Positions 1-64,000 of a stretch of 64,000 nt of DNA are shown here, piece after piece. Positions within the stretch are counted from its first letter, which is position 1; each line of letters opens with the position of its first letter. Position numbers and translations under genes: made by a program. The stretch is taken from assembly GCF_003789055.1 (NCBI RefSeq), contig NZ_ML119082.1, positions 124,001 to 188,000 on the forward strand, written 5' to 3'. Below the pieces are notes generated by a model. It was not told the origin of the DNA. It saw only the letters and a program-made list of their open reading frames with translations, and searched no databases. Source of the DNA: Histidinibacterium lentulum. Its GTDB lineage: Bacteria > Pseudomonadota > Alphaproteobacteria > Rhodobacterales > Rhodobacteraceae.

Positions 1-99
1 CTCGCATGGCCGCAGGTCACGATGATCCTGCTCGTGATCCTCGCGACCGTCGTGCTGTCCGAATGGGTGTCGGCACGGGTCAGGGCGGCGGTCATCTGA
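1..99 (+). CDS. phnE: C-terminal end of a PhnE-like phosphonate ABC transporter permease (5' truncated by the window)
   Basis: Frame 1 is open from the first base and stops with TGA at 97-99, giving 32 residues. The fragment has one hydrophobic segment (TMILLVILATVVL) followed by EWVSARVRAAVI, which matches the last membrane helix and short basic tail of PhnE permeases of the phosphonate importer PhnCDE. Only the tail is visible, so neither the upstream genes nor the EAA loop can be checked. Another importer permease with a similar tail is possible. Confidence 0.5.
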   Translation, partial: LAWPQVTMILLVILATVVLSEWVSARVRAAVI

Positions 100-169
100 C
101 CGCGCCGCCCCGTCCGCGCGATCCGCACCGATCCGTTCTCGAGCCGCTCCGAGGACCGCGGCCGCTCTC

Positions 170-841
170 CTAGAAATAGGCGAGGCGCTCGGCGGTGTGC
201 CGGTCGACCGCTTCCCGATAAAGGTCGACATCCTCCGCACAAAGGCCGAAGACCTTCTTTCGGTGGCTTTCGGTCACGTCAATGAAGGACGTGTTGGCCC
301 TCAGACTGGCTTCCCGATTCGCTCTGGTGTTCACGCGTGGCGCCCTGACCGAAAAATCGAAACTGAACTTGGCCGTGAACGCCTTCATGGACTCGTGCAG
401 CCGCTCGGTCAGAAAGACATGATCCATATCCCTGATAGATACGCCATCCAGATGCACTTTCTGGGCGTTCCCAATGTTGTCGCTTCGCGCGAAATCCACG
501 ACGTCCATTCGCCCCTCCTGAATCGCCCTGCCCTGCCAGGAGCGCCCATCGGCCGCCAGATGATAATACTGGCTGACCACGCGATCGACAGGATGACGAA
601 TGCACGTCAGGTAAACGGCATCGGGCAGCAGAGTCCTGTACTTCGTCACGAAGAAGTGGCCGAAAATGACCCTGTAATAGCTTCCGATGAAACCGATATT
701 CTCTGAAATCTCCGGCTGGACAGCCCTTGCGTAGCGATACTCCGGGTCATAATCCCAGAAAACCCGCCGCGCCGAAGAGAAATCGAAGGCATGTCCGAGC
801 GCCGTTCCAGCGGTCTTGGGAATATGGGCGAATACAAACAT
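170..841 (-). CDS. Sulfotransferase family protein (sulfotransferase-2 type)
   Basis: This 223-residue protein has the PAPS-binding 5'-phosphosulfate loop at its N terminus (FAHIPKTAGT) and a 3'-phosphate motif RHPVDRVVSQYY near residue 82. Both are typical of Golgi-type/bacterial carbohydrate sulfotransferases that move sulfate from PAPS to a sugar hydroxyl. It is the last gene of a minus-strand operon. Its ATG at 841 shares its A with the upstream TGA; a GTG one codon earlier (844) would give a GTGA overlap. The acceptor sugar is unknown; a polysaccharide or lipopolysaccharide is inferred from the neighbouring glycosyltransferase. GC is low for this genome. Confidence 0.75.
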   Translation of the reverse strand: MFVFAHIPKTAGTALGHAFDFSSARRVFWDYDPEYRYARAVQPEISENIGFIGSYYRVIFGHFFVTKYRTLLPDAVYLTCIRHPVDRVVSQYYHLAADGRSWQGRAIQEGRMDVVDFARSDNIGNAQKVHLDGVSIRDMDHVFLTERLHESMKAFTAKFSFDFSVRAPRVNTRANREASLRANTSFIDVTESHRKKVFGLCAEDVDLYREAVDRHTAERLAYF

Positions 842-2847
842 CACACGAGATCCCGACTTTCAAGCTGATCCGCCGTCTCCGCGCAGACCGCTCTCCAGCT
901 GTGCGATCCGGCAACGAAGACCCCGGCACGACGTGCTTCCAGATCCTCCACGCGGTCGAAGGCCGAATGAAGACCTCTGACGATATCGTCGAGACGGAGA
1001 TCCACCGGAATGAGGTTCGGCGATACCCGTGACAGCCGCTCCGCACTCCGATTATGGAAGGTATTGGTGATGACGAGAGCGCCCGCCGAAAGAAGCTCAT
1101 AGGGTACGACGCTGGGATGCGGCGCATACATCAGGCTCAGCCCTATATCGACATTCCTGACCGTCTCCATATACTCGGAGAACGGCAACCGATTCCGGAC
1201 AGTCAAGCTGTGATCGGGACCGAGGCTGATCGACTGCACTTCCGACAGAGACCCCAGGCCCAAGAAACTCCATGGCTTCTCGAGCTGCCGTTCCCTCAGG
1301 AACTGGCGAAGCGCCAGAACATTGATCTCGAAGATATTTCTACCTGCATGTGACTCGGGCCGCGCATACATGAAGAACAGCCCGTTCTGCCGGGCCTCGA
1401 TCGTCACCGGATCGAACCTCGGAACCACATGATCGAAGACGTGGAAGTCCGGCGTCTCGCCCGCGTCCATCCTCGAGAAGGCGCCGATTCTGTTGTCCCG
1501 GAAGAAATCTGCGAGAGGCTGAGAATTGAAGATCGGAAAGTAATCAAACGAATAACTCTGATCGCAGAGAAATCTCACCGAGTTGTACTCATAGAAGACC
1601 GGTTCATACTCCTGGATCAGAAAGCTGAAGCGTTTCTCGGTCGTCTGCGAAGCGATTTTCTTCGCAATGTACGTGTCCCAGGTGCTATAGGCCATGACCC
1701 GGTCGTTTCGGCCGACGTGAACCGCAGAATTCACGCTCTGGCTGGTGATCTTCCTGAAAATTGCGGTCGTCTCGGGGTCGTCTCTGTTGTGGTAGAGGAA
1801 GTAATCCAGGCCATCGTAGGCGCTGTTTCCCTTGACGATATTTATCGCCTTGCCCCGTCGCCCGAGCTCCTTGACGAGTTCAATCAGGCTCTTGTAGCCG
1901 GCGAACTCGATATCGGGATTGAGGTCGGGCAAGACGACGTGAATGACACGGTCGTTGCCGCTGCGTTCGACTATCCTCGCCCCCCTGATCTTGCTCTCGA
2001 GCTCGTCCACCCGACGTACCAGATCGGGAGCGGTGAGGTTCGGGACGCGAACCTCTATCGCTGATCGGAGCTTGTGGCGTCCCAGACGGCCTTCCGATTG
2101 ACCGGTAATGTAGTAATGATGAAAACCGCACAGCAGGTCGCCGTTCCTGACAGCGTTCCGAACGTCGTCATAGAACGCGAGATAGAAGGCCTCGTCAAAA
2201 TCCCGAACCGGTGAAAGACCGTTTCTCATTCCGTGGTTGAAGTAATCGACCAGGGCTTCGGAGCGCCTCGACTCTCGCAACTCCGGCCTCTGCTCCAGGT
2301 AGAAATCATGGTCGAAGACCAGAGAAACCATCTTGTAGAAATTCTCGGCCTGTTCCTCCTCCACACCATCAAGGACGATATAGCGCCTGGCGAGTTCATC
2401 GACGCTGAACTGGGGGAAGTACTCGATAAATCTTGCGAAATACCGTCCTTCCCTACCATGAATATGCAACCGGGCAGCTGGTGATTGATAGCAGACCGCC
2501 AGGTCGGTGTTTGGCAGCCGTCCTTCCTGACACCCGTAAAGCAGAAAGTGGACAAAACCCGAGACGAGATCTCCTGCCTCGATGGCTTCCCTGACATCCG
2601 TGTTCCGGGCCCGATAGCCGAGCTCGCTGAAGACGGGATTGGGGCTGCATGTCTGGAGCTCGGGGGTGCTCATGTACGTTTCCGCCAGCTCCAGAGCAGT
2701 GAGCTTCTCAGGCAGGGTCATGCCGGACTGCGCCTGAAGGGTCCTGCGGTCAAGCGACGGTGCTATGAGCGAAGCCACCTGATCCTGATCGCCAAGAAAC
2801 GTGCTTATTGCCTTCGTGACGCTTCGGATGATGTGAGGAGACTTCAT
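841..2847 (-). CDS. WsaF-like glycosyltransferase with N-terminal repeated module
   Basis: The 668-residue protein has a C-terminal half (about 298-660) that looks like the WsaF family of GT4-like rhamnosyltransferases, with FLIQEYEPVFYEYNSVRFLC as the hallmark. It should transfer a sugar from a nucleotide donor to a growing surface polysaccharide. The N-terminal half carries about three copies of a module of the form YL/FYD-DV-..GDL..GF.H(F/Y)...G..EGR (about 76-110, 178-212 and 217-254). I chose ATG 2847 because GGAAGAG lies just upstream; an in-frame start at 2949 would overlap the upstream sulfotransferase by 50 bases. It overlaps the next gene by one to four bases. Donor and acceptor are not known. 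Confidence 0.72.
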   Translation of the reverse strand: MKSPHIIRSVTKAISTFLGDQDQVASLIAPSLDRRTLQAQSGMTLPEKLTALELAETYMSTPELQTCSPNPVFSELGYRARNTDVREAIEAGDLVSGFVHFLLYGCQEGRLPNTDLAVCYQSPAARLHIHGREGRYFARFIEYFPQFSVDELARRYIVLDGVEEEQAENFYKMVSLVFDHDFYLEQRPELRESRRSEALVDYFNHGMRNGLSPVRDFDEAFYLAFYDDVRNAVRNGDLLCGFHHYYITGQSEGRLGRHKLRSAIEVRVPNLTAPDLVRRVDELESKIRGARIVERSGNDRVIHVVLPDLNPDIEFAGYKSLIELVKELGRRGKAINIVKGNSAYDGLDYFLYHNRDDPETTAIFRKITSQSVNSAVHVGRNDRVMAYSTWDTYIAKKIASQTTEKRFSFLIQEYEPVFYEYNSVRFLCDQSYSFDYFPIFNSQPLADFFRDNRIGAFSRMDAGETPDFHVFDHVVPRFDPVTIEARQNGLFFMYARPESHAGRNIFEINVLALRQFLRERQLEKPWSFLGLGSLSEVQSISLGPDHSLTVRNRLPFSEYMETVRNVDIGLSLMYAPHPSVVPYELLSAGALVITNTFHNRSAERLSRVSPNLIPVDLRLDDIVRGLHSAFDRVEDLEARRAGVFVAGSHSWRAVCAETADQLESRDLV

Positions 2848-2899
2848 CGTTTTTCTCTTCCTTGGACGACAACCGGCTGAGCGCCATGGATGCCGGCGT

Positions 2900-3667
2900 T
2901 CAAAGCATGTGAGAAATGCCGTTTTCGTTCGCGAAATGGACGACGTCATCGTAATTCTCGATGACGCTCGACAGATCGTCGCTCGTGATCTTCAGGTAGG
3001 TATCGCCCGCTTCCCAGGCTGACGCATCGACCCCGATGTGTTCCATGACGCGGCCGACGACAGAATCCCGGTCCGAGGCATAATCCTCGTAGGTGATGTC
3101 GAGCCGGCCTTCGAACCTCTCGGCGATCTTGTCCAGATAGCTGTAGTTGCGGTCTATGCCCTTCATCAGCTGGCGCAGTTCTTCGATGTTGACCTTGAAG
3201 CTTTCCTCTCTGAACGCCTTCAAAATCCCCGCGTCTTCCGCCGTCACATGCGCGGAGCTACTGCCCGGTTTCATCATGGCCGAGTACTCACGAAGCCGCC
3301 GCGCATTCAAGGCCGAGAGAGCCTGTTTCAATCTGTTCTGACGCCGCAGGCAGATGACTGCAGGCCGGTATTCATTGGCGACCTTGGCGAATCGCATCGG
3401 GGCAGTGAACTGCTCGCCCGTCCGGGTGACCTGAAACTTGAAGCCGCGTGACAGTCCGTCGGGCGGCTGCCCACCGTTCTTGAAGTGACCCCAGTAACGG
3501 CGCAGGAACTTGATCCTGTTATCGTCGGTCTGCTCCATTTCGCCGGGCAGGAACTTGTTCCCGAAGACCTCCGCTCGCATGAAGACCTGCGGATGAGACT
3601 TGAGATTTCCATAGAGCGCAGTCGACCCGCTCCGCGCCGTGAAGATCACTACGAAGGGCCTGGGCAA
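2900..3667 (-). CDS. Sulfotransferase family protein (Stf0/LPS-sulfotransferase-like)
   Basis: This 255-residue protein starts with FVVIFTARSGSTAL, a P-loop-like PAPS-binding motif of the kind seen in the Stf0/LPS sulfotransferase group. The C-terminal stretch YLKITSDDLSSVIENYDDV also resembles that group. It differs from both other sulfotransferases in the cluster. The start is a TTG at 3667, supported by AAGGAG about ten bases upstream. It lies 52 bases ahead of the glycosyltransferase start, in the same minus-strand unit. The acceptor is unknown. Confidence 0.7.
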   Translation of the reverse strand: MPRPFVVIFTARSGSTALYGNLKSHPQVFMRAEVFGNKFLPGEMEQTDDNRIKFLRRYWGHFKNGGQPPDGLSRGFKFQVTRTGEQFTAPMRFAKVANEYRPAVICLRRQNRLKQALSALNARRLREYSAMMKPGSSSAHVTAEDAGILKAFREESFKVNIEELRQLMKGIDRNYSYLDKIAERFEGRLDITYEDYASDRDSVVGRVMEHIGVDASAWEAGDTYLKITSDDLSSVIENYDDVVHFANENGISHML

Positions 3668-3768
3668 GTTCTCGGTCTCCTTGTTCGGCGGTGCGTGGCG
3701 CGCCGGGGCGCATTGAAGTTGACTCCGAAGTCGGCGCGGACAGTATCCGACGATCCGTGGTCAAGGGA

Positions 3769-4860
3769 CTAGACTGCAGCCCTGCTGACTTTTCTCACGA
3801 GCCGCTCGGCACGCTGGACCAACGGGCTCAAATTGCGATTTTCCACAGCGGCAGCCGAGAGAGCCGTCATTGCCACCTCGATCTCTTCGGGTGGCGGACG
3901 CCCGCTGATATCGAGGAACGGCAGATCCTTGGTCCTGCTGTGCCGAATGACTTCAAATGACTCGCCGAACATCTTGACGAGATTTTCATTGCCCTTCTCG
4001 AACCGCGGCGTGATCTGGGCAATCTGGGCGGTCGACAGGTAGGAGGCCGGCCTGCTTCGATCCCCGAAATCGATCGCTTTCAGCGTCGCCAGAAGAAGGT
4101 CGTTCTCTGCCACGGTCGGCTTGGTCCGGTTCAGAAAGTTCTTCATCCGTATGCTGCGCGCCGAGAGAGACGGGTTTCTGTCGGACGTTCCCGGTTCGAC
4201 AGGGGTTTTCTGCTCCGCGCCGACCAACGACGCCAGGGTCGCGAACAGATCGCAACCTATATCGCCTCCGACAAGCGCGGTCCGATCGTAGGCGCGAAAC
4301 ACGACCGTCTTGAAGGGGTGCCCCTTCAACGTGGTCAAAAGCCAGTCGTAATCGAGAAATCGTTTCCCTTCGGTCGCCCGCACGAAGAAGCTATCCGGAT
4401 TGACCCGCTGACCGCGCTTGACGCTTTGTCCAAGCGCGGACTGAACCTGGTCTACCTGGTTACGGACATAGAAGATGACCGAGACATCGTAACGATCTGG
4501 GGGAAACTCCGCGAAGAGACGCTGCCAGCTCCTGGTGCCGAAACCCGAGAAGAACTCGGAAGACAGGACCACGCCCTGCTCCGGCGGCAGACTGGCGATC
4601 TCTTCCAGCAGCCTTCTGTGCCGCAGGCGGAAAATGCCCTCTTTCGGATGGATGCGGTCGCCGGCCTCGGACGACAGGGCCCGCGCTGTGGCGGCCCCGT
4701 TCCCCGTCAACCGGTCCGGATTCGTGAAGACGCTGGCTCCCCCCGGATAGCTGAGGTGCAAGCTCTCGAGGGCCCTCGTTTCGAAGAACAACGCGTTCTG
4801 CGCCGCTGTCGTCCCGGTCTTCGGCGTGCCCGCGTGAATGATCAGCGGCGTCCGCTTCAT
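3769..4860 (-). CDS. Sulfotransferase-fold protein, distant
   Basis: The protein is 363 residues from the ATG at 4860. It opens with [20 protein letters not shown], the PAPS-binding loop of the sulfotransferase fold (PKTGTT). A second feature, [20 protein letters not shown] near residue 130, aligns with the usual 3'-phosphate RxP..S motif but is loose. The rest has no family I can name. An in-frame GTG at 4875 overlaps the upstream TGA (GTGA), so translation may instead begin five codons earlier by coupling. It is the second gene of the operon and is low in GC. Confidence 0.6.
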
Positions 4861-4871
4861 GTCCCGCCCAA

Positions 4872-5120
4872 TCACCTGAGAGAGACGGTCACTCGGTCGC
4901 TCTGTTTCTCGAGCTTGGAGATCGTCTTCAATGCCACGCGCTTCATGAATGCCTTGTCCGAAATCATCAACCGGATCTCCGCCGGGATATTGCCCTCTTC
5001 GTCCTGGCTGACGTGCTTGAATGCCTTGCGCATTGCCTTGGCAAGCTCGTTCGCAATGTAGCCCTGGCCGTCTGCGCCAGTCTCGTCAGCGTCGGTGCCG
5101 GACAGATCGTGTTCGGACAT
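4872..5120 (-). CDS. Small hypothetical protein heading the sulfotransferase operon
   Basis: This 82-residue protein is not recognised. The first 20 residues are acidic and rich in D, G and T ([17 protein letters not shown]). The rest is a probably helical basic segment ([21 protein letters not shown], then [18 protein letters not shown]). No signal peptide or membrane helix is visible. It starts at ATG 5120 behind AAGGCTAGGGA and its stop overlaps the next gene's possible GTG, so it is the promoter-proximal gene of the cluster. A regulator or partner of the sulfation enzymes is possible but unproven. Confidence 0.55.
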
Positions 5121-5330
5121 TCCCTAGCCTTTCGTGAAGGATCCCTGCGCGCCCTCGTGCCGCTTCCGCCCGCCCGTAATGCCGAGCCTCGAACTCTGTT
5201 ACCCAGTCGCCACATGCGGCACAAGCGTCCTGGGCCGTCGCAACGTTCGCCTTGCCGGGAAGCGGGTCCTGTATGTGACGGCCCGGCCCCGCCGCCGGCT
5301 CGCGGCACCGCCATCGAACCGGCCCTGGCG

Positions 5331-8038
<2,708 letters not shown>

Positions 8039-8042
<4 letters not shown>

Positions 8043-9076
8043 GCGAATCTCCTCGGCGCGAAGCCCGCCACCGCCTCGGCGATGGCGCGGATATGGTCGG
8101 GCGTCGTGCCGCAGCAGCCGCCGACGACGTTGACCAGCCCCTCGCGGGCGAACTCGGCCACCTGCCGCGCGGTGTCCTCGGGGCCCTCGTCGTATTCGCC
8201 AAAGGCATTGGGCAGGCCCGCGTTCGGATAGGCGCAGATCGCCACGGGCGCGACACCCGCCAGTTCCGCGAGATGCGGACGCATGGCGCTCGCCCCCAGC
8301 GCGCAGTTCAGCCCCACGGTGAAGGGCCGCGCATGGGCGACCGAATGCCAGAAGGCCGTGGGCGTCTGCCCCGACAGCGTGCGCCCCGAGGCATCGGTGA
8401 TCGTGCCGGAGATCATCAGCGGAAGCCGCTGCCCGGCCTCTGCGAAGGCCTCGAAACAGGCAAAGATCGCGGCTTTGGCGTTCAGCGTGTCGAAGATTGT
8501 CTCGATCAGGATCAGGTCCGCGCCCCCGGCGATCAGCCCGCGCACCTGCTGGCCGTAGGCGACGCGCAGATCGTCGAAGGTCACGGCGCGGAAGCCCGGA
8601 TCGTTCACATCCGGCGACAGTGACGCGGTGCGGTTGGTCGGCCCGATGGCCCCGGCCACGAACCGGGGCCTGCCGTCCTCGGCGGTGGCGCGGTCGAGCG
8701 CGCGGCGCACGACCCGCGCCCCCTCGGCGTTGAGGTCGTGCACGGCCTCCTCCATCCCGTAGTCGGCCTGGGCGATGGTGGTGGAGGAAAACGTGTTGGT
8801 CTCGACGATATCCGCCCCCGCCATGGCATAGGCGAAATGGATCTCCTCCAGCGCCTTTGGCTGGGTCAGGATCAGAAGGTCGTTGTTGCCCTTCTGCGGG
8901 TGGTCCGAATGATGGCGGCAGACGTGGCCCGAACCCTTGCCGGTATAGTCCTCCTCCGAGAGGCCCAGCGACTGGATCTGCGTGCCCATCGCCCCGTCGA
9001 GGATCAGGATACGCTCCTTCACGAGGGCGCGCAGCTCTTCGGTTGCGGGGGAGAACGGAAGGGAGAAGGGATGCAT
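8039..9076 (-). CDS. metH: Methionine synthase, homocysteine S-methyltransferase part (split MetH)
   Basis: The 345-residue protein is the homocysteine-binding TIM-barrel of MetH. It starts with the [11 protein letters not shown] motif and has the three zinc-ligand cysteines C258 (GLNCALGA), C321 and C322 ([12 protein letters not shown]). In this family the zinc activates homocysteine thiolate to accept the methyl from methylcobalamin. It ends in the linker sequence [13 protein letters not shown], and its TGA overlaps the ATG of the second metH gene, so the two are probably translationally coupled. It could be confused with BHMT/MmuM enzymes, but length, linker and partner argue for MetH. Candidate operators lie upstream. 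Confidence 0.93.
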
Positions 9077-9523
9077 CGGCCGGCCTTGTCGGGGTGAAGC
9101 GGCACCATAGCAGGACGAAACCCGGCGAAAAGTTCATAATCCTGCAGATGAACATGAGCGGCGTTCATGCCCCCCGCGCGACCCCGGCGCGGGGGATGGG
9201 CCGCGGGGCAAGCCGGGCCCATGGCGCTGGTGGCGCCGCCAAAGCCCGGCTCACGTGCCTCGCGTCGCCAGTGTCGCCCGGACCAATCGCGCTCCAATGG
9301 CGACCGGCCAGCCCGCCGCCCGTTCACCGCACCTGCGCGGAATCAAGGCCGCAGGCCGCCGCGCATCGCCGGGCCGCCCCGACGGCCCGGCGAGACGCCT
9401 TCCCGACGACTTGCGACCCTGACCGATCCGCCTCCGACCGGGACCAGGGTCACACCCGCCTTGCCGCCGCACCGGGCCTGGCCCAAGACTGCCACCCATG
9501 ACCGGCAGAGGGAGGGCAAACCC
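9077..9523. other. Intergenic stretch between metH and the aldo-keto reductase gene
   Basis: No gene is supported here. Besides the hexamer array at 9132-9168, it contains a strong hairpin at 9366-9393 with an 11-bp perfect stem and a six-base loop (CCCCGA). I looked for the cobalamin-riboswitch box and other riboswitch cores on both strands and did not recognise one. The reading frame that extends the aldo-keto reductase upstream to 9167 is rich in Pro, Arg and Ala and is not credible as protein. Confidence 0.5.
9132..9168. promoter_or_regulatory. Three alternating GTTCAT/ATGAAC hexamers upstream of split metH
   Basis: GTTCAT at 9132-9137, ATGAAC at 9148-9153 and GTTCAT at 9163-9168 form two overlapping inverted repeats sharing the middle copy, with start spacings of 16 and 15 bases. 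The array sits 56-92 bases upstream of the metH start. The arrangement suggests cooperative binding of a dimeric regulator. MetR- or SahR-like control would fit the gene, but I cannot assign the factor. Confidence 0.45.
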
Positions 9524-10486
9524 ATGGAGAAACGGCAGATCGGAGGCACCGGGATCACGGTCACGCCGCTCGGCTTCGGCGCGTCGGGCCTCGGCAGCAT
9601 GCCCGACACCTACGGCTATGCCGTGGACGAGACCCGCGCCGCCGAGACCCTCGCCGCGATCTTCGACGGTCCGGCAACCCTGCTCGACACGTCGAACGCC
9701 TATGGCTTCGGCCGCAGCGAGGAGCGGATCGGCGCCGCCCTCCGCGAGCGCGGCGGGCTGCCCGAGGGCTTCGTGCTCTCGACGAAGCTCGACCGGGACA
9801 TGGAGACCGGCCGCTTCGACGGCGACCGCGCCCTGCGCTCCTTTAAGGAAAGTCTTGCGCGTCTCGGGCTCGACCGGGTGCCACTCCTGCATCTGCACGA
9901 TCCCGAATATGGCCGCGACCTGTCGGAGATCACCGGCAAGGGCGGCGCGCTCGATACGCTCTTCCGGCTGAAGGAAGAGGGCCTCGCCGGGGCGGTCGGC
10001 CTCGCCATGGGGCGGCTCGACCTGATGGGGCAGCTCCTTCCGGACTGGCCGTTCGACGCGCTCATCAGCCACAACCGCTGGACGCTCCTGAACCGCTCTG
10101 CGGATGCTCTCCTTGACGCCGCCCAGGCCCGCGGGATCGCGGTCTTCAACGCCGCGCCCTATGCGGGCGGCGTGCTCGCCAAGGGCAGCGCCGAGATGCC
10201 CCGCGTGACCTATCAGGAAGCGGACGACCGGACGCTGGCCCCCGTCCGCGAGATCGAGAGGATCTGCGCCCGCCACGGCGTGGCGCCCGGGGCGGCGGCG
10301 CTGCAGTTCTCCCTGCGCGATCCGCGCGTGACCGCGACCATCGTCGGCGTCACGAAACCCGAACGCGTGCATCAGTCCCTCGCCTGGGCGGAGACCCCCA
10401 TACCCCAGGCCTTCTGGGACGACCTCGCGGCCTTCCGCCCCGCCCTCGACGATCCCGAGGCCAACCGGGACTACAAGCCCGGCTGA
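9524..10486 (+). CDS. Aldo/keto reductase
   Basis: The 320-residue NAD(P)-dependent oxidoreductase of the aldo-keto reductase family begins MEKRQIGGTGITVTPLGFG. The catalytic tetrad is visible as D and Y in DTSNAYG, K in LSTKLD and H in LLHLHDPEY. It resembles the D-threo-aldose/L-fucose or pyridoxal 4-dehydrogenase subgroup, so a sugar or small aldehyde is a likely substrate, but the exact one cannot be read. ATG 9524 has GGAGGG nine bases upstream. It is a single plus-strand gene, convergent with the alcohol dehydrogenase 19 bases downstream. Confidence 0.85.
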   Translation: MEKRQIGGTGITVTPLGFGASGLGSMPDTYGYAVDETRAAETLAAIFDGPATLLDTSNAYGFGRSEERIGAALRERGGLPEGFVLSTKLDRDMETGRFDGDRALRSFKESLARLGLDRVPLLHLHDPEYGRDLSEITGKGGALDTLFRLKEEGLAGAVGLAMGRLDLMGQLLPDWPFDALISHNRWTLLNRSADALLDAAQARGIAVFNAAPYAGGVLAKGSAEMPRVTYQEADDRTLAPVREIERICARHGVAPGAAALQFSLRDPRVTATIVGVTKPERVHQSLAWAETPIPQAFWDDLAAFRPALDDPEANRDYKPG

Positions 10487-10505
10487 CCCTCTCCGGGCAC
10501 GGGCC

Positions 10506-11626
10506 TCACGACCGGGCGAGGATCTCCCTCAGGTCCTCGTCGTGCAGCTCCGCCGGATTGGCGGCATAGGACGAGGAGCCCCGGGCATCTGCCGCCACGC
10601 GGGCATGATCCTCCGCGCGCAGCCCCAGATCCGACAGGCGTCTCAGCCCCAGATCGCGCGCCCAGGCCTCGAAGCCGCCGAGATCGCCATGGACCTCCGC
10701 GATCTGGCCGATCACCCAGTCGAGCCGCGCGCGCGCGGGCGATCCGGGCCGCACCCTCTCCCGGTTCACCCGCAGCACCGCCGGCAGGAGCGTGCCGCAG
10801 ATCGCGCCATGGGCGGCCCCGGTCAGGCCGCCGATCACCCCGGCGAAGCCGTGCACCGCGCCAAGCCCCGCATTGGCAAGGGCGATGCCCCCGACGAGGC
10901 TGGTCAGCGCCATGTCCTCCTCCCCGCCCTCGCCCGCCATCAGCCGCTTCAGCGCCGAAAGGACCCGGGGGATCGCCTCCCGACACAACGCATCGGTCAC
11001 CGGATTGGCGCGGGTGCAGACGAAGGGCTCGATCACCTGCGTGACCGCATCGAGGCCCGAGGCCAGCAGCACCGGGCGGGGACAGGAGGCAAGAAGGTCC
11101 GGATCGACGATCGCCAGCGCCGGGTACAGGCGCGGATCCCGCAGGCTGACCTTGCGCGCGGCCTCGGGGACCTGGATCACCGCGTTGCGCGTGACCTCGG
11201 ACCCTGTTCCGGCGGTGGTCGGGAGGGCCACGACCGGCAGCGGCGGCGCGTCGAGCGGCTTGCCCTCGCCCACCACCTCGAGATGGCGCAGCGCGCCATG
11301 GGGCGCGGGAAGGAGCGCCGCCAGCGCCTTGCCGTGGTCGATCACCGCGCCGCCGCCGATGGCGACGACAAGCTCCGGCGCGAAGGGTCGCGCAGCGTCG
11401 CAATCCCTCGTCAAACCCGGCAGATCGGGCTCGCCCCGCGCCACGATCTCCAGCACCTCGGCTCCCTGCCCCAGCGACCGAACAAGGGTGTCCGCAGCCG
11501 CCACCGAGGCGCTGCGCACCACGAGAACCCGCTCCGCCCGCGCCAGCGCAAAAGGGGCGGCCTCCGCCACCGTGCCGCGCCCGAACCGGATCGCGCCCGC
11601 GGTGGCGAAGCCGAAGGGCGCTATCG

Positions 11627-11630
<4 letters not shown>
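10506..11630 (-). CDS. Iron-containing alcohol dehydrogenase family protein
   Basis: This 374-residue group III dehydrogenase has the NAD-binding [11 protein letters not shown] (92-102) and the family motif [17 protein letters not shown] (137-153). Metal-site residues are D194 ([13 protein letters not shown]), H260 (GAVHGFAG) and H274 (AAHGAICG). The usual second histidine (DAxxHxxE) is Gln198. It starts at ATG 11630, overlapping the glpK stop (ATGA), so it is the last gene of the glycerol operon. A role in glycerol, glyceraldehyde or dihydroxyacetone redox is inferred from position. Maleylacetate-reductase-like enzymes are relatives. Confidence 0.82.
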
Positions 11631-13114
<1,484 letters not shown>

Positions 13115-13185
13115 GACCCTTCTCCTCCAGTCCGGTCCGATTAGTCCTTGCCTGACGGGTCTGCCCCATCCGGGGGGCAGTCGTC

Positions 13186-13251
13186 AAAACGGGCGGAGCC
13201 GGTCCGCGCGGCTCCGCCCGTAGAGCCCGGGGCCGCGCGCAGCGGCCCCGG
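13186..13251 (-). terminator. Terminator-like double hairpin between glpV and glpK
   Basis: Read on the minus strand after the glpV stop, a 10-bp perfect stem (13227-13251, loop 5) is followed by a second 10-bp perfect stem (13191-13219, loop 9) and then GTTTTGACG. The second stem with its T tract looks like an intrinsic terminator, although the T run is only four long. A third small hairpin follows at 13161-13180. This could reduce transcription into glpK relative to the transporter genes. Confidence 0.6.
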
Positions 13252-13261
13252 TCGGGTCAGC

Positions 13262-14977
13262 TCATTCCGTCCAGCGGCGGATCAGCTCGTCATAGGCCAC
13301 GGTCATGGGCTCGCCGCGCTCGTCCTCCAGCGCCGGCCAGGGGGCGCCGGGCTGGCTCAGCCAGTACTCCGGGTCCTGCTCCTCGTTGAGGGCCGGGCCG
13401 AACTCGCCCTGGATGCCGGCGCGCTCGAGGCGCTCCATCACGGCTTCCTGCTCGGCGCAGAGACCGTCCAGCGCCTCCTGCGCCGTGCTGGCACCCGAGG
13501 ACGCGTCCCCGATGTACTGCCACCACAGCTGCGCGAGTCGCGGGTAGTCGGGCACGTTGAACCCGGTATCGGTCCACAGATCCCGCTCGGGCGAGCGGTA
13601 GAACTCCACGAGCCCGCCGAGACGCGGCGCGCGCTCGGTGAAGCTCTCGTGGTTGATCGTGGAATCCCGGATGAACGTCAGTCCGTAGTGCGACTTGGCC
13701 ACATCCACGGTCATCGAGCTGATGAACTGGGCGTAGAGCCATGCGGCCTGGGCACGGTCCACCGGGGTGGATTCGAGGATCGTGGCGGAGCCCACGTCCT
13801 GGTAGCCGACCTTCATCCCGTCCTGCCAGTAGACGCCGTGCGGCGAGGGGGCCATGCGCCACTTGGGCGTGCCGTCCTCGTTCACCACCGGCAGGCCGTC
13901 CGCGACCATGTCGGCGGTAAAGGCGGTGTACCAGAAGATCTGCTGGGCGATGTTGCCCTGCGCCGGCACCGGCCCCGATTCCGAGAAGTTCATGCCAGCC
14001 GCTTCCGGCGGGGCGTAGTTGTTCAGCCAGTCGACGTATTTCTCGATCGAGTAGACCGCCGCCGGGCTGTTGGTGGCGCCGCCGCGGTCCATGCAGGACC
14101 CGACCGGCTGGAAGTTGTCGTTGACGCGGATGCCCCATTCGTCGACCGGAACGCCGTTAGGCAGGCCAAGATCGGAGGCGCCAGCCATCGACAGCCACGC
14201 ATCGGTGAAGCGCCAGCCGAGCGACGGGTCGCGGCGGCCGTAGTCCATGTGACCGTAGACCGTCTCGCCGTCGATCTCGCGCCCGGTGAAGAAGGCCGCG
14301 ATATCCTCGTAGGCCGACCAGTTCACCGGCACGCCAAGCGGATAGCCGTATTCCTCCTCGAAAGCGGCCTGGATCTCGGGATCGTTGAACCAGTCGTAGC
14401 GGAACCAGTAGAGGTTCGCGAACTGCTGCACCGGAAGCTGGTACAGGAGCCCGTCGGGCCCCGTGGCCGAGGCAAGACCGATGTAATCGTCGAGGTTCAG
14501 GTTGGGGTTGGTGAAGTCGGCGCCGTCGCCTTCCATCCACTCGGTCAGGTTGCGGGTCTGGCCGTAGCGCCAGTGCGTCCCGATCAGGTCGGCGTCGTTG
14601 ATGTACATGTCAAAGACATTCTCGCCGGTCTGGAACTGCGTCTGCAGCCGCTCGACCACGTCGCCCTCGCCGATCAGCGTGTGGGTCACGTTGATCCCGG
14701 TGATCGCGCTGAAGGCGGGGGCGAGCACGTTGCTCTCCCACTCGTGGGTGGTGATCGTCTCCGAGACGACGTTGATCGACATGCCGGCATGGGGCGCCGC
14801 CGCGTCGATGAACCACTGCATCTCGGCTTCCTGCTCCTCGCGGGTCAGGGCCGACAGCTCACCGATATGCTCGTCGAGGAACGCGCGCGCGGCGTCCATG
14901 TCGGCGAAGGCGGGGCTCGCCCCCATCACCGTCAGCGCCATGGCGAGCGCGGTGGATGGTCTTGTCATTCGGTTCAT
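13262..14977 (-). CDS. glpV: Glycerol ABC transporter substrate-binding protein
   Basis: The 571-residue periplasmic protein has a clear signal peptide (MNRMTRPSTALAMALTVMGA, cleaved near ASPAFA-DM). It belongs to the family 1 solute-binding proteins linked with GlpSTPQ glycerol importers of alphaproteobacteria (glpSTPQUV of Rhizobium leguminosarum). It should bind glycerol and hand it to GlpP/GlpQ. The start at 14977 has GGGAGGATCAAC in front. It lies 92 bases after the small membrane gene and is followed by terminator-like hairpins. Confidence 0.92.
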   Translation of the reverse strand: MNRMTRPSTALAMALTVMGASPAFADMDAARAFLDEHIGELSALTREEQEAEMQWFIDAAAPHAGMSINVVSETITTHEWESNVLAPAFSAITGINVTHTLIGEGDVVERLQTQFQTGENVFDMYINDADLIGTHWRYGQTRNLTEWMEGDGADFTNPNLNLDDYIGLASATGPDGLLYQLPVQQFANLYWFRYDWFNDPEIQAAFEEEYGYPLGVPVNWSAYEDIAAFFTGREIDGETVYGHMDYGRRDPSLGWRFTDAWLSMAGASDLGLPNGVPVDEWGIRVNDNFQPVGSCMDRGGATNSPAAVYSIEKYVDWLNNYAPPEAAGMNFSESGPVPAQGNIAQQIFWYTAFTADMVADGLPVVNEDGTPKWRMAPSPHGVYWQDGMKVGYQDVGSATILESTPVDRAQAAWLYAQFISSMTVDVAKSHYGLTFIRDSTINHESFTERAPRLGGLVEFYRSPERDLWTDTGFNVPDYPRLAQLWWQYIGDASSGASTAQEALDGLCAEQEAVMERLERAGIQGEFGPALNEEQDPEYWLSQPGAPWPALEDERGEPMTVAYDELIRRWTE

Positions 14978-15069
14978 GTTGATCCTCCCTGGATTGAACC
15001 TCGGTTTTCGTTCCGCGCCCGACCCGCCCCGGAAGCCTCCCCGGGGCGGTCACGCGCGTCTTTGCGCCG

Positions 15070-15348
15070 TCACACCCAGCGGAAGACCGCTGCGGCATAG
15101 ACCGCGCAAATTCCCAGCGCCCACCATTGCGGCAGGCCGGTCAGGGCCAGCCATCCCGCGTTGATGAAGGCCGACCCCAGAAGCGTGATGAAGAGCCGGT
15201 CGCCCCGCGTCGTCTCAATCCGCAGGATGCCCGTGCGGGGCGTCTCGGGATACCGGATCGCGAGGATGGTGAAGAGCACGAGTAGGCTCGCGATCACCCC
15301 GAAGAAGATCGCCGTCGGCAACGTCCATGCCATCCACTGCAGATTCAT
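15070..15348 (-). CDS. glpU: Small integral membrane protein of the glycerol transporter operon (DUF2160)
   Basis: This 92-residue protein has predicted membrane helices at about 8-30 (LPTAIFFGVIASLLVLFTILA) and in the C-terminal third (SAFINAGWLALTGL and WWALGICAVYAAAVF). It matches the small DUF2160 membrane protein that regularly sits between glpQ and glpV in this transporter. ATG 15348 is preferred over an in-frame upstream ATG at 15384 because GGAGGGCAGAGACC precedes it and the upstream start would run into glpQ. Its function is not established; an accessory role in the permease complex is inferred from synteny. Confidence 0.82.
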   Translation of the reverse strand: MNLQWMAWTLPTAIFFGVIASLLVLFTILAIRYPETPRTGILRIETTRGDRLFITLLGSAFINAGWLALTGLPQWWALGICAVYAAAVFRWV

Positions 15349-15364
15349 GGTCTCTGCCCTCCTG

Positions 15365-16224
15365 TCAGACGCGGCCCAGGGCAAAGCCCTTGGCGATGTA
15401 GTTGCGGACGAAGTAGATCACGAGCGCGCCGGGGATGATCGTGAGCACCCCCGCCGCGCAGAGCACGCCCCAGTCGAGTCCCGACGCGGACACGGTTCGC
15501 GTCATGATCGAGGCGATGGGCTGCGCGTTCACCGCCGTCAGGGTGCGCGACAGCAGAAGCTCCACCCACGAGAACATGAAGCAGAAGAAGGCCGCCACGC
15601 CGATGCCCGATGCGATCAGCGGCATGAAGATCTTCACGAAGAAGCGCGGGAATGAATAGCCGTCGATATAGGCCGTCTCGTCGATCTCCTTGGGCACGCC
15701 GCGCATGAAGCCCTCGAGGATCCACACTGCCAGCGGCACGTTGAAGAGCGTATGCGCCAGCGCCACCGCGATATGCGTGTCGAAGAGCCCGACCGACGAA
15801 TAGAGCTGGAAGAACGGCAGCGCAAAGACAGCCGGCGGCGCCATCCGGTTGGTCAGCAGCCAGAAGAAGAGGTGCTTGTCCCCGATGAACTTGTACCGGC
15901 TGAAGGCATAGGCGGCGGGCAGCGCCACGGCCAGCGACAGCACCGTGTTCATCACGACGTAGATGATCGAGTTGACGTAGCCCATGTACCAGGAGGGATC
16001 GGTCAGGATCACCCGGTAGTTGTTCAGCGTCGGGTTCTGCGGCCAGAGCGTGAAGCCGCCCAGGATCTCCCGGTTCGTCTGGAAGCTCATCTTCACCAGC
16101 CAGTAGATCGGCAGGAGCATGAAGACGAGGTAGAGCACCATCACCACATGCCGGGTCTGGATGCGCGGCAGGGACATGCCGCGCGTCGCGACGGCGGGGG
16201 TATCGGTTTCGGTCGTCGCGGCCA

Positions 16225-16225
<1 letters not shown>
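15365..16225 (-). CDS. glpQ: Glycerol ABC transporter permease
   Basis: The 286-residue inner-membrane permease of the MalG type has six predicted helices. The first is HVVMVLYLVFMLLPIYWLV, and the coupling EAA-like loop is ETAYIDGYSFPRFFVKIFMP near 187-206. It pairs with GlpP to form the glycerol channel energised by GlpS/GlpT. ATG 16225 shares its A with the glpP stop codon (TGATG), which indicates translational coupling. The reading frame stays open further upstream, but that part is a shadow of glpP. Confidence 0.94.
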
Positions 16226-17096
<871 letters not shown>

Positions 17097-17097
<1 letters not shown>

Positions 17098-18203
17098 CAG
17101 ACGGCTTCCTTCCGAAGGTCGGCGACCGGATGCAGCGGCGTCACGCGCCAGTCGTCGACATAGACGTTGATCCGGTCGGGATCGAACCTGAGACGGTCGG
17201 CGCCCGCGGGCACCGGCATGCTCTCGGGCAGGATGGCCGTGACCGGCGTGCCCGCGAACTCCGCGCGGAGGATCTGATGGCGGCCCACGTCCTCGACCCG
17301 GCGGATCGTGACCGGCAGGCCGTCGCCGCCCTCGGCCAGCGTCACGAACTCCGGGCGGATGCCGATCTGCACGCGGCCCTGAAGCGTCTTGTAGGCGCCG
17401 CCCAGCGGCACCTCGTGACCGGCGCAGCGCGCGGTGCTGCCCGACACCTCCGCCTCGATCAGGTTCATCCCGGGCGAGCCGATGAAATAGCCCACGAAGG
17501 TATGCTCCGGGGTCTCGAACAGCTCCTCGGGCGTGCCGAGCTGCACCACGCGCCCATCGTGCATGACCACCACCTTGTCGGCAAAGGTCAGCGCCTCGGT
17601 CTGGTCGTGGGTCACATAGATCATCGTGTGACCGAACTCGTTGTGCAGCGCCTTGAGCTGCGTGCGGAGCTCCCATTTCATGTGCGGGTCGATGACCGTC
17701 AGCGGCTCGTCGAAGAGGATCGCGTTCACGTCCTCCCGCACCATGCCGCGCCCGAGGCTTATCTTCTGCTTGGCATCCGCCGTCAGCCCGCGCGCCTTGC
17801 GGTGCAGGACGTCCTCCATCCCGATCATGCGCGCGATCTTCTGCACCTGGGTCGCGATGAAGGCCGGGTCCATGCCCCGGTTGCGCAGCGGAAAGGCCAG
17901 GTTATCGCCCACGGTCATCGTGTCGTAGACGACCGGGAACTGGAACACCTGCGCGATGTTGCGCTGCACGGTGTCCTGGCGGGTCACGTCCCTGTCGTCG
18001 AACAGCACCCGCCCCCGCGAGGGCACCAGCAGCCCCGAGATGATGTTCAGCAGGGTGGACTTGCCGCAGCCCGACGCCCCGAGGAGCGCATAGGCCTCGC
18101 CGTCCTTCCAGACATGGTCGAGCTGCTTCAGCGCGAAATCGTCATCGGCCTTCGGGTCCCGCAGGTAGGAATGCGCGAGGTTGTCCAGCGTGATCTGTGC
18201 CAT
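17097..18203 (-). CDS. glpT: Glycerol ABC transporter ATPase with degenerate signature motif
   Basis: The 368-residue ABC ATPase has a C-terminal regulatory OB-like domain. Walker A is GASGCGKST (42-50), the Q-loop Gln is Q88, Walker B is ILFDEP with E166, and the H-loop is YVTHDQTEAL with H199. The signature that should read LSGGQ is L140-T-A-D-A-K-Q. It can therefore complete its own catalytic half-site but not its partner's. It starts nine bases after glpS, with GAGGAACG before the ATG. This is GlpT of the glycerol importer, not the glycerol-3-phosphate antiporter of E. coli that shares the name. Confidence 0.94.
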
Positions 18204-18212
18204 CGTTCCTCC

Positions 18213-19301
<1,089 letters not shown>

Positions 19302-19325
19302 GTCCCGTCCTCCCCAGTTCGGCCC

Positions 19326-20930
19326 CTACTCCGCCGCGCGTGCGGCGTCGATTCCGTATGTCTTCATCCAGTCGTCGAGCGCCCGCGCCTCGGCGTCGCC
19401 CATCCGCAGTCCCAGCTTGCTGCGGCGCCACAGGACGTCCTCCGCCGTGCGGGCCCATTCCCTCTGCATCAGCCAGACAACCTCGGCTTCCGTCAGTGTC
19501 GCTCCGAAATCGCGCCCGAGGTCGGCGGCCTCCGCCGCCCCTCCCAGAACCTCGCGCGCCTCCGTACCGTAGGCGCGGATCAACCGCCTTGCCCAGAACT
19601 CCGTGAGGAAGGGGTGATCCCGCATCAGGTCGCGTGCCAGCGCCTCTGCCCCGTCGTGGGGGAAATCCCCCCCCGGCAACGGCACGCCGGCGGTCCAGGC
19701 CTTCTTCGCCACAGGCAGAACGCCCGCGATCTCCTCCAGCGCCGACTCGGCGAGCCGGCGGTAGGTGGTGATCTTGCCGCCGAACACGTTCAGCACCGCC
19801 GCGCCCGCGGAACGGTCCACCTTCAGCGTGTAGTCGCGCGTCGCGGCCGTCGCCGAACTGGCCCCGTCGTCATAGAGCGGCCGCACGCCGGAATAGCTCC
19901 AGACCACGTCCTCGGGCGTCACCGGGCGACGGAAATAGTCGCTGGCAAAGGCGCAGAGGTAATCCCGCTCCGCATCGGTGCAGACCGGCGGCTTCGACGG
20001 ATCGTCGTGTTCCGCGTCGGTGGTGCCGATCAGCGTGAAATCCTGCTCGTAGGGGATCGCGAAGATGATCCGCCCGTCGGTGCCCTGGAAGAAATAGCAC
20101 TTGTCGTGATCGTAGAGCTTGCGGGTCACGATATGGCTGCCCCGCACGAGCCGGACGTTCTCGCGACTGTTGAGCCGGAGCTTGCCGTGGATCACGTCCC
20201 CGACCCAGGGACCCGCCGCATTGACGAGCATTTTCGCGCCGATCGTCTTCCTTTCGCCGTCGCGGTCGATCGTGACCGACCACTGCCCCTCCCGGACCTC
20301 GGCGGAGACGACCTTGCTCCCGGTCAGGATCGTGGCGCCCCGCGCCTCGGCATCCCGGGCGTTCAGCGCCACGAGGCGGCTGTCCTCGACCCAGCAATCG
20401 GAATACTCATAGGCCTTCTCGAACCGCTCCTGCAGCGGCGCGCCCTCGGGCGTCCCCTTCAGCGACACCGTCGATGTCGCGGGCAGGATCTTCCGCCCGC
20501 CGAGGTGGTCGTAGAGAAAGAGCCCCAGACGGATAAGCCAGGCCGGCCGGCGCCCCTTCATCCACGGCATGAAGAACGACAGGAGCTTCGAGGTCGGCGT
20601 CTCGCTCTCGAAGCGCATGTCCCTGTGATAGGGCAGCACGAAGCGCATGGGCCAGCTGATGTGCGGCATGGCGCGCAGCAGCGTCTCGCGCTCGATCAGC
20701 GCCTCGCGCACCAGGCGGAACTCGAAATACTCGAGATACCGCAGGCCGCCGTGAAAGAGCTTGGTCGAGGCCGAAGAGGTCGCGCCGGCAAGGTCGCCCT
20801 TCTCCGCCAGCACCACGGTCAGACCACGTCCCGCGGCATCGCGGGCGATACCGCACCCGTTGATCCCGCCCCCGATGACGAAGAGGTCACAGGGCTCACG
20901 GTCGGCGTGAAGCGGATCATGCTGCGGCAC
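19326..20930 (-). CDS. glpD: Aerobic glycerol-3-phosphate dehydrogenase
   Basis: The 534-residue FAD enzyme oxidises glycerol 3-phosphate to dihydroxyacetone phosphate at the inner membrane and passes electrons to quinone. Visible are the dinucleotide motif DLFVIGGGINGCGIARDAAG, the family motif TSSASTKLFHGGLRYLEYFE, the C-terminal FAD contact FGGKITTYRRLAE and the DUF-like C-terminal helical cap. I prefer the GTG start at 20930 because GGGGAGGG lies eight bases before it; an in-frame TTG at 20948 has no such site. It is the first gene of the operon and is divergent from glpR. Confidence 0.95.
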   Translation of the reverse strand: MPQHDPLHADREPCDLFVIGGGINGCGIARDAAGRGLTVVLAEKGDLAGATSSASTKLFHGGLRYLEYFEFRLVREALIERETLLRAMPHISWPMRFVLPYHRDMRFESETPTSKLLSFFMPWMKGRRPAWLIRLGLFLYDHLGGRKILPATSTVSLKGTPEGAPLQERFEKAYEYSDCWVEDSRLVALNARDAEARGATILTGSKVVSAEVREGQWSVTIDRDGERKTIGAKMLVNAAGPWVGDVIHGKLRLNSRENVRLVRGSHIVTRKLYDHDKCYFFQGTDGRIIFAIPYEQDFTLIGTTDAEHDDPSKPPVCTDAERDYLCAFASDYFRRPVTPEDVVWSYSGVRPLYDDGASSATAATRDYTLKVDRSAGAAVLNVFGGKITTYRRLAESALEEIAGVLPVAKKAWTAGVPLPGGDFPHDGAEALARDLMRDHPFLTEFWARRLIRAYGTEAREVLGGAAEAADLGRDFGATLTEAEVVWLMQREWARTAEDVLWRRSKLGLRMGDAEARALDDWMKTYGIDAARAAE

Positions 20931-21018
20931 CAGCGACGCCCTCCCCAAGCGTGTGGTCGACTTCCGATGTGCGGTATCCTGCCGAAACGAACACCAGCGC
21001 GCAAGTCTGACGGATTGT

Positions 21019-21069
21019 TTTCAAGAATTTTTTCGTTTTTTGGTAAAAGGAAGATTTCAAAGCGCTTTG
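21019..21069. promoter_or_regulatory. AT-rich glpD/glpR divergent control region with candidate operators
   Basis: In otherwise GC-rich DNA this stretch contains TTTCGTTTTTT (21031-21041), the type of A/T sequence around CG bound by DeoR-family GlpR proteins, and a perfect 12-bp palindrome CAAAGCGCTTTG (21058-21069), a LacI-family-like operator shape. It lies about 90 bases from both the glpD and glpR starts. Autoregulation by GlpR is likely by analogy. The palindrome may indicate a second regulator. Confidence 0.5.
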
Positions 21070-21154
21070 TTGGCCCTTTGTTCCGCCTTGCCTGTTCGCC
21101 GCTGCGGCTGATACCCTTCAAACGAACATCACGGACATCCGCGGAGGCTCGCCC

Positions 21155-21925
21155 GTGTCCCAGAGCATGCGTCTGCCCGAGATTCTCACCATCGCCCGCC
21201 GCGACGGACGGGTGTCGGTGGAGGGCCTCGCCGCCCATTTCGACGTTACACTCCAGACCATCCGCCGGGACCTCGCGGAGCTCGCCGCCCAGGGCAAGCT
21301 CGAGCGCGTGCACGGCGGCGCGGTGCTGCACTCGACGATCACGAACATCGGATACGAGGATCGCCGTGGCCTGAACGACGAGGCGAAGGCCGCGATCGCC
21401 GCCCGCTGCGCCCGCGACATCCCGAACGGCTGCTCGCTTTTCCTCAACATCGGGACGACGACCGAGGCCGTCGCCCATGCCCTCATGCAGCACCGGGAGA
21501 TCATGGTGCTGACCAACAACATGAACGTCGCCAACATCCTCGTGGAAAATCCCGCCTGCGAGATCATCGTCGTGGGCGGGCTGCTGCGGCGGTCGGACGG
21601 GGGGCTCGTCGGCGCCGTCACGACGCAGGCGATCCAGCAGTTCAAGTTCGACCTCGCCGTGATCAGCTGCTCCGCCCTCGATCCGGACGGCGACATGCTC
21701 GATTACGACATCCAGGAAGTCGGGGTGAGCCAGACCATTCTCAAACAGTCGCGCAGGAGCTTTCTGGTCGCGGACCAGTCCAAGTTCCAGCGCCGGGCCC
21801 CCGCGCGCATCGGCTCCCTGTCGCAGATCGACACCTTCTACACCGACAGGCCGCCGCCGCCGTCGCTGAGCGACTCCTGCCGGAACTGGGGCACGGAGGT
21901 CGTGATCGCGCCGGAGCGGAACTGA
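21155..21925 (+). CDS. glpR: DeoR-family glycerol-3-phosphate regulon repressor
   Basis: The 256-residue regulator has an N-terminal DeoR winged helix (VSVEGLAAHFDVTLQTIRRDL, about 20-40, then GKLERVHGGAV). It has a C-terminal DeoRC sugar-phosphate sensor domain (NIGTTTEAVAHAL, GGLLRRSDGGLVG, FLVADQSKFQRRAPARIGSL), closely following E. coli GlpR. It is expected to repress the divergent glp operon until glycerol 3-phosphate accumulates. GTG 21155 has GCGGAGGCT seven bases upstream. The stop is seven bases from the stop of the convergent permease gene. Confidence 0.92.
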   Translation: MSQSMRLPEILTIARRDGRVSVEGLAAHFDVTLQTIRRDLAELAAQGKLERVHGGAVLHSTITNIGYEDRRGLNDEAKAAIAARCARDIPNGCSLFLNIGTTTEAVAHALMQHREIMVLTNNMNVANILVENPACEIIVVGGLLRRSDGGLVGAVTTQAIQQFKFDLAVISCSALDPDGDMLDYDIQEVGVSQTILKQSRRSFLVADQSKFQRRAPARIGSLSQIDTFYTDRPPPPSLSDSCRNWGTEVVIAPERN

Positions 21926-21932
21926 CCGCCCT

Positions 21933-23684
21933 TCAGAACCCCCGCAGACCGATCCGCCGCGCCAATAGCCGGAACAGCACGATCAGCACCGACAGGATCA
22001 GCACCGTGATCAGCGCGATGGCTGCGAGCACGCTGACGCTTCCGTTGCGGCTGAGGTCGAACATGAAGACCGCCATGGGCCGGGTCGAGGACCCCGAGAG
22101 CAGAAGCGATGCGGGCAGCTCCTTGAACGACCAGATCAGGATGTAGAGCACGCTGGCGAAGACCGCCGGCGCCAGCAGCGGCAGGGCGATCTGAACCATG
22201 ATCCGGATCTCCCGCGCACCGCACAGCCGCGGCGCCTCGAAGAGTTCGCCGTTGATCTGCCCGAACTGCGTCAGGACATTCTGGCTCACCACCGGCAGGA
22301 ACAGGGTCACATAGGCAAGCACCAGCACGACGTAGCTTTGCGAGGTCTGGACCCCGATCAGCATGTAGATCCAGAGAAACGCGAGGCCGACCACGATGTT
22401 GGGCAGGGCGACGGGCAGGAAGCAGAGCGTTCGCGCGATGCCCGACCCCCTGGCCCCGCTCACGATCGAGACCCAGCCGACGAGCACGGACAGGGCCACG
22501 AGCGCGGCCGAGGCACCGAGGCCGATGACGAAACTCGACATCACGGCCTTGCCGAGACCCTCGGCCACGAAGACCCGTTCCCAGGACCCGAGGCTGACGG
22601 CCGACAGCGCCTCCAGCGACGGCGGGCGATAGAAGGGGACGAGCGAGAGCCAGACCAGCATCAGGAACGGCAGCAGGATGCCGAAGGTCACCACGAGGAG
22701 CGTGACCGCCGCCACCGCCACCCGCGCGACACCCGTCAGCCGCAGCCTGCGGAGCGGCGCGGGCTTGCCCGAGATGACCGCATAGCGCGCGCTGCGGGAC
22801 GACACGCGCCGGTGCGCCCAGACCATCAGCCCGGCGAGCAGGATCATCGGCACCGCGTAGGCCGAGATGATGCCGGTGTCGCTGGGCGGCGTCACCGTGT
22901 CCCAGTAGATTCGCGTGGCATAGGTCATGATCCGCTCCCGGAGACCGAGGACCCATGGCACCTCGAACGCCTCCCAGGCACGCATGAAGGCGATGATCCA
23001 TGTCGCCACCAGTGCCGGCGCGATGAGCGGGACCGAGATGGACTTCATGGACCGCCAGTGCCCCGCCCCCGACATGGCCGCCGCATCCTCGAGGGAGCCG
23101 TCGAGCGCCGAGAAGGCCGGTACGGCAAAGAGATAGATCAACGGCACGAGGATCATGCTCTCGACCAGCACCATGCCGCCCAGAGAATAGACGTCGAAGA
23201 GCGGCGCCTCCGCCCCCGTAAGCGCCGCCCAACCCTGGTTGAAGAGCCCGAGGTCCGGCCCGAGAAGAAAGGTCCAGCTGATCGCGACGAGCAGTTCGGG
23301 GATCGTCAGTTGCAGCAGCACCAGCGTCGCCACCAGCCAGCCGAAGGGCAGATCGCTGCGCACCGTGACGAACGCGAGGAGGCTGCCCACCACCAGCGCG
23401 ATGGTGGAGGACAGGAAGGCGAAGACGAAGGTCGTGCTGGTCACCCGCCAGAGCCCGCCCGACGCGATGATCTCGCCGAAGTTCCCCAGGACCAGGGGCG
23501 AGGTCAGGAACCCGTCGTCGAGCGGGCGCAGGTCCTTGAGGCTGGCCACGAAGACGCCCGCGATCGGCATGGCCACCTGCCACGCCAGGAAAAGAAGGAG
23601 CCCCCAGACCACGAGGCGTGACCCTGCCGGCACCGCCCGTCCCATGCGGCGCGTCACCGCGCTTGCCTCGTCGATCAGCGCCAT
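21933..23684 (-). CDS. ABC transporter permease, fused two-domain (FbpB/iron(III)-type)
   Basis: The 583-residue inner-membrane protein has two MetI-like permease domains of about six helices each. Each has its coupling loop: LEDAAAMSGAGHWRSMKSIS in the first half and EAPRLCGAREIRIMVQIALP in the second. This fused form is typical of FbpB/AfuB iron(III) and some phosphonate or polyamine-like importers. ATG 23684 has AGGGAGGGGCCCCCG in front. It is the last gene of an ATPase, binding-protein, permease unit divergent from the large amidase gene. The substrate is not readable from sequence. Confidence 0.85.
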   Translation of the reverse strand: MALIDEASAVTRRMGRAVPAGSRLVVWGLLLFLAWQVAMPIAGVFVASLKDLRPLDDGFLTSPLVLGNFGEIIASGGLWRVTSTTFVFAFLSSTIALVVGSLLAFVTVRSDLPFGWLVATLVLLQLTIPELLVAISWTFLLGPDLGLFNQGWAALTGAEAPLFDVYSLGGMVLVESMILVPLIYLFAVPAFSALDGSLEDAAAMSGAGHWRSMKSISVPLIAPALVATWIIAFMRAWEAFEVPWVLGLRERIMTYATRIYWDTVTPPSDTGIISAYAVPMILLAGLMVWAHRRVSSRSARYAVISGKPAPLRRLRLTGVARVAVAAVTLLVVTFGILLPFLMLVWLSLVPFYRPPSLEALSAVSLGSWERVFVAEGLGKAVMSSFVIGLGASAALVALSVLVGWVSIVSGARGSGIARTLCFLPVALPNIVVGLAFLWIYMLIGVQTSQSYVVLVLAYVTLFLPVVSQNVLTQFGQINGELFEAPRLCGAREIRIMVQIALPLLAPAVFASVLYILIWSFKELPASLLLSGSSTRPMAVFMFDLSRNGSVSVLAAIALITVLILSVLIVLFRLLARRIGLRGF

Positions 23685-23703
23685 CGGGGGCCCCTCCCTG
23701 CCG

Positions 23704-24726
23704 TTACTGCACGAAGAGCGACTGGAAGAGGTCGATCCGGCCTTCGAAATCGCCCCAGTTCTGGCTCGTGACGAAGAACTTCTCGACCTCGGGCCCCAGC
23801 GCCTCTTCCAGATGCGGCGGCTGCGCGACACCGGGAACCACCGGGTTCTTGTAGACCTCTTGGGCCAGGATCTCCTGCGCCTCGGGGGTGAACAGGAACT
23901 CGAAGAAGAGCGCCGTGGAGGCCGGGTTGTTCGAATTCGCGACGCCGATGTAGAGGTCGGGCTGGGCGATCACGAAGGGACTGACCGCGATGCCGATGGG
24001 GGCGCCGCGCTCGATGTAGTCCACCGTGAGGGCGGAGAAGGTGTTGGCTACCACCGGCAGGCCCCCGGCGGCCATCTGCTCGTAACCCTGCGCGCCCGCG
24101 AACAGCACCGGATCGTTGGCGGCGAGGGCCTCGAATATCTCGATCCCCCGCTCCTCGCCGTAATAGGCGAGCATCCCCGCGAACCAGTCGATCTGCTCGA
24201 GATCGATACCGAAGCGGCCCGCCCACTCGGGCTCTGTCAGCTCCTCGAGGGTCAGCGGCGCGTCCTCGGCCGACACGAGGTTGGTGTTGTAGGCGATGTG
24301 GAAGGTGAAATAGTCGGGCACGATGTACTCGCCCGGGAACTTGAATTCCTCGGGGACATCCACCTCCGCCCGGGGCCGGGTGAAGCCGCCGATGCCGTTC
24401 TGGACGTTGATGATCCCGTCCTCCATGGGCCCGCCCTGAAGGATGTCGGCGATGGGCTGGCCCGAGGCGTTCTCGTTCAATATCTTCTCGACCAGTGACA
24501 GCGGATCGCCGCCGGTCACCTCGAAGTCGATGAAGGGGAACTGTGCGCTGAACGCATCGTAGAGCGGGCGGTTCGCTTCGGCGCCGAGGATGAAGTAATA
24601 CGAGATCGTGCCGTCCTCCGCCTGCGCGGCCTCGACGAGGGCAGGATCGTAGGTTTCGGCCTGCGCCAGCGCGGCGGCGAGCGCGAGCGGGCCCGCGAGC
24701 AGGGTTCGCTGGATAGTCGACGTCAT
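23704..24726 (-). CDS. ABC transporter substrate-binding protein (iron/spermidine-like family)
   Basis: The 340-residue protein has a signal peptide (MTSTIQRTLLAGPLALAAALAQA, cleaved near AQA-ET). It is a family 1 extracellular binding protein of the FbpA/AfuA or 2-aminoethylphosphonate-binding shape, with YNTNLVSAEDAPLTLEEL and the C-terminal EFLFTPEAQEILAQ segment. It probably delivers its ligand to the fused permease downstream. I do not see a convincing paired-tyrosine iron site, so iron as ligand is doubtful. The ATG overlaps the ATPase stop (ATGA). Confidence 0.82.
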   Translation of the reverse strand: MTSTIQRTLLAGPLALAAALAQAETYDPALVEAAQAEDGTISYYFILGAEANRPLYDAFSAQFPFIDFEVTGGDPLSLVEKILNENASGQPIADILQGGPMEDGIINVQNGIGGFTRPRAEVDVPEEFKFPGEYIVPDYFTFHIAYNTNLVSAEDAPLTLEELTEPEWAGRFGIDLEQIDWFAGMLAYYGEERGIEIFEALAANDPVLFAGAQGYEQMAAGGLPVVANTFSALTVDYIERGAPIGIAVSPFVIAQPDLYIGVANSNNPASTALFFEFLFTPEAQEILAQEVYKNPVVPGVAQPPHLEEALGPEVEKFFVTSQNWGDFEGRIDLFQSLFVQ

Positions 24727-25922
24727 GGCAGTGTCTCCGTTTTCCGGTTGAAGAGCGTGGCGAATCGTCCTTTCGGGCGCGGTGCCACGGGGCCGCGCTT
24801 CAGGGGCTCGGTCGTCCCGGCATGCTCCGGGCCTCGCGTCGGGGAGGCGGCCGAACGCTCGACGGCGACCGCGAGACCCGGGGGAATCGTCAGCCGGACG
24901 CTGTCGCCCGGCCCCAGATCGAGCGGTCTCTGGATGCGGGCGAGGAGAGTCACCGCGCCCGGCAGTTCCAGCGCGAGCTCGGTCATCATGCCGCGGAACA
25001 CCACGCTCCGGATCGTCGCCCGCGCCCTCGGCAGTGACAGGTCGGCAGGCGGCTCCCCGGGCCAGATATCGATCCACTCGGGCCTGAGCAGGACCGCGGT
25101 CTCCCGCGCAGCGCTCTCTGCCGGGCAGCGCAACGGCGGATCGAAAAGCCGGCACACCGCGTCCCCCGCCTCGATCTCCGCGGGCAGGAAATTCGCCTCC
25201 CCGACCGAAAGCGCGCCCCGATCCGTCCGCGGCCGTCCGTAGAGCCCGACCGGCGTCCCGCCGTCGGCCATCCGCCCATGGGACATCACCACGATCCGGT
25301 CCGACAGCGTCAGCGCCTCGTCCCGATCATGGGTCACGTAGACCACCGTCAGTTTCAGCCGCTGCTGCAACTCCCGCAGCTGCGCGCCGAGCTGGCGGCG
25401 CAGATGGGCATCGAGGTTCGACATGGGCTCGTCGAGGAGCAGCAGCGACGGCCGGTTCACGACCGCCCGGGCAATCGCCACGCGTTGCTGCTGTCCTCCG
25501 CTGAGGTCGGAGGACGAGCGGCGCTCGAGGCCGGACAGCCCGACCATCTCCAGCACTTCACGGACCGCGCCGAAGATGTCGGCATCGGTGTCCCCCCGCA
25601 CCTTCAGCGGATAGCCCACGTTCTGCGCCACGGTCATGTGCGGCCAGATCGCGTAGGACTGGAACACCATGCCGATCCCGCGCCTGTGGGCCGGCACGAC
25701 GATGCCCCGGTCCGCATCCACGAGCGGTCGGTCGTTCAGGGTCACCGAGCCGCCGTCCGGAGCCTCGAGCCCCGCGATGCAGCGCAGCAGGGTCGATTTC
25801 CCGCAGCCGCTCGGGCCGAGGAGCGTGGTGAAGGAGCCGTCAGCGCAGTCGACCGAAACGTCATCCAACGCCGGGATCTCCGCGCCCTCGTAGGTTTTCG
25901 TGATCCGGGAAATTCGCAGCAT
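24723..25922 (-). CDS. ABC transporter ATP-binding protein (FbpC/PotA-like)
   Basis: The 399-residue ATPase has Walker A GPSGCGKST, Q-loop VFQSYAIWPHMTV, signature LSGGQQQRVAIARA, Walker B LLLLDEPMSNLD and H-loop YVTHDRDEAL, all intact. A TOBE-like C-terminal domain follows, and the last 40 residues are an unusual Pro/Arg/Lys-rich tail (PLKRGPVAPRPKGRFATLFN). I chose ATG 25922 because AGAGGTGACC precedes it; an in-frame upstream start at 25964 would enter the AT-rich operator-like sequence. It is the first gene of its importer unit and overlaps the binding-protein gene by four bases. Confidence 0.86.
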   Translation of the reverse strand: MLRISRITKTYEGAEIPALDDVSVDCADGSFTTLLGPSGCGKSTLLRCIAGLEAPDGGSVTLNDRPLVDADRGIVVPAHRRGIGMVFQSYAIWPHMTVAQNVGYPLKVRGDTDADIFGAVREVLEMVGLSGLERRSSSDLSGGQQQRVAIARAVVNRPSLLLLDEPMSNLDAHLRRQLGAQLRELQQRLKLTVVYVTHDRDEALTLSDRIVVMSHGRMADGGTPVGLYGRPRTDRGALSVGEANFLPAEIEAGDAVCRLFDPPLRCPAESAARETAVLLRPEWIDIWPGEPPADLSLPRARATIRSVVFRGMMTELALELPGAVTLLARIQRPLDLGPGDSVRLTIPPGLAVAVERSAASPTRGPEHAGTTEPLKRGPVAPRPKGRFATLFNRKTETLP

Positions 25923-26358
25923 GGTCACCTCTCGTCCCGACGCTGAGCCCGGATCGGCCGTCAATCATATATAATATAGCTTTCCTGTCCGCCGCGCCGG
26001 CGCCATGGGCCGATTGCGCACGCCCTTCATGCAGCGATGCTCAAAAACTGGACGGCTTCGGGACGGAGACCGGGCACGACGAGCCGAATCACCTAGCGGA
26101 AGGCCGGTTTTCCGAAGTGCCGTACAAACCCGCATCCCGCTACTTAAAAGAGCAAATCGGCGAAGCTTCGGGGCCGGGTTCATGCATCGCTCAAGGCATT
26201 CTCGACGGTATCGTGCGCGGGAAGGACCGCCCCGGACCGAGGAAACACCTCCCCTGCCCGGCAGCAGGCCGCCACTGCATTCGCTTGACAGGCCCGGCGC
26301 CGCCAAAAATATATAATGCATGAAAAGGGAATGCGCCGAGCCATCGAGGAGAGACGCC
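25923..26358. promoter_or_regulatory. Divergent intergenic region between importer operon and amidase gene
   Basis: No gene is supported in these 436 bases. Two AT-rich elements containing ATATATAAT lie near its ends, at 25967-25975 (about 45 bases before the ATPase start) and 26309-26317 (about 42 bases before the amidase start). A perfect TTGACA lies at 26285-26290 with TATAAT at 26312-26317; the 21-base spacing is longer than usual. A degenerate direct repeat TTCATGCA...CTCAA occurs at 26026-26044 and 26179-26194. These suggest a shared regulator for the divergent units. Confidence 0.5.
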
Positions 26359-28761
26359 ATGGCACCAGACACCGCCCCCGCCACCACCGGCTTTCGGCTG
26401 GAAGAGGCGACCATCGCCCAGATGCACGCCGCGATCGCCGCGGGCCAGGTGACCTGCGTCCAGATCGTCGAGCACTACATCGCGCGCGCCCGCGCTATGA
26501 ACGGCGTGGCGAGCCGCCTCGTGACCGCGGATGGCGCCCCCGTCGCCCCCGTGAAAGGCACCGTCCGCGCCGGAGCGCCGCTCGACTTCCCGACCGAAAC
26601 CGTCCCCGTCTCCGACATCTATCCCGATCTCGACGCCTACGAGGGCACGCCGCTGGAACTGGGCCGGATGGAGCCGACGATGTCGGACCCCGGCGTCATG
26701 CAGCAGTACGGCATGATCGTGGGCATCCCCGAGGGCACGCAGGTCAACGCGCTCTCGACCCTGAACATCCGGGGCGAGCGGTCCGTCGTCTGCCGCGGCG
26801 ACTACGACCGCCATCCCGACGACGGGCCCCTGCCCGAGGGCGCCCCCGCGGTCTGCGAGATCTTCCGCCGTCATCCCGACGCGCTGGAGCAGGCGGCGGA
26901 ACTGGATGACAGGTACGGCAGCAATCCCGATTTCGAGGCGAAGCCGCTCTACGGCGTCGTCTTCTCCTTCAAGGATCCCTTCGACTGCAAGGACATGCGG
27001 TCCATGGGCGGCGCCGATGCCGCCTATGACATCGACTTCCCGGCGCGCGACCACATCCTCGTCGAGCAACTCCGCAAGAAGGGCGCGATCATCTACGCCA
27101 AGGCCGTGAGCACCGAATACAACGGCCGCGCCGGCGATCCGGGCGGTGATCACCGCCCGGAGAAGATCCTGCCCTCGACCCTCGGCTACCAGCGCACGAC
27201 CTGGGGCGGGAACCCGGCGAACCCCTATGACACCACCCGGTCCGCCTCGCTGGGGTCAAGCTCTGGCTCGGCCCTGTCGGTCTCCACCAATCTCGTGATG
27301 GCCAGTCTCGGCGAGGAGACGCGCGCGTCCTGCCGGGGGCCGTCGAACCACAATTCCGTGGCGCTGATCCTGCCGCACAAGGCGATGATCGGCTTCGACG
27401 GCGGCGCCATCGGCGCCGATATCTACACCGACCGCACCGGCGTGATCTGCCGCTCGGTCCTGGACTGCGCCCGCGTCATCGACGCGCTCACCGATGCCGA
27501 GAACGGCCCCTACGACCCGCGCGATCCCTTCACCACCGTGCCGCGCGCCTCGGTGCTGCCGACCCCCTATGCGAGCCATCTGGTCACCGACGCCACCGAA
27601 GGAATGCTCGAGGGCACGCGGATCGGTCTTGTCAGGGAATCCCTCATCGTCCCCGAGGGTTCGCTCGCCGAAGTGCCCATCGTCACGGCCGCCGAAAAGG
27701 AGATCAAGACGATCCTGCGCGATCACCTCGGCGCCACCATCGTGCAGTCCAGCGATCCGCTGAGCGCGCCCGACCCAGACTACGAGGACATGACCGTCGA
27801 TTTCCGCAAGGCCCTGACGCGGCTCGTCCCGGTCTTCATGCCCGACATCCTGTTCCGCCTCGGCCCCGACGGCACCCCCGTCTACAAGGAGGTGGCGGAA
27901 GCCGTGCAGCCCACGCCCTTCGTTGCCGGCGGCATGCCTAGCCTCGCCTCGCCCACCGTCGCCGCGGGGGCGGAGGCTACCTACCAGCCGCCCAAGATCT
28001 TCGGCAGCGGCACGATGAAGCCCATCGACTACTGCGTGGCGCTCGCCGAGGGCCGCATCGCGCCGCCGAAGAACCTCGACATCCACACGGTGCAGGAACA
28101 GGAGCTGGCCACCACGTTCCGCTTCCACATCCAGCAGTATCTCATGCGCCGCGCCGCGGACTGGGCCGAGCTCGGCTTCGAGGAGACGCTGACCGATTTC
28201 GCCGCCCTCAACGCGCGCTCGAAATTCTGGGGCGACGATCAGCGGTCCGCCTTCCTCAACTGGGATGCGCTCTCCGACATGCGCAACAGGCTCGACGGGC
28301 GGCAGGGCGTGAACGAGCGGATCATGCTGCGCGAGCTTCTGCGCCGGGTGGACATGATGGTGCTCTACGAGAACCGGCTCGACGCCTTCGTGCGGCTGCA
28401 TTCTCCCTGGGTGCCGGGCAAGATCGGCCACGCGAACCAGCCGCGGGGGGGGATGCACAACATCACGCTCGAATCCTTCTACGGGCCGAACGCGGGGCTG
28501 ACGGAAATCCTGATTCCGGCCGGCTATGTGGACACCGCCTACGATCCCGTCTTCAAGCTGTCGGAGGACCGCAAGCGCTACGTCCCCGCGCCCGCCACCG
28601 ATCCGGTCAAGCTGGCCGCCCCCGGCCTGCCCTTCTCTCTCGTCTTCCGCAGCGAGCCCGGCAACGAGGACGCCATCGTCCGGATCGCCTCGGCCTACGA
28701 GTCGGCCTCCCGCCGCCGGGTCGAACCCCCGCGCTTCGGACCCATCCCGGCGGCCTTCTGA
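26359..28761 (+). CDS. Large amidase-signature family protein
   Basis: At 800 residues this is far longer than the usual 450-500 for amidase-signature hydrolases. The Lys/cis-Ser/Ser elements can be placed as K205 (GVVFSFKDPFDCKD), the GSSSGS loop at 299-304 and the candidate nucleophile S324 in GEETRASCRGPSNHN, where family members read [12 protein letters not shown]. About 120 extra residues precede the lysine block and over 250 follow the core. ATG 26359 has GAGGAGAGACGCC upstream. No signal peptide is seen. Divergent pairing with an importer suggests hydrolysis of an imported amide, which is inference only. Confidence 0.75.
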   Translation: MAPDTAPATTGFRLEEATIAQMHAAIAAGQVTCVQIVEHYIARARAMNGVASRLVTADGAPVAPVKGTVRAGAPLDFPTETVPVSDIYPDLDAYEGTPLELGRMEPTMSDPGVMQQYGMIVGIPEGTQVNALSTLNIRGERSVVCRGDYDRHPDDGPLPEGAPAVCEIFRRHPDALEQAAELDDRYGSNPDFEAKPLYGVVFSFKDPFDCKDMRSMGGADAAYDIDFPARDHILVEQLRKKGAIIYAKAVSTEYNGRAGDPGGDHRPEKILPSTLGYQRTTWGGNPANPYDTTRSASLGSSSGSALSVSTNLVMASLGEETRASCRGPSNHNSVALILPHKAMIGFDGGAIGADIYTDRTGVICRSVLDCARVIDALTDAENGPYDPRDPFTTVPRASVLPTPYASHLVTDATEGMLEGTRIGLVRESLIVPEGSLAEVPIVTAAEKEIKTILRDHLGATIVQSSDPLSAPDPDYEDMTVDFRKALTRLVPVFMPDILFRLGPDGTPVYKEVAEAVQPTPFVAGGMPSLASPTVAAGAEATYQPPKIFGSGTMKPIDYCVALAEGRIAPPKNLDIHTVQEQELATTFRFHIQQYLMRRAADWAELGFEETLTDFAALNARSKFWGDDQRSAFLNWDALSDMRNRLDGRQGVNERIMLRELLRRVDMMVLYENRLDAFVRLHSPWVPGKIGHANQPRGGMHNITLESFYGPNAGLTEILIPAGYVDTAYDPVFKLSEDRKRYVPAPATDPVKLAAPGLPFSLVFRSEPGNEDAIVRIASAYESASRRRVEPPRFGPIPAAF

Positions 28762-28793
28762 AGGATCTCTCTCCCGTCCGGACTGCCGCAGGT

Positions 28794-28831
28794 GCCGGCG
28801 GGACTGCGCTTCGGTCCCGCCGGCTTCGTCT
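28794..28831 (+). terminator. Intrinsic terminator after the amidase gene
   Basis: A perfect 11-bp stem (28794-28804 with 28814-28824) closes a nine-base loop and is followed by TTCGTCT. It lies 33 bases after the amidase stop and before the tRNA gene on the opposite strand. The T tract is weak, as is common in GC-rich genomes. Confidence 0.6.
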
Positions 28832-28880
28832 CGGCCTCCCGAGCCGAGCGTGCCCGAACCGGGATCGCGTCACATGCAGG

Positions 28881-28957
28881 TGGCGGTCCCTGAAGGACTC
28901 GAACCCTCAACCTGCCGATTAGAAGTCGGCTGCTCTATCCAGTTGAGCTAAGGGACC
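28881..28957 (-). tRNA. tRNA-Arg (anticodon UCU)
   Basis: On the minus strand the sequence folds as a complete tRNA: acceptor GGTCCCT with AGGGACC, D-arm TTAGCTCAACTGGATAGAGCA, anticodon stem CCGA/TCGG with loop CTTCTAA giving anticodon TCT, and T-arm GAGGGTTCGAGTCCTTC. CCA is encoded at the 3' end (28881-28883). It reads AGA and AGG codons, which are rare in this GC-rich genome. Confidence 0.96.
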
Positions 28958-29008
28958 GCAGCCCGTTCGGGCTACCCCAGCGCGCCCTCTCCCGCAAGCC
29001 GGAGAGCG

Positions 29009-29566
29009 TCAGCCTCGGCCCCGGATGTCGCCGATGTCGAGCACCGGCGAGGCGTCCATGTCGTCGGCGTCGAGCATCGCCGCCACCCGTTCGAGCGAGG
29101 CCACGATCTGGGCCTGCTCCCAATCCTTCATCGCCTCGAACCGCCGCACGTAGCGCTGCTGGAGCGCGTCGGGCGCGCGCTCGAGCACGTCGCGCCCGGC
29201 CTCGGTGATGCGGATGTCGATCATCCGCCGGTCATGGGCCGATTTCTCCCGGGTCACGAGATCATGGCTCACCAGCTTGTCCACCAGCGAGGTGACCGTG
29301 GCCTGGGTGATCCCCATGCGGACGGCGATCTGCTTTGCGGTCGTCTCGCCGGTCTCCGCGACCAGCTGCAGCACACGGAACTGTGCAGCCGTGAGCCCCG
29401 AGGCCTGGGCCAGCGCGCGGCCGAACTGCTCGGTCTTCCGCAGGATGCGCCGGAGCGCGATGAGGCTTTCGTCGGTGCGGTCCATCGGCTCGTCAGGAAA
29501 GAGGCCCGGTTTCCGTAGGACAGTGGCAGAGCTTGACCCGCCATTCAATTGCACACGCATCGTCAT
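29009..29566 (-). CDS. ectR: MarR-family regulator of ectoine genes
   Basis: This 185-residue winged-helix regulator has a MarR core: LTAAQFRVLQLVAE, TTAKQIAVRMGITQATVTSL as the recognition helix, and LVTREKSAHDRRMIDIRIT as the wing. It is divergent from ectA, the arrangement of EctR1 proteins that repress ectABC(-ask). ATG 29566 gives a length close to known EctR proteins; a later ATG at 29485 (MDRTDES) is possible. A perfect inverted repeat abuts the start codon, fitting autorepression. Confidence 0.9.
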   Translation of the reverse strand: MTMRVQLNGGSSSATVLRKPGLFPDEPMDRTDESLIALRRILRKTEQFGRALAQASGLTAAQFRVLQLVAETGETTAKQIAVRMGITQATVTSLVDKLVSHDLVTREKSAHDRRMIDIRITEAGRDVLERAPDALQQRYVRRFEAMKDWEQAQIVASLERVAAMLDADDMDASPVLDIGDIRGRG

Positions 29567-29579
29567 AGTTTTACAAACT
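29567..29579. promoter_or_regulatory. Candidate EctR operator at the ectR start
   Basis: AGTTT-TAC-AAACT is a perfect 13-bp inverted repeat directly touching the ectR ATG on the minus strand. Short A/T palindromes of this size are typical MarR operators. Its position would block ectR transcription or, if the transcript starts here, make it nearly leaderless. Confidence 0.5.
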
Positions 29580-29625
29580 AAGCACTTATGACCCGCGATC
29601 AAGGCAAAACGACGCTCATAGCGCC

Positions 29626-29693
29626 TTGACTTGAACTTTTCCTTGTATATTTAGTTAGCCAACCGAAGCAGTCTGGATGAAGTTAGTTAGCCA
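29626..29693 (+). promoter_or_regulatory. ectA promoter region with 11-bp direct repeat
   Basis: TTGACT at 29626-29631 is a plausible -35 and TATATT at 29646-29651 a -10, but their 14-base spacing is short, so the real -10 may lie slightly downstream. The exact direct repeat TTAGTTAGCCA occurs at 29651-29661 and 29683-29693, 32 bases apart (about three helical turns). The first copy overlaps the -10 and the second overlaps the ectA ATG. Binding by EctR at these copies is a reasonable hypothesis. Confidence 0.5.
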
Positions 29694-30247
29694 TGCCTAA
29701 GGATGTCTCCGACGAACCCGCAAGTACCAGCCTGACGCGGCTGCAGGGGCGCCCGCGCCTGCGCAAGCCCGGGCGCGACGATGGCTCCGACATCTGGGAG
29801 CTCGTGCGCGCCTGCGCGCCGCTCGACGAGAACTCGATGTACTGCAATCTGCTGCAGTGCGATCATTTCCGGGATACCTGCGTTCTGGCGGAGATCGACG
29901 GCCGCACCCTGGGCTGGATCTCGGGCTACATCCCGCCGGCGGAGCCGGACACGATCTTCGTCTGGCAGGTCGCCGTCCATGCGGACGCGCGCGGCCACGG
30001 CCTCGGCAAGCGGATGCTGGCCGCCCTTCTCGACCGCCCGGAATGCCGGAGTGTCACGCGGATGCGCACCACGATCACCCGTGACAACGCCGCCTCCTGG
30101 GCGCTCTTCCGCAGCTTCGCGCAATCCCGCGGCGCACGTCTCAGCGACGCGCCCCATTTCGAACGCGACGACCATTTCGGCGGCAGGCACGCCACCGAGC
30201 ACATGGTCACCATCGACCTCGAGGAGGCCGCGCGCCGGGCCGCCTGA
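29693..30247 (+). CDS. ectA: L-2,4-diaminobutyrate acetyltransferase
   Basis: This 184-residue GNAT enzyme makes N-gamma-acetyl-L-2,4-diaminobutyrate, the second dedicated step of ectoine synthesis. Visible are the family motif DGSDIWELVRACAPLDENS-like start (about 28-46), YCNLLQCDHFRDTC, and the acetyl-CoA loop VAVHADARGHGLGKRML. The ATG at 29693 overlaps the second TTAGTTAGCCA repeat and has no strong SD. ectB follows 43 bases later. Osmotic induction through EctR release is expected by analogy. Confidence 0.95.
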   Translation: MPKDVSDEPASTSLTRLQGRPRLRKPGRDDGSDIWELVRACAPLDENSMYCNLLQCDHFRDTCVLAEIDGRTLGWISGYIPPAEPDTIFVWQVAVHADARGHGLGKRMLAALLDRPECRSVTRMRTTITRDNAASWALFRSFAQSRGARLSDAPHFERDDHFGGRHATEHMVTIDLEEAARRAA

Positions 30248-30290
30248 GCTCCGCCGCAGCCCCTCTCACATTCCTCCGAAAGGACATCCC

Positions 30291-31583
30291 ATGCCCAAGG
30301 ACGCCACCGTCCCGCACTCGATCTTTGACCGTCGCGAATCCGAGGTGCGCAGCTATTGCCGCAGCTTCGACACCACCTTCACGACGGCCAGGGGTTCCAT
30401 CCTCACCGACGAGACCGGTCGCGAGTACATCGACTTTCTCGCCGGCTGCTCCTCGCTCAACTACGGCCACAACGACCCCGACATGAAGGCCGCGCTGGTG
30501 GATCACATCACCTCGGACGGCATCGCCCACGCGCTCGACATGTATACGGTCGAGAAGCGCCGCTTTCTCGAGACGTTCGAAGAGACGATCCTGAAGCCGC
30601 GCGGCATGGACCACAAGGTGATGATGACCGGTCCCACCGGCACCAACGCCGTCGAGGCCGCGCTGAAGCTCGCGCGGAAGGTCACGGGCCGTGCCAACGT
30701 CATCGCTTTCACCAACGGCTTTCATGGCATGACCTACGGCGCCCTCGCTGCCACCGGCAACGCAGGCAAGCGCGCGGGCGGCGCCACGCCGCTGTCGAAC
30801 GTCAGCCGGATGCCCTTCGAGGGCTCCCTCGGCGACGTCGACACGCTCGCCGTGATCGAGCAGATGCTCGACAACCCCTCCTCGGGCATCGACGCCCCCG
30901 CCGCCTTCCTGATCGAGCCGGTGCAGGGCGAGGGCGGTCTCAACGCCGCCTCCGCCGAATGGCTGCGCGGGATCGAGAAGATCGCCCGCAAGCACGGCGC
31001 GCTCCTGATCCTCGATGACATCCAGGCGGGCATCGGCCGCACCGGCACCTTCTTCTCCTTCGAGGAGATGGGGGTGACCCCCGACCTCGTGCCGCTGGCG
31101 AAATCGCTCTCTGGCTTCGGCCTGCCCTTCGCGGCGCTCCTCGTGCGCCCCGAGCTCGACATCTGGAAGCCGGCCGAGCACAACGGCACCTTCCGCGGCA
31201 ACACCCACGCCTTCGTGACAGCCCGCCTGGCGTTGGAGAAGTTCTGGGCCGACGACCGCTTCCAGCAGGAGATCGCGGCGAAATCCACGATCCTGACCAC
31301 CGCCCTGTCCGACATCGCGGACATGATCCCGGGCGCGACCCTCAAGGGCCGCGGCATGATGCAGGGCGTCGACGTGGGCTCGGGCGAGCTTGCCGGCGAC
31401 ATCTGCGCCCGCGCCTTCGAGAAAGGGCTCGTGATCGAGACCTCGGGTGCCCATGACGAGGTGGTCAAGGTGCTCGCGCCGCTGACCACGCCGGACGAGA
31501 CCTTCCGCAAGGGTCTTGGTATCCTCGCAGAGGCCGCGCGCGAGGCGATCGCAGCGCAGCCGCAGCCCATCGCAGCGGAGTGA
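30291..31583 (+). CDS. ectB: Diaminobutyrate-2-oxoglutarate transaminase
   Basis: This 430-residue class III PLP aminotransferase converts L-aspartate 4-semialdehyde and glutamate to L-2,4-diaminobutyrate, the first dedicated ectoine step. It starts MPKDATVPHSIFDRRESEVR, as EctB proteins do. It has FTNGFHGMTYGALAATGN and LILDDIQAGIGRTG, with the PLP lysine at K271 (LVPLAKSLSGFG). It is the second gene of ectABC-ask_ect. A strong internal reading frame extends upstream into ectA but is a shadow. Confidence 0.97.
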   Translation: MPKDATVPHSIFDRRESEVRSYCRSFDTTFTTARGSILTDETGREYIDFLAGCSSLNYGHNDPDMKAALVDHITSDGIAHALDMYTVEKRRFLETFEETILKPRGMDHKVMMTGPTGTNAVEAALKLARKVTGRANVIAFTNGFHGMTYGALAATGNAGKRAGGATPLSNVSRMPFEGSLGDVDTLAVIEQMLDNPSSGIDAPAAFLIEPVQGEGGLNAASAEWLRGIEKIARKHGALLILDDIQAGIGRTGTFFSFEEMGVTPDLVPLAKSLSGFGLPFAALLVRPELDIWKPAEHNGTFRGNTHAFVTARLALEKFWADDRFQQEIAAKSTILTTALSDIADMIPGATLKGRGMMQGVDVGSGELAGDICARAFEKGLVIETSGAHDEVVKVLAPLTTPDETFRKGLGILAEAAREAIAAQPQPIAAE

Positions 31584-31587
31584 CGCC

Positions 31588-31980
31588 ATGATCGTACGCG
31601 ACTACAACAGGATCATCGAGGACGAGCGGGACCGCGTGGTCTCGGATGCCAACTGGACCAGCGTGCGAATGTTGCTGGCGGGCGACGGGATGGGGTTCTC
31701 CTTTCACATCACCTTCCTCGAGGCGGGCTCGGAGCACACGTTCCACTACAAGAACCACTTCGAGAGCGTCTACTGCATGGAAGGCAAGGGCCGGATCACC
31801 GACCTCGCCACGGGCGAGACCCACGAGATCAGGCCCGGCGTGATGTACGCCCTCGACCAGCATGACAAGCACACCGTTGTGGCGGATGAGCAGCTGGTGC
31901 TGGCCTGCGTGTTCAACCCGCCCGTCACCGGAAACGAAGTTCACCAGGCGGATGGAAGTTATGCTCTTGAAGACAGTTAA
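31588..31980 (+). CDS. ectC: L-ectoine synthase
   Basis: This 130-residue cupin protein cyclises N-gamma-acetyl-diaminobutyrate to ectoine with loss of water. The start MIVRDYNRIIEDERDRVVSD is diagnostic. The metal/active-site region includes HTFHYKNHFESVYCMEGKG and PGVMYALDQHDKHTVVA. It begins four bases after the ectB stop and its last 20 bases overlap ask_ect. No ectD hydroxylase follows, so the operon as seen makes ectoine rather than hydroxyectoine. Confidence 0.97.
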   Translation: MIVRDYNRIIEDERDRVVSDANWTSVRMLLAGDGMGFSFHITFLEAGSEHTFHYKNHFESVYCMEGKGRITDLATGETHEIRPGVMYALDQHDKHTVVADEQLVLACVFNPPVTGNEVHQADGSYALEDS

Positions 31981-33436
31981 CGACGCCGAACGAACCGACC
32001 TCCGGTTTTCCGGCCATACGGTCGAGAAGATCGGCGGCACCTCCATGAGCCGGATCGCGGACCTCGTGCCGACGCTCTTCGCGCGCGAGGGCACCGATCC
32101 CTACAACCGCATCTTCGTGGTCTCGGCCTTCGGCGGCATCACCGACCGACTGCTCGAGCACAAGAAGTCGGGTCAGCCGGGGGTCTACGCCGCCTTCGCC
32201 TCCGACCAGGACGACGCGGGCTGGCTGACCGCGCTGAAGACCGTGGCCGAGGCCATGGGCGAGGCGCACCGCGCCGTGCTCGACCACCCGGCCGACATCG
32301 CCCAGGCGGACGAGTTCGTGCGCGAGCGGGTCGAGGGCGCGCGGTCCTGCCTCTTCGACCTGCAGCGCCTCTGCTCCTACGGCCATTTCCGCCTGTCGGA
32401 GCACATGCTGAACGTGCGCGAGCTGCTCTCGGGCATCGGCGAATCGCATTCGGCCTTCGTCACCGTGCTGCTGCTCCAGCGTCGCGGGCTCAACGCGCGG
32501 CTGGTGGATCTCTCGGGCTGGCGCGACGAGGGCGGCGCCACCCTCGACGAACGTCTCCGCGCCGGCCTGTCCTCGGTCGATCTGGCCGAGGAGCTGCCCA
32601 TCGTCACCGGCTATGCCCAGTGCAGGGGCGGGCTCATGCGCGAATACGATCGCGGCTATTCCGAGGTGACCTTCGCCACGATCGCTGCCCTGACGGGCGC
32701 GCGCGAGGCGATCATCCACAAGGAATTCCACCTCTCCTCCGCCGATCCGAAGCTCGTCGGCGAGGACAAGGTGAAGAAGCTCGGCCACACCAACTACGAC
32801 GTGGCCGACCAGCTCTCGAACATGGGCATGGAGGCGATCCATCCCAAGGCCGCCAAGACCCTGCGCCAGGCCGACGTGCCGCTGCGGGTGACCAACGCCT
32901 TCGAGCCCGACGACCCGGGCACGCTGATCGACGACAAGCCCGCCGAAACGCCGGGCGTCGAGATCGTCTGCGGCCTGAACGTCGTGGCGCTCGAGCTCTT
33001 CGAGCAGGACATGGTGGGGGTGAAGGGCTATGACGCCGCCATCCTCGAGGCGCTCAAGCGCCACAAGGTCTGGATCGTGTCGAAGACCTCGAACGCCAAC
33101 ACCATCACCCACTATGTGCAGGCCTCGCTCAAGACCGCCCGCCGCGTGATCGCGGACCTGTCCGAGCAGTTCCCCTCGGCCGAGGTCGGCGCGCGCTCGG
33201 TCGCCATCGTCTCCGCCATCGGCCGCGACCTGAGAAGCCTGCGCGGCGTCCGCCGCTCGCTCGCGGCGCTCGAGGACGCGGGCATCGAGGTGATCGCCCA
33301 GCATCAGACGCCGCGGCATGTGAACCTCGATTTCGTCGTGCCCGCGGAGGAGCGCGACGCCGCCGTCGCCACGCTGCACAAGGCGCTGATCGAGGAGGCG
33401 GCGGCCCCCGCCGGAACCAAGGCCGAGGCCGCTTGA
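31961..33436 (+). CDS. ask_ect: Ectoine-type aspartate kinase
   Basis: This 491-residue specialised aspartate kinase phosphorylates L-aspartate to supply aspartate semialdehyde for EctB. It has the kinase motif HTVEKIGGTSMSRIADLV, FVVSAFGGITDRLL and TGYAQCRGG, and C-terminal ACT-like segments (KVWIVSKTSNANTITHYVQ, GARSVAIVSAIGRDL). Starts at 31961 (MLLKTV) and 31952 (MEVMLLKTV) are both possible; both overlap the end of ectC. As the last gene of the operon it gives ectoine synthesis its own aspartate kinase, presumably free of lysine/threonine control. Confidence 0.94.
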   Translation: MLLKTVNDAERTDLRFSGHTVEKIGGTSMSRIADLVPTLFAREGTDPYNRIFVVSAFGGITDRLLEHKKSGQPGVYAAFASDQDDAGWLTALKTVAEAMGEAHRAVLDHPADIAQADEFVRERVEGARSCLFDLQRLCSYGHFRLSEHMLNVRELLSGIGESHSAFVTVLLLQRRGLNARLVDLSGWRDEGGATLDERLRAGLSSVDLAEELPIVTGYAQCRGGLMREYDRGYSEVTFATIAALTGAREAIIHKEFHLSSADPKLVGEDKVKKLGHTNYDVADQLSNMGMEAIHPKAAKTLRQADVPLRVTNAFEPDDPGTLIDDKPAETPGVEIVCGLNVVALELFEQDMVGVKGYDAAILEALKRHKVWIVSKTSNANTITHYVQASLKTARRVIADLSEQFPSAEVGARSVAIVSAIGRDLRSLRGVRRSLAALEDAGIEVIAQHQTPRHVNLDFVVPAEERDAAVATLHKALIEEAAAPAGTKAEAA

Positions 33437-33474
33437 CGGCCCGCGCTCACCGGCCGCCCACCACGACGTGATGA

Positions 33475-33507
33475 GCGCGGCCGCCGCACCTGTTGCGGCG
33501 GCCGCGC
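33475..33507. other. Perfect 14-bp hairpin ahead of dacB
   Basis: The arm 33475-33488 pairs perfectly with 33494-33507 around the five-base loop CCTGT. It lies 38 bases after the ask_ect stop and 22 bases before the dacB start. There is no T tract, so it may be a weak terminator of the ect operon, a transcript-end stabiliser, or a leader structure of dacB. Confidence 0.5.
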
Positions 33508-33529
33508 CGGCGCGTATAGGGTCCCCGCC

Positions 33530-35041
33530 ATGCGGACGATCTTCACGCGACGGGCGGCACTGGCCCTCCTTGCCGGCTCGGCCGGAACGGCCGCTCTCGC
33601 CGAGGCGCCGCTGACCTCTCTGCGGCCGCGCCCGCGTCCCGGTCCCGCCTCCGCCGAGGAGATCGCCCGCCTCGCTCCCCGCGCCCGGCCGAGCCTTGCC
33701 GACATCATCTCCTCGGCCAATCTCGGCGGCTCCGTCAGCGTCGCCGTGGCCGACGTGGAAACCGGCGAGATCATCGAGGAACAGGACGCCGCCACCGCGC
33801 TCCCCCCCGCCTCCGTCACCAAGGCCCTGACCGCGCTCTACGCGCTCGAGACGGTGGGCCCGCGCCACCGCTTCGCCACGCGGCTCCTCGCCACCGGTCC
33901 GGTCGCGGACGGCAGGCTCGACGGGGACCTGATCCTCGCGGGCGGCGGCGATCCCCTGCTGCAGACCGACGAACTGGCCGCGCTTGCCGTGGACCTGCGC
34001 GCGGCGGGCGTGACCGAGATCACCGGCCGGTTCCTCGTCTGGGGCGGCGCCCTGCCCTACGAGGACGAGATCGACGACAGCCAGCTCGACCACCTCGGCT
34101 ACAACCCCGCGGTCTCGGGCCTCAACCTCAACTTCAACCGCGTCCATTTCGAATGGGCGCGGACCGGATCGGACTACCGCGTCACCCTCGACGCCCGCAG
34201 CGCCGCGCACAGCCCGGTGGTGAGCGTGGCGCGGATGCGCGTCGAGAACCGCTCCGTGCCGATCTACACCTATGCCGCCGACGGCGAGATCGACGACTGG
34301 ACCGTGGCCCGGGCCGCCCTCGGCGACGGCGGCGCGCGCTGGCTGCCCGTCCGCCGCCCGGCGCTCTACGCGGGCGACGTGTTCCGCACCCTGGCCCAGG
34401 CCCAGGGCGTGACGCTGCCCGCGGCCGGGCGCCTCGAGGAGACGCCCGGCGGCATCGAGCTCGCCCGCCACGACAGCCCGGAGATGGAGCCCATCATCCG
34501 CGACATGCTGCGCTATTCGACGAATCTCACCGCCGAGGTCGTGGGGCTTACCGCCACGGGCGCGCTCTCCGGACGGCCCGACGACATTCCCTCCTCGGCC
34601 CGCGCCATGAACGACTGGCTCGCCCGCACCCACGGCGTCTCGACCGCCGTCGTGGACCATTCCGGCCTCGGCGACGCCTCGCGCGTCGCCGCCCGCGACA
34701 TGGTCGCCCTCCTGTCCGCGCCCGGGGTGATGGGCCGCCTGTCGCCGGTCCTGAAGGAGCATGACCTGCGCGACGCCGAGGGCGCGCCGATGACCACCTA
34801 TCCGGCCAGCGTGCGCGCCAAGACCGGGACCCTGAACTTCGTGAGCGCCCTCGCCGGTTACATCCGCACCGCCCAGGACCGCGACGTGGCCTTTGCCATC
34901 TTCTGCGGCAATCTCGAGCGCCGCGAGGTCGCGAAGGCCACCGGAGAGGAGATCCCCGACGGCGCGCGCCCCTATGCCGCCCGGGCGCGCAACCTCCAGC
35001 AGGTCCTCCTGCGCCGCTGGGGCCTCGTCCACACCGGCTGA
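33530..35041 (+). CDS. dacB: D-alanyl-D-alanine carboxypeptidase/endopeptidase (S13, PBP4 type)
   Basis: The 503-residue penicillin-binding protein trims or cleaves cross-links in peptidoglycan in the periplasm. The N terminus TRRAALALLAGSAGTAALAEA is a signal peptide with a twin-arginine look. Active-site motifs are S95-V-T-K98 (LPPASVTKAL), the SxN triad in RYSTNLTAEV and KTG in RAKTGTLNFVSALAG. Its length fits the PBP4 class with the extra inserted domain between SxxK and SxN. It is a single plus-strand gene with a long hairpin just upstream. Confidence 0.92.
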   Translation: MRTIFTRRAALALLAGSAGTAALAEAPLTSLRPRPRPGPASAEEIARLAPRARPSLADIISSANLGGSVSVAVADVETGEIIEEQDAATALPPASVTKALTALYALETVGPRHRFATRLLATGPVADGRLDGDLILAGGGDPLLQTDELAALAVDLRAAGVTEITGRFLVWGGALPYEDEIDDSQLDHLGYNPAVSGLNLNFNRVHFEWARTGSDYRVTLDARSAAHSPVVSVARMRVENRSVPIYTYAADGEIDDWTVARAALGDGGARWLPVRRPALYAGDVFRTLAQAQGVTLPAAGRLEETPGGIELARHDSPEMEPIIRDMLRYSTNLTAEVVGLTATGALSGRPDDIPSSARAMNDWLARTHGVSTAVVDHSGLGDASRVAARDMVALLSAPGVMGRLSPVLKEHDLRDAEGAPMTTYPASVRAKTGTLNFVSALAGYIRTAQDRDVAFAIFCGNLERREVAKATGEEIPDGARPYAARARNLQQVLLRRWGLVHTG

Positions 35042-35147
35042 CCCGCCCCTCCCCTTGGGCCGTCCGATCCCTCCCCCGGCCGTCCCGCCCCGCGCCGCTC
35101 TCCGTGCCACGCCCCTCGTTCTTCTGGCCGGAAATATCCCGGGGGAG

Positions 35148-35248
35148 TCCGGCGCAGCCGGACGGGGGGCAGCGCCCCCGTCGCGCCGAAGGCGCGCCTC
35201 TTTGACCGCGCCGCAGGCGCGCGGATCGCCACGGGCGCAGCCCGTGGC
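35148..35248. repeat. Array of five perfect triloop hairpins
   Basis: Five palindromes follow one another, each a perfect stem with a three-base loop: 35148-35162 (stem TCCGGC, loop GCA), 35165-35179 (GGGGGC, AGC), 35182-35196 (CGCGCC, GAA), 35207-35221 (CGCGCC, GCA) and 35228-35248 (9-bp stem, GCA). Four loops are C-GNA-G, the class known to form exceptionally stable DNA mini-hairpins. TGGCCGGAAATA precedes the array at 35125 and recurs at 54589. The array lies between convergent genes dacB and the TerB gene. Confidence 0.8.
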
Positions 35249-35258
35249 GAAATCCCTC

Positions 35259-35678
35259 TCAGAGCGTCATGTGGCGCGCCCGCGCGCCCCGCTCGATGGC
35301 TGCCGCATGGAGCCGGTCGATATCGAGCTCGTAGCGGATCTCCTCGAGGATGCGGCTCTCAGGCTGCGCCACCACCCCGTCAGCGGCGGCCACGTCGCAG
35401 GCCAGCGCATAGGCGGTCTCGTTCAGCCGGTCGGGCAGCGCGCTGCGCACCAGACCGAAGAGCGCGTCGAGACCGTCCTCCTGATCCAGCAGGTCGAAGA
35501 CCGTCCGCGACACCCTCTGCATGTTGTCGGTGTCGTAATCGGCAAAGACCGGGAGGTTGTTGATGATGTTGGTGATCTGCACCAGCTCCGCGGTCCGGAT
35601 CGTCTCGTCGGCGCAGGAGACCGTGACCATCAGCGCCACCAGCGCGTCCTGGGGCGAGAGGGTAAGGCTGTCGGTCAT
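35259..35678 (-). CDS. TerB-family protein
   Basis: This 139-residue alpha-helical cytoplasmic protein is related to the tellurite-resistance TerB domain. It has paired segments of the form [21 protein letters not shown] (about 12-32) and [21 protein letters not shown], whose acidic residues are likely metal-binding in TerB. No signal peptide is seen. Its role is unknown in most bacteria; tellurite resistance should not be assumed. It is transcribed toward the hairpin array and divergent from lysK, 101 bases away. Confidence 0.8.
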
Positions 35679-35779
35679 CGCGGCGGCTCCTGTGCGGGGT
35701 CGGGGCCAACTTATTGACGCCCCCCGCCCCCCGCAATAGGACGCGGGGCCGGACCCCGACCGCCCTCGAAGGACAGAGC

Positions 35780-37363
35780 ATGACCGACCTCACCGACGCC
35801 GCCATGGGCTCCAGGGCCTGGCCCTTCGAGGAGGCAAGGCGCCTGCTCGCGCGCTACGAGGCCGATCCCGCGAAGAAGGGCCATGTCCTATTCGAGACCG
35901 GCTACGGCCCCTCGGGCCTCCCGCATATCGGCACCTTCGGCGAGGTCCTGCGCACCACCATGATCCGCCGCGCCTTCGAGGTGATCTCGGACGTGCCCAC
36001 CCGGCTCATCTGCTTTTCCGACGACATGGACGGGATGCGCAAGGTCCCCGACAACGTGCCCGACCGCGACGCCCTGCGCGGTCACCTGCAGAAGCCGCTC
36101 ACCAGTGTGCCCGACCCCTTCGGCACGCACGAGAGCTTCGGCCACCACAACAACGCCATGCTGCGGCGCTTCCTCGATACCTTCGGCTTCGACTACGAGT
36201 TCATCTCCGCCACCGAGTTCTACCGCTCCGGCCAGTTCGACGACGTGCTCCGCCGCGCCGTCGAGCGTTACGACGACCTGATGGCGGTGATGCTCAAGTC
36301 CCTCCGCGAGGAGCGCCAGCAGACCTATTCCATCTTCCTGCCCGTCCATCCCGAAACCGGCCGCGTGCTCTACGTCCCGATGAAGGAGGTGAACGCGGCC
36401 GACCACACGATCACCTTCGACGACGAGGACGGCCGCGAATGGACACTGCCCGTGACGGGCGGCAACGTGAAGCTCCAGTGGAAGCCGGATTTCGGAGCCC
36501 GCTGGGCGGCACTCGGCGTCGATTTCGAGATGTACGGCAAGGACCATTCCACCAACACGCCGATCTACGACCGCATCTGCGAGATCCTGGGCGGACGCGC
36601 GCCCGAGCATTTCACCTACGAGCTCTTCCTCGACGACCAGGGTCAGAAGATCTCCAAGTCCAAGGGCAACGGCCTCTCGATCGACGAGTGGCTGACCTAT
36701 GCCGCGACGGAGTCCTTGAGCTACTACATGTTCCTCAAGCCCAAGACGGCGAAGCGGCTGCATTTCGACGTGATCCCCAAGGCCGTGGACGAATACCACC
36801 AGCAGCTCCGCGCCTATCCGGACCAGGACGCGGCGGGCCGGCTCGCCAACCCGGTGTTCCACATCCACGGGCATGACGTGCCCGCCTCCACCATGGTGGT
36901 CAGCTTCTCGATGCTCCTGAACCTCGCCTCCGTCGCCGGCGCCGAGGACAAGGAAACGCTCTGGGGCTTCATCCGCCGCTACGCGCCCGAGGCGACGCCC
37001 GAGGCGAACCCTGATCTCGACGCCGCGGCGGGCTTCGCCGTGCGCTATTACAACGACTTCGTGAAGCCCGGCAAAACCTTCCGCGCCCCCACGGAGACCG
37101 AGCGCGCCGCGCTCGGGGACCTGCGCGCCCGGCTCGCCGCCTGGGACGGCCCGCTCGATGCGGAGGCGCTTCAGTCGGAAGTCTTCGCCGTCGGCAAGGC
37201 GCACGGGTTCGAGCCCCTGCGCGACTGGTTCTCCGCCCTTTACGAGGTGCTTCTGGGTGCCACTCAGGGTCCCCGCTTTGGCGGCTTCGTGGCGCTCTAC
37301 GGCGTGGCCGAGACCGTGGCGCTTATCGACCGCGCCCTGGCCGGCGAGCTCGCTCAGGCCTGA
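35780..37363 (+). CDS. lysK: Lysyl-tRNA synthetase, class I
   Basis: This 527-residue class I enzyme charges tRNA-Lys. It has the HIGH-type motif [15 protein letters not shown] (about 42-56) and the KMSKS-type [11 protein letters not shown]. Class I LysRS, rather than the class II form of most bacteria, is standard in alphaproteobacteria, which supports the assignment of the host. ATG 35780 has GAAGGACAGAGC before it; the frame is open further upstream but without coding character. Its 3' end overlaps the convergent CHAD gene by ten bases. Confidence 0.96.
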
Positions 37364-38250
37364 TCGCGCAGGGCGTACCAGCGGCCCCAGCGGCGGGCGA
37401 GCGCCTTCGGCCTGTCCGCGAGCAGCCGCCCCCCCGCAACCTGCGCCAGCCCGTCGAGCCGCGCCCGCTCCGCCGCGATCACCTCGCGCAGCGCCAGCAG
37501 CGTGTCTCCGTGGATATCTGCCGCGGCCACCCGCGGCTCCAGCACGTCGAGGTCATGCCGGTCGCCCAGGATGTCCGACAGCCTGCTGGCCTCCGCGGCA
37601 TGGCCCGACATGCCCCGGGGCCAGACCGGCGCGAGCAGTCGCGCATGATAGCCATGATATTTCGACCGCTTGCGCCAGTCGTGGAGCGTGTCCGTCTGCG
37701 GATCCTCCCGCGCCGACTCCATCGACTTGCGCGCGCGGGCATAGGTCTGCGTCAGCCCGCCTTCGAAAGCGTCCCAGCCCGCGGCTTCCAGGGTCCAGTC
37801 CGGGGCCTCCTCGCGCAGCGCCGTCAGCCCCGACGCCACCACGGCAAGCCTGTCGCCCAGGTCGCGGGCCTCTTCCGCCCGGTCCCTCTCCGCCTCGAGC
37901 CCCCGCACAAGCGGCGCGATCCGCCGCCCGTCGATCCCCGCCGCGGTCTGCCGGTCGAGAAGCCTGTCCAGTGCCTCGAGCACGGCGGCCCTGTCGCGAA
38001 CGTCAGAGAGCACCCGCGCCGTGTCGCGCAGCGTCGCGTTGATCCGGCCGTAGTCCCCGAAGGCGCCCCGCACGAGCCGCACGAGCCCGCGCAGCTTCTT
38101 CATCCGCTTGCGCACCGAGTGGACGCCCGCCCGGGTCTCGCCCCTCCGAGCCGCCTCCAGATCGGCCAGTCCCTTGTCGAGTTGCTCCGCCGCCACACGC
38201 CGCAGAAACGGTCCGGCCTCCGTGTCGCTGGATTCGAGAGCATATCCCAT
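37354..38250 (-). CDS. CHAD domain-containing protein
   Basis: The 298-residue protein is a helical CHAD domain (conserved histidine alpha-helical domain), which binds polyphosphate in characterised members. Conserved His/Lys/Arg clusters are at 44-58 ([15 protein letters not shown]) and in [18 protein letters not shown]. There is no CYTH/triphosphatase domain at the N terminus, so it is a stand-alone CHAD. No signal is seen, and a cytoplasmic location is likely. A polyphosphate-granule role is inferred from the family. Confidence 0.88.
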
Positions 38251-38355
38251 ATCACGGCAATATCAGCGCGACGCCCGCGGTTCCATGGGGTCCTCGGGAT
38301 GACAGACCGGCGCGACAGGCTAGATGAGTGCAATCAAACCAGATCGGAGGGCATC

Positions 38356-38766
38356 TTGTTCCGCATCCTCGCACTCCTTCTTCTGCTGACCGTCCCCGCG
38401 GACCGGGCCATGGCCCAGGACGCGCCCGCCGATGCCATCGCGGCGGTGATCTCGGACCAGCTGGCCAATTTCAACGAGCGCGACGCCAACGCCGCCTTCG
38501 AGCACGCCTCCCCCACCATTCAGGGCATCTTCGGCAACGCCGCCAATTTCGGCATGATGGTCCAGCGCGGATATCCGATGGTCTGGACCAACGGGTCCAC
38601 CCGGTTTCTCGACCTCGAGATGCGCCGCGGCGCCTGGTTCCAGACGGTCCAGATCGAGGATGCTCAGGGCGTGTTCCACCTGCTCGAATACAAGATGATC
38701 GAGACGCCGGACGGCTGGCGGATCGACGGCGTCCGCATCCTGCCCAATCCCGACCTCGGCGTCTGA
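38356..38766 (+). CDS. DUF4864 domain-containing exported protein
   Basis: This 136-residue protein has an N-terminal hydrophobic signal (FRILALLLLLTVPADRAMAQ) and a DUF4864 domain (AFEHASPTIQGIFG, MVQRGYPMVW, GWRIDGVRILP). I chose the TTG at 38356 because CGGAGGGCATC precedes it; an ATG at 38299 in frame would add a 19-residue polar leader before the signal. It is a periplasmic protein of unknown function, probably of the SnoaL/NTF2-like fold. It is divergent from the CHAD gene. Confidence 0.78.
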   Translation: MFRILALLLLLTVPADRAMAQDAPADAIAAVISDQLANFNERDANAAFEHASPTIQGIFGNAANFGMMVQRGYPMVWTNGSTRFLDLEMRRGAWFQTVQIEDAQGVFHLLEYKMIETPDGWRIDGVRILPNPDLGV

Positions 38767-38912
38767 TCTCCCCCCGGCCGGCCGCCCGCCGCGCCGGCAA
38801 CCCCCTCCGCGCGCCGGCCTCAAGGGCCGTTAAGCGTCGGCCGATACCCCTTCGCGCCATTGCGGTCAGAGCCCCGGCGCCGCCCACGGCCAGGGGGCGG
38901 AGAGGGGATAGC

Positions 38913-41198
38913 ATGAACAAGGCGATAACCGATGGGGTGGTGTTCGATCCGCCGCCCTTTGCCTCGGGTCTCGACATCTGGTCGTCCGGCGACGGCACGC
39001 CCGGCTCGCCCACCTACGCGGGCTCGGGCCCCGGGGTGTTCGTTCCCGCGGACCAGGATTTCGCGGGCTGTCTCGAAATCGTGACCGCCGCGAGCCCCCA
39101 GCGGGTGCGCCACATGGGCCAGACGCCGATCTTCCCGGGCTGCTACCTGCGCGTGACCGCCCGGGTAAAGGCCGTGGCGGGTCCCTTCCCCGCCGTGCGC
39201 ATCGCGGGATATCCCGCGCGCCCCAACGGCAGCCGCCTGCCGAACGTGACCGAAACCGGCCCCTCGACCCAGCTCGACACCTACGGCGAGGTCGTGGAGA
39301 TCAGCGCCATCGTCGGCACCGGCAACCGCGGCGGCGTCGACATGGTCTGGCCCTTCGCCTCCTACGGGCATTTCGGCCTCGACGTGACCGGACCGAATTC
39401 GGCCGTGGTGCGCATCGACGACATTCGCATCGAGGACGTGACCTCCATCTTCCTGCGCGACATCCTCGCCTTCGTCGACGTGCGCGACTACGGCGCGCGC
39501 GGCGACGGCATCACCGACGACAGCGCCGCCTTCGAGGCCGCCGACGCCGCCGCGGGCGGGCGGACGGTGAACGTGCCCGCGGGGACCTATTTCCTCGGCG
39601 ATCACGTCACCATGGACAACCGCGTGACCTTCGAGGGCACGGTGGTCCAGCCCGAGGCCTTCAGCTTCGTCATGCGTGAAAACTTCAACTTCCCGAGCTA
39701 TCTCGCCGCCTTCAAGGACGAGGAGATCGCATTCCGGAAAGCCTTCCAGGCGCTGCTGGCCCCCTCGGATCACGAGAGCCTCGACCTCGGCGGCCGCCGT
39801 ATCGCCGTCTTCGGCCCCATCGACATGGCCGCCGCCGCCGGCGTCACCAGCTTCGAGCAGCGCCGCGCGATCCGCAACGGCCAGCTCATCGCCGCCACGA
39901 CCGGCGACTGGAACGACACCGTGGTGACCGCTCAGGGCAGCTATTCCGCCTCGAACCCCAGGCAGCTCACCAATGTCACGAACGTGGGCGCCATCACGCG
40001 CGGGATGCTGGTGACGGGCGCCGGCGTCGGGCGCGAGGTCTACGTCGTCAGCCGCAACCTCGCCAACAGCAGCGTGACCCTGAGCCAGCCGCTCTACGAC
40101 GCCGAGGGCCGGCAGGGCTTCACCTTCCGCCGCTTCAGGTACCTGCTGGATTTCTCAGGCTTCGCGAAGCTCTCGCTCCTGCATTTCGACAATATCGAAT
40201 TCCAGCTCCAGGGCGTGGCCTCGGGCGTCATGCTGCCCCAGGACGGCGTGTCCAACCAGTTCCGCGAGTGCTTCTTCACCCGGCCCAAGGACCGGGCGAT
40301 CACCTCCTTCGGAACGGCCTGCCAGGGACTCCAGGTCGACGGCTGTCAGTTCCTGTCCAATGAAAGCCAGCTCACCGCGCAGAACCGCAAGTCCATCGTC
40401 CTCAACAGCAACAACAACGACCTGAAGATCCGCGGCAACCGCGTCGTGCATTTCCGGCATTTCGCCGTGCTGTCGGGCTCCGGCAACCTGATCGTCGGCA
40501 ATCACTACTTCCACGGCGACGGGACCGCCCAGGGCGTCCGGACCGGCGGGATCGTCTTCACGCAGCCCAACTGCCAGTCGGTCCTCACCGGCAACTACGT
40601 CGACAACGCCTTCACGGAATGGACCAACGAACACAGCGTCTCGCCCGCGCTGGGACAGCAATTCTCCTTCGGCGGCCTCACCCTCACGGGAAACACCTTC
40701 ATCGTGTCGAACCCCGCGCCGTGGTTCTCGTGGATCGTCATCAAGCCCTACGGGCCGGGCCATTTCGTGCATGGCTTCTCGGTGACCGGAAACGTCTTCC
40801 GGACGCTCAACGGCTCGATCGACAAGATCGAAAGGGTCGATACCACCTTCGCCGATCTCAACTATTCCCGGATGCGCAACATCCTCTTCCAGGGCAATGC
40901 CTTCGCGGGGGTCAACAGGGAGACGTTCAACCCCGCCTCGATCCGCTTCACCCGGGACAGCCCCGCAAAGAACTGGGATCTGAGCGTGGGCGACCTCCTG
41001 CCCTTCGAAGGTCGGCCGCGCTTCATCGAATCCGTGATCCCGGAGGGCCGCATCCTCAACGGCGCGGGCAACACGAACTTCGACTTCTTTTATACCAACG
41101 CGGATTCGAACCCGGCGCAGAAGGGGTTCCGCATCGTCTGGTCCGAACAGGTGACGGGCGCGGTGCGCGTCGTGGTGCGGACCGACAACCCCACCTGA
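38913..41198 (+). CDS. Right-handed beta-helix protein, pectate lyase superfamily (GH28-related)
   Basis: This 761-residue protein has a galactose-binding-like N-terminal domain (about 1-185), then the PF12708-type opening VDVRDYGARGDGITDDSAAF (about 189-208) and FPAGTYFLGDH-like coils. A long run of beta-helix repeats with N/G turns follows (NSNNNDLKIRGNRVVHF, GNLIVGNHYFHGDG, LTLTGNTF, FSVTGNVF). It should bind or cleave polysaccharide. No signal peptide is visible, so export would need another route. ATG 38913 has GGAGAGGGGATAGC upstream. Enzymatic specificity is unknown. Confidence 0.82.
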   Translation: MNKAITDGVVFDPPPFASGLDIWSSGDGTPGSPTYAGSGPGVFVPADQDFAGCLEIVTAASPQRVRHMGQTPIFPGCYLRVTARVKAVAGPFPAVRIAGYPARPNGSRLPNVTETGPSTQLDTYGEVVEISAIVGTGNRGGVDMVWPFASYGHFGLDVTGPNSAVVRIDDIRIEDVTSIFLRDILAFVDVRDYGARGDGITDDSAAFEAADAAAGGRTVNVPAGTYFLGDHVTMDNRVTFEGTVVQPEAFSFVMRENFNFPSYLAAFKDEEIAFRKAFQALLAPSDHESLDLGGRRIAVFGPIDMAAAAGVTSFEQRRAIRNGQLIAATTGDWNDTVVTAQGSYSASNPRQLTNVTNVGAITRGMLVTGAGVGREVYVVSRNLANSSVTLSQPLYDAEGRQGFTFRRFRYLLDFSGFAKLSLLHFDNIEFQLQGVASGVMLPQDGVSNQFRECFFTRPKDRAITSFGTACQGLQVDGCQFLSNESQLTAQNRKSIVLNSNNNDLKIRGNRVVHFRHFAVLSGSGNLIVGNHYFHGDGTAQGVRTGGIVFTQPNCQSVLTGNYVDNAFTEWTNEHSVSPALGQQFSFGGLTLTGNTFIVSNPAPWFSWIVIKPYGPGHFVHGFSVTGNVFRTLNGSIDKIERVDTTFADLNYSRMRNILFQGNAFAGVNRETFNPASIRFTRDSPAKNWDLSVGDLLPFEGRPRFIESVIPEGRILNGAGNTNFDFFYTNADSNPAQKGFRIVWSEQVTGAVRVVVRTDNPT

Positions 41199-41334
41199 CG
41201 GCCCCGGGCGGGAGGGGCGCGCCGCCTCTCCCGTCGCGCCCTCCCTCCCCGCGCGCGCAGAGCCCGGACGAAATCGCACAGGCGCGTCGCGGCCCCTTTC
41301 CTCGCCCCCCGCGCTGGTCTATCTGCCCCGCGTC

Positions 41335-42465
41335 ATGACAGAGCATTATGAAACCCCCGGCCCCGTCGAACAGGACTGGTCCGATGCGATCTCGCCGATC
41401 GAGGAGATCATCGAGGACGCCCGCAACGGCCGGATGTTCATCCTGGTCGACCACGAGGACCGGGAGAACGAGGGCGACCTCGTCATCCCCGCGCAGATGG
41501 CGACGCCCGACGCGATCAACTTCATGGCCAAGGAGGGCCGCGGGCTGATCTGTCTCGCGCTCCCGGGCGAGCGGATCGACGCGCTGGGCCTCAGCCTGAT
41601 GTCCTCGAACAACTCGAGCCGGCACGAAACCGCCTTCACCATCTCCATCGAAGCCCGCGACGGCGTGACCACCGGCATTTCCGCCGCGGACCGCGCCCGC
41701 ACCGTGGCCGTGGCCATCGACCCGACCCGCGGTGCCGCCGACATCGCCACGCCGGGCCATGTCTTCCCGCTCCGCGCCCGCGACGGCGGCGTGCTCGTCC
41801 GCGCCGGCCATACGGAGGCCGCGGTCGACATCTCCCGCCTCGCCGGCCTCAACCCCTCCGGCGTGATCTGCGAGGTGATGAACGACGACGGCTCCATGGC
41901 CCGCCTGCCGGACCTCGTGGCCTTCGCCCAGCGCCACAACATCCGGATCGGCACGATCTCCGACCTGATCGCCTACCGCCGCCGCAACGACAACCTCGTG
42001 CGCGTCCAGTCCGAGACCGAGATCGAGAGCGAGTTCGGCGGAACCTGGGCGATGCGGATCTATTCCGACACCACCCATGGCGACGAACATATCGTCCTCA
42101 CGAAGGGCGACATATCGGGCCCCGAGCCGGTGCTGGTGCGGATGCACTCACTCGACCCGATGCTCGACATCGTGGGCACCGGCCCCCGGGGCCGCGCGGC
42201 GGAATTCTCCGAGGCGATGAAGCTCGTGTCGGCCGAGGGCCGCGGCGCCGTGGTCCTGTTGCGCGACACCTCGATGAAGATGACGCTCGCGGGCGACGTC
42301 TCGCCACAGACCCTGCGCCAGTACGGCCTCGGCGCTCAGATCCTGTCGTCGCTCGGCCTGTCGAAGATCGTGCTCCTGACGAACTCCCCCCGGCCCAAGG
42401 TCGTGGGGCTCGAGGCCTACGGGCTCGAGATCGTCGGCACCCGCAAGATCTCGGACCTCGGCTGA
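41335..42465 (+). CDS. ribB: 3,4-dihydroxy-2-butanone-4-phosphate synthase with degenerate GTP cyclohydrolase II domain (RibBX)
   Basis: In this 376-residue protein residues 20-215 are an intact RibB domain (DHEDRENEGDL at 39-49, TPGHVFPLRA at 139-148). It makes dihydroxybutanone phosphate for riboflavin. The C-terminal half resembles RibA, but the zinc-cysteine segment reads HSLDPMLDIVGTGPRG (271-286) with no cysteines, and the EGRGIGL motif is replaced by DTSMKM (311-316). The domain is therefore not a GTP cyclohydrolase. This matches the RibBX type known from other proteobacteria. It heads a ribB-ribH-nusB unit. Confidence 0.93.
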   Translation: MTEHYETPGPVEQDWSDAISPIEEIIEDARNGRMFILVDHEDRENEGDLVIPAQMATPDAINFMAKEGRGLICLALPGERIDALGLSLMSSNNSSRHETAFTISIEARDGVTTGISAADRARTVAVAIDPTRGAADIATPGHVFPLRARDGGVLVRAGHTEAAVDISRLAGLNPSGVICEVMNDDGSMARLPDLVAFAQRHNIRIGTISDLIAYRRRNDNLVRVQSETEIESEFGGTWAMRIYSDTTHGDEHIVLTKGDISGPEPVLVRMHSLDPMLDIVGTGPRGRAAEFSEAMKLVSAEGRGAVVLLRDTSMKMTLAGDVSPQTLRQYGLGAQILSSLGLSKIVLLTNSPRPKVVGLEAYGLEIVGTRKISDLG

Positions 42466-43004
42466 TGGCCGGCCCGACCCATCACGAGCTGCCGCTGCCG
42501 TCCTTCGAGACCGCGCCGAAACTGCTGATCGTGGTCGCGCCCTATTACCGCGAGATCGCCGACCAGCTCATCGCCGGCGCCCGCGCCACGATCGAGGCGG
42601 CGGGGGGCACCCATGACCTCGTCGAGGTTCCCGGCGCGCTCGAGATCCCCACCGCCATCGGTATCGCGGGCCGCATGTCGAACTTCGACGGTTATGTCGC
42701 GCTCGGCTGCGTGATCCGGGGGGAGACCAGCCACTACGACACCGTCTGCAACGACAGCTCCCGCGGTCTGACGCTTCTCGGCCTCTCGGGCCACTGCATC
42801 GGCAACGGCATCCTGACCGTCGAAACCTACGAACAGGCCGCCGTCCGCGCCGAGGCCGCGGGCCAGAACAAGGGCGGCGGCGCCGCCGCGGCTGCGCTGC
42901 ACCTCATCGCGCTGGCCCGCAAATGGGGCGGTCCCAGAGAAAGCGTGGGCTTCGGCCGTCCCGTCCGCCTCGCCGGTGACACCGACACGGGGGGCACCGC
43001 GTGA
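42465..43004 (+). CDS. ribH: 6,7-dimethyl-8-ribityllumazine synthase
   Basis: The 179-residue protein condenses dihydroxybutanone phosphate with the ribityl-aminouracil to lumazine, the penultimate step to riboflavin. Family segments are LLIVVAPYYREIADQLIAGA, EVPGALEIPTAIGIA, YVALGCVIRGETSHYDTV and GNGILTVETYEQA. The ATG shares its A with the ribB stop (TGATG), and its stop overlaps the nusB GTG. Positional coupling with RibBX, which supplies one substrate, makes the pathway link clear. Confidence 0.95.
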   Translation: MAGPTHHELPLPSFETAPKLLIVVAPYYREIADQLIAGARATIEAAGGTHDLVEVPGALEIPTAIGIAGRMSNFDGYVALGCVIRGETSHYDTVCNDSSRGLTLLGLSGHCIGNGILTVETYEQAAVRAEAAGQNKGGGAAAAALHLIALARKWGGPRESVGFGRPVRLAGDTDTGGTA

Positions 43005-43477
43005 CCGCGCCCCGTGCCTCCTCCGACAGTCGGCGCCGGATGCGCTCCGCCTCGCGACTCTACGCCGTGCAGGCCCTCTTCCAGATGGAGGCCCAGGGTC
43101 AGGGCGCGGCGTCGGTGATCTCGGAATTCGAGACCTGGCGCTTCGGCGCCACCTACGAGGAAGGCGAAATGGCCGAGGGCGACGTGGACATGTTCCGCGC
43201 TCTCGTCGAGGGCGCCGTGGACGAGCAGGTGCGGATAGACCAGCTCACCGACCGGGCGCTGGTGGCGAAATGGCCCATCGCCCGCATCGACCCCACCCTT
43301 CGCGCCCTCTTCCGCGCGGCAGGCGCCGAACTCGTCGCCGGCAAGACGCCGCCCCGCGTGGTGATCACCGAATATCTCGACATCGCCCAGGCCTTCTTTC
43401 CCTCGGGCCGTGAGGGCGCCTTCGTCAACGCCGTCCTCGACCACATGGCCCGCGAGGCCCGCCCCGAGGCCTTCTGA
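43001..43477 (+). CDS. nusB: Transcription antitermination factor NusB
   Basis: This 158-residue all-helical RNA-binding protein begins RRRMRSASRLYAVQALFQME and ends with the conserved AGKTPPRVVITEYLDIAQAFF and EGAFVNAVLDHMARE helices. NusB works with NusE in antitermination of rRNA operons. It starts at a GTG overlapping the ribH stop (GTGA). The ribH-nusB order is conserved widely in bacteria and supports both calls. Confidence 0.95.
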   Translation: MTAPRASSDSRRRMRSASRLYAVQALFQMEAQGQGAASVISEFETWRFGATYEEGEMAEGDVDMFRALVEGAVDEQVRIDQLTDRALVAKWPIARIDPTLRALFRAAGAELVAGKTPPRVVITEYLDIAQAFFPSGREGAFVNAVLDHMAREARPEAF

Positions 43478-43609
43478 GCCGCACCGACGCGCCGCGCCTC
43501 GGTCGTCTGCGGGCAGCCGACCCCCGCCTTCCCCCGGCGCTCCTGCTTGGACAAGGTGCCGGCCGGCGTCTAGCGTGGCGCAGCAGCCTCCGGGGACGGC
43601 CCAGATTCC

Positions 43610-44305
43610 ATGATGTCACCCTTCGGTCCGGAGCTCTGGCTCTTCGACGGCCCTGCGGTCACCGGGTCGGCCGGCTTCCGGTTTCCCACGCGCATGGCCG
43701 TCATCCGGCTGCCTCGAGAGGCCGGGCTCTGGATCTGGTCGCCGGTCGACCTGACGGCCGAGGTTGTCCGCGCCGTCGACTCCCTCGGCCCCGTGGGTCA
43801 TCTCGTGGCCCCCAACACCCTGCACCACATGTTTCTTGCGCAATGGGCCGCGCACTATCCGGAGGCCCGCGTCCACGCCGCTCCCGGTCTGACGGAGCAG
43901 GTCGCGGCAACCCGGATCGACGCCCGTCTCGACGATGCACCGGACCCGGCATGGGCCGGCGCCATGGATCAGGTCATCCTGCGCGGGAACCGGCTCACGA
44001 CGGAAGTCGTGTTCTTCCACCGGGCATCCTCCACAGTGCTCGTGACGGACCTCGTGCAGCATATCCCGCGGGGTTGGTACCGCGGCTGGCGCGCGGTCGT
44101 CGCCCGGCTCGATCTGATGACCGCAAGCGCGCCCTCGGTGCCCCGCAAGTTCAGGATGGCGATGCGGGACAGACCGGCTGCTCGGGCCGCCGTCGGCCGC
44201 ATCCTCGACTGGCCGGCCGAGCGCCTCGTCATGGCGCATGGCACACCGGTTCCATCTGACGGGCAGGACGTGCTGCGGCAGGCGTTCCGCTGGCTCATCC
44301 GGTGA
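43610..44305 (+). CDS. DUF4336 domain-containing protein (metallo-beta-lactamase-like)
   Basis: The 231-residue protein matches the DUF4336 family, a relative of metallo-beta-lactamase folds. It opens FGPELWLFDGPAVTG and has FPTRMAVIRLPREAGLWIWSPV, LVAPNTLHHMFLAQWAAHYP and LVTDLVQHIPRGWYRGW. The HxHxDH zinc motif of active hydrolases is not present; LHHMF stands in that region. The C terminus ends AERLVMAHGTPVPSDG. It has no signal peptide and its function is unknown. It lies 132 bases after nusB and is probably a separate unit. Confidence 0.75.
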   Translation: MMSPFGPELWLFDGPAVTGSAGFRFPTRMAVIRLPREAGLWIWSPVDLTAEVVRAVDSLGPVGHLVAPNTLHHMFLAQWAAHYPEARVHAAPGLTEQVAATRIDARLDDAPDPAWAGAMDQVILRGNRLTTEVVFFHRASSTVLVTDLVQHIPRGWYRGWRAVVARLDLMTASAPSVPRKFRMAMRDRPAARAAVGRILDWPAERLVMAHGTPVPSDGQDVLRQAFRWLIR

Positions 44306-44437
44306 CCCGCCTCGCGGACCGGCGGACACGCCTGCCGTGACACGCCGCCGCGCCGCCCGATCTCTCCTCCGCCATTGCCAACCGCGCCCCGCCGCTCCAT
44401 CTCTTCCCCAAGGGGACCGCAAGCCATGGAGGTCGCG

Positions 44438-44761
44438 ATGACCACGCCCGCCCACCCGGCCAAGCTCACCACGCTCTACATCCGCAGCTGCGCCATCGGC
44501 TTCGCCGCCTCGGCGGTGTTCGTCGGCCTGCTGATCTGGGGCGACGTCGCCCGCCTCGGCCATCTCGTCACGCACAGCGCCGACGGACTGCTCGCCCTCG
44601 GCCTCCTGTGGCTTTTCAACGGCATCGTCTTTGCCGGGGTGCAGTTCGGCATCGCGATCATGGCGCTGAAGTCCGAGGACGAGCACGACGGCGGCCAGCG
44701 CCAGCCCGAACCCGTCGCCGCCCCCGTCCTGATCCCCGTCCGGACGGACGACCGCCGCTGA
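44438..44761 (+). CDS. Small membrane protein, hypothetical
   Basis: The 107-residue protein has two predicted membrane helices (about 17-37, IGFAASAVFVGLLIWGDVA, and 47-72, GLLALGLLWLFNGIVFAGVQFGI). A cytoplasmic acidic/proline-rich tail follows. I chose ATG 44438 because GGAGGTCGCG precedes it; an earlier in-frame ATG at 44426 is less well placed. It lies 19 bases ahead of the hdeD-like gene and is probably cotranscribed. No family was recognised with confidence. Confidence 0.6.
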   Translation: MTTPAHPAKLTTLYIRSCAIGFAASAVFVGLLIWGDVARLGHLVTHSADGLLALGLLWLFNGIVFAGVQFGIAIMALKSEDEHDGGQRQPEPVAAPVLIPVRTDDRR

Positions 44762-44780
44762 TCCCCCTCCGGAGGCCCCC

Positions 44781-45322
44781 ATGCCCCGCCCGCCCGACGA
44801 GGTCCTCGCCGCCATCCGCGCGCACCGCGGCCGCTTCCGCTGGCTCGGCCTGCTCCTCGCGGTCGCCGGGGTTCTGGCCATCCTCTTCCCGTTCGTCGCC
44901 TCCATCGCCGCCAAGGTGATGATCGGGTGGTTCCTGCTGATCGCCGGCGCCGTCACCCTCTGGCACGCCTTCCAGGCCCGCGGCTGGGGCGACGCGCTCC
45001 TCTCCGCGCTGATCGGCGTCCTGCAACTGGCCGCCGGCGTCTACCTCGCCTTCTTTCCGCTCACCGGCCTCGTCGGCCTGACGATCCTCCTCGGCGCGCT
45101 CTTCGCCGCCCAGGGCGTGATCGAGGGGGCCATGGCGCTCCGCAGCCGTCCCCCCATTCCGGCTGGGGCTGGATGGCCGCCTCGGGCGTCGCCTCCCTCG
45201 CGCTGGGGCTTCTGCTGATCCTCGGCCTGCCGGGCATGGCGCTCTGGGCGCTGGGGCTGATGCTGGGGATCAACTTCCTGACCTCGGGGCTGATGTTCCT
45301 CGCCCTGTCGCGCAACGCCTGA
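44781..45322 (+). pseudogene. HdeD-family membrane protein gene interrupted by a -1 frameshift
   Basis: The first frame (44781-45218) gives the first four helices of an HdeD/DUF308 protein (LGLLLAVAGVLAILFPFVA, MIGWFLLIAGAVTLWHAF, GVLQLAAGVYLAFFPLTGL). It then turns into proline-rich nonsense. The last two helices (GWGWMAASGVASLALGLLLI and LGLMLGINFLTSGLMFLALS) continue in the -1 frame to 45322. The switch falls at a run of six C residues, 45150-45155. One extra C would restore a 180-residue protein of normal HdeD length. It is either a real inactivating or phase-variable deletion, or a sequencing error. Confidence 0.82.
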
Positions 45323-45660
45323 CCGGGCGGGGAAATGTGGCGGGAACCGCGGCATCCGTGGGGGTAAGAATTCCCGAGGACCTGTATATACAGGTGGGCG
45401 CCAGATAACCGGACCAGGGCCCGGACAGAGCCAGCTCCCTCGGAGTTGCTTAAGGCCACTGGAATTATCCCGTTCACGAGAAGCGCAGAAGCCCGCCGCA
45501 TGAACACCTAGGCCGCCCCGCGCCCCTTCTCAAGAGCCCCGCACACGAGGAACGACAACTCCGCCGTATACATCGCCCCCCGAACGCGCTATCGGGGCGC
45601 TTTCCCGCCTGCCCCGGGGCAGGCCGCGGGACCGCCCGCAGCTCTCAGAACGGTTTCCAG
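45323..45660. other. Long leader/intergenic region upstream of the DEAD-box helicase
   Basis: No gene is supported in these 338 bases. A perfect 14-bp palindrome CCTGTATATACAGG lies at 45381-45394, the most AT-rich spot around, and could be an operator. A hairpin with stem CCCCGA/TCGGGG (45578-45597) is followed by CGCTTT and might be a weak terminator or part of a structured 5' leader, common for cold-shock helicase mRNAs. I found no match to SRP RNA, tmRNA or 6S RNA by eye. Confidence 0.5.
45381..45394. promoter_or_regulatory. 14-bp perfect palindrome, candidate operator
   Basis: CCTGTATATACAGG is fully self-complementary. It resembles a shortened CTGT-N-ACAG box, but alphaproteobacterial LexA uses GAAC-N7-GTTC, so it is unlikely to be an SOS site. 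It lies 59 bases after the hdeD-like gene and 267 bases before the helicase ATG. Confidence 0.4.
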
Positions 45661-47841
45661 ATGATCCAGACCCTCTCCGATGCGCTTGCCGAGCGCGGCT
45701 ACGACGCGCTTACCCCCGTGCAGGAGGCCGTCACCGACCCCGCCCTGCGGGACGCGGACCTCCTCGTCTCCGCGCAGACGGGCTCGGGCAAGACGGTGGG
45801 CTTCGGCCTCGCCATCGGCCCCACGCTCCTCGGAGAGGAGGCCACCCTCGGACCCGCCGCCGCCCCCCTCGCGCTGATCGTGGCGCCCACGCGGGAACTC
45901 GCTTTCCAGGTCATGCGCGAGCTCGCCTGGCTCTATGCCAAGGCCGGCGCGCAGGTCGCGTCCTGCGTGGGCGGCATGGACATGCGCGACGAGCGCCGGG
46001 CGCTGGAGCGCGGCGCTCATATCGTCGTCGGCACGCCGGGCCGCCTGCGCGACCACATCCAGCGCGGCTCGCTCGACATGAGCGCGCTCCGCGCCGTGGT
46101 CCTCGACGAGGCCGACGAGATGCTCGACCTCGGTTTTCGCGAGGATCTGGAGTTCATGCTTGGAGAGGCCCCGCCCGACCGCCGCACGCTGCTCTTTTCG
46201 GCCACCGTCCCGCCGATGATCGCCACGCTCGCCAAGCACTACCAGCGCGACGCCGTGCGCGTGACGACGCTCTCGGACCGCAGCCAGCACGCGGATATCG
46301 CCTACCAGGCCCTCCGCGTGGCCCAGCACGACGCCGAGAACGCGATCATGAACGTCCTGCGCTATCACGAGGCGCGGAACGCCATCGTCTTCGCCAACAC
46401 CCGCGCCGCCGTGAACCGCCTCGCCGCACGCTTTTCCAACCGCGGCTTTTCCGTGGTCAGCCTCTCGGGCGAGCTCAGCCAGACCGAACGCAGCCACGCG
46501 CTTCAGGCCATGCGCGACGGCCGCGCCCGGGTCTGCGTCGCCACCGACGTGGCCGCCCGCGGCATCGACCTGCCGAACCTCGAGCTCGTGATCCACGCCG
46601 AGCTTCCGACCAATGCCGAGGGCCTGCTGCACCGCTCCGGCCGCACGGGCCGCGCCGGGCGCAAGGGGATCTCCGCTCTCATCGTGACGCCCAAGGCCCT
46701 GCGCCGGGCCGAGCGCCTTCTCGCCTCCGCCCATGTCACCGCCGACTGGACCACCGCCCCCGGCGCCGACGAGATCCGCCAGCGGGACGAGGAGAGGCTC
46801 CTCGCCGATCCGCTCTGGTCGGAGGAGATCTCCGAGGAACAGGCCACCTTCGCCGCGAAGCTCCTCTCGCTTCACACGCCCGAGACCATCGCCGCCGCCT
46901 ATCTCAAGCTCTACCAGTCCCGCCATTCCGCGCCCGAGGACCTCGCCCCGCCAGATGCGCCGATGCCGGAAAAGCCCCGCGGCCCCTTCGGCCCCGGAGT
47001 GTGGTTCCGCCTCTCGGTCGGCCGCGACGACCGCGCCGAGGCGCGCTGGCTCCTGCCGCTCCTCTGCCGCGCGGGCCGGCTCGACAAGACCGACATCGGC
47101 GCGATCCGGGTGCAGCAGTCCGAGACCTTCGTCGAACTGCTCGAGACCAGCGTGCCGGGGTTCCTCAAGGCCCTCGGCCCCGAGGGTCTGCTGGAAAAGG
47201 GCGTGACCGCCCGACGCATGGACGCGGCCCCGGATACCGGCCCCGCGCCCGCCCGACCCCGACCCGAGCCGCGCGCACCCCGCCCCGCACCCGAAGCCGC
47301 CGCGCCCACCGCCGCCCCCGTGGCCGCGCCGCCCGCCCCCGAGGCAGAGGCAAAGGCGCCCGCCGCCGAGCCCGCGCGCGCCGACACGCCGCGCCGGGAC
47401 AAAGCGCGCACCGACACGCCCCGGACGGACAAACCCCACCGCGACAAGCCGCGCTCCGACAAACCCCGCTCCGACAAACCGCCCCGCTCCGGCGACAAGC
47501 CGAAGAAGCCGTGGTCGAAAGACCGCCCCGCGGCCGACGGAGGCCCGCAATCCCACGCCCCGCGCAGGGGCCCGGGCAAGCCGAAGACGGACGCCAGGCC
47601 CCCCTACGCCAGCCCGAAACCCGCAGCACCCCGGGCCGACGCCTCCGACACCTCCAAACGCTTCGTCCCCCCGGGCGCCAAACCGGCGGGCAAGCCCGGC
47701 AAACCGAGGCAGGAGGGCGGCAGGTCGCCGGTCGGAAAACCAGGCTACGGCAAGGCCCCGGGCGGAAAACCCCGCAGCGGCAAGCCGGGCGGACCTAAAC
47801 GCGGAGCGGGCGGCGGCCAGCCCCCGAAGCGCCGCTCCTGA
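45661..47841 (+). CDS. deaD: DEAD/DEAH-box RNA helicase with DbpA-like RNA-binding domain
   Basis: The 726-residue ATP-dependent RNA helicase carries the core motifs: Q-motif region LTPVQEAV, AQTGSGKT, PTRELAFQV, TPGRLRDH, LDEADEML, LLFSATVPP and HRSGRTGRAGRKG. A DbpA/CsdA-type RNA-binding domain follows (GVWFRLSVGRDDRAEARWLL to SVPGFLKAL, about 440-510). After that comes a disordered tail of about 200 residues rich in K, P, R and D, with near-repeats of RSDKP and TDKP, ending in GKPGGP-type repeats. It likely acts in ribosome assembly and cold adaptation. Confidence 0.9.
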   Translation: MIQTLSDALAERGYDALTPVQEAVTDPALRDADLLVSAQTGSGKTVGFGLAIGPTLLGEEATLGPAAAPLALIVAPTRELAFQVMRELAWLYAKAGAQVASCVGGMDMRDERRALERGAHIVVGTPGRLRDHIQRGSLDMSALRAVVLDEADEMLDLGFREDLEFMLGEAPPDRRTLLFSATVPPMIATLAKHYQRDAVRVTTLSDRSQHADIAYQALRVAQHDAENAIMNVLRYHEARNAIVFANTRAAVNRLAARFSNRGFSVVSLSGELSQTERSHALQAMRDGRARVCVATDVAARGIDLPNLELVIHAELPTNAEGLLHRSGRTGRAGRKGISALIVTPKALRRAERLLASAHVTADWTTAPGADEIRQRDEERLLADPLWSEEISEEQATFAAKLLSLHTPETIAAAYLKLYQSRHSAPEDLAPPDAPMPEKPRGPFGPGVWFRLSVGRDDRAEARWLLPLLCRAGRLDKTDIGAIRVQQSETFVELLETSVPGFLKALGPEGLLEKGVTARRMDAAPDTGPAPARPRPEPRAPRPAPEAAAPTAAPVAAPPAPEAEAKAPAAEPARADTPRRDKARTDTPRTDKPHRDKPRSDKPRSDKPPRSGDKPKKPWSKDRPAADGGPQSHAPRRGPGKPKTDARPPYASPKPAAPRADASDTSKRFVPPGAKPAGKPGKPRQEGGRSPVGKPGYGKAPGGKPRSGKPGGPKRGAGGGQPPKRRS

Positions 47842-47853
47842 GCGTCGGGGACT

Positions 47854-47928
47854 GCCGGGGTGAAGCCCGGCCTACGCCGCCTCCACCGCCCGCCCTCTTC
47901 CCGCCGTAGGCCGGGGCTTCAGCCCGGC
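47854..47928. repeat. REP-like long inverted repeat between convergent genes
   Basis: The arm 47854-47876 (GCCGGGGTGAAGCCCGGC then CTACG) is nearly the reverse complement of 47905-47928, with one mismatch and one bulged base, around a 28-base spacer. It lies between the stops of deaD and ppsA. The arms each contain a smaller palindrome around GAAGCCC/GGGCTTC. Similar GTAGGxxGGG-type palindromes are dispersed repeats in this group; a double-ended terminator role is also possible. Confidence 0.65.
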
Positions 47929-47943
47929 TCAGGCGCCCCCATC

Positions 47944-50316
47944 CTACCCCTTCTCCGCCGCCGCCACGTTCGCCTTCACCGCCCGGAACGCATCGGGCGT
48001 CACGGAAATCGAATCGATCCCGTACTCCACCAGCAACCTTGCGAAATCGGGATCGTTCGACGGCGCCTGCCCGCAGAAGCCGACCTTGGCGCCCACGGCA
48101 TGCGCGCGCTCGATCACGGACCGGATCATCCACTGCACCGCCGGATCGCGCTCCTTGAAGACATCCGCCAGCGCCTCGTTGTCCCGGTCCACCCCCAGCG
48201 TCAGCTGCGTCAGATCGTTCGACCCGATGGAGAACCCGTCGAACCGCTTGGCGAACTCCTCGGCGAGGATCACGTTCGACGGCACCTCGCACATCACATA
48301 GACCTCGAGGCCGTTCTCCCCGCGCTTCAGCCCGTTCTCCTCGATCACCGCGAGCACCCTGTCCGCCTCCTCGGGCGAGCGGCAGAACGGGATCATCATG
48401 ATGAGGTTGTCGAAGCCCCGCGTCTCCCGCACCTGCCGGATCGCCCGGCATTCCAGCGCGAAGCCGTCCTTGTAGCCCTCCGAGTAATAGCGCGACGCCC
48501 CGCGCCAGCCGATCATCGGGTTCTCCTCGTGCGGCTCGAACCCCGACCCACCCAGCAGCGCCGCGTATTCGTTCGTCTTGAAATCCGACATCCGCACGAT
48601 GACCGGGTTCGGATAGTGCACCGCCGCGATCCGCGCCAAACCGTAGGCCAGCGTATCGACGAAGAAATCCGGCTTCTCCGCATAGCCCCGCGTGAGCGCC
48701 TCGATCTCCTCGCGCGCGGCCTCGTCCGTCAGCTCGTCGAACCGCGTCAGCGCCAAGGGATGCACCTTGATCGCGTTGTTGATCACGAACTCCATCCGCG
48801 CGAGGCCCACGCCGTCGGCGGGCAACTGCCACCAGCGCGAGGCGGCCGTGGGATTGGCCATGTTGAACATGACCTTCGTCTTCGTCTCCGGCATGTCGCC
48901 GAGGTCGATATCCTCCACCTCGTACTCGGCGATGCCCTCGTAGACATAGCCCTCCTCGCCCTCGCAGCAGGAGACGGTGACCTCCTGCTCGTCATGGAGT
49001 ACATGGGTCGCATCCCCGCAGCCCACGATCGCCGGCAGGCCAAGCTCCCGGCTCACGATGGCGGCATGGCTCGTCCGCCCGCCGTGGTCCGTGACGATGG
49101 CCGAGGCGCGCTTCATGATCGGCACCCAGTCGGGGTCCGTGGTCCCCGTCACCAGAACCGCGCCGTCCACGAACTTGTCGATCTCCGAGGCATGTTCGAT
49201 GAGGCAGACCGGCCCCGTCGCCACAGCACCCCCGACCGACAGCCCCGACAGGAGCCGCTTGCCCTTGTCCCTGATCTCGTAGGACTTCACCGCGCCCTTC
49301 TCGGCCCGGCTCTGCACCGTCTCGGGCCGCGCCTGCACGATGTAGAGCTTGCCCGTGTCGCCGTCGCGCGCCCATTCCATGTCCATCGGGCAGCCGTAGT
49401 GATCCTCGATGGTCACCGCCATCCGCGCGAGATCGCAGATCTCCTCCTCCGACAGCACGAACTTGCCCCGCTCCGCCTTCGAGGTCTTCACGTTCTTCGT
49501 GGCCTGCCCGCCCTGGGCGTAGATCATCTTGATCTCCTTCGCCCCCAGCGTCCGCTCCACGATGGGCACGAGGCCGTCCTTCTTCAGGAACGGCTTGTAG
49601 ACCATGTACTCGTCCGGCGTGACCGCGCCCTGCACGACGTTCTCGCCCAGGCCCCAGGCCGCGTTGATCAGCACCACCTTGTCGAAGCCCGATTCGGTGT
49701 CGAGCGAGAACATCACCCCCGAGCCGCCGATATCGGAGCGCACCATCAGCTGCACGCCCACCGACAGCGCCACCTGCATGTGGTCGAAGCCCTTGTTCTC
49801 GCGATAGGAAATCGCCCGGTCCGTGAACAGCGAGGCATAGCACCGCTTGCAGGCCGCCAGAAGCGCCCGCTCCCCTTCCACGTTCAGGAAGGTCTCCTGC
49901 TGGCCTGCGAAGCTGGCGTCCGGCAGGTCCTCGGCCGTGGCCGAGGAGCGCACCGCGCAGGAGGTGTCCGTCTTGCCCGACCGGCGGTCCATCTCGCGGT
50001 AGGCTGCCTTGATGTCCTCCAGCAGGTCCTCGGGCCAATACCCCTCCACGATCATCTGCCGCACCTTCTGACCCGCCTGCTGCAGGGTCATGCGATGTTC
50101 GTTCAGGGCGTCCATCGTGTCCTTGATGCGCGACTCGAGGTCATTCGCCGCGATGAAGGCGCGATAGGCGTCGGCGGTCGTGGCAAAGCCCATGGGCACG
50201 TCGATGCCCCGCTCCGCCAGCGTCGAGACCATCTCGCCCAGCGACGAGTTCTTGCCCCCCACCAGGGCGACATCGCCGCGCTTGAGATCCTCGAACCAGA
50301 TGACGTTGCCGGACAT
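47944..50316 (-). CDS. ppsA: Phosphoenolpyruvate synthase
   Basis: The 790-residue enzyme converts pyruvate and ATP to phosphoenolpyruvate, AMP and phosphate in gluconeogenesis. Domain order is an N-terminal ATP-grasp domain (VGGKNSSLGEMV at 19-30, SSATAEDLPDASFAGQQET at 124-142), a swivelling phosphohistidine domain with H417 (GGRTSHAAIVSREL), and a C-terminal TIM barrel ending IGSNDLTQLTLGVDRD and GFCGQAPSNDPDF. Length and motifs fit PpsA rather than pyruvate, phosphate dikinase (about 880). ATG 50316 has AAGGGAGGCACAC upstream. It would supply PEP during growth on glycerol-independent C3 or organic acids. Confidence 0.96.
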   Translation of the reverse strand: MSGNVIWFEDLKRGDVALVGGKNSSLGEMVSTLAERGIDVPMGFATTADAYRAFIAANDLESRIKDTMDALNEHRMTLQQAGQKVRQMIVEGYWPEDLLEDIKAAYREMDRRSGKTDTSCAVRSSATAEDLPDASFAGQQETFLNVEGERALLAACKRCYASLFTDRAISYRENKGFDHMQVALSVGVQLMVRSDIGGSGVMFSLDTESGFDKVVLINAAWGLGENVVQGAVTPDEYMVYKPFLKKDGLVPIVERTLGAKEIKMIYAQGGQATKNVKTSKAERGKFVLSEEEICDLARMAVTIEDHYGCPMDMEWARDGDTGKLYIVQARPETVQSRAEKGAVKSYEIRDKGKRLLSGLSVGGAVATGPVCLIEHASEIDKFVDGAVLVTGTTDPDWVPIMKRASAIVTDHGGRTSHAAIVSRELGLPAIVGCGDATHVLHDEQEVTVSCCEGEEGYVYEGIAEYEVEDIDLGDMPETKTKVMFNMANPTAASRWWQLPADGVGLARMEFVINNAIKVHPLALTRFDELTDEAAREEIEALTRGYAEKPDFFVDTLAYGLARIAAVHYPNPVIVRMSDFKTNEYAALLGGSGFEPHEENPMIGWRGASRYYSEGYKDGFALECRAIRQVRETRGFDNLIMMIPFCRSPEEADRVLAVIEENGLKRGENGLEVYVMCEVPSNVILAEEFAKRFDGFSIGSNDLTQLTLGVDRDNEALADVFKERDPAVQWMIRSVIERAHAVGAKVGFCGQAPSNDPDFARLLVEYGIDSISVTPDAFRAVKANVAAAEKG

Positions 50317-50444
50317 GTGTGCCTCCCTTGAACCGAAATCGCGGCCACCATCGCCCCCATGGATCGCGCCTGCTTTGACGCAAGTCATGTTTTCCGCCGC
50401 TTTCCGGGTGGAGACTGAAGGTCCGTAGCCAACGGAGACCGACG

Positions 50445-50687
50445 ATGGGACAGTTCCAACGCTTTCCGGCTGTCGCCGGACAGGCCGTCGCCCGGGGGGA
50501 GAGTCAGGCCGACCCCCGCAGGCCCATGCGCCCGCCCGAGGGCGAGCGCTCCCCATGGGCCGACCCCGACCCCTCCGACGCAGCAGAGAGACGCCCACCC
50601 GACCTCGGCGCGGCTTTCCTCGCCGCGGTCCTCGCCCGGGTCGCCGCCAACCTTTGCGGCCCCGACCGCAAGGGCCCTCAGGCGTAG
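50445..50687 (+). CDS. Small hypothetical protein
   Basis: This 80-residue reading frame starts at an ATG behind AACGGAGACCGACG and overlaps the convergent kinase gene by ten bases. The middle is Pro/Arg/Asp-rich and probably disordered. The C-terminal third (LGAAFLAAVLARVAANLCG) could be an amphipathic or short membrane helix. It is not recognised. Divergence from ppsA and the plausible SD are the only support; it may be non-coding. Confidence 0.4.
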   Translation: MGQFQRFPAVAGQAVARGESQADPRRPMRPPEGERSPWADPDPSDAAERRPPDLGAAFLAAVLARVAANLCGPDRKGPQA

Positions 50688-51988
50688 GGGGCCATCAGCA
50701 CCGACAGCTCCACCCGCGCGCCCAGCCGCGCGACCAGAAGGTACGTCCCCGCGACCTTGCGCTGCAAAAGAAGCACGTCCACCGGCGGAACGGTGGCGAA
50801 ATCCCCCGCCAGCCCGATCTCCATGCCTTTGGCGCGCAGCCGCGCCACGAGGTCCGACGCCCCGAAATCGAACGCCCCCGCCTGCCTGAGCGGCGCCGAG
50901 GCCATCCGCGCCATCTCCACCATCGTGCCAACGTGATGCGGCGGCGTAGCGGCATCGGTCAGCCCGAGCGGGGCGAAACTCTCCCGGATCGCCCCGCCAT
51001 CGTCGGCCAGCGCCGCCCGCAGCAGCTCCCGCAGCTGCGCAGCCCGGGCCGGAGCGATCTCCTGAACCGCGCCGAAATCCAGCAGCACGATCCGGCCCGT
51101 CCCCGGATCGTAACGGTAGTTGGCGAAATTCGGGTCGGTCTGCATCAGACCCAGCTCGAAGGTCTCCCTGAGCACCAATCGGATCAGCGCCGCCGCCACC
51201 CGGTCGCGGACCTCCGCCGCCTCCCGGGCCAGCGCCTCGACGGGCTCCCCCGGCAGGAAATCCATGGCGAGGATGCGCCGCGTCGAGAACTCCTCCGCCA
51301 CGGCCGGCACGGCGAACTCCGGATCCTCCGCCAGAAGCCCGCCGAAGCGGGCCAGGGCCGCCGCCTCCCGCCGGTAATCCGCCTCCTCGTGCAACTGCAC
51401 CCGCGCCGCCTCCAGAAGCGGCCCCATGTCGAGCCCCTTCGGCACTGCCCCCGACCAGCGCATGAGCCCGGCGAGGTTGCGGATATCGCTGTCGATGGCC
51501 TGGGCCACGCCCGGGTACTGCACCTTGATCGCCAGAACCCGCCCGTCCCTCGTCTCCGCCCGGTGCACCTGCCCGATCGAGGCCGCGGCGATGGGCGTGG
51601 TCTCGAAGCTGCGGAACCGGCGCAGGAAATCCCCGCCCCATTCCGCGCTCAGAACCTCCTTCAGCTGGCGCGGCGGCATCGTGTCGGCGGTCTCCCTCAG
51701 CCGCCCGAGGATCTCCGCCAGCTCCGGCGCCAGCAGATCCCCCGCCTCCATCGACAGAAGCTGCCCCACCTTCATCGCCGCGCCCCTCATGGTGGCGAGC
51801 TCCCGCGCCAGCCGCGCGGCATTGCCGGGCGTCAGCGCCATCCCGGGCAGCCGCGGCCGCTCGCCCCGGGCAAGGCTGCGCGCGCCCTCTGCGGCCATGC
51901 CCCCCGCCAGCCCCGCGCCGAGCGAGCCCAGCCGCGCCAGCCTCCCGATCCGCGTGCGCGGCACCGGAACCGATCGCCTGCCTGTCAT
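50678..51988 (-). CDS. AarF/UbiB (ABC1) family atypical kinase
   Basis: The 436-residue protein-kinase-like ATPase belongs to the UbiB/COQ8 group, which supports ubiquinone synthesis or lipid handling. It has the KxGQ motif at 73-76 (AAMKVGQLLSME), the Ala-rich loop PIAAASIGQVHRA, IKVQYPGVAQAIDSDIRN, and the catalytic loop LMQTDPNFANYRYD with LLDFGAVQE as the metal-binding DFG. The QTDPN loop is the COQ8-like version. ATG 51988 is preferred over 52042 because GGGGGAGAGATC precedes it. No C-terminal membrane helix is obvious. Confidence 0.86.
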   Translation of the reverse strand: MTGRRSVPVPRTRIGRLARLGSLGAGLAGGMAAEGARSLARGERPRLPGMALTPGNAARLARELATMRGAAMKVGQLLSMEAGDLLAPELAEILGRLRETADTMPPRQLKEVLSAEWGGDFLRRFRSFETTPIAAASIGQVHRAETRDGRVLAIKVQYPGVAQAIDSDIRNLAGLMRWSGAVPKGLDMGPLLEAARVQLHEEADYRREAAALARFGGLLAEDPEFAVPAVAEEFSTRRILAMDFLPGEPVEALAREAAEVRDRVAAALIRLVLRETFELGLMQTDPNFANYRYDPGTGRIVLLDFGAVQEIAPARAAQLRELLRAALADDGGAIRESFAPLGLTDAATPPHHVGTMVEMARMASAPLRQAGAFDFGASDLVARLRAKGMEIGLAGDFATVPPVDVLLLQRKVAGTYLLVARLGARVELSVLMAPYA

Positions 51989-52035
51989 GATCTCTCCCCC
52001 GACCTCGAGCCTGCCAGATAGGCCGCCCGCGCGGG

Positions 52036-52063
52036 TTGACACGCCTCGCCCATCCGGTAAGAG
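52036..52063 (+). promoter_or_regulatory. Candidate sigma-70-type promoter for rpmG
   Basis: TTGACA at 52036-52041 is followed after 16 bases by TAAGAG at 52058-52063. This lies 60 bases before the rpmG ATG. An 18-bp perfect palindrome at 52084-52101 (CCGGGCGCGCGCGCCCGG) lies in the resulting leader and might fold. Confidence 0.5.
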
Positions 52064-52122
52064 GCGGTCTTCAACCGATTGCCCCGGGCGCGCGCGCCCG
52101 GCCCGCCCGAGAGGAGCCCGCC

Positions 52123-52290
52123 ATGGCGAAACCGACGACCATCAAGATCCGCCTGAACTCCACCGCGGGGACCGGCCATTTCTATGTGACGAAGAAGAAC
52201 GCCCGCACCATGACCGAAAAGATGGCCGTGCGGAAATACGATCCCGTCGCGCGCAAGCACGTCGAATACAAGGAAGGCAAGATCAAGTAA
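52123..52290 (+). CDS. rpmG: 50S ribosomal protein L33
   Basis: The 55-residue basic protein begins [20 protein letters not shown] and ends [11 protein letters not shown], the standard L33 of proteobacteria. It has no CxxC zinc pairs, so it is the zinc-independent form. ATG 52123 follows GAGAGGAGCCCGCC. It is a single gene with its own candidate promoter and a clear terminator. Confidence 0.97.
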
Positions 52291-52315
52291 TCTTGCCTTT
52301 CCCCACCACGACCCG

Positions 52316-52350
52316 AGGCCGCGCCCGCAAGGACCGCGGCCTTTTCGTTT
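52316..52350 (+). terminator. Intrinsic terminator of rpmG
   Basis: An eight-bp stem AGGCCGCG/CGCGGCCT (52316-52323 with 52335-52342) closes an 11-base loop and runs into TTTCGTTT. It lies 25 bases after the rpmG stop. This is the best-formed terminator in the window. Confidence 0.85.
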
Positions 52351-52436
52351 CGCCCCGGCCTCCTCCGCTTTCCCGCAGGCCGCGCCTCCAATGCGCACCA
52401 CCTCACCGCGCCCCACACGCCCCGCCACGCCGGTAG

Positions 52437-52455
52437 GGTGGGTTTCCAACCCACC
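52437..52455. repeat. REP-like palindrome
   Basis: GGTGGGTT-TCC-AACCCACC is a perfect eight-bp stem with a three-base loop, preceded by GTAGG. It resembles the GTAGGxxGGG palindrome at 47905-47928 and lies in the non-coding stretch between rpmG and a GNAT gene. Confidence 0.6.
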
Positions 52456-52584
52456 ACACCTGTCCGGTCGCGCCCTCCCCGCACGCCCTCATGGACAGGC
52501 GCCGTCGCGCCCAGGGCCCCCCACATCCCTGCCCTGTCCCACCCCGCAGATCCGCCCTATACTTCGCGCCAGACAGCGAAGCCC

Positions 52585-53127
52585 ATGCTCACGATCCGCC
52601 CCGCCACGCGCGGCGACCTCGCCGCCCTCGATGCGCTTCTCGCGCGCAGTTACCCGCGCCTGCTGAAGGCCGACTATCCGCCCTCCGTGCTCGTGACCGC
52701 CCTGCCCCTCATTTCCCGCGCCAATCCGGCGCTTCTCGGAACCGGCACCTATTTCGTGGCAGAGGATGCGACCGGCACGCTCCTCGGCGCCGGAGGCTGG
52801 ACCCGGGGTCGGCCCGCCCCGGGACAGGCCCGGCAGCGGCGCGGCAACGTCCGCCACGTGGTCACCGACGACCGCACGCTGCGCCAGGGGATCGGCCGCG
52901 CGATCATGGAACGCACCTTCGACAGCGCCCGCGCCGCCGGGGCGACCTGCCTCCACTGCCTCTCCACCCGCACCGCCCAGCCGTTCTACGCGGCCCTCGG
53001 CTTCACTCCCCTCGGCGAGACGGAAATCTCCCTCGCCCCCGGTATCGGCTTTCCCGCGATCGCCATGCTGAAAGAGTTGACGCCGGGCGGCGCTTTTCCC
53101 GGAAGGTCAAGGAAAACAATGACTTGA
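52585..53127 (+). CDS. GNAT family N-acetyltransferase
   Basis: The 180-residue protein has the GNAT fold: an N-terminal strand-helix MLTIRPATRGDLAALDALLA, the beta4 strand NVRHVVTDDRTLRQGIGRAIME with the acetyl-CoA loop RQGIGR, and the C-terminal CLHCLSTRTAQPFYAALGF. The substrate is not predictable. The C-terminal tail (PGGAFPGRSRKTMT) is not conserved-looking. The start at 52585 has GCGAAGCCC before it, a weak SD. Confidence 0.82.
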   Translation: MLTIRPATRGDLAALDALLARSYPRLLKADYPPSVLVTALPLISRANPALLGTGTYFVAEDATGTLLGAGGWTRGRPAPGQARQRRGNVRHVVTDDRTLRQGIGRAIMERTFDSARAAGATCLHCLSTRTAQPFYAALGFTPLGETEISLAPGIGFPAIAMLKELTPGGAFPGRSRKTMT

Positions 53128-53178
53128 CCAGGCGTCCACATGTGGACGCCCAGTGCGGTCAAGGCTCTGCCGGGGATG

Positions 53179-53255
53179 GTACCGCCTCCCTGGCTTGAAC
53201 AGGGGACCTCCGGATCCACAATCCGGCGCTCTAACCAACTGAGCTAAGGCGGCAC
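53179..53255 (-). tRNA. tRNA-His (anticodon GUG)
   Basis: The minus strand folds as a tRNA with acceptor GTGCCGCC (including the G-1 specific to tRNA-His) pairing with GGCGGTAC, D-arm TTAGCTCAGTTGGTTAGAGC, anticodon stem CCGGA/TCCGG with loop TTGTGGA (anticodon GTG), and T-arm CCCTGTTCAAGCCAGGG. CCA is not encoded after C73 (the DNA reads CAT). Confidence 0.95.
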
Positions 53256-53295
53256 TGGCGGGCGATCTAGCCCCGGTCCCGGGCGAATGCAACCC

Positions 53296-53784
53296 TCACT
53301 GAAGCTCGATCTCCCAGGCCTGCTCGATCAGGTCCACCCCGAAGGACCGGACCGGCCGCGCCTCCGTCAGCCGCCAGCCGAACTTCTGATAGAGCGCGCA
53401 GGCCGCCCGGTGGCTCTCGTGGGTCCAGAGCTCCATCCGCCGGTACCCCGCCTCCCTCGCGAAGCTCATGCACTGGTCGAGCAGCCGGTGCCCCAGTCCC
53501 TGCCCCCGCGCCTCCGGCACGATCAGGAAGAGCCGCAGCTTCGCCGTATCCCGCGCCTTGCCGTGACAGCAGAAGATCGACCCGATGCGCCGTCCGTCCT
53601 GCTCCGCGATCCACGCCCTCTCCCGCACGGGGTCGGCATGGTCGATGTAATCCGCGACCAGCCCGGCAACCAGCGGCCCGAAGCTGCCGTCGAACCCCTC
53701 CGCCTCGGCATAGAGCGTGGCGTGCCGCTCCACGATCCACTCGGCGTCGGTCTCCTCGAAGGGACGGATGATGATCTCTTCCAT
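53296..53784 (-). CDS. GNAT family N-acetyltransferase
   Basis: The 162-residue protein has a GNAT core, with RPFEETDAEWIVERHATLYAE at the N terminus, RLFLIVPEARGQGLGHRLLD as the acetyl-CoA binding strand and loop, and MELWTHESHRAACALYQKFG as the C-terminal motif. Some MarR-fused acetyltransferases have the same GNAT half; here no DNA-binding domain is present. ATG 53784 follows GAGGATGGGGC. It is divergent from the DUF6324 gene. The substrate is unknown. Confidence 0.85.
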   Translation of the reverse strand: MEEIIIRPFEETDAEWIVERHATLYAEAEGFDGSFGPLVAGLVADYIDHADPVRERAWIAEQDGRRIGSIFCCHGKARDTAKLRLFLIVPEARGQGLGHRLLDQCMSFAREAGYRRMELWTHESHRAACALYQKFGWRLTEARPVRSFGVDLIEQAWEIELQ

Positions 53785-53863
53785 GCCCCATCCTCGCCGC
53801 CGCCCCCTTGCCAATCAAGCCCCGGCGGAGGATAGGCTTCGCCCGCATATCAGGAGCCGGACC

Positions 53864-54061
53864 ATGGGGATCGACAGCGAACGCGACATCGAGGCAAACC
53901 TGCAGATCGGTCCCACCGACCGCGGCATGGTCCGCCTCTACGTGGAGGCCGCCGGCGCCGAGATCCCCATGGATTTCGAGCCCGAGGAAGCCGAGGAGAT
54001 CGCCGAGGAGATCCGCGCCGCGGCCGCCGCCGCGCGCAAGCTCACCTCCCGGAAAGGCTGA
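53864..54061 (+). CDS. DUF6324 family protein
   Basis: This 65-residue acidic protein reads MGIDSERDIEANLQIGPTDR and continues to a helical tail MDFEPEEAEEIAEEIRAAAA. The family is small, cytoplasmic and found mainly in Rhodobacterales; its function is not known. ATG 53864 follows CAGGAGCCGGACC. Its last 20 bases overlap the convergent mmcB gene. Confidence 0.82.
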   Translation: MGIDSERDIEANLQIGPTDRGMVRLYVEAAGAEIPMDFEPEEAEEIAEEIRAAAAAARKLTSRKG

Positions 54062-54515
54062 GCCCCGGATCCCGCGCCAGCTGCGCCCGCAGCGCCGCCG
54101 TGCGCGCGAACCGCGCCACCATCGCCTTCCTGCGCGCCGGCGCCAGCTTCTCCTCCGGCGCCATCCGCAGGATCTCGGCGTCATAGGCGTCGGCCACGAT
54201 CAGCCCCGTTTCCCCGGGCAGCAGATCCACCGGGAACGCCTCGTCCACCGCCCAGAAATAGCGGTCGCAGTAGGGCAGATATCCCCGCCATTTGCCGTCC
54301 GACATGAAATCCGCCCGGCTCGACTTGCACTCCACGATCCAGACCTCGCCCTTCGGCCCCAGCGCCATCACGTCGACCCTGAGGCCACGCTCCGGCACCA
54401 GCTCCTCGACCGTGACGAAATCGAGCGACAACAGATGCCGGCACACCCCCCGCGCCAGAAGCTGGCCGGGCCGCGGGTCGGAAAGAAGGAGATCGTCGGG
54501 CATGGCCACAACCAT
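54042..54515 (-). CDS. mmcB: MmcB family DNA repair protein
   Basis: The 157-residue protein belongs to the MmcB family, first described in Caulobacter as needed for mitomycin C resistance, with a PD-(D/E)xK nuclease-like core (RVDVMALGPKGEVWIVECKS). Conserved downstream parts are ADFMSDGKWRGYLPYCDRYFWAV and GETGLIVADAYDAEILR. ATG starts at 54515 and 54503 are both possible and neither has a strong SD. It is convergent with DUF6324 and likely acts in DNA damage repair. Confidence 0.88.
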   Translation of the reverse strand: MVVAMPDDLLLSDPRPGQLLARGVCRHLLSLDFVTVEELVPERGLRVDVMALGPKGEVWIVECKSSRADFMSDGKWRGYLPYCDRYFWAVDEAFPVDLLPGETGLIVADAYDAEILRMAPEEKLAPARRKAMVARFARTAALRAQLARDPGLSLSGR

Positions 54516-54588
54516 GAACAAACCGGAAACATAATCAACCCCCGACGCCGCGTTCCGGCCTGGTGACAGCCCGCCTTGGCTCCTCATC

Positions 54589-54660
54589 TGGCCGGAAATA
54601 CCTCCCGCCGGAGGCAAACCGGGCCCCGCGGCCGCCCCGCGGCCGTGGGGAGAAAGCGGT
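54589..54660. repeat. Copy of the TGGCCGGAAATA intergenic element
   Basis: TGGCCGGAAATA at 54589-54600 repeats 35125-35136 exactly. It is followed by small palindromes (CCTCC-CGCC-GGAGG at 54601-54614, and CCGCGGCC twice at 54626-54644). As at the first site, an unpaired tag precedes GC-rich hairpins in a non-coding gap, here between mmcB and RNase P RNA. Confidence 0.55.
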
Positions 54661-54704
54661 GCGCGCATCGCGCGCTCCGCCGGATCGCCCCTGGCCATGA
54701 AACG

Positions 54705-55093
54705 CGCGGATGGCCTGTAAGCCGGATTCTGTCTGCCGCGCCGAGGCGCGGGAGATGGCCATTCCTCTGGACGACGCGTTGCCGCGCCGCCTCCAGCTGC
54801 CTACCCGGGCCTCTCGGGGCAGGCTCCCCTGCCGTTTCCGGCGCGAGACCCCTATTCGGCATTGCTCCCGGTGGGGCTTGCCATGACCGGCGCTGTTGCC
54901 AGCTCCGTGGTGGGCTCTTACCCCACCGTTTCACCCTTGCCCGGGGCGCAGCCCGGGCGGTCTGTTCTCTGTGGCGCTTTCCCTAGGGTTGCCCCCGCCG
55001 GGCGTTACCCGGCACCGTGCCTTCTTGGAGTCCGGACTTTCCTCGACGGCCTTGGCCGAAACCTCCGCCGCCGCGGCCATCCGGCCATCCGCG
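54705..55093 (-). ncRNA. rnpB: RNase P RNA
   Basis: The minus strand carries the conserved RNase P landmarks in order: GAGGAAAGTCCGGACTCC (55044-55027), GGGAAAGCGCCACAGAGAAC, AAGGGTGAAACGGTGGGGTA, GAGGAATGGCCATC and the 3' ACAGAATCCGGCTTACAGG. The 5' CGCGGATGGCC (55093-55083) pairs perfectly with the 3' GGCCATCCGCG (54715-54705) as helix P1, which fixes the approximate ends. It is the catalytic RNA that matures tRNA 5' ends. The precise ends could differ by a few bases. Confidence 0.95.
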
Positions 55094-55165
55094 CCCCCGC
55101 TACATGGGCGCCCCGGCCGCGCGCGTCAATCGCGGGATCGGCGCCCGGCGGCCGATCCGCCCGGA

Positions 55166-55867
55166 TCAGTCCGGCCGGACCGGCCAGCGCGCGGCCAGCT
55201 CCTCGGCCACGGCGAGGTCCGCCGCGTCGAACGCCCCCGCCCCCGGCCGGAAGCGCTGGCGGAAGGCGTCGAAGAGCACGAGCGCCTGGCTGCCGCGATA
55301 GCCGAACCCCGTCAGCGCCGCCACCAGCCGTGCGAGCCGCTCGGGGCTGGCCTCGAGCGGCTCGCCCTCCTGCGCTCCGGCCTCCGGCCAGACGGAGAGA
55401 CCCGCCGCCGCAAGCCGCGCCCAGGGGAAGAACGGCCCCGGGTCGCCCTTGCGCCCCGGCGCCATGTCCGAATGGCCGATCACCCGCTCGGGCGGGATGG
55501 CGTGGCGGCTCAGGACATCCTCCATCAGCCTCTGGAGCGCCGCGATCTGCCGATCCGGAAAGGGCCGCGCGCCATCGTTGTAAAGCTCGATCCCGATGGA
55601 GCGCGAATTGACATCCGTCACCGCACCCCAGGCGCCATGCCCCGCGTGCCAGGCTCGGTCCGCCTCCTCCACCAGCTGCAGGAGCGTGCCGTCCTCGTCG
55701 ATCAGGTAATGCGCCGAAACCTGGTGCTCGGGCGCGCAGAGCCGGTCCCGGGCCGCCGCGCAGCTGTCCATCGCCGTGTAATGCAACACGACGAGGTCCG
55801 GAACCGCCCCGCCGCGCCGCTCGCCGAAGTTCGGACTGGGGTGCCAGAGCGCCCCGGGGTGCCGCAT
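55166..55867 (-). CDS. N-acetylmuramoyl-L-alanine amidase (AmpD/AmiD type)
   Basis: The 233-residue zinc amidase cleaves the muramoyl-alanine bond of peptidoglycan fragments. Motifs are VVLHYTAMDSCAAA with the first zinc His, AHYLIDEDGTLLQLVEEADR, WHAGHGAW, SIGIELYNDG, and IGHSDMAPGRKGDPGPFF with the second His and Lys/Asp. No signal peptide is visible, which favours a cytosolic AmpD-like recycling role, although the 30-residue N terminus is typical of AmiD relatives. The ATG shares one base with the upstream lipoprotein stop (TGATG), so the two are coupled. Confidence 0.88.
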   Translation of the reverse strand: MRHPGALWHPSPNFGERRGGAVPDLVVLHYTAMDSCAAARDRLCAPEHQVSAHYLIDEDGTLLQLVEEADRAWHAGHGAWGAVTDVNSRSIGIELYNDGARPFPDRQIAALQRLMEDVLSRHAIPPERVIGHSDMAPGRKGDPGPFFPWARLAAAGLSVWPEAGAQEGEPLEASPERLARLVAALTGFGYRGSQALVLFDAFRQRFRPGAGAFDAADLAVAEELAARWPVRPD

Positions 55868-56670
55868 CAGCCGCCCCGAAGCGCCCGGAACGGCGCGGGA
55901 TCCCAGCGGCAGGCGAAGCCGTCGCCGTCGGGGTCGATCCCCAGACGGTCCCGCTCCGGCCCGCCCTGCGCGAGGAAATCGCGCTGCGCCGCCTCGGCGG
56001 AGGGATAGAGCGCGCAGGTCCGCGCCGCGCGATTGGCATTCGGCGCGAAGCGGCGGTGCACCTGCTGGCCGACCGCGTTCGTGGTCTGCAGCGCATAGGC
56101 CACGATGTTCGGCCCCGCATCGCCCGCCGCGCGGTCAGGCAGGGCGCCAGGGGTCACCACCTGGTAGCTCGCCGCAAGACGGGCCTGGCGCTCTGCGTCG
56201 CTCTCGATGGTGCGCTGGGCCGAGACCGCGTCGAAATCCTGTTCGTTGGACAGGCCGGTGTTGCCCACGAGGACCGGAGCCGCATTGGTCGGCGAGGCCT
56301 CGAGCCCGCCGATCCGGCCCGCGGCGAGCGCAGGGTCCACGGCCCGCGGAGGAAAGCCCGGAGGCATCCCGTCCGCCGCCCCCGTGGCGTTGAGCGGCGC
56401 CCCGGGGGCCGCCGCCGTCTGCATCTCCGCCCCGGCACGGCTCGGCTGGGCGCCGATGCCCAGCGCCGACAGTTCGTCGAGGGTGATCGCGCCATCCGCG
56501 GTCGCAGGTCCGGTCTGGAGCTGGCGCGCCCGCTCGGCCCGCACCGCAGCCGATTCGCCGGGCTCGCCGAATCCCACGCCCTGGGGGGGATTGCTCACCG
56601 GGGCCTGCTGCGCGCAGGCCGCGAGCGCCAGACAGGCCGCGCCGATCACAAACATCCGCATGGGGTCCAT
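55867..56670 (-). CDS. Lipoprotein with excalibur-like calcium-binding C terminus
   Basis: The 267-residue protein has a lipoprotein signal (FVIGAACLALAAC, lipobox cysteine about residue 19). A long low-complexity region rich in A, G and P (about 25-165) follows, then a C-terminal excalibur-like segment DRLGIDPDGDGFACRWDPAP with the DxDGDGxAC pattern. It should sit at the cell envelope. Coupling to the cell-wall amidase downstream suggests an envelope role. Its exact function is unknown. Confidence 0.75.
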   Translation of the reverse strand: MDPMRMFVIGAACLALAACAQQAPVSNPPQGVGFGEPGESAAVRAERARQLQTGPATADGAITLDELSALGIGAQPSRAGAEMQTAAAPGAPLNATGAADGMPPGFPPRAVDPALAAGRIGGLEASPTNAAPVLVGNTGLSNEQDFDAVSAQRTIESDAERQARLAASYQVVTPGALPDRAAGDAGPNIVAYALQTTNAVGQQVHRRFAPNANRAARTCALYPSAEAAQRDFLAQGGPERDRLGIDPDGDGFACRWDPAPFRALRGG

Positions 56671-56694
56671 CCTCCGGTCATGCCGGAGGGCGCA

Positions 56695-58176
56695 TTACCA
56701 CCACTTTCGGGGTTTGGAAACGAATCCCGCCGCACGTTCCAGTGCGTAGGCGGTGCTCAGCAGATCGGCCTCTTCCCAGGGCCGCCCGATCAGCTGCAGG
56801 CCCAGCGGCAGGCCAGCCCTGTCCACGCCCGCCGGAACCGAGATCCCCGGCAGACCGGCGAGGTTCACCGTCACCGTGAAGACGTCGTTGAGATACATCT
56901 GCACCGGATCGGCCTCGGCCATCTCGCCCAGACCGAAGGCCGCCGAGGGGGTGGCCGGCGTCAGGATCGCGTCGACACCCTCTGCGAAAGCGTCGTCGAA
57001 GTCCTTCTTTATAAGGGCGCGGACCTTGCGGGCGCGGTTGTAGTAGGCGTCGTAGAACCCGGCCGACAGCACATAGGTCCCCACCATCACCCGCCGTTTC
57101 ACCTCCGCGCCGAATCCCTCGGCCCGGGTCTTCTCGTACATGTCGACGATGCCGTCGCCCTGCGCCAGCTTCGCGCGGTGGCCGTAGCGGACGCCGTCGT
57201 AGCGCGCGAGGTTCGACGAGGCCTCGGCGGGCGCGATCACGTAATATGTCGGAAGCGCATATTTCGTGTGCGGCAGCGAGATGTCGACGATTCGCGCGCC
57301 CGCGTCCTCGAGCATCTGCCGCCCCTCGGCCCACAGCGCCTCGATCTCCTCGGGCATGCCGTCCATGCGGTATTCCCGCGGGATACCGATGGTCTTGCCG
57401 CGGATGTCGCCCGTCAGCGCCGCCTCGAAATCCGGCACCGGCAGATCGGCCGAGGTCGAATCCTTCGGGTCATGCCCCGCCATGGCCTTGAGCAGGATGG
57501 CGCAGTCGCGCACGTCCTTCGCCATGGGGCCCGCCTGGTCGAGCGACGAGGCGAAGGCCACGATCCCCCAGCGCGAGCAGCGGCCGTAGGTGGGCTTCAG
57601 CCCCGCGATCCCGGTAAAGGCAGCGGGCTGGCGGATCGACCCGCCCGTGTCCGTGCCCGTGGCGCCGAGGCAGAGATCGGCGGCCACCGCCGCGGCCGAT
57701 CCGCCCGACGATCCGCCGGGCGTCAGCTGCCGGTCGTCCACCTTCCACGGGTTCACCACGGGGCCATAGACGCTGGTCTCGTTGCTCGAACCCATGGCGA
57801 ATTCGTCCATGTTCAGCTTGCCGAGCATCACCGCGCCCGCGTCGCGCAGCTGCGCGGTCACGGTCGATTCGTATTCGGGGCGGAACCCTTCGAGAATGCG
57901 GCTCGCGGCCTGGCTCGGCACGCCCTCGGTGCAGAAGAGGTCCTTGATGCCCAGGGGGATGCCGCACAGGTCCGGCGCGCCGCCCGCCTTCAGCCGCTCG
58001 TCCGCGGCGCGCGCCCGCTCCAGCGCCAGCTCCGGCGTCCTGTGCACGAAGGCGCCCAGCGCCTCGGCGCCGTCGATGGCGGCAAGACAGGCCTCGGTCA
58101 GCTCCACGCTCGTCACCTCGCCCTTGCGGAGCGCGTCGCGGGCGGCGGCGATGGTCAGTTTCGGCAGGTCGGACAT
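56695..58176 (-). CDS. gatA: Glutamyl-/aspartyl-tRNA amidotransferase subunit A
   Basis: The 493-residue amidase-signature enzyme releases ammonia from glutamine for GatB to convert Glu-tRNA-Gln (and Asp-tRNA-Asn). It has the catalytic Lys in [15 protein letters not shown], the cis-Ser loop [15 protein letters not shown] and the nucleophile Ser in [17 protein letters not shown] 58176 follows GGTGGAGTGAGC; a GTG at 58182 would overlap the gatC stop. gatC lies directly upstream; gatB is not in the window. Confidence 0.96.
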
Positions 58177-58178
58177 GC

Positions 58179-58466
58179 TCACTCCACCACCTTCGGCACG
58201 GCAAAGAACCCCTCTCGGGCGTCGGGCGCATTGGCGAGCACCCTGGCCTGCTGGTTGCCGTCGGTCACCACGTCCTCGCGCCGCTTCAGCCGCATCGGCG
58301 TGACCGAGACCATGGGCTCCACCCCTTCGACATCCACCTCCTGCAACTGCTCGATGAACCCGAGGATCGTGTTGAACTCGGAGGCGAGCGCGTCGAGATC
58401 GCCCTCCTCGACCCGGATCCGGGCGAGATGGGCCACCTTGCGGGCGGTATCGCGGTCGATCGACAT
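58179..58466 (-). CDS. gatC: Glutamyl-/aspartyl-tRNA amidotransferase subunit C
   Basis: The 95-residue scaffold subunit stabilises GatA against GatB. It begins [20 protein letters not shown] and ends with the conserved [20 protein letters not shown] and VPKVVE. ATG 58466 gives the usual length; the frame continues upstream but a start at 58526 would overlap the ceramidase-like gene. Its stop lies within a few bases of the gatA start. Confidence 0.96.
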
Positions 58467-58500
58467 GGGCGGGACCCCTTGCTGCGGATGCCGCCCGGCC

Positions 58501-59172
58501 TTAGCCCCTCGCCGCCCGGCCTTCAAGCGCGCGGGACCGGCGCAGATCGCCGAGATAGACGAGGATCATCCAGCCCAGCATCACGCCGTTCAGGATGTGC
58601 CACATGAAATGCGTCCCCAGCGGCAGCGCCTCGCAGACGCCCATGTCCAACGACCGGAAGACGAGACTTGCGCAGAGGATGCCCGCCCCGATGGCAAGCC
58701 CCCTCGCCGTCTCGGGCCTGCGGTGGCGCAAGGCGACTGCATAGGCGGCGATCAGCATGGGCACCGGCCAGTAGAAGGCCGAGATGCCGAAGAACGGCAG
58801 CCGCTCGATCAGCGGCGTGGCCACGATTGTCAGCGGAACGAAACCCGCCGCGCCCAGCGCCGCGAGAGGCCAGCCAAGGCCCCAGAACTGCCGGTTGGCG
58901 GCGTAGATGTAGACGAGGATGTAGAGCAGGATCGGCGTCGTGTCGGCGGTCGCTGCCCAGGCCGTCGCATGGGTGTGGAACAGGTAGCTCCCGACTCCGA
59001 TGGCGGCGAGGATCACCGCCAGCAACCGCGCGAGCGGCGCGCCCTTGGTGCGCGGCCAGACATAGGCCGCGGCGATCAGGAAGGCCGCGTTGGTCAGCGC
59101 GTTCACCGGCTCGGACCAGTAGGAGAAGTCCGTCCTCTCGCAATAGATGTCGATCTGCTCCATCCAGTCCAT
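58501..59172 (-). CDS. Ceramidase-like membrane protein (alkaline ceramidase/CREST family)
   Basis: The 223-residue protein has about seven predicted membrane helices and belongs to the ceramidase family PF05875. Diagnostic pieces are the N-terminal IDIYCERTDFSYWSEPVNAL, IGVGSYLFHTHATAWA with the first His, and LGTHFMWHILNGVMLGWM with the C-terminal histidines that bind zinc in family members. ATG 59172 follows GGGGGAAGGCTAAC. It lies 34 bases upstream of gatC on the same strand. Whether it hydrolyses a lipid amide in this organism is not known. Confidence 0.82.
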   Translation of the reverse strand: MDWMEQIDIYCERTDFSYWSEPVNALTNAAFLIAAAYVWPRTKGAPLARLLAVILAAIGVGSYLFHTHATAWAATADTTPILLYILVYIYAANRQFWGLGWPLAALGAAGFVPLTIVATPLIERLPFFGISAFYWPVPMLIAAYAVALRHRRPETARGLAIGAGILCASLVFRSLDMGVCEALPLGTHFMWHILNGVMLGWMILVYLGDLRRSRALEGRAARG

Positions 59173-59216
59173 GTTAGCCTTCCCCCGACTCACCTGTCCG
59201 ACACGGGAGATAGACC

Positions 59217-59909
59217 ATGAAGATCGTCTGGCTTGGCCATTCCGCCTTCCGCATCGAAATCGGCGGCGAGGTGCTGCTGATCGACCCCTGGCTCGAGGGC
59301 AATCCCGCCTTCCCGTCCGATCGCCGGGCCGAGGCCATCTCGGGCGCCACGCACATCCTGCTGACCCATGCCCATGGCGATCATGCCTCCGAGGTGCCGT
59401 CCGTCGCCGCCGACACCAGCGCGCCGGTCTGCTGCGTGCACGAACTGGCGGAACTCTGGCTGAAACCCGCCGGGGTCGAGGCGAGGGCCTTCGGCAAGGG
59501 CGGCACCCTCGCGCTCGACGGCTGCACGGTCACCATGGTCACCGCCGCCCATTCCTCCTCGCTCGACTTCCTCGAGAACCCGCCCCCCGCCGGCGGCGAA
59601 GCGGGATTCGTCATCAGGGGCGAGGGCCGGTCGGTCTATGTTTCCGGCGATACCGACGTGATGGCCGACATGGCCCAGATCGCCGCGCGCCACGCGCCGG
59701 ACGTCGGCATCCTCTGCTGCGGCGGGCATTACACGATGGACATGGAGGGCGCGGCCTTCGCGGCGAAGACCTACTTCGACTTCCGGACCGTGATTCCCTG
59801 CCACTACGGCACCTTTCCGATCCTCGCCCAGTCCGCCGATCCCCTGGTGCAGGCCCTGCCCGGCGTCGACGTGCGCACGCCCGCCGTGATGGAGGCCGTG
59901 ACGCTCTGA
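59217..59909 (+). CDS. UPF0173 family metal-dependent hydrolase (metallo-beta-lactamase fold)
   Basis: The 230-residue protein has the MBL motif ILLTHAHGDHASE (HxHxDH), a further ligand His in TAAHSSSLD, the Asp in VSGDTDVMADM and the last His in VIPCHYGTFPIL. It starts KIVWLGHSAFRIEIGG, typical of UPF0173/UlaG-like proteins. The substrate is unknown. It is divergent from the ceramidase-like gene, with only 44 bases between starts, and is followed by recJ after 59 bases. Confidence 0.9.
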   Translation: MKIVWLGHSAFRIEIGGEVLLIDPWLEGNPAFPSDRRAEAISGATHILLTHAHGDHASEVPSVAADTSAPVCCVHELAELWLKPAGVEARAFGKGGTLALDGCTVTMVTAAHSSSLDFLENPPPAGGEAGFVIRGEGRSVYVSGDTDVMADMAQIAARHAPDVGILCCGGHYTMDMEGAAFAAKTYFDFRTVIPCHYGTFPILAQSADPLVQALPGVDVRTPAVMEAVTL

Positions 59910-59968
59910 TCCCCGTGCCTCTCGATTTGCCGATGGAAACCGGAGCCCCCCTTGGGTAGTGTCCGCTC

Positions 59969-61735
59969 ATGGTGGCCCTACAAGATATCGCGGCGGCAGC
60001 CTTTCTCGGGGTCGAATCCTCCCTCGGCGGCCGCCGCTGGGTCGGCCCAGGCATCGAACAGGAGCGCGCCGCAGAGGCCCTGGCCCAGACCACGGGCCTG
60101 CCCGCCCCCGTCTGCGCCCTCCTCGCCCGCCGCGGCATCCTCGCCGAGGCCGCCGAGGGCTTCATGGCCCCCGCCCTGCGCGACCTGCTGCCCGATCCCC
60201 TCTCCTTGCGCGACATGGCCCCCGCCGCCGCCCGCCTGGTCGCGGCGACCCTCCGGCGCGAACGCATCGCGGTCTTCGGCGACTACGACGTCGACGGCGC
60301 CTGCTCCGCCGCCCTGCTCCATGCCTGGCTGAAACCCTTCGGGCTGACCCCCACCCTCTACATCCCCGACCGGATCGACGAGGGCTACGGGCCCAACGCG
60401 CCCGCCATGGCCGAGCTCGCCAGGGGCCACGATCTGATCCTCTGCGTCGACTGCGGCACCCTCTCCCATGACGCCCTCGCCGCCGCGCGCGGCGCGGATG
60501 TCGTCGTCCTCGACCACCACCTCGGCGGAGAGACCCTGCCCCCCGCCCTCGCCGTGGTGAACCCCAACCGCCAGGACGAGACCGGCGATCTCGGCCATCT
60601 CTGCGCCGCCGCCGTGGTGTTCCTGACGCTGGTGGAGGCGAACCGTCTTCTGCGCGCGCAGGGCACCAGCGGCCCCGATCTCATCTCCCTTCTCGACCTC
60701 GTCGCGCTGGCCACAGTGGCCGATGTCGCCCCCCTGACCGGCGTCAACCGCGCCTTCGTGCGTCAGGGCCTCGCCGTCATGGCCCGGCGCGAGCGTACCG
60801 GCCTCACGGCCCTCGCCGACGCAGCGCGACTCGACACCGCCCCCGTGGCCTATCACCTGGGCTATGTCCTCGGCCCCCGCATCAACGCGGGCGGGCGCAT
60901 CGGCGCCGCAGACCTCGGCGCGCGGCTCCTGTCCACCTCCGACCCGCACGAGGCCGCGGCGCTCGCCGAGCGGCTCGAAAAGCTCAACGAGGAACGCCGC
61001 GAGATCGAGGCCGCCGTCCGCGATGCGGCCCTCGAGCAGGCCGAGGCGCGCGGCACCTCCGGACCGCTGGTCTGGGCCGCGGGCGAAGGCTGGCACCCGG
61101 GCGTCGTCGGCATCGTCGCGGCGCGCCTCAAGGAGGCCACGAACCGCCCCGCCGTGGTCATCGGCCTCGACGGGGACATCGGCAAGGGCTCGGCCCGCTC
61201 CGTCGCGGGCGTCGATCTCGGCGCGGCGGTGCAGCGCGTCGCCGCAGAGGGCCTGCTCCTGAAGGGCGGCGGTCACCGGATGGCCGCGGGCCTCACCGTC
61301 GACCGTGCGCGGCTCGAGTCCGCCATGGCCCGCCTTGCCGAACTCCTGGCCCGGCAGGGGGCCGGCGCCGGCGGGCCGCGCGATCTCGCCGTCGACGGCC
61401 TGCTGATGCCGGGCGCCGCGACGCGCGACCTCTGCGCCGCCCTCGACCGCTGCGGCCCCTTCGGCCAGGGCGCCCCCGCGCCGCGCTTCGCCTTTCCCGA
61501 CCTCGCCGTGGCGCAGGCCCGCGAGGTCGGTCAGGGCCATCTCAAGGTGAGGTTCCGAGACGGCCTCGGCGGCAGCCTCGAGACCATCGCCTTCGGTGGG
61601 CTCGACACGCCCATGGGTCACGCCCTGATGACCCACGGCGGCGGGCGGTTCCACGTCGCCGGCCGCCTCGAGGTCAACGTCTGGCAGGGCCGCGAGAGCG
61701 TCCAGATGAAGCTCGAGGACGCCGCCCCCGCCTGA
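59969..61735 (+). CDS. recJ: Single-stranded-DNA-specific exonuclease RecJ
   Basis: The 588-residue DHH-family 5'-3' exonuclease acts in recombination and mismatch repair. The DHH domain shows FGDYDVDGACSAALL (about 95-109), LCVDCGTLSH and VVLDHHLGGE. The DHHA1 domain shows GPRINAGGRIGAADLGARLL and LLKGGGHRMAAGLTV, and a C-terminal OB-like domain follows (GRFHVAGRLEVNVWQGRESV). Length is normal for RecJ. The ATG at 59969 has no strong SD. Confidence 0.95.
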   Translation: MVALQDIAAAAFLGVESSLGGRRWVGPGIEQERAAEALAQTTGLPAPVCALLARRGILAEAAEGFMAPALRDLLPDPLSLRDMAPAAARLVAATLRRERIAVFGDYDVDGACSAALLHAWLKPFGLTPTLYIPDRIDEGYGPNAPAMAELARGHDLILCVDCGTLSHDALAAARGADVVVLDHHLGGETLPPALAVVNPNRQDETGDLGHLCAAAVVFLTLVEANRLLRAQGTSGPDLISLLDLVALATVADVAPLTGVNRAFVRQGLAVMARRERTGLTALADAARLDTAPVAYHLGYVLGPRINAGGRIGAADLGARLLSTSDPHEAAALAERLEKLNEERREIEAAVRDAALEQAEARGTSGPLVWAAGEGWHPGVVGIVAARLKEATNRPAVVIGLDGDIGKGSARSVAGVDLGAAVQRVAAEGLLLKGGGHRMAAGLTVDRARLESAMARLAELLARQGAGAGGPRDLAVDGLLMPGAATRDLCAALDRCGPFGQGAPAPRFAFPDLAVAQAREVGQGHLKVRFRDGLGGSLETIAFGGLDTPMGHALMTHGGGRFHVAGRLEVNVWQGRESVQMKLEDAAPA

Positions 61736-61816
61736 CCCGGCGGCCGGACCAAATTTTCCCAGACAGCCCTTGCGCCCCGAAATCGCTTTGGCTAAAGCAC
61801 GCCTCACCGCCAGCGT

Positions 61817-61891
61817 GGCCCGTTCGTCTATCGGTTAGGACGCCAGGTTTTCAACCTGGAAAGAGGGGTTCGATTCCCCTACGGGCTGCCA
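61817..61891 (+). tRNA. tRNA-Glu (anticodon UUC)
   Basis: The plus strand folds with acceptor GGCCCGT/ACGGGCT, D-arm TCGTCTATCGGTTAGGACG, anticodon stem CCAGG/CCTGG with loop TTTTCAA (anticodon TTC), and T-arm AGGGGTTCGATTCCCCT. CCA is encoded at 61889-61891. It lies 81 bases after recJ. Confidence 0.96.
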
Positions 61892-62191
61892 CTTCCCTCC
61901 ACTCTCAAGCTGGCGCGACACCTCCCTCCGCGGGGGCCCTCGTGCATTGGCTAGCGTTACTCGGGCCGATGTCGACGGTGCCGCCAAGGCGCCTGTGATC
62001 ATCGCGCTTCGGAACCGGGGGATCCGCGCCGGGGCAGGAAGGCGGGAGCGCATCGCGATCCGAGAGCCCCGCAGTGGGGGCGTCCTGCTGCGTCGAAGTT
62101 CCGACCGCCTCGCCGGACACTCCGCGCCGTCCCGGGGTCGCGCGGCCCGGTGCAGGGGATGCGCCACCCCGGAGAGGCGACGCAGAGCGGG
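61892..62191. other. Non-coding gap after tRNA-Glu
   Basis: These 300 bases lie between tRNA-Glu and the stop of the cytochrome gene. No start with an SD and no reading frame of native composition was found on either strand. I saw no duplicated tRNA 3' end that would mark an integration site, and no integrase gene lies within reach. Nothing else recognisable was found. Confidence 0.45.
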
Positions 62192-62668
62192 TCACTCCCG
62201 GGCCCGCGCGACCTCCTCGGCCGTCACCGCGCCGAAATCGCCTTCGACGAAATCGTTGCCGAAGTGCGACCTGATATAGTTGACCAGGTCCGCGATCTGC
62301 TGATCGTCGAGGAGGCTTCCAAAGGGCGGCATCCCGGCCTGGCCGTGCACCACGACGTTCACCGGATAGGCCGGTGCCTCGAGGAGCGGATTGTCGGCAA
62401 GGGCGGGGTATTCGCCCGCACCCACGGCGCCCTCTCCGTCCGGCATGTGGCACCCGGCGCAGACGGCGTTGTAAACCGCCTCGCCGCCCTCGTGCGGGAT
62501 GTTCCCGTCACCGCGGAAGGTCCGGAACTCCTCTTCGGTCGGCGTGAAGGTGCGGAAGTCCGACGCGGGGTCTCCCTCGGATGTCTCCACAGGGGGCGGT
62601 GCCTCCTGCGCCGCGGCAAAGCCGGCGGTGAGCAGGGCGAAAGGCAGGATCGTCTTCGTCAGGGTCAT
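62192..62668 (-). CDS. c-type cytochrome, monohaem, periplasmic
   Basis: The 158-residue protein has a signal peptide (MTLTKTILPFALLTAGFAAA, cleaved near AAA-QE) and a haem-binding motif C70-A-G-C73-H74. The axial methionine is probably M113 in GQAGMPPFG, with a C-terminal helix DDQQIADLVNYIRSHFG. It is a class I small cytochrome. It starts 11 bases after the flavin oxidase stop, so the two are cotranscribed and the cytochrome is the likely electron acceptor of that enzyme. Confidence 0.9.
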   Translation of the reverse strand: MTLTKTILPFALLTAGFAAAQEAPPPVETSEGDPASDFRTFTPTEEEFRTFRGDGNIPHEGGEAVYNAVCAGCHMPDGEGAVGAGEYPALADNPLLEAPAYPVNVVVHGQAGMPPFGSLLDDQQIADLVNYIRSHFGNDFVEGDFGAVTAEEVARARE

Positions 62669-62679
62669 CTCCGGTCTCC

Positions 62680-64000
62680 TCAGCGCTGCGCCGTGGCGCG
62701 TTCGTGAAGCTGCTGGATGGCGTCAAGCGCCGAGAGGATCGCCCCCTCCTGCCAGGCCGGCAGGTAGGACAGATGCTCGCCGGCCAGCGCGATCCGGTCG
62801 CCCTCGCCCATGCGCACCGTCTCCTCGTAGTCGCGCTCCTTGTCCTCCCAGATGCCGTAACAGCCGAGCACCCAGGGCACCTTGTGCCAGGGCACGCTGA
62901 CGGCGGTCTTGAACTCGTCGGGGTATTGCGGGTGGATTCGCGCACCGTATTCCAGGACCCAGCGCGTGCGTTCGTCGGGCTGCATCGCGTTGAACTGGTA
63001 GGCGGGCGCCCCCCAGCAATAGGCGCCGAGCAGGACCCCGCCGCCGGACTTCAGATAGTCGTTCGACGGATAGCTTATGAGCGAGATCGGCAGATCGGTA
63101 TAGGTGATCCCCCCGTAGATGTGCTCGTCCTCCTCCCAGAAGCGGCGGCGGAACTCGAGCCCGGCCTTGAAGCCGTCGGCGTAGTACATCGTCTCGATGG
63201 CGCGGGCGCGCGTGCCGGAAAAGCCGTGGTCCATCTGCCCGAGGATCGAGAACGGGATCGTGCAGACGCACCAGTCGGCGGTGATCTCCGTCACCTCGCC
63301 GGGCGCGGCCGCGTCGACATAGCCCGCCGTGACGCCGGTCTCGTCCTGACGCAGGCTCACGACCTTGGCGTTGTAGGTGATGACGTCGCCCACTTCCCGC
63401 TCGAAGGCCCGCGCGATCATGTCCATCCCGCCCACGGGCTGGAAGATCGCCTGCTGGTGGTGGACGGTCTCGGCATCCGGCAGCCAGCGCCAGAGGCGGC
63501 TGTCGAGCAGCGTCTCGAGATCCATGGGCTCCGACGGCACGCCCTTGGCGTTGCGCCCGCCGCCCGGCCAGCGCTCAAAGCCGCGATAATCGGACGTCTC
63601 CTCGCTCATGACATAGGCGTAATCCTCGGTGAGCGTGCCATAATCCCGAAGCGCCTCGAGAAGCAGCGCGCGATCCTCCTCGGTCAGCTCCTCGTCGAGC
63701 GCGCCGCTGTTGGTGGCCTTCGCCAGAAGCTCCGCCACATGGCCGCGGAAATCCGTGGCCACCTCGCGATACCGTTGCGGCGCGCCGCCGAACGCCTCGC
63801 TCCGATGGAGATAGGCGTTGTGATTCTCCTGGATGAAGGGCTGAAGCTCGACTCCGAGCCTGCGGCAGTAGTCGAGGATGGCATAGTGATTGTACGGGAT
63901 TCGCCAGGGACCGGGGTTGAAATAGTTCCCCTCATCGAAGTCCACGGACTGCGTCGCGCCGCCCATCTCGGTGTAGGCGTCGCCGCCCCGCAGAGTCCAG
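62680..64000 (-). CDS. Flavin-containing amine oxidase family protein, 5' truncated
   Basis: The frame is open to the window edge; it can be read upstream of the first internal ATG as WTLRGGDAYTEMGGATQSVD, a family segment that normally lies after the N-terminal FAD-binding loop, which is missing here. The visible 440 residues include the substrate domain (PVGGMDMIARAFEREVGD, ITADWCVCTIPFSILGQM) and the C-terminal FAD contact RIALAGEHLSYLPAWQEGAI. It oxidises an amine or amino acid. The adjacent cytochrome suggests electrons go to cytochrome c rather than oxygen, as shown for NicA2/CycN; the substrate is not known. Confidence 0.86.
   Translation of the reverse strand, partial: WTLRGGDAYTEMGGATQSVDFDEGNYFNPGPWRIPYNHYAILDYCRRLGVELQPFIQENHNAYLHRSEAFGGAPQRYREVATDFRGHVAELLAKATNSGALDEELTEEDRALLLEALRDYGTLTEDYAYVMSEETSDYRGFERWPGGGRNAKGVPSEPMDLETLLDSRLWRWLPDAETVHHQQAIFQPVGGMDMIARAFEREVGDVITYNAKVVSLRQDETGVTAGYVDAAAPGEVTEITADWCVCTIPFSILGQMDHGFSGTRARAIETMYYADGFKAGLEFRRRFWEEDEHIYGGITYTDLPISLISYPSNDYLKSGGGVLLGAYCWGAPAYQFNAMQPDERTRWVLEYGARIHPQYPDEFKTAVSVPWHKVPWVLGCYGIWEDKERDYEETVRMGEGDRIALAGEHLSYLPAWQEGAILSALDAIQQLHERATAQR

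Follow-up and report, generated by a model that had tools for sequence, protein, structure and literature searches.

Five ORFs lie in positions 170 to 5120 of the analysed stretch of Histidinibacterium lentulum DNA (64,000 nucleotides, here called the window). All five are open and on the minus strand, with the coordinates that a preliminary description of this DNA had given (Table 1). One encodes a glycosyltransferase of WsaF type (GT), three encode proteins of sulfotransferase type (ST1, ST2 and ST3), and the fifth is an orphan ORF of 82 aa (SP). No nucleotide-sugar, polymerase, assembly or export gene was found in 170-5120 among the ORFs or with Pfam, and a promoter and terminator scan gave a result near the shuffled expectation. 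The preliminary description had read the genes as one overlapping unit. This applies to the pairs SP/ST3 and GT/ST1, which overlap by 4 bases each, but 101 bases separate ST3 from ST2, and the overlap of ST2 with GT is present when GT starts at 2949 and gone when it starts at ATG 2847, where a plausible ribosome-binding site (AAGGA) is located.

Table 1. Features of the island and the basis of their assignment.
Feature	Coordinates	Strand	Basis and remarks
ST1, Sulfotransfer_2-type, 224 aa	170..844	-	Pfam; likely start ATG 841, TGATG overlap with GT stop
GT, WsaF-type GT4 with N-terminal repeat region	841..2949	-	Pfam, PDB; likely start ATG 2847 (668 aa)
ST2, Sulfotransfer_3/Stf0-like, 255 aa	2900..3667	-	Pfam; TTG start after plausible ribosome-binding site AAGGAG
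ST3, sulfotransferase-type, 368 aa	3769..4875	-	Motif residues and profile; start GTG 4875 or ATG 4860
SP, orphan 82-aa ORF	4872..5120	-	Overlaps ST3 start by 4 bases (GTGA)

The island has 58.0% GC compared with 69.0% in positions 5321 to 64000, and the minimum among 1075 stretches elsewhere in the window (4951 bases each, in 50-base steps) was 65.6%. This agrees with the preliminary description, which had placed the island below its flanks and had counted 47% and 50% GC in two lines; these lines (1561-1620 and 2281-2340) measured 46.7% and 50.0%. Third-position GC (GC3) was 0.70 to 0.78 in the five island genes (0.69 for GT read from its longest start) versus 0.88 to 0.90 in the two metH genes. 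The codon-usage z-scores are inflated because their reference of 23 genes was chosen beforehand by GC3 > 0.82; the sliding-window GC comparison is free of this filter bias.

GT matched both WsaF profiles of Pfam above the cut-off of 27 each (WsaF_C, E 3.3e-35, 121.3 bits; WsaF_N, E 5.1e-8, 33.6 bits) and the solved WsaF structure (PDB 2x0e) with E 5e-22, so its earlier description as WsaF-like holds. Like the WsaF rhamnosyltransferase from Geobacillus stearothermophilus (PMC3898925), it has a GT4 enzyme region, and five of the seven WsaF donor-site residues are identical (Y247, R249, R254, H326 and E333). Unlike WsaF as described there, GT carries Arg for K302 and Val for Y329, and has an additional repeat region of some 300 aa at its N-terminus. 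Y329 is the Tyr at the centre of the rhamnose signature of WsaF, PHPSYPPLE, which reads PHPSVVPYE in GT, and with both this residue and K302 replaced, rhamnose is an uncertain assignment for the sugar of GT. The enzyme domain was at most 34% identical to any match in the window's own family. A contig search with the GT sequence alone returned no match, while a two-sequence GT alignment recovered two relatives over their full length and four more that match in part, in the repeat region only.

ST1 matched Pfam Sulfotransfer_2 above the cut-off (E 1.7e-7) and is 45% identical over 233 aa to a homologue from Stella sp. ATCC 35155. In that genome the full-length relatives of GT and ST1, with which GT and ST1 are collinear, are two genes apart and located beside acyl-modification genes. 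ST2 matched Sulfotransfer_3 above the cut-off (E 3e-8). Judged by its sequence, ST2 is Stf0-like only and lies outside Stf0 (PF09037) by the cut-off, with 21.7 bits against 22. The NCBIfam trehalose sulfotransferase model gave 13.8 against a cut-off of 400, and the best PDB match was a weak one to a NodH-type sulfotransferase (9vki, E 0.34).

ST3 matched no Pfam or NCBIfam model, and its AlphaFold model was unusable (mean pLDDT 32.7). Four motif residues, G16 and K19 of the loop GTPKTGTT together with R138 and S146, are kept in 13/13 rows of its alignment, and the ST3 family profile found the solved sulfotransferase 3RNL with E 4.4e-11. The preliminary description had counted three sulfotransferase-fold proteins; Pfam bears this out for ST1 and ST2, while for ST3 the assignment relies on motif conservation and on the profile match to 3RNL. 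Lack of a conserved PAPS motif in orthologues would, by the preliminary description, have counted against its reading. The motif is kept for ST1, whose loop HIPKTAGT and RHPVDR..SQ are identical in the one relative from Stella, and for ST3 in its 13 aligned rows, but not for ST2: the 3'-phosphate-binding Ser is missing in two of three ST2 relatives, the two nearest in the family.

With the ST3 profile, an ST3-type gene was recognised directly after the WsaF-type GT (nine loci) or fused to it (one locus) in 10 of the 14 GT loci compared; of these 14, 12 come from the window's family and two from Rhodobacterales plasmids. The same profile had no match in 1064 control ORFs. One GT-adjacent homologue is Roseovarius faecimaris EI983_RS00185. 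In an earlier count by Pfam coordinates only 2/12 GT loci had a sulfotransferase within about 12 kb; this count was low because the GT-adjacent genes have no Pfam model. The ORFs of the compared loci were called by simple scripts, so that their starts, and thus the longer overlaps, are approximate. The GT-adjacent ST3-type proteins have Gly for the Ser of the 3'-motif, and a profile built from these proteins alone found no solved sulfotransferase.

SP had no match in Pfam or NCBIfam or among the plasmids searched, and its best match in 393 other genomes of the window's family had an E value of 0.03. Its predicted structure is a two-helix model of low confidence (pLDDT 68).

When the gene content of the phnE-metH junction was compared, as the preliminary description had proposed, the same five genes were not found at this locus in relatives, and the five-gene set as a whole was in none of the relatives found. 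The 29 other phnE loci, each with about 1.5 kb of flank, gave no match to metH, ST1, ST2, ST3, SP or GT. The metH2 gene was present in one of four congeners, flanked there by other genes. No conserved empty site at the junction was obtained. ST3 was searched in all four congeners and had no close relative in any of them; for GT matches and SP, the family-genome searches took in one congener, G065. Atypical composition and patchy distribution, both criteria for genomic islands, were found here, and we infer horizontal transfer of the island. The preliminary description had spoken of a transferred cassette, and the composition of the island and the lack of a close ST3 relative in the congeners speak for this. 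Against it, no recombinase or integrase was recognised by eye among the flank ORFs, no flanking direct repeat of the island was found, and the nearest tRNA in the window is no closer than 28881.

Genes that could supply and export a glycan are located elsewhere in the genome. A glycan locus of native GC (C3) has rml genes, a KpsT-like ATPase and several sulfotransferases, and a second, Wzz-type locus (C10) has Wzz, a GT4 and a sulfotransferase; the island is unlinked to both. An APS kinase gene lies on contig C8. The idea that the island builds a surface glycan has to be given up for the island alone, which has no nucleotide-sugar, polymerase or export gene. The surface-glycan context itself is retained, as relatives of the GT and sulfotransferase types sit in surface-polysaccharide loci.

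We consider it probable (about 0.6) that the island is a horizontally acquired tailoring cassette, in which a WsaF-type GT and three sulfotransferases act on a chain made and exported by other loci. We infer its sugar, acceptor, sulfation, partner locus and enzymology as follows. GT, an enzyme of GT-B fold, would take a 6-deoxyhexose activated by dTDP, for which L-rhamnose or a sugar closely related to it is most likely, and attach it to a lipid-linked chain in the cytoplasm, with dTDP-rhamnose supplied by the rml genes of C3. ST1, ST2 and ST3 would then move sulfate to different hydroxyls of the added unit or its neighbours from PAPS, which the APS kinase on C8 may supply. Since the island is without an exporter, the finished chain would exit through the ABC exporter of C3 or the Wzz-type system of C10.

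Instead of a capsule or exopolysaccharide, the cassette might modify a glycolipid, a lipopolysaccharide core or a small glycoside that is secreted, which we regard as rather unlikely. The acceptors of the characterised enzymes Stf0 and NodH are trehalose and lipo-oligosaccharide. A short operon with the Stf0-like ST2, close to the Stf0 cut-off and nearest in PDB to a NodH-type protein, would fit a defined small acceptor, as would the missing polymerase and exporter; but the score of ST2 for trehalose sulfotransferase is far below the cut-off, and the loci that hold relatives of GT, ST2 and ST3 are of polymer type, carrying rml genes, rhamnan synthesis F, RTX-type proteins or ABC export.

Surface-polysaccharide genes are often of lower GC, and it is conceivable that the composition of the island is such drift, with no transfer involved. 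The homologues in Stella and Rhodospirillales are likewise below most of their neighbours in third-position GC, but 12 glycan genes sampled at three other places of the same genome have GC3 of 0.82 to 0.93, above all island genes, and this, with the distant family matches of the GT enzyme domain and the absence of a close ST3 relative from the congeners, makes drift improbable. It is very improbable that the island is a decayed, non-functional remnant of a larger glycan locus. Such a remnant could be without exporter and sugar-nucleotide genes, and the PAPS motif is degenerate in relatives of ST2; yet every reading frame is intact, GT and ST1 are collinear with their relatives in Stella, the catalytic motifs of ST1 and ST3 are intact, and ST2 and GT have plausible ribosome-binding sites.

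The preliminary description had called sulfated surface polymers rare in characterised bacteria. Sulfotransferase genes are not rare here: Sulfotransfer_3 was found in 17/17 and Sulfotransfer_2 in 16/17 genomes searched, the counts being lower bounds because the search missed ST2 itself, and sulfotransferases also lie in further glycan loci of the own genome. The 17 genomes comprised 12 picked for a WsaF-type GT, the own genome and the four congeners, and the last five were all positive for both families. PMC8205485 holds sulfated polysaccharides among bacteria to be cyanobacterial only, whereas PMC11641403 reports one from Vibrio, so their bacterial distribution appears to be still in the course of being settled. 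Marine bacteria are known to make capsules that are sulfated and contain rhamnose, and the island would therefore be a new example and not a new kind of system.

In the marine Gram-negative Vibrio sp. KMM 8419, the structure of the sulfated capsule was solved by NMR, and its locus is one 80-gene cluster (PMC11641403). The glycosyltransferases with dTDP-rhamnose, ABC export, PAPS supply and sulfotransferases of that locus have predicted counterparts here, but supply, export and the tailoring cassette are at separate places. Like the xss cluster for synechan of Synechocystis 6803 (PMC8205485), which has two sulfotransferases of distinct subfamilies and glycosyltransferases, with OPX encoded elsewhere, the island combines sulfotransferases of distinct types with a GT, and its putative partner components are encoded elsewhere; unlike xss, with Wzx, Wzy, PCP and eight glycosyltransferases, it holds a single GT and lacks assembly genes. 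If the cassette acts as proposed, it would be a small deletable unit with which in-trans sulfation of a capsule made elsewhere can be tested in non-cyanobacterial bacteria. It would also offer a candidate function for the "hypothetical proteins", matching no Pfam or NCBIfam model, that follow WsaF-type GTs.

More tentatively, and with considerable doubt, an unrecognised sulfotransferase family may be formed by ST3 together with the "hypothetical proteins" encoded directly after, or fused to, WsaF-type GTs in the window's family and in Rhodobacterales plasmids, and would serve these GTs as a dedicated partner. Such a pair could add and at once sulfate one 6-deoxyhexose, move between glycan loci as a portable unit and, as in the island, enter a genome with no exporter of its own and recode a resident capsule in trans. 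The open-access literature searched held no paper naming both WsaF and sulfotransferase, and none on a Rhodobacteraceae or alphaproteobacterial polysaccharide sulfotransferase. As in the island, sulfotransferases are found among glycosyltransferases on the glycan plasmids of Rhodobacterales (Roseovarius faecimaris pMME07001, Phaeobacter sp. G2 and Ruegeria sp. PR1b pSD20); unlike the island, these loci are plasmid-borne and large, with proteins only about 25-28% identical to those of the window. On pMME07001 a WsaF-type GT is followed by an ST3-type gene, and in the plasmid glycan locus of Phaeobacter sp. G2 ST3-type and Stf0-type genes are adjacent.

Positions 170-5120 of the window are filled by five minus-strand ORFs, as listed in the table below. 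This island has a GC content of 58.0%, compared with 69.0% from position 5321 to the end of the window, where the lowest value among 1075 island-length stretches was 65.6%. Third-position GC was about 0.70-0.78 in the island genes and 0.88-0.90 in the two metH genes. Thus the low-GC island noticed in the preliminary description is real and well beyond chance. It is also unlike the genome's own glycan genes, because 12 of these from elsewhere have third-position GC of 0.82-0.93. The island was probably acquired, and it is probably a glycan-tailoring cassette. On the metH flank, the C-terminal part of the split gene had no match in three of four congeners.

Features of the low-GC island and its flanks
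Feature	Position	Length	Strand	Remarks
SP, orphan small ORF		82 aa	-	first in transcription order
ST3, sulfotransferase-type		368 aa	-	second, after SP
ST2, sulfotransferase-type		255 aa	-	third, between ST3 and GT
GT, WsaF-type GT4 glycosyltransferase	841-2847	668 aa with the likelier start at ATG 2847 (702 aa otherwise)	-	fourth
ST1, sulfotransferase-type		224 aa	-	fifth, last
phnD-phnC-phnE-phnE, phosphonate-uptake-type cluster			+	one flank; read by eye from ORF translations
Split metH (metH2, metH1)	5331-9076		-	other flank; two adjacent genes

In Pfam, ST1 scored above the Sulfotransfer_2 cut-off, and ST2 scored above that of Sulfotransfer_3 and 0.3 bits short of that of Stf0. ST3 had no match in Pfam or NCBIfam. 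A 13-row ST3 alignment, in which H14, G16, K19, Q26, R138 and S146 are invariant, matched the solved sulfotransferase 3RNL when used as a profile (E 4.4e-11). SP had no recognisable relative among 393 other family genomes (best E 0.03).

GT matched two profiles, WsaF_C (E 3.3e-35) and WsaF_N, and its match to the solved rhamnosyltransferase WsaF had E 5e-22. Seven donor-site residues of WsaF were mutated in PMC3898925, and five of these (Y247, R249, R254, H326, E333) are identical in GT. Judging from sequence, rhamnose is only the leading guess as donor sugar, because K302 of WsaF is Arg in GT, the signature PHPSYPPLE is altered to PHPSVVPYE, and its Tyr is seldom kept in 18 aligned relatives (Tyr in 2, His in 13, Leu/Val in 3). 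The N-terminal 300 residues of GT, which no Pfam model matched, contain two related repeat units matching many repeat-bearing proteins. Many repeat proteins from Alphaproteobacteria, and some from Cyanobacteria, share the unit pattern DV..A...G....GF.H....G..EGR.

The part deserving specialist attention is a recurring pair of a WsaF-type GT and an ST3-type gene. GT-adjacent genes were left out when the ST3 profile was built, and it was then run on 18 loci with a WsaF-type GT (12 from the window's family, probably Rhodobacteraceae; 2 on named Rhodobacterales plasmids; 4 from other groups). An ST3-type ORF starts at the GT gene end in 9 of the 14 family and plasmid loci, with an overlap of 4-139 bases or a gap of 6; start calls placed too far upstream are the probable cause of the long overlaps. 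In another of the 14, at L011:511-3681, both are a single 1056-aa ORF, with the ST3 part at residues 793-958. The profile found no ST3-type gene in 4 of the 14 loci or in any of the 4 from other groups, and gave no match at 1e-3 in 1064 control ORFs. In the window ST3 shares the gene run with GT but lies upstream, with ST2 between.

The GT-adjacent proteins were aligned to the ST3 family with a probability of 99.7%, and the loop LH.G.PK.GST..Q is kept in all nine. None of the nine had a Pfam match better than E 0.037, and the five of them that were scanned against NCBIfam had no match there. Counting against their assignment, a profile of these proteins alone found no solved sulfotransferase, and the Ser of their 3'-motif is replaced by Gly.

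ST2 matched in 2 of 393 other family genomes, and ST3 had only weak matches in all four congeners (at most 33% identity, E 1e-7 or worse). GT matched in 31 of 294 other family genomes; many rows are repeat-region matches, and enzyme-domain identity in the family was at most 34%. The best GT relative of all is found outside the family, in Stella sp. ATCC 35155, and is nearly full length (37% over 652 aa). Two genes from it is an ST1 relative (45% over 233 aa, E 2e-56). A methyltransferase gene separates the two, and further out come genes for an AMP-ligase, an acyl-carrier-type protein and an AlgX-like protein. In a Rhodospirillales MAG, a second full-length GT relative lacks a neighbouring ST1 relative; its gene run includes an FkbH-type protein and an ORF recognised by eye as acyl-carrier-like. 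Plasmid relatives of GT and ST3 are mostly in glycan loci, several with sulfotransferases. The similar loci L112 (genome G072) and L113 (G190) encode rhamnan synthesis F proteins along with ST2-like proteins in which the PAPS motifs appear degenerate; GSCFA and Sulfotransfer_1 proteins are further products of L112.

We propose that GT would attach a 6-deoxyhexose to a cytoplasmic, lipid-linked intermediate, that ST1-ST3 would place sulfates with PAPS as donor, and that a resident system would polymerise and export the chain. The genome has a candidate gene for each supply step, and we infer that the island works with a partner locus elsewhere in it. APS kinase is on contig C8. Contig C3 has rmlC, rmlD, an rmlA-type nucleotidyltransferase (named from family and place), an rmlB-like ORF (by eye), a KpsT-like ABC ATPase, and several GTs and sulfotransferases; C10 has Wzz/Wzc-type, GT4 and Sulfotransfer_3 proteins. 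Sulfotransfer_3 occurred in 17/17 and Sulfotransfer_2 in 16/17 genomes searched, 12 of them selected for carrying a WsaF-type GT. As precedents, a sulfated, rhamnose-containing capsule is already known in Vibrio sp. KMM 8419 (PMC11641403), and synechan has two unlike sulfotransferases in one cluster and one export part encoded elsewhere (PMC8205485).

The C3 glycan locus (L090/L091, G000:C3:155001-190000) has native GC and also encodes RTX-repeat proteins. One 825-aa ORF there (L091:4663-7140) combines alpha/beta-hydrolase, Sulfotransfer_3 and Sulfotransfer_2 parts. On C2, a 1115-aa ORF (L093:7812-11159, in G000:C2:60001-76000) has one segment of Sulfotransfer_3 type and another that is weakly GT2-like.
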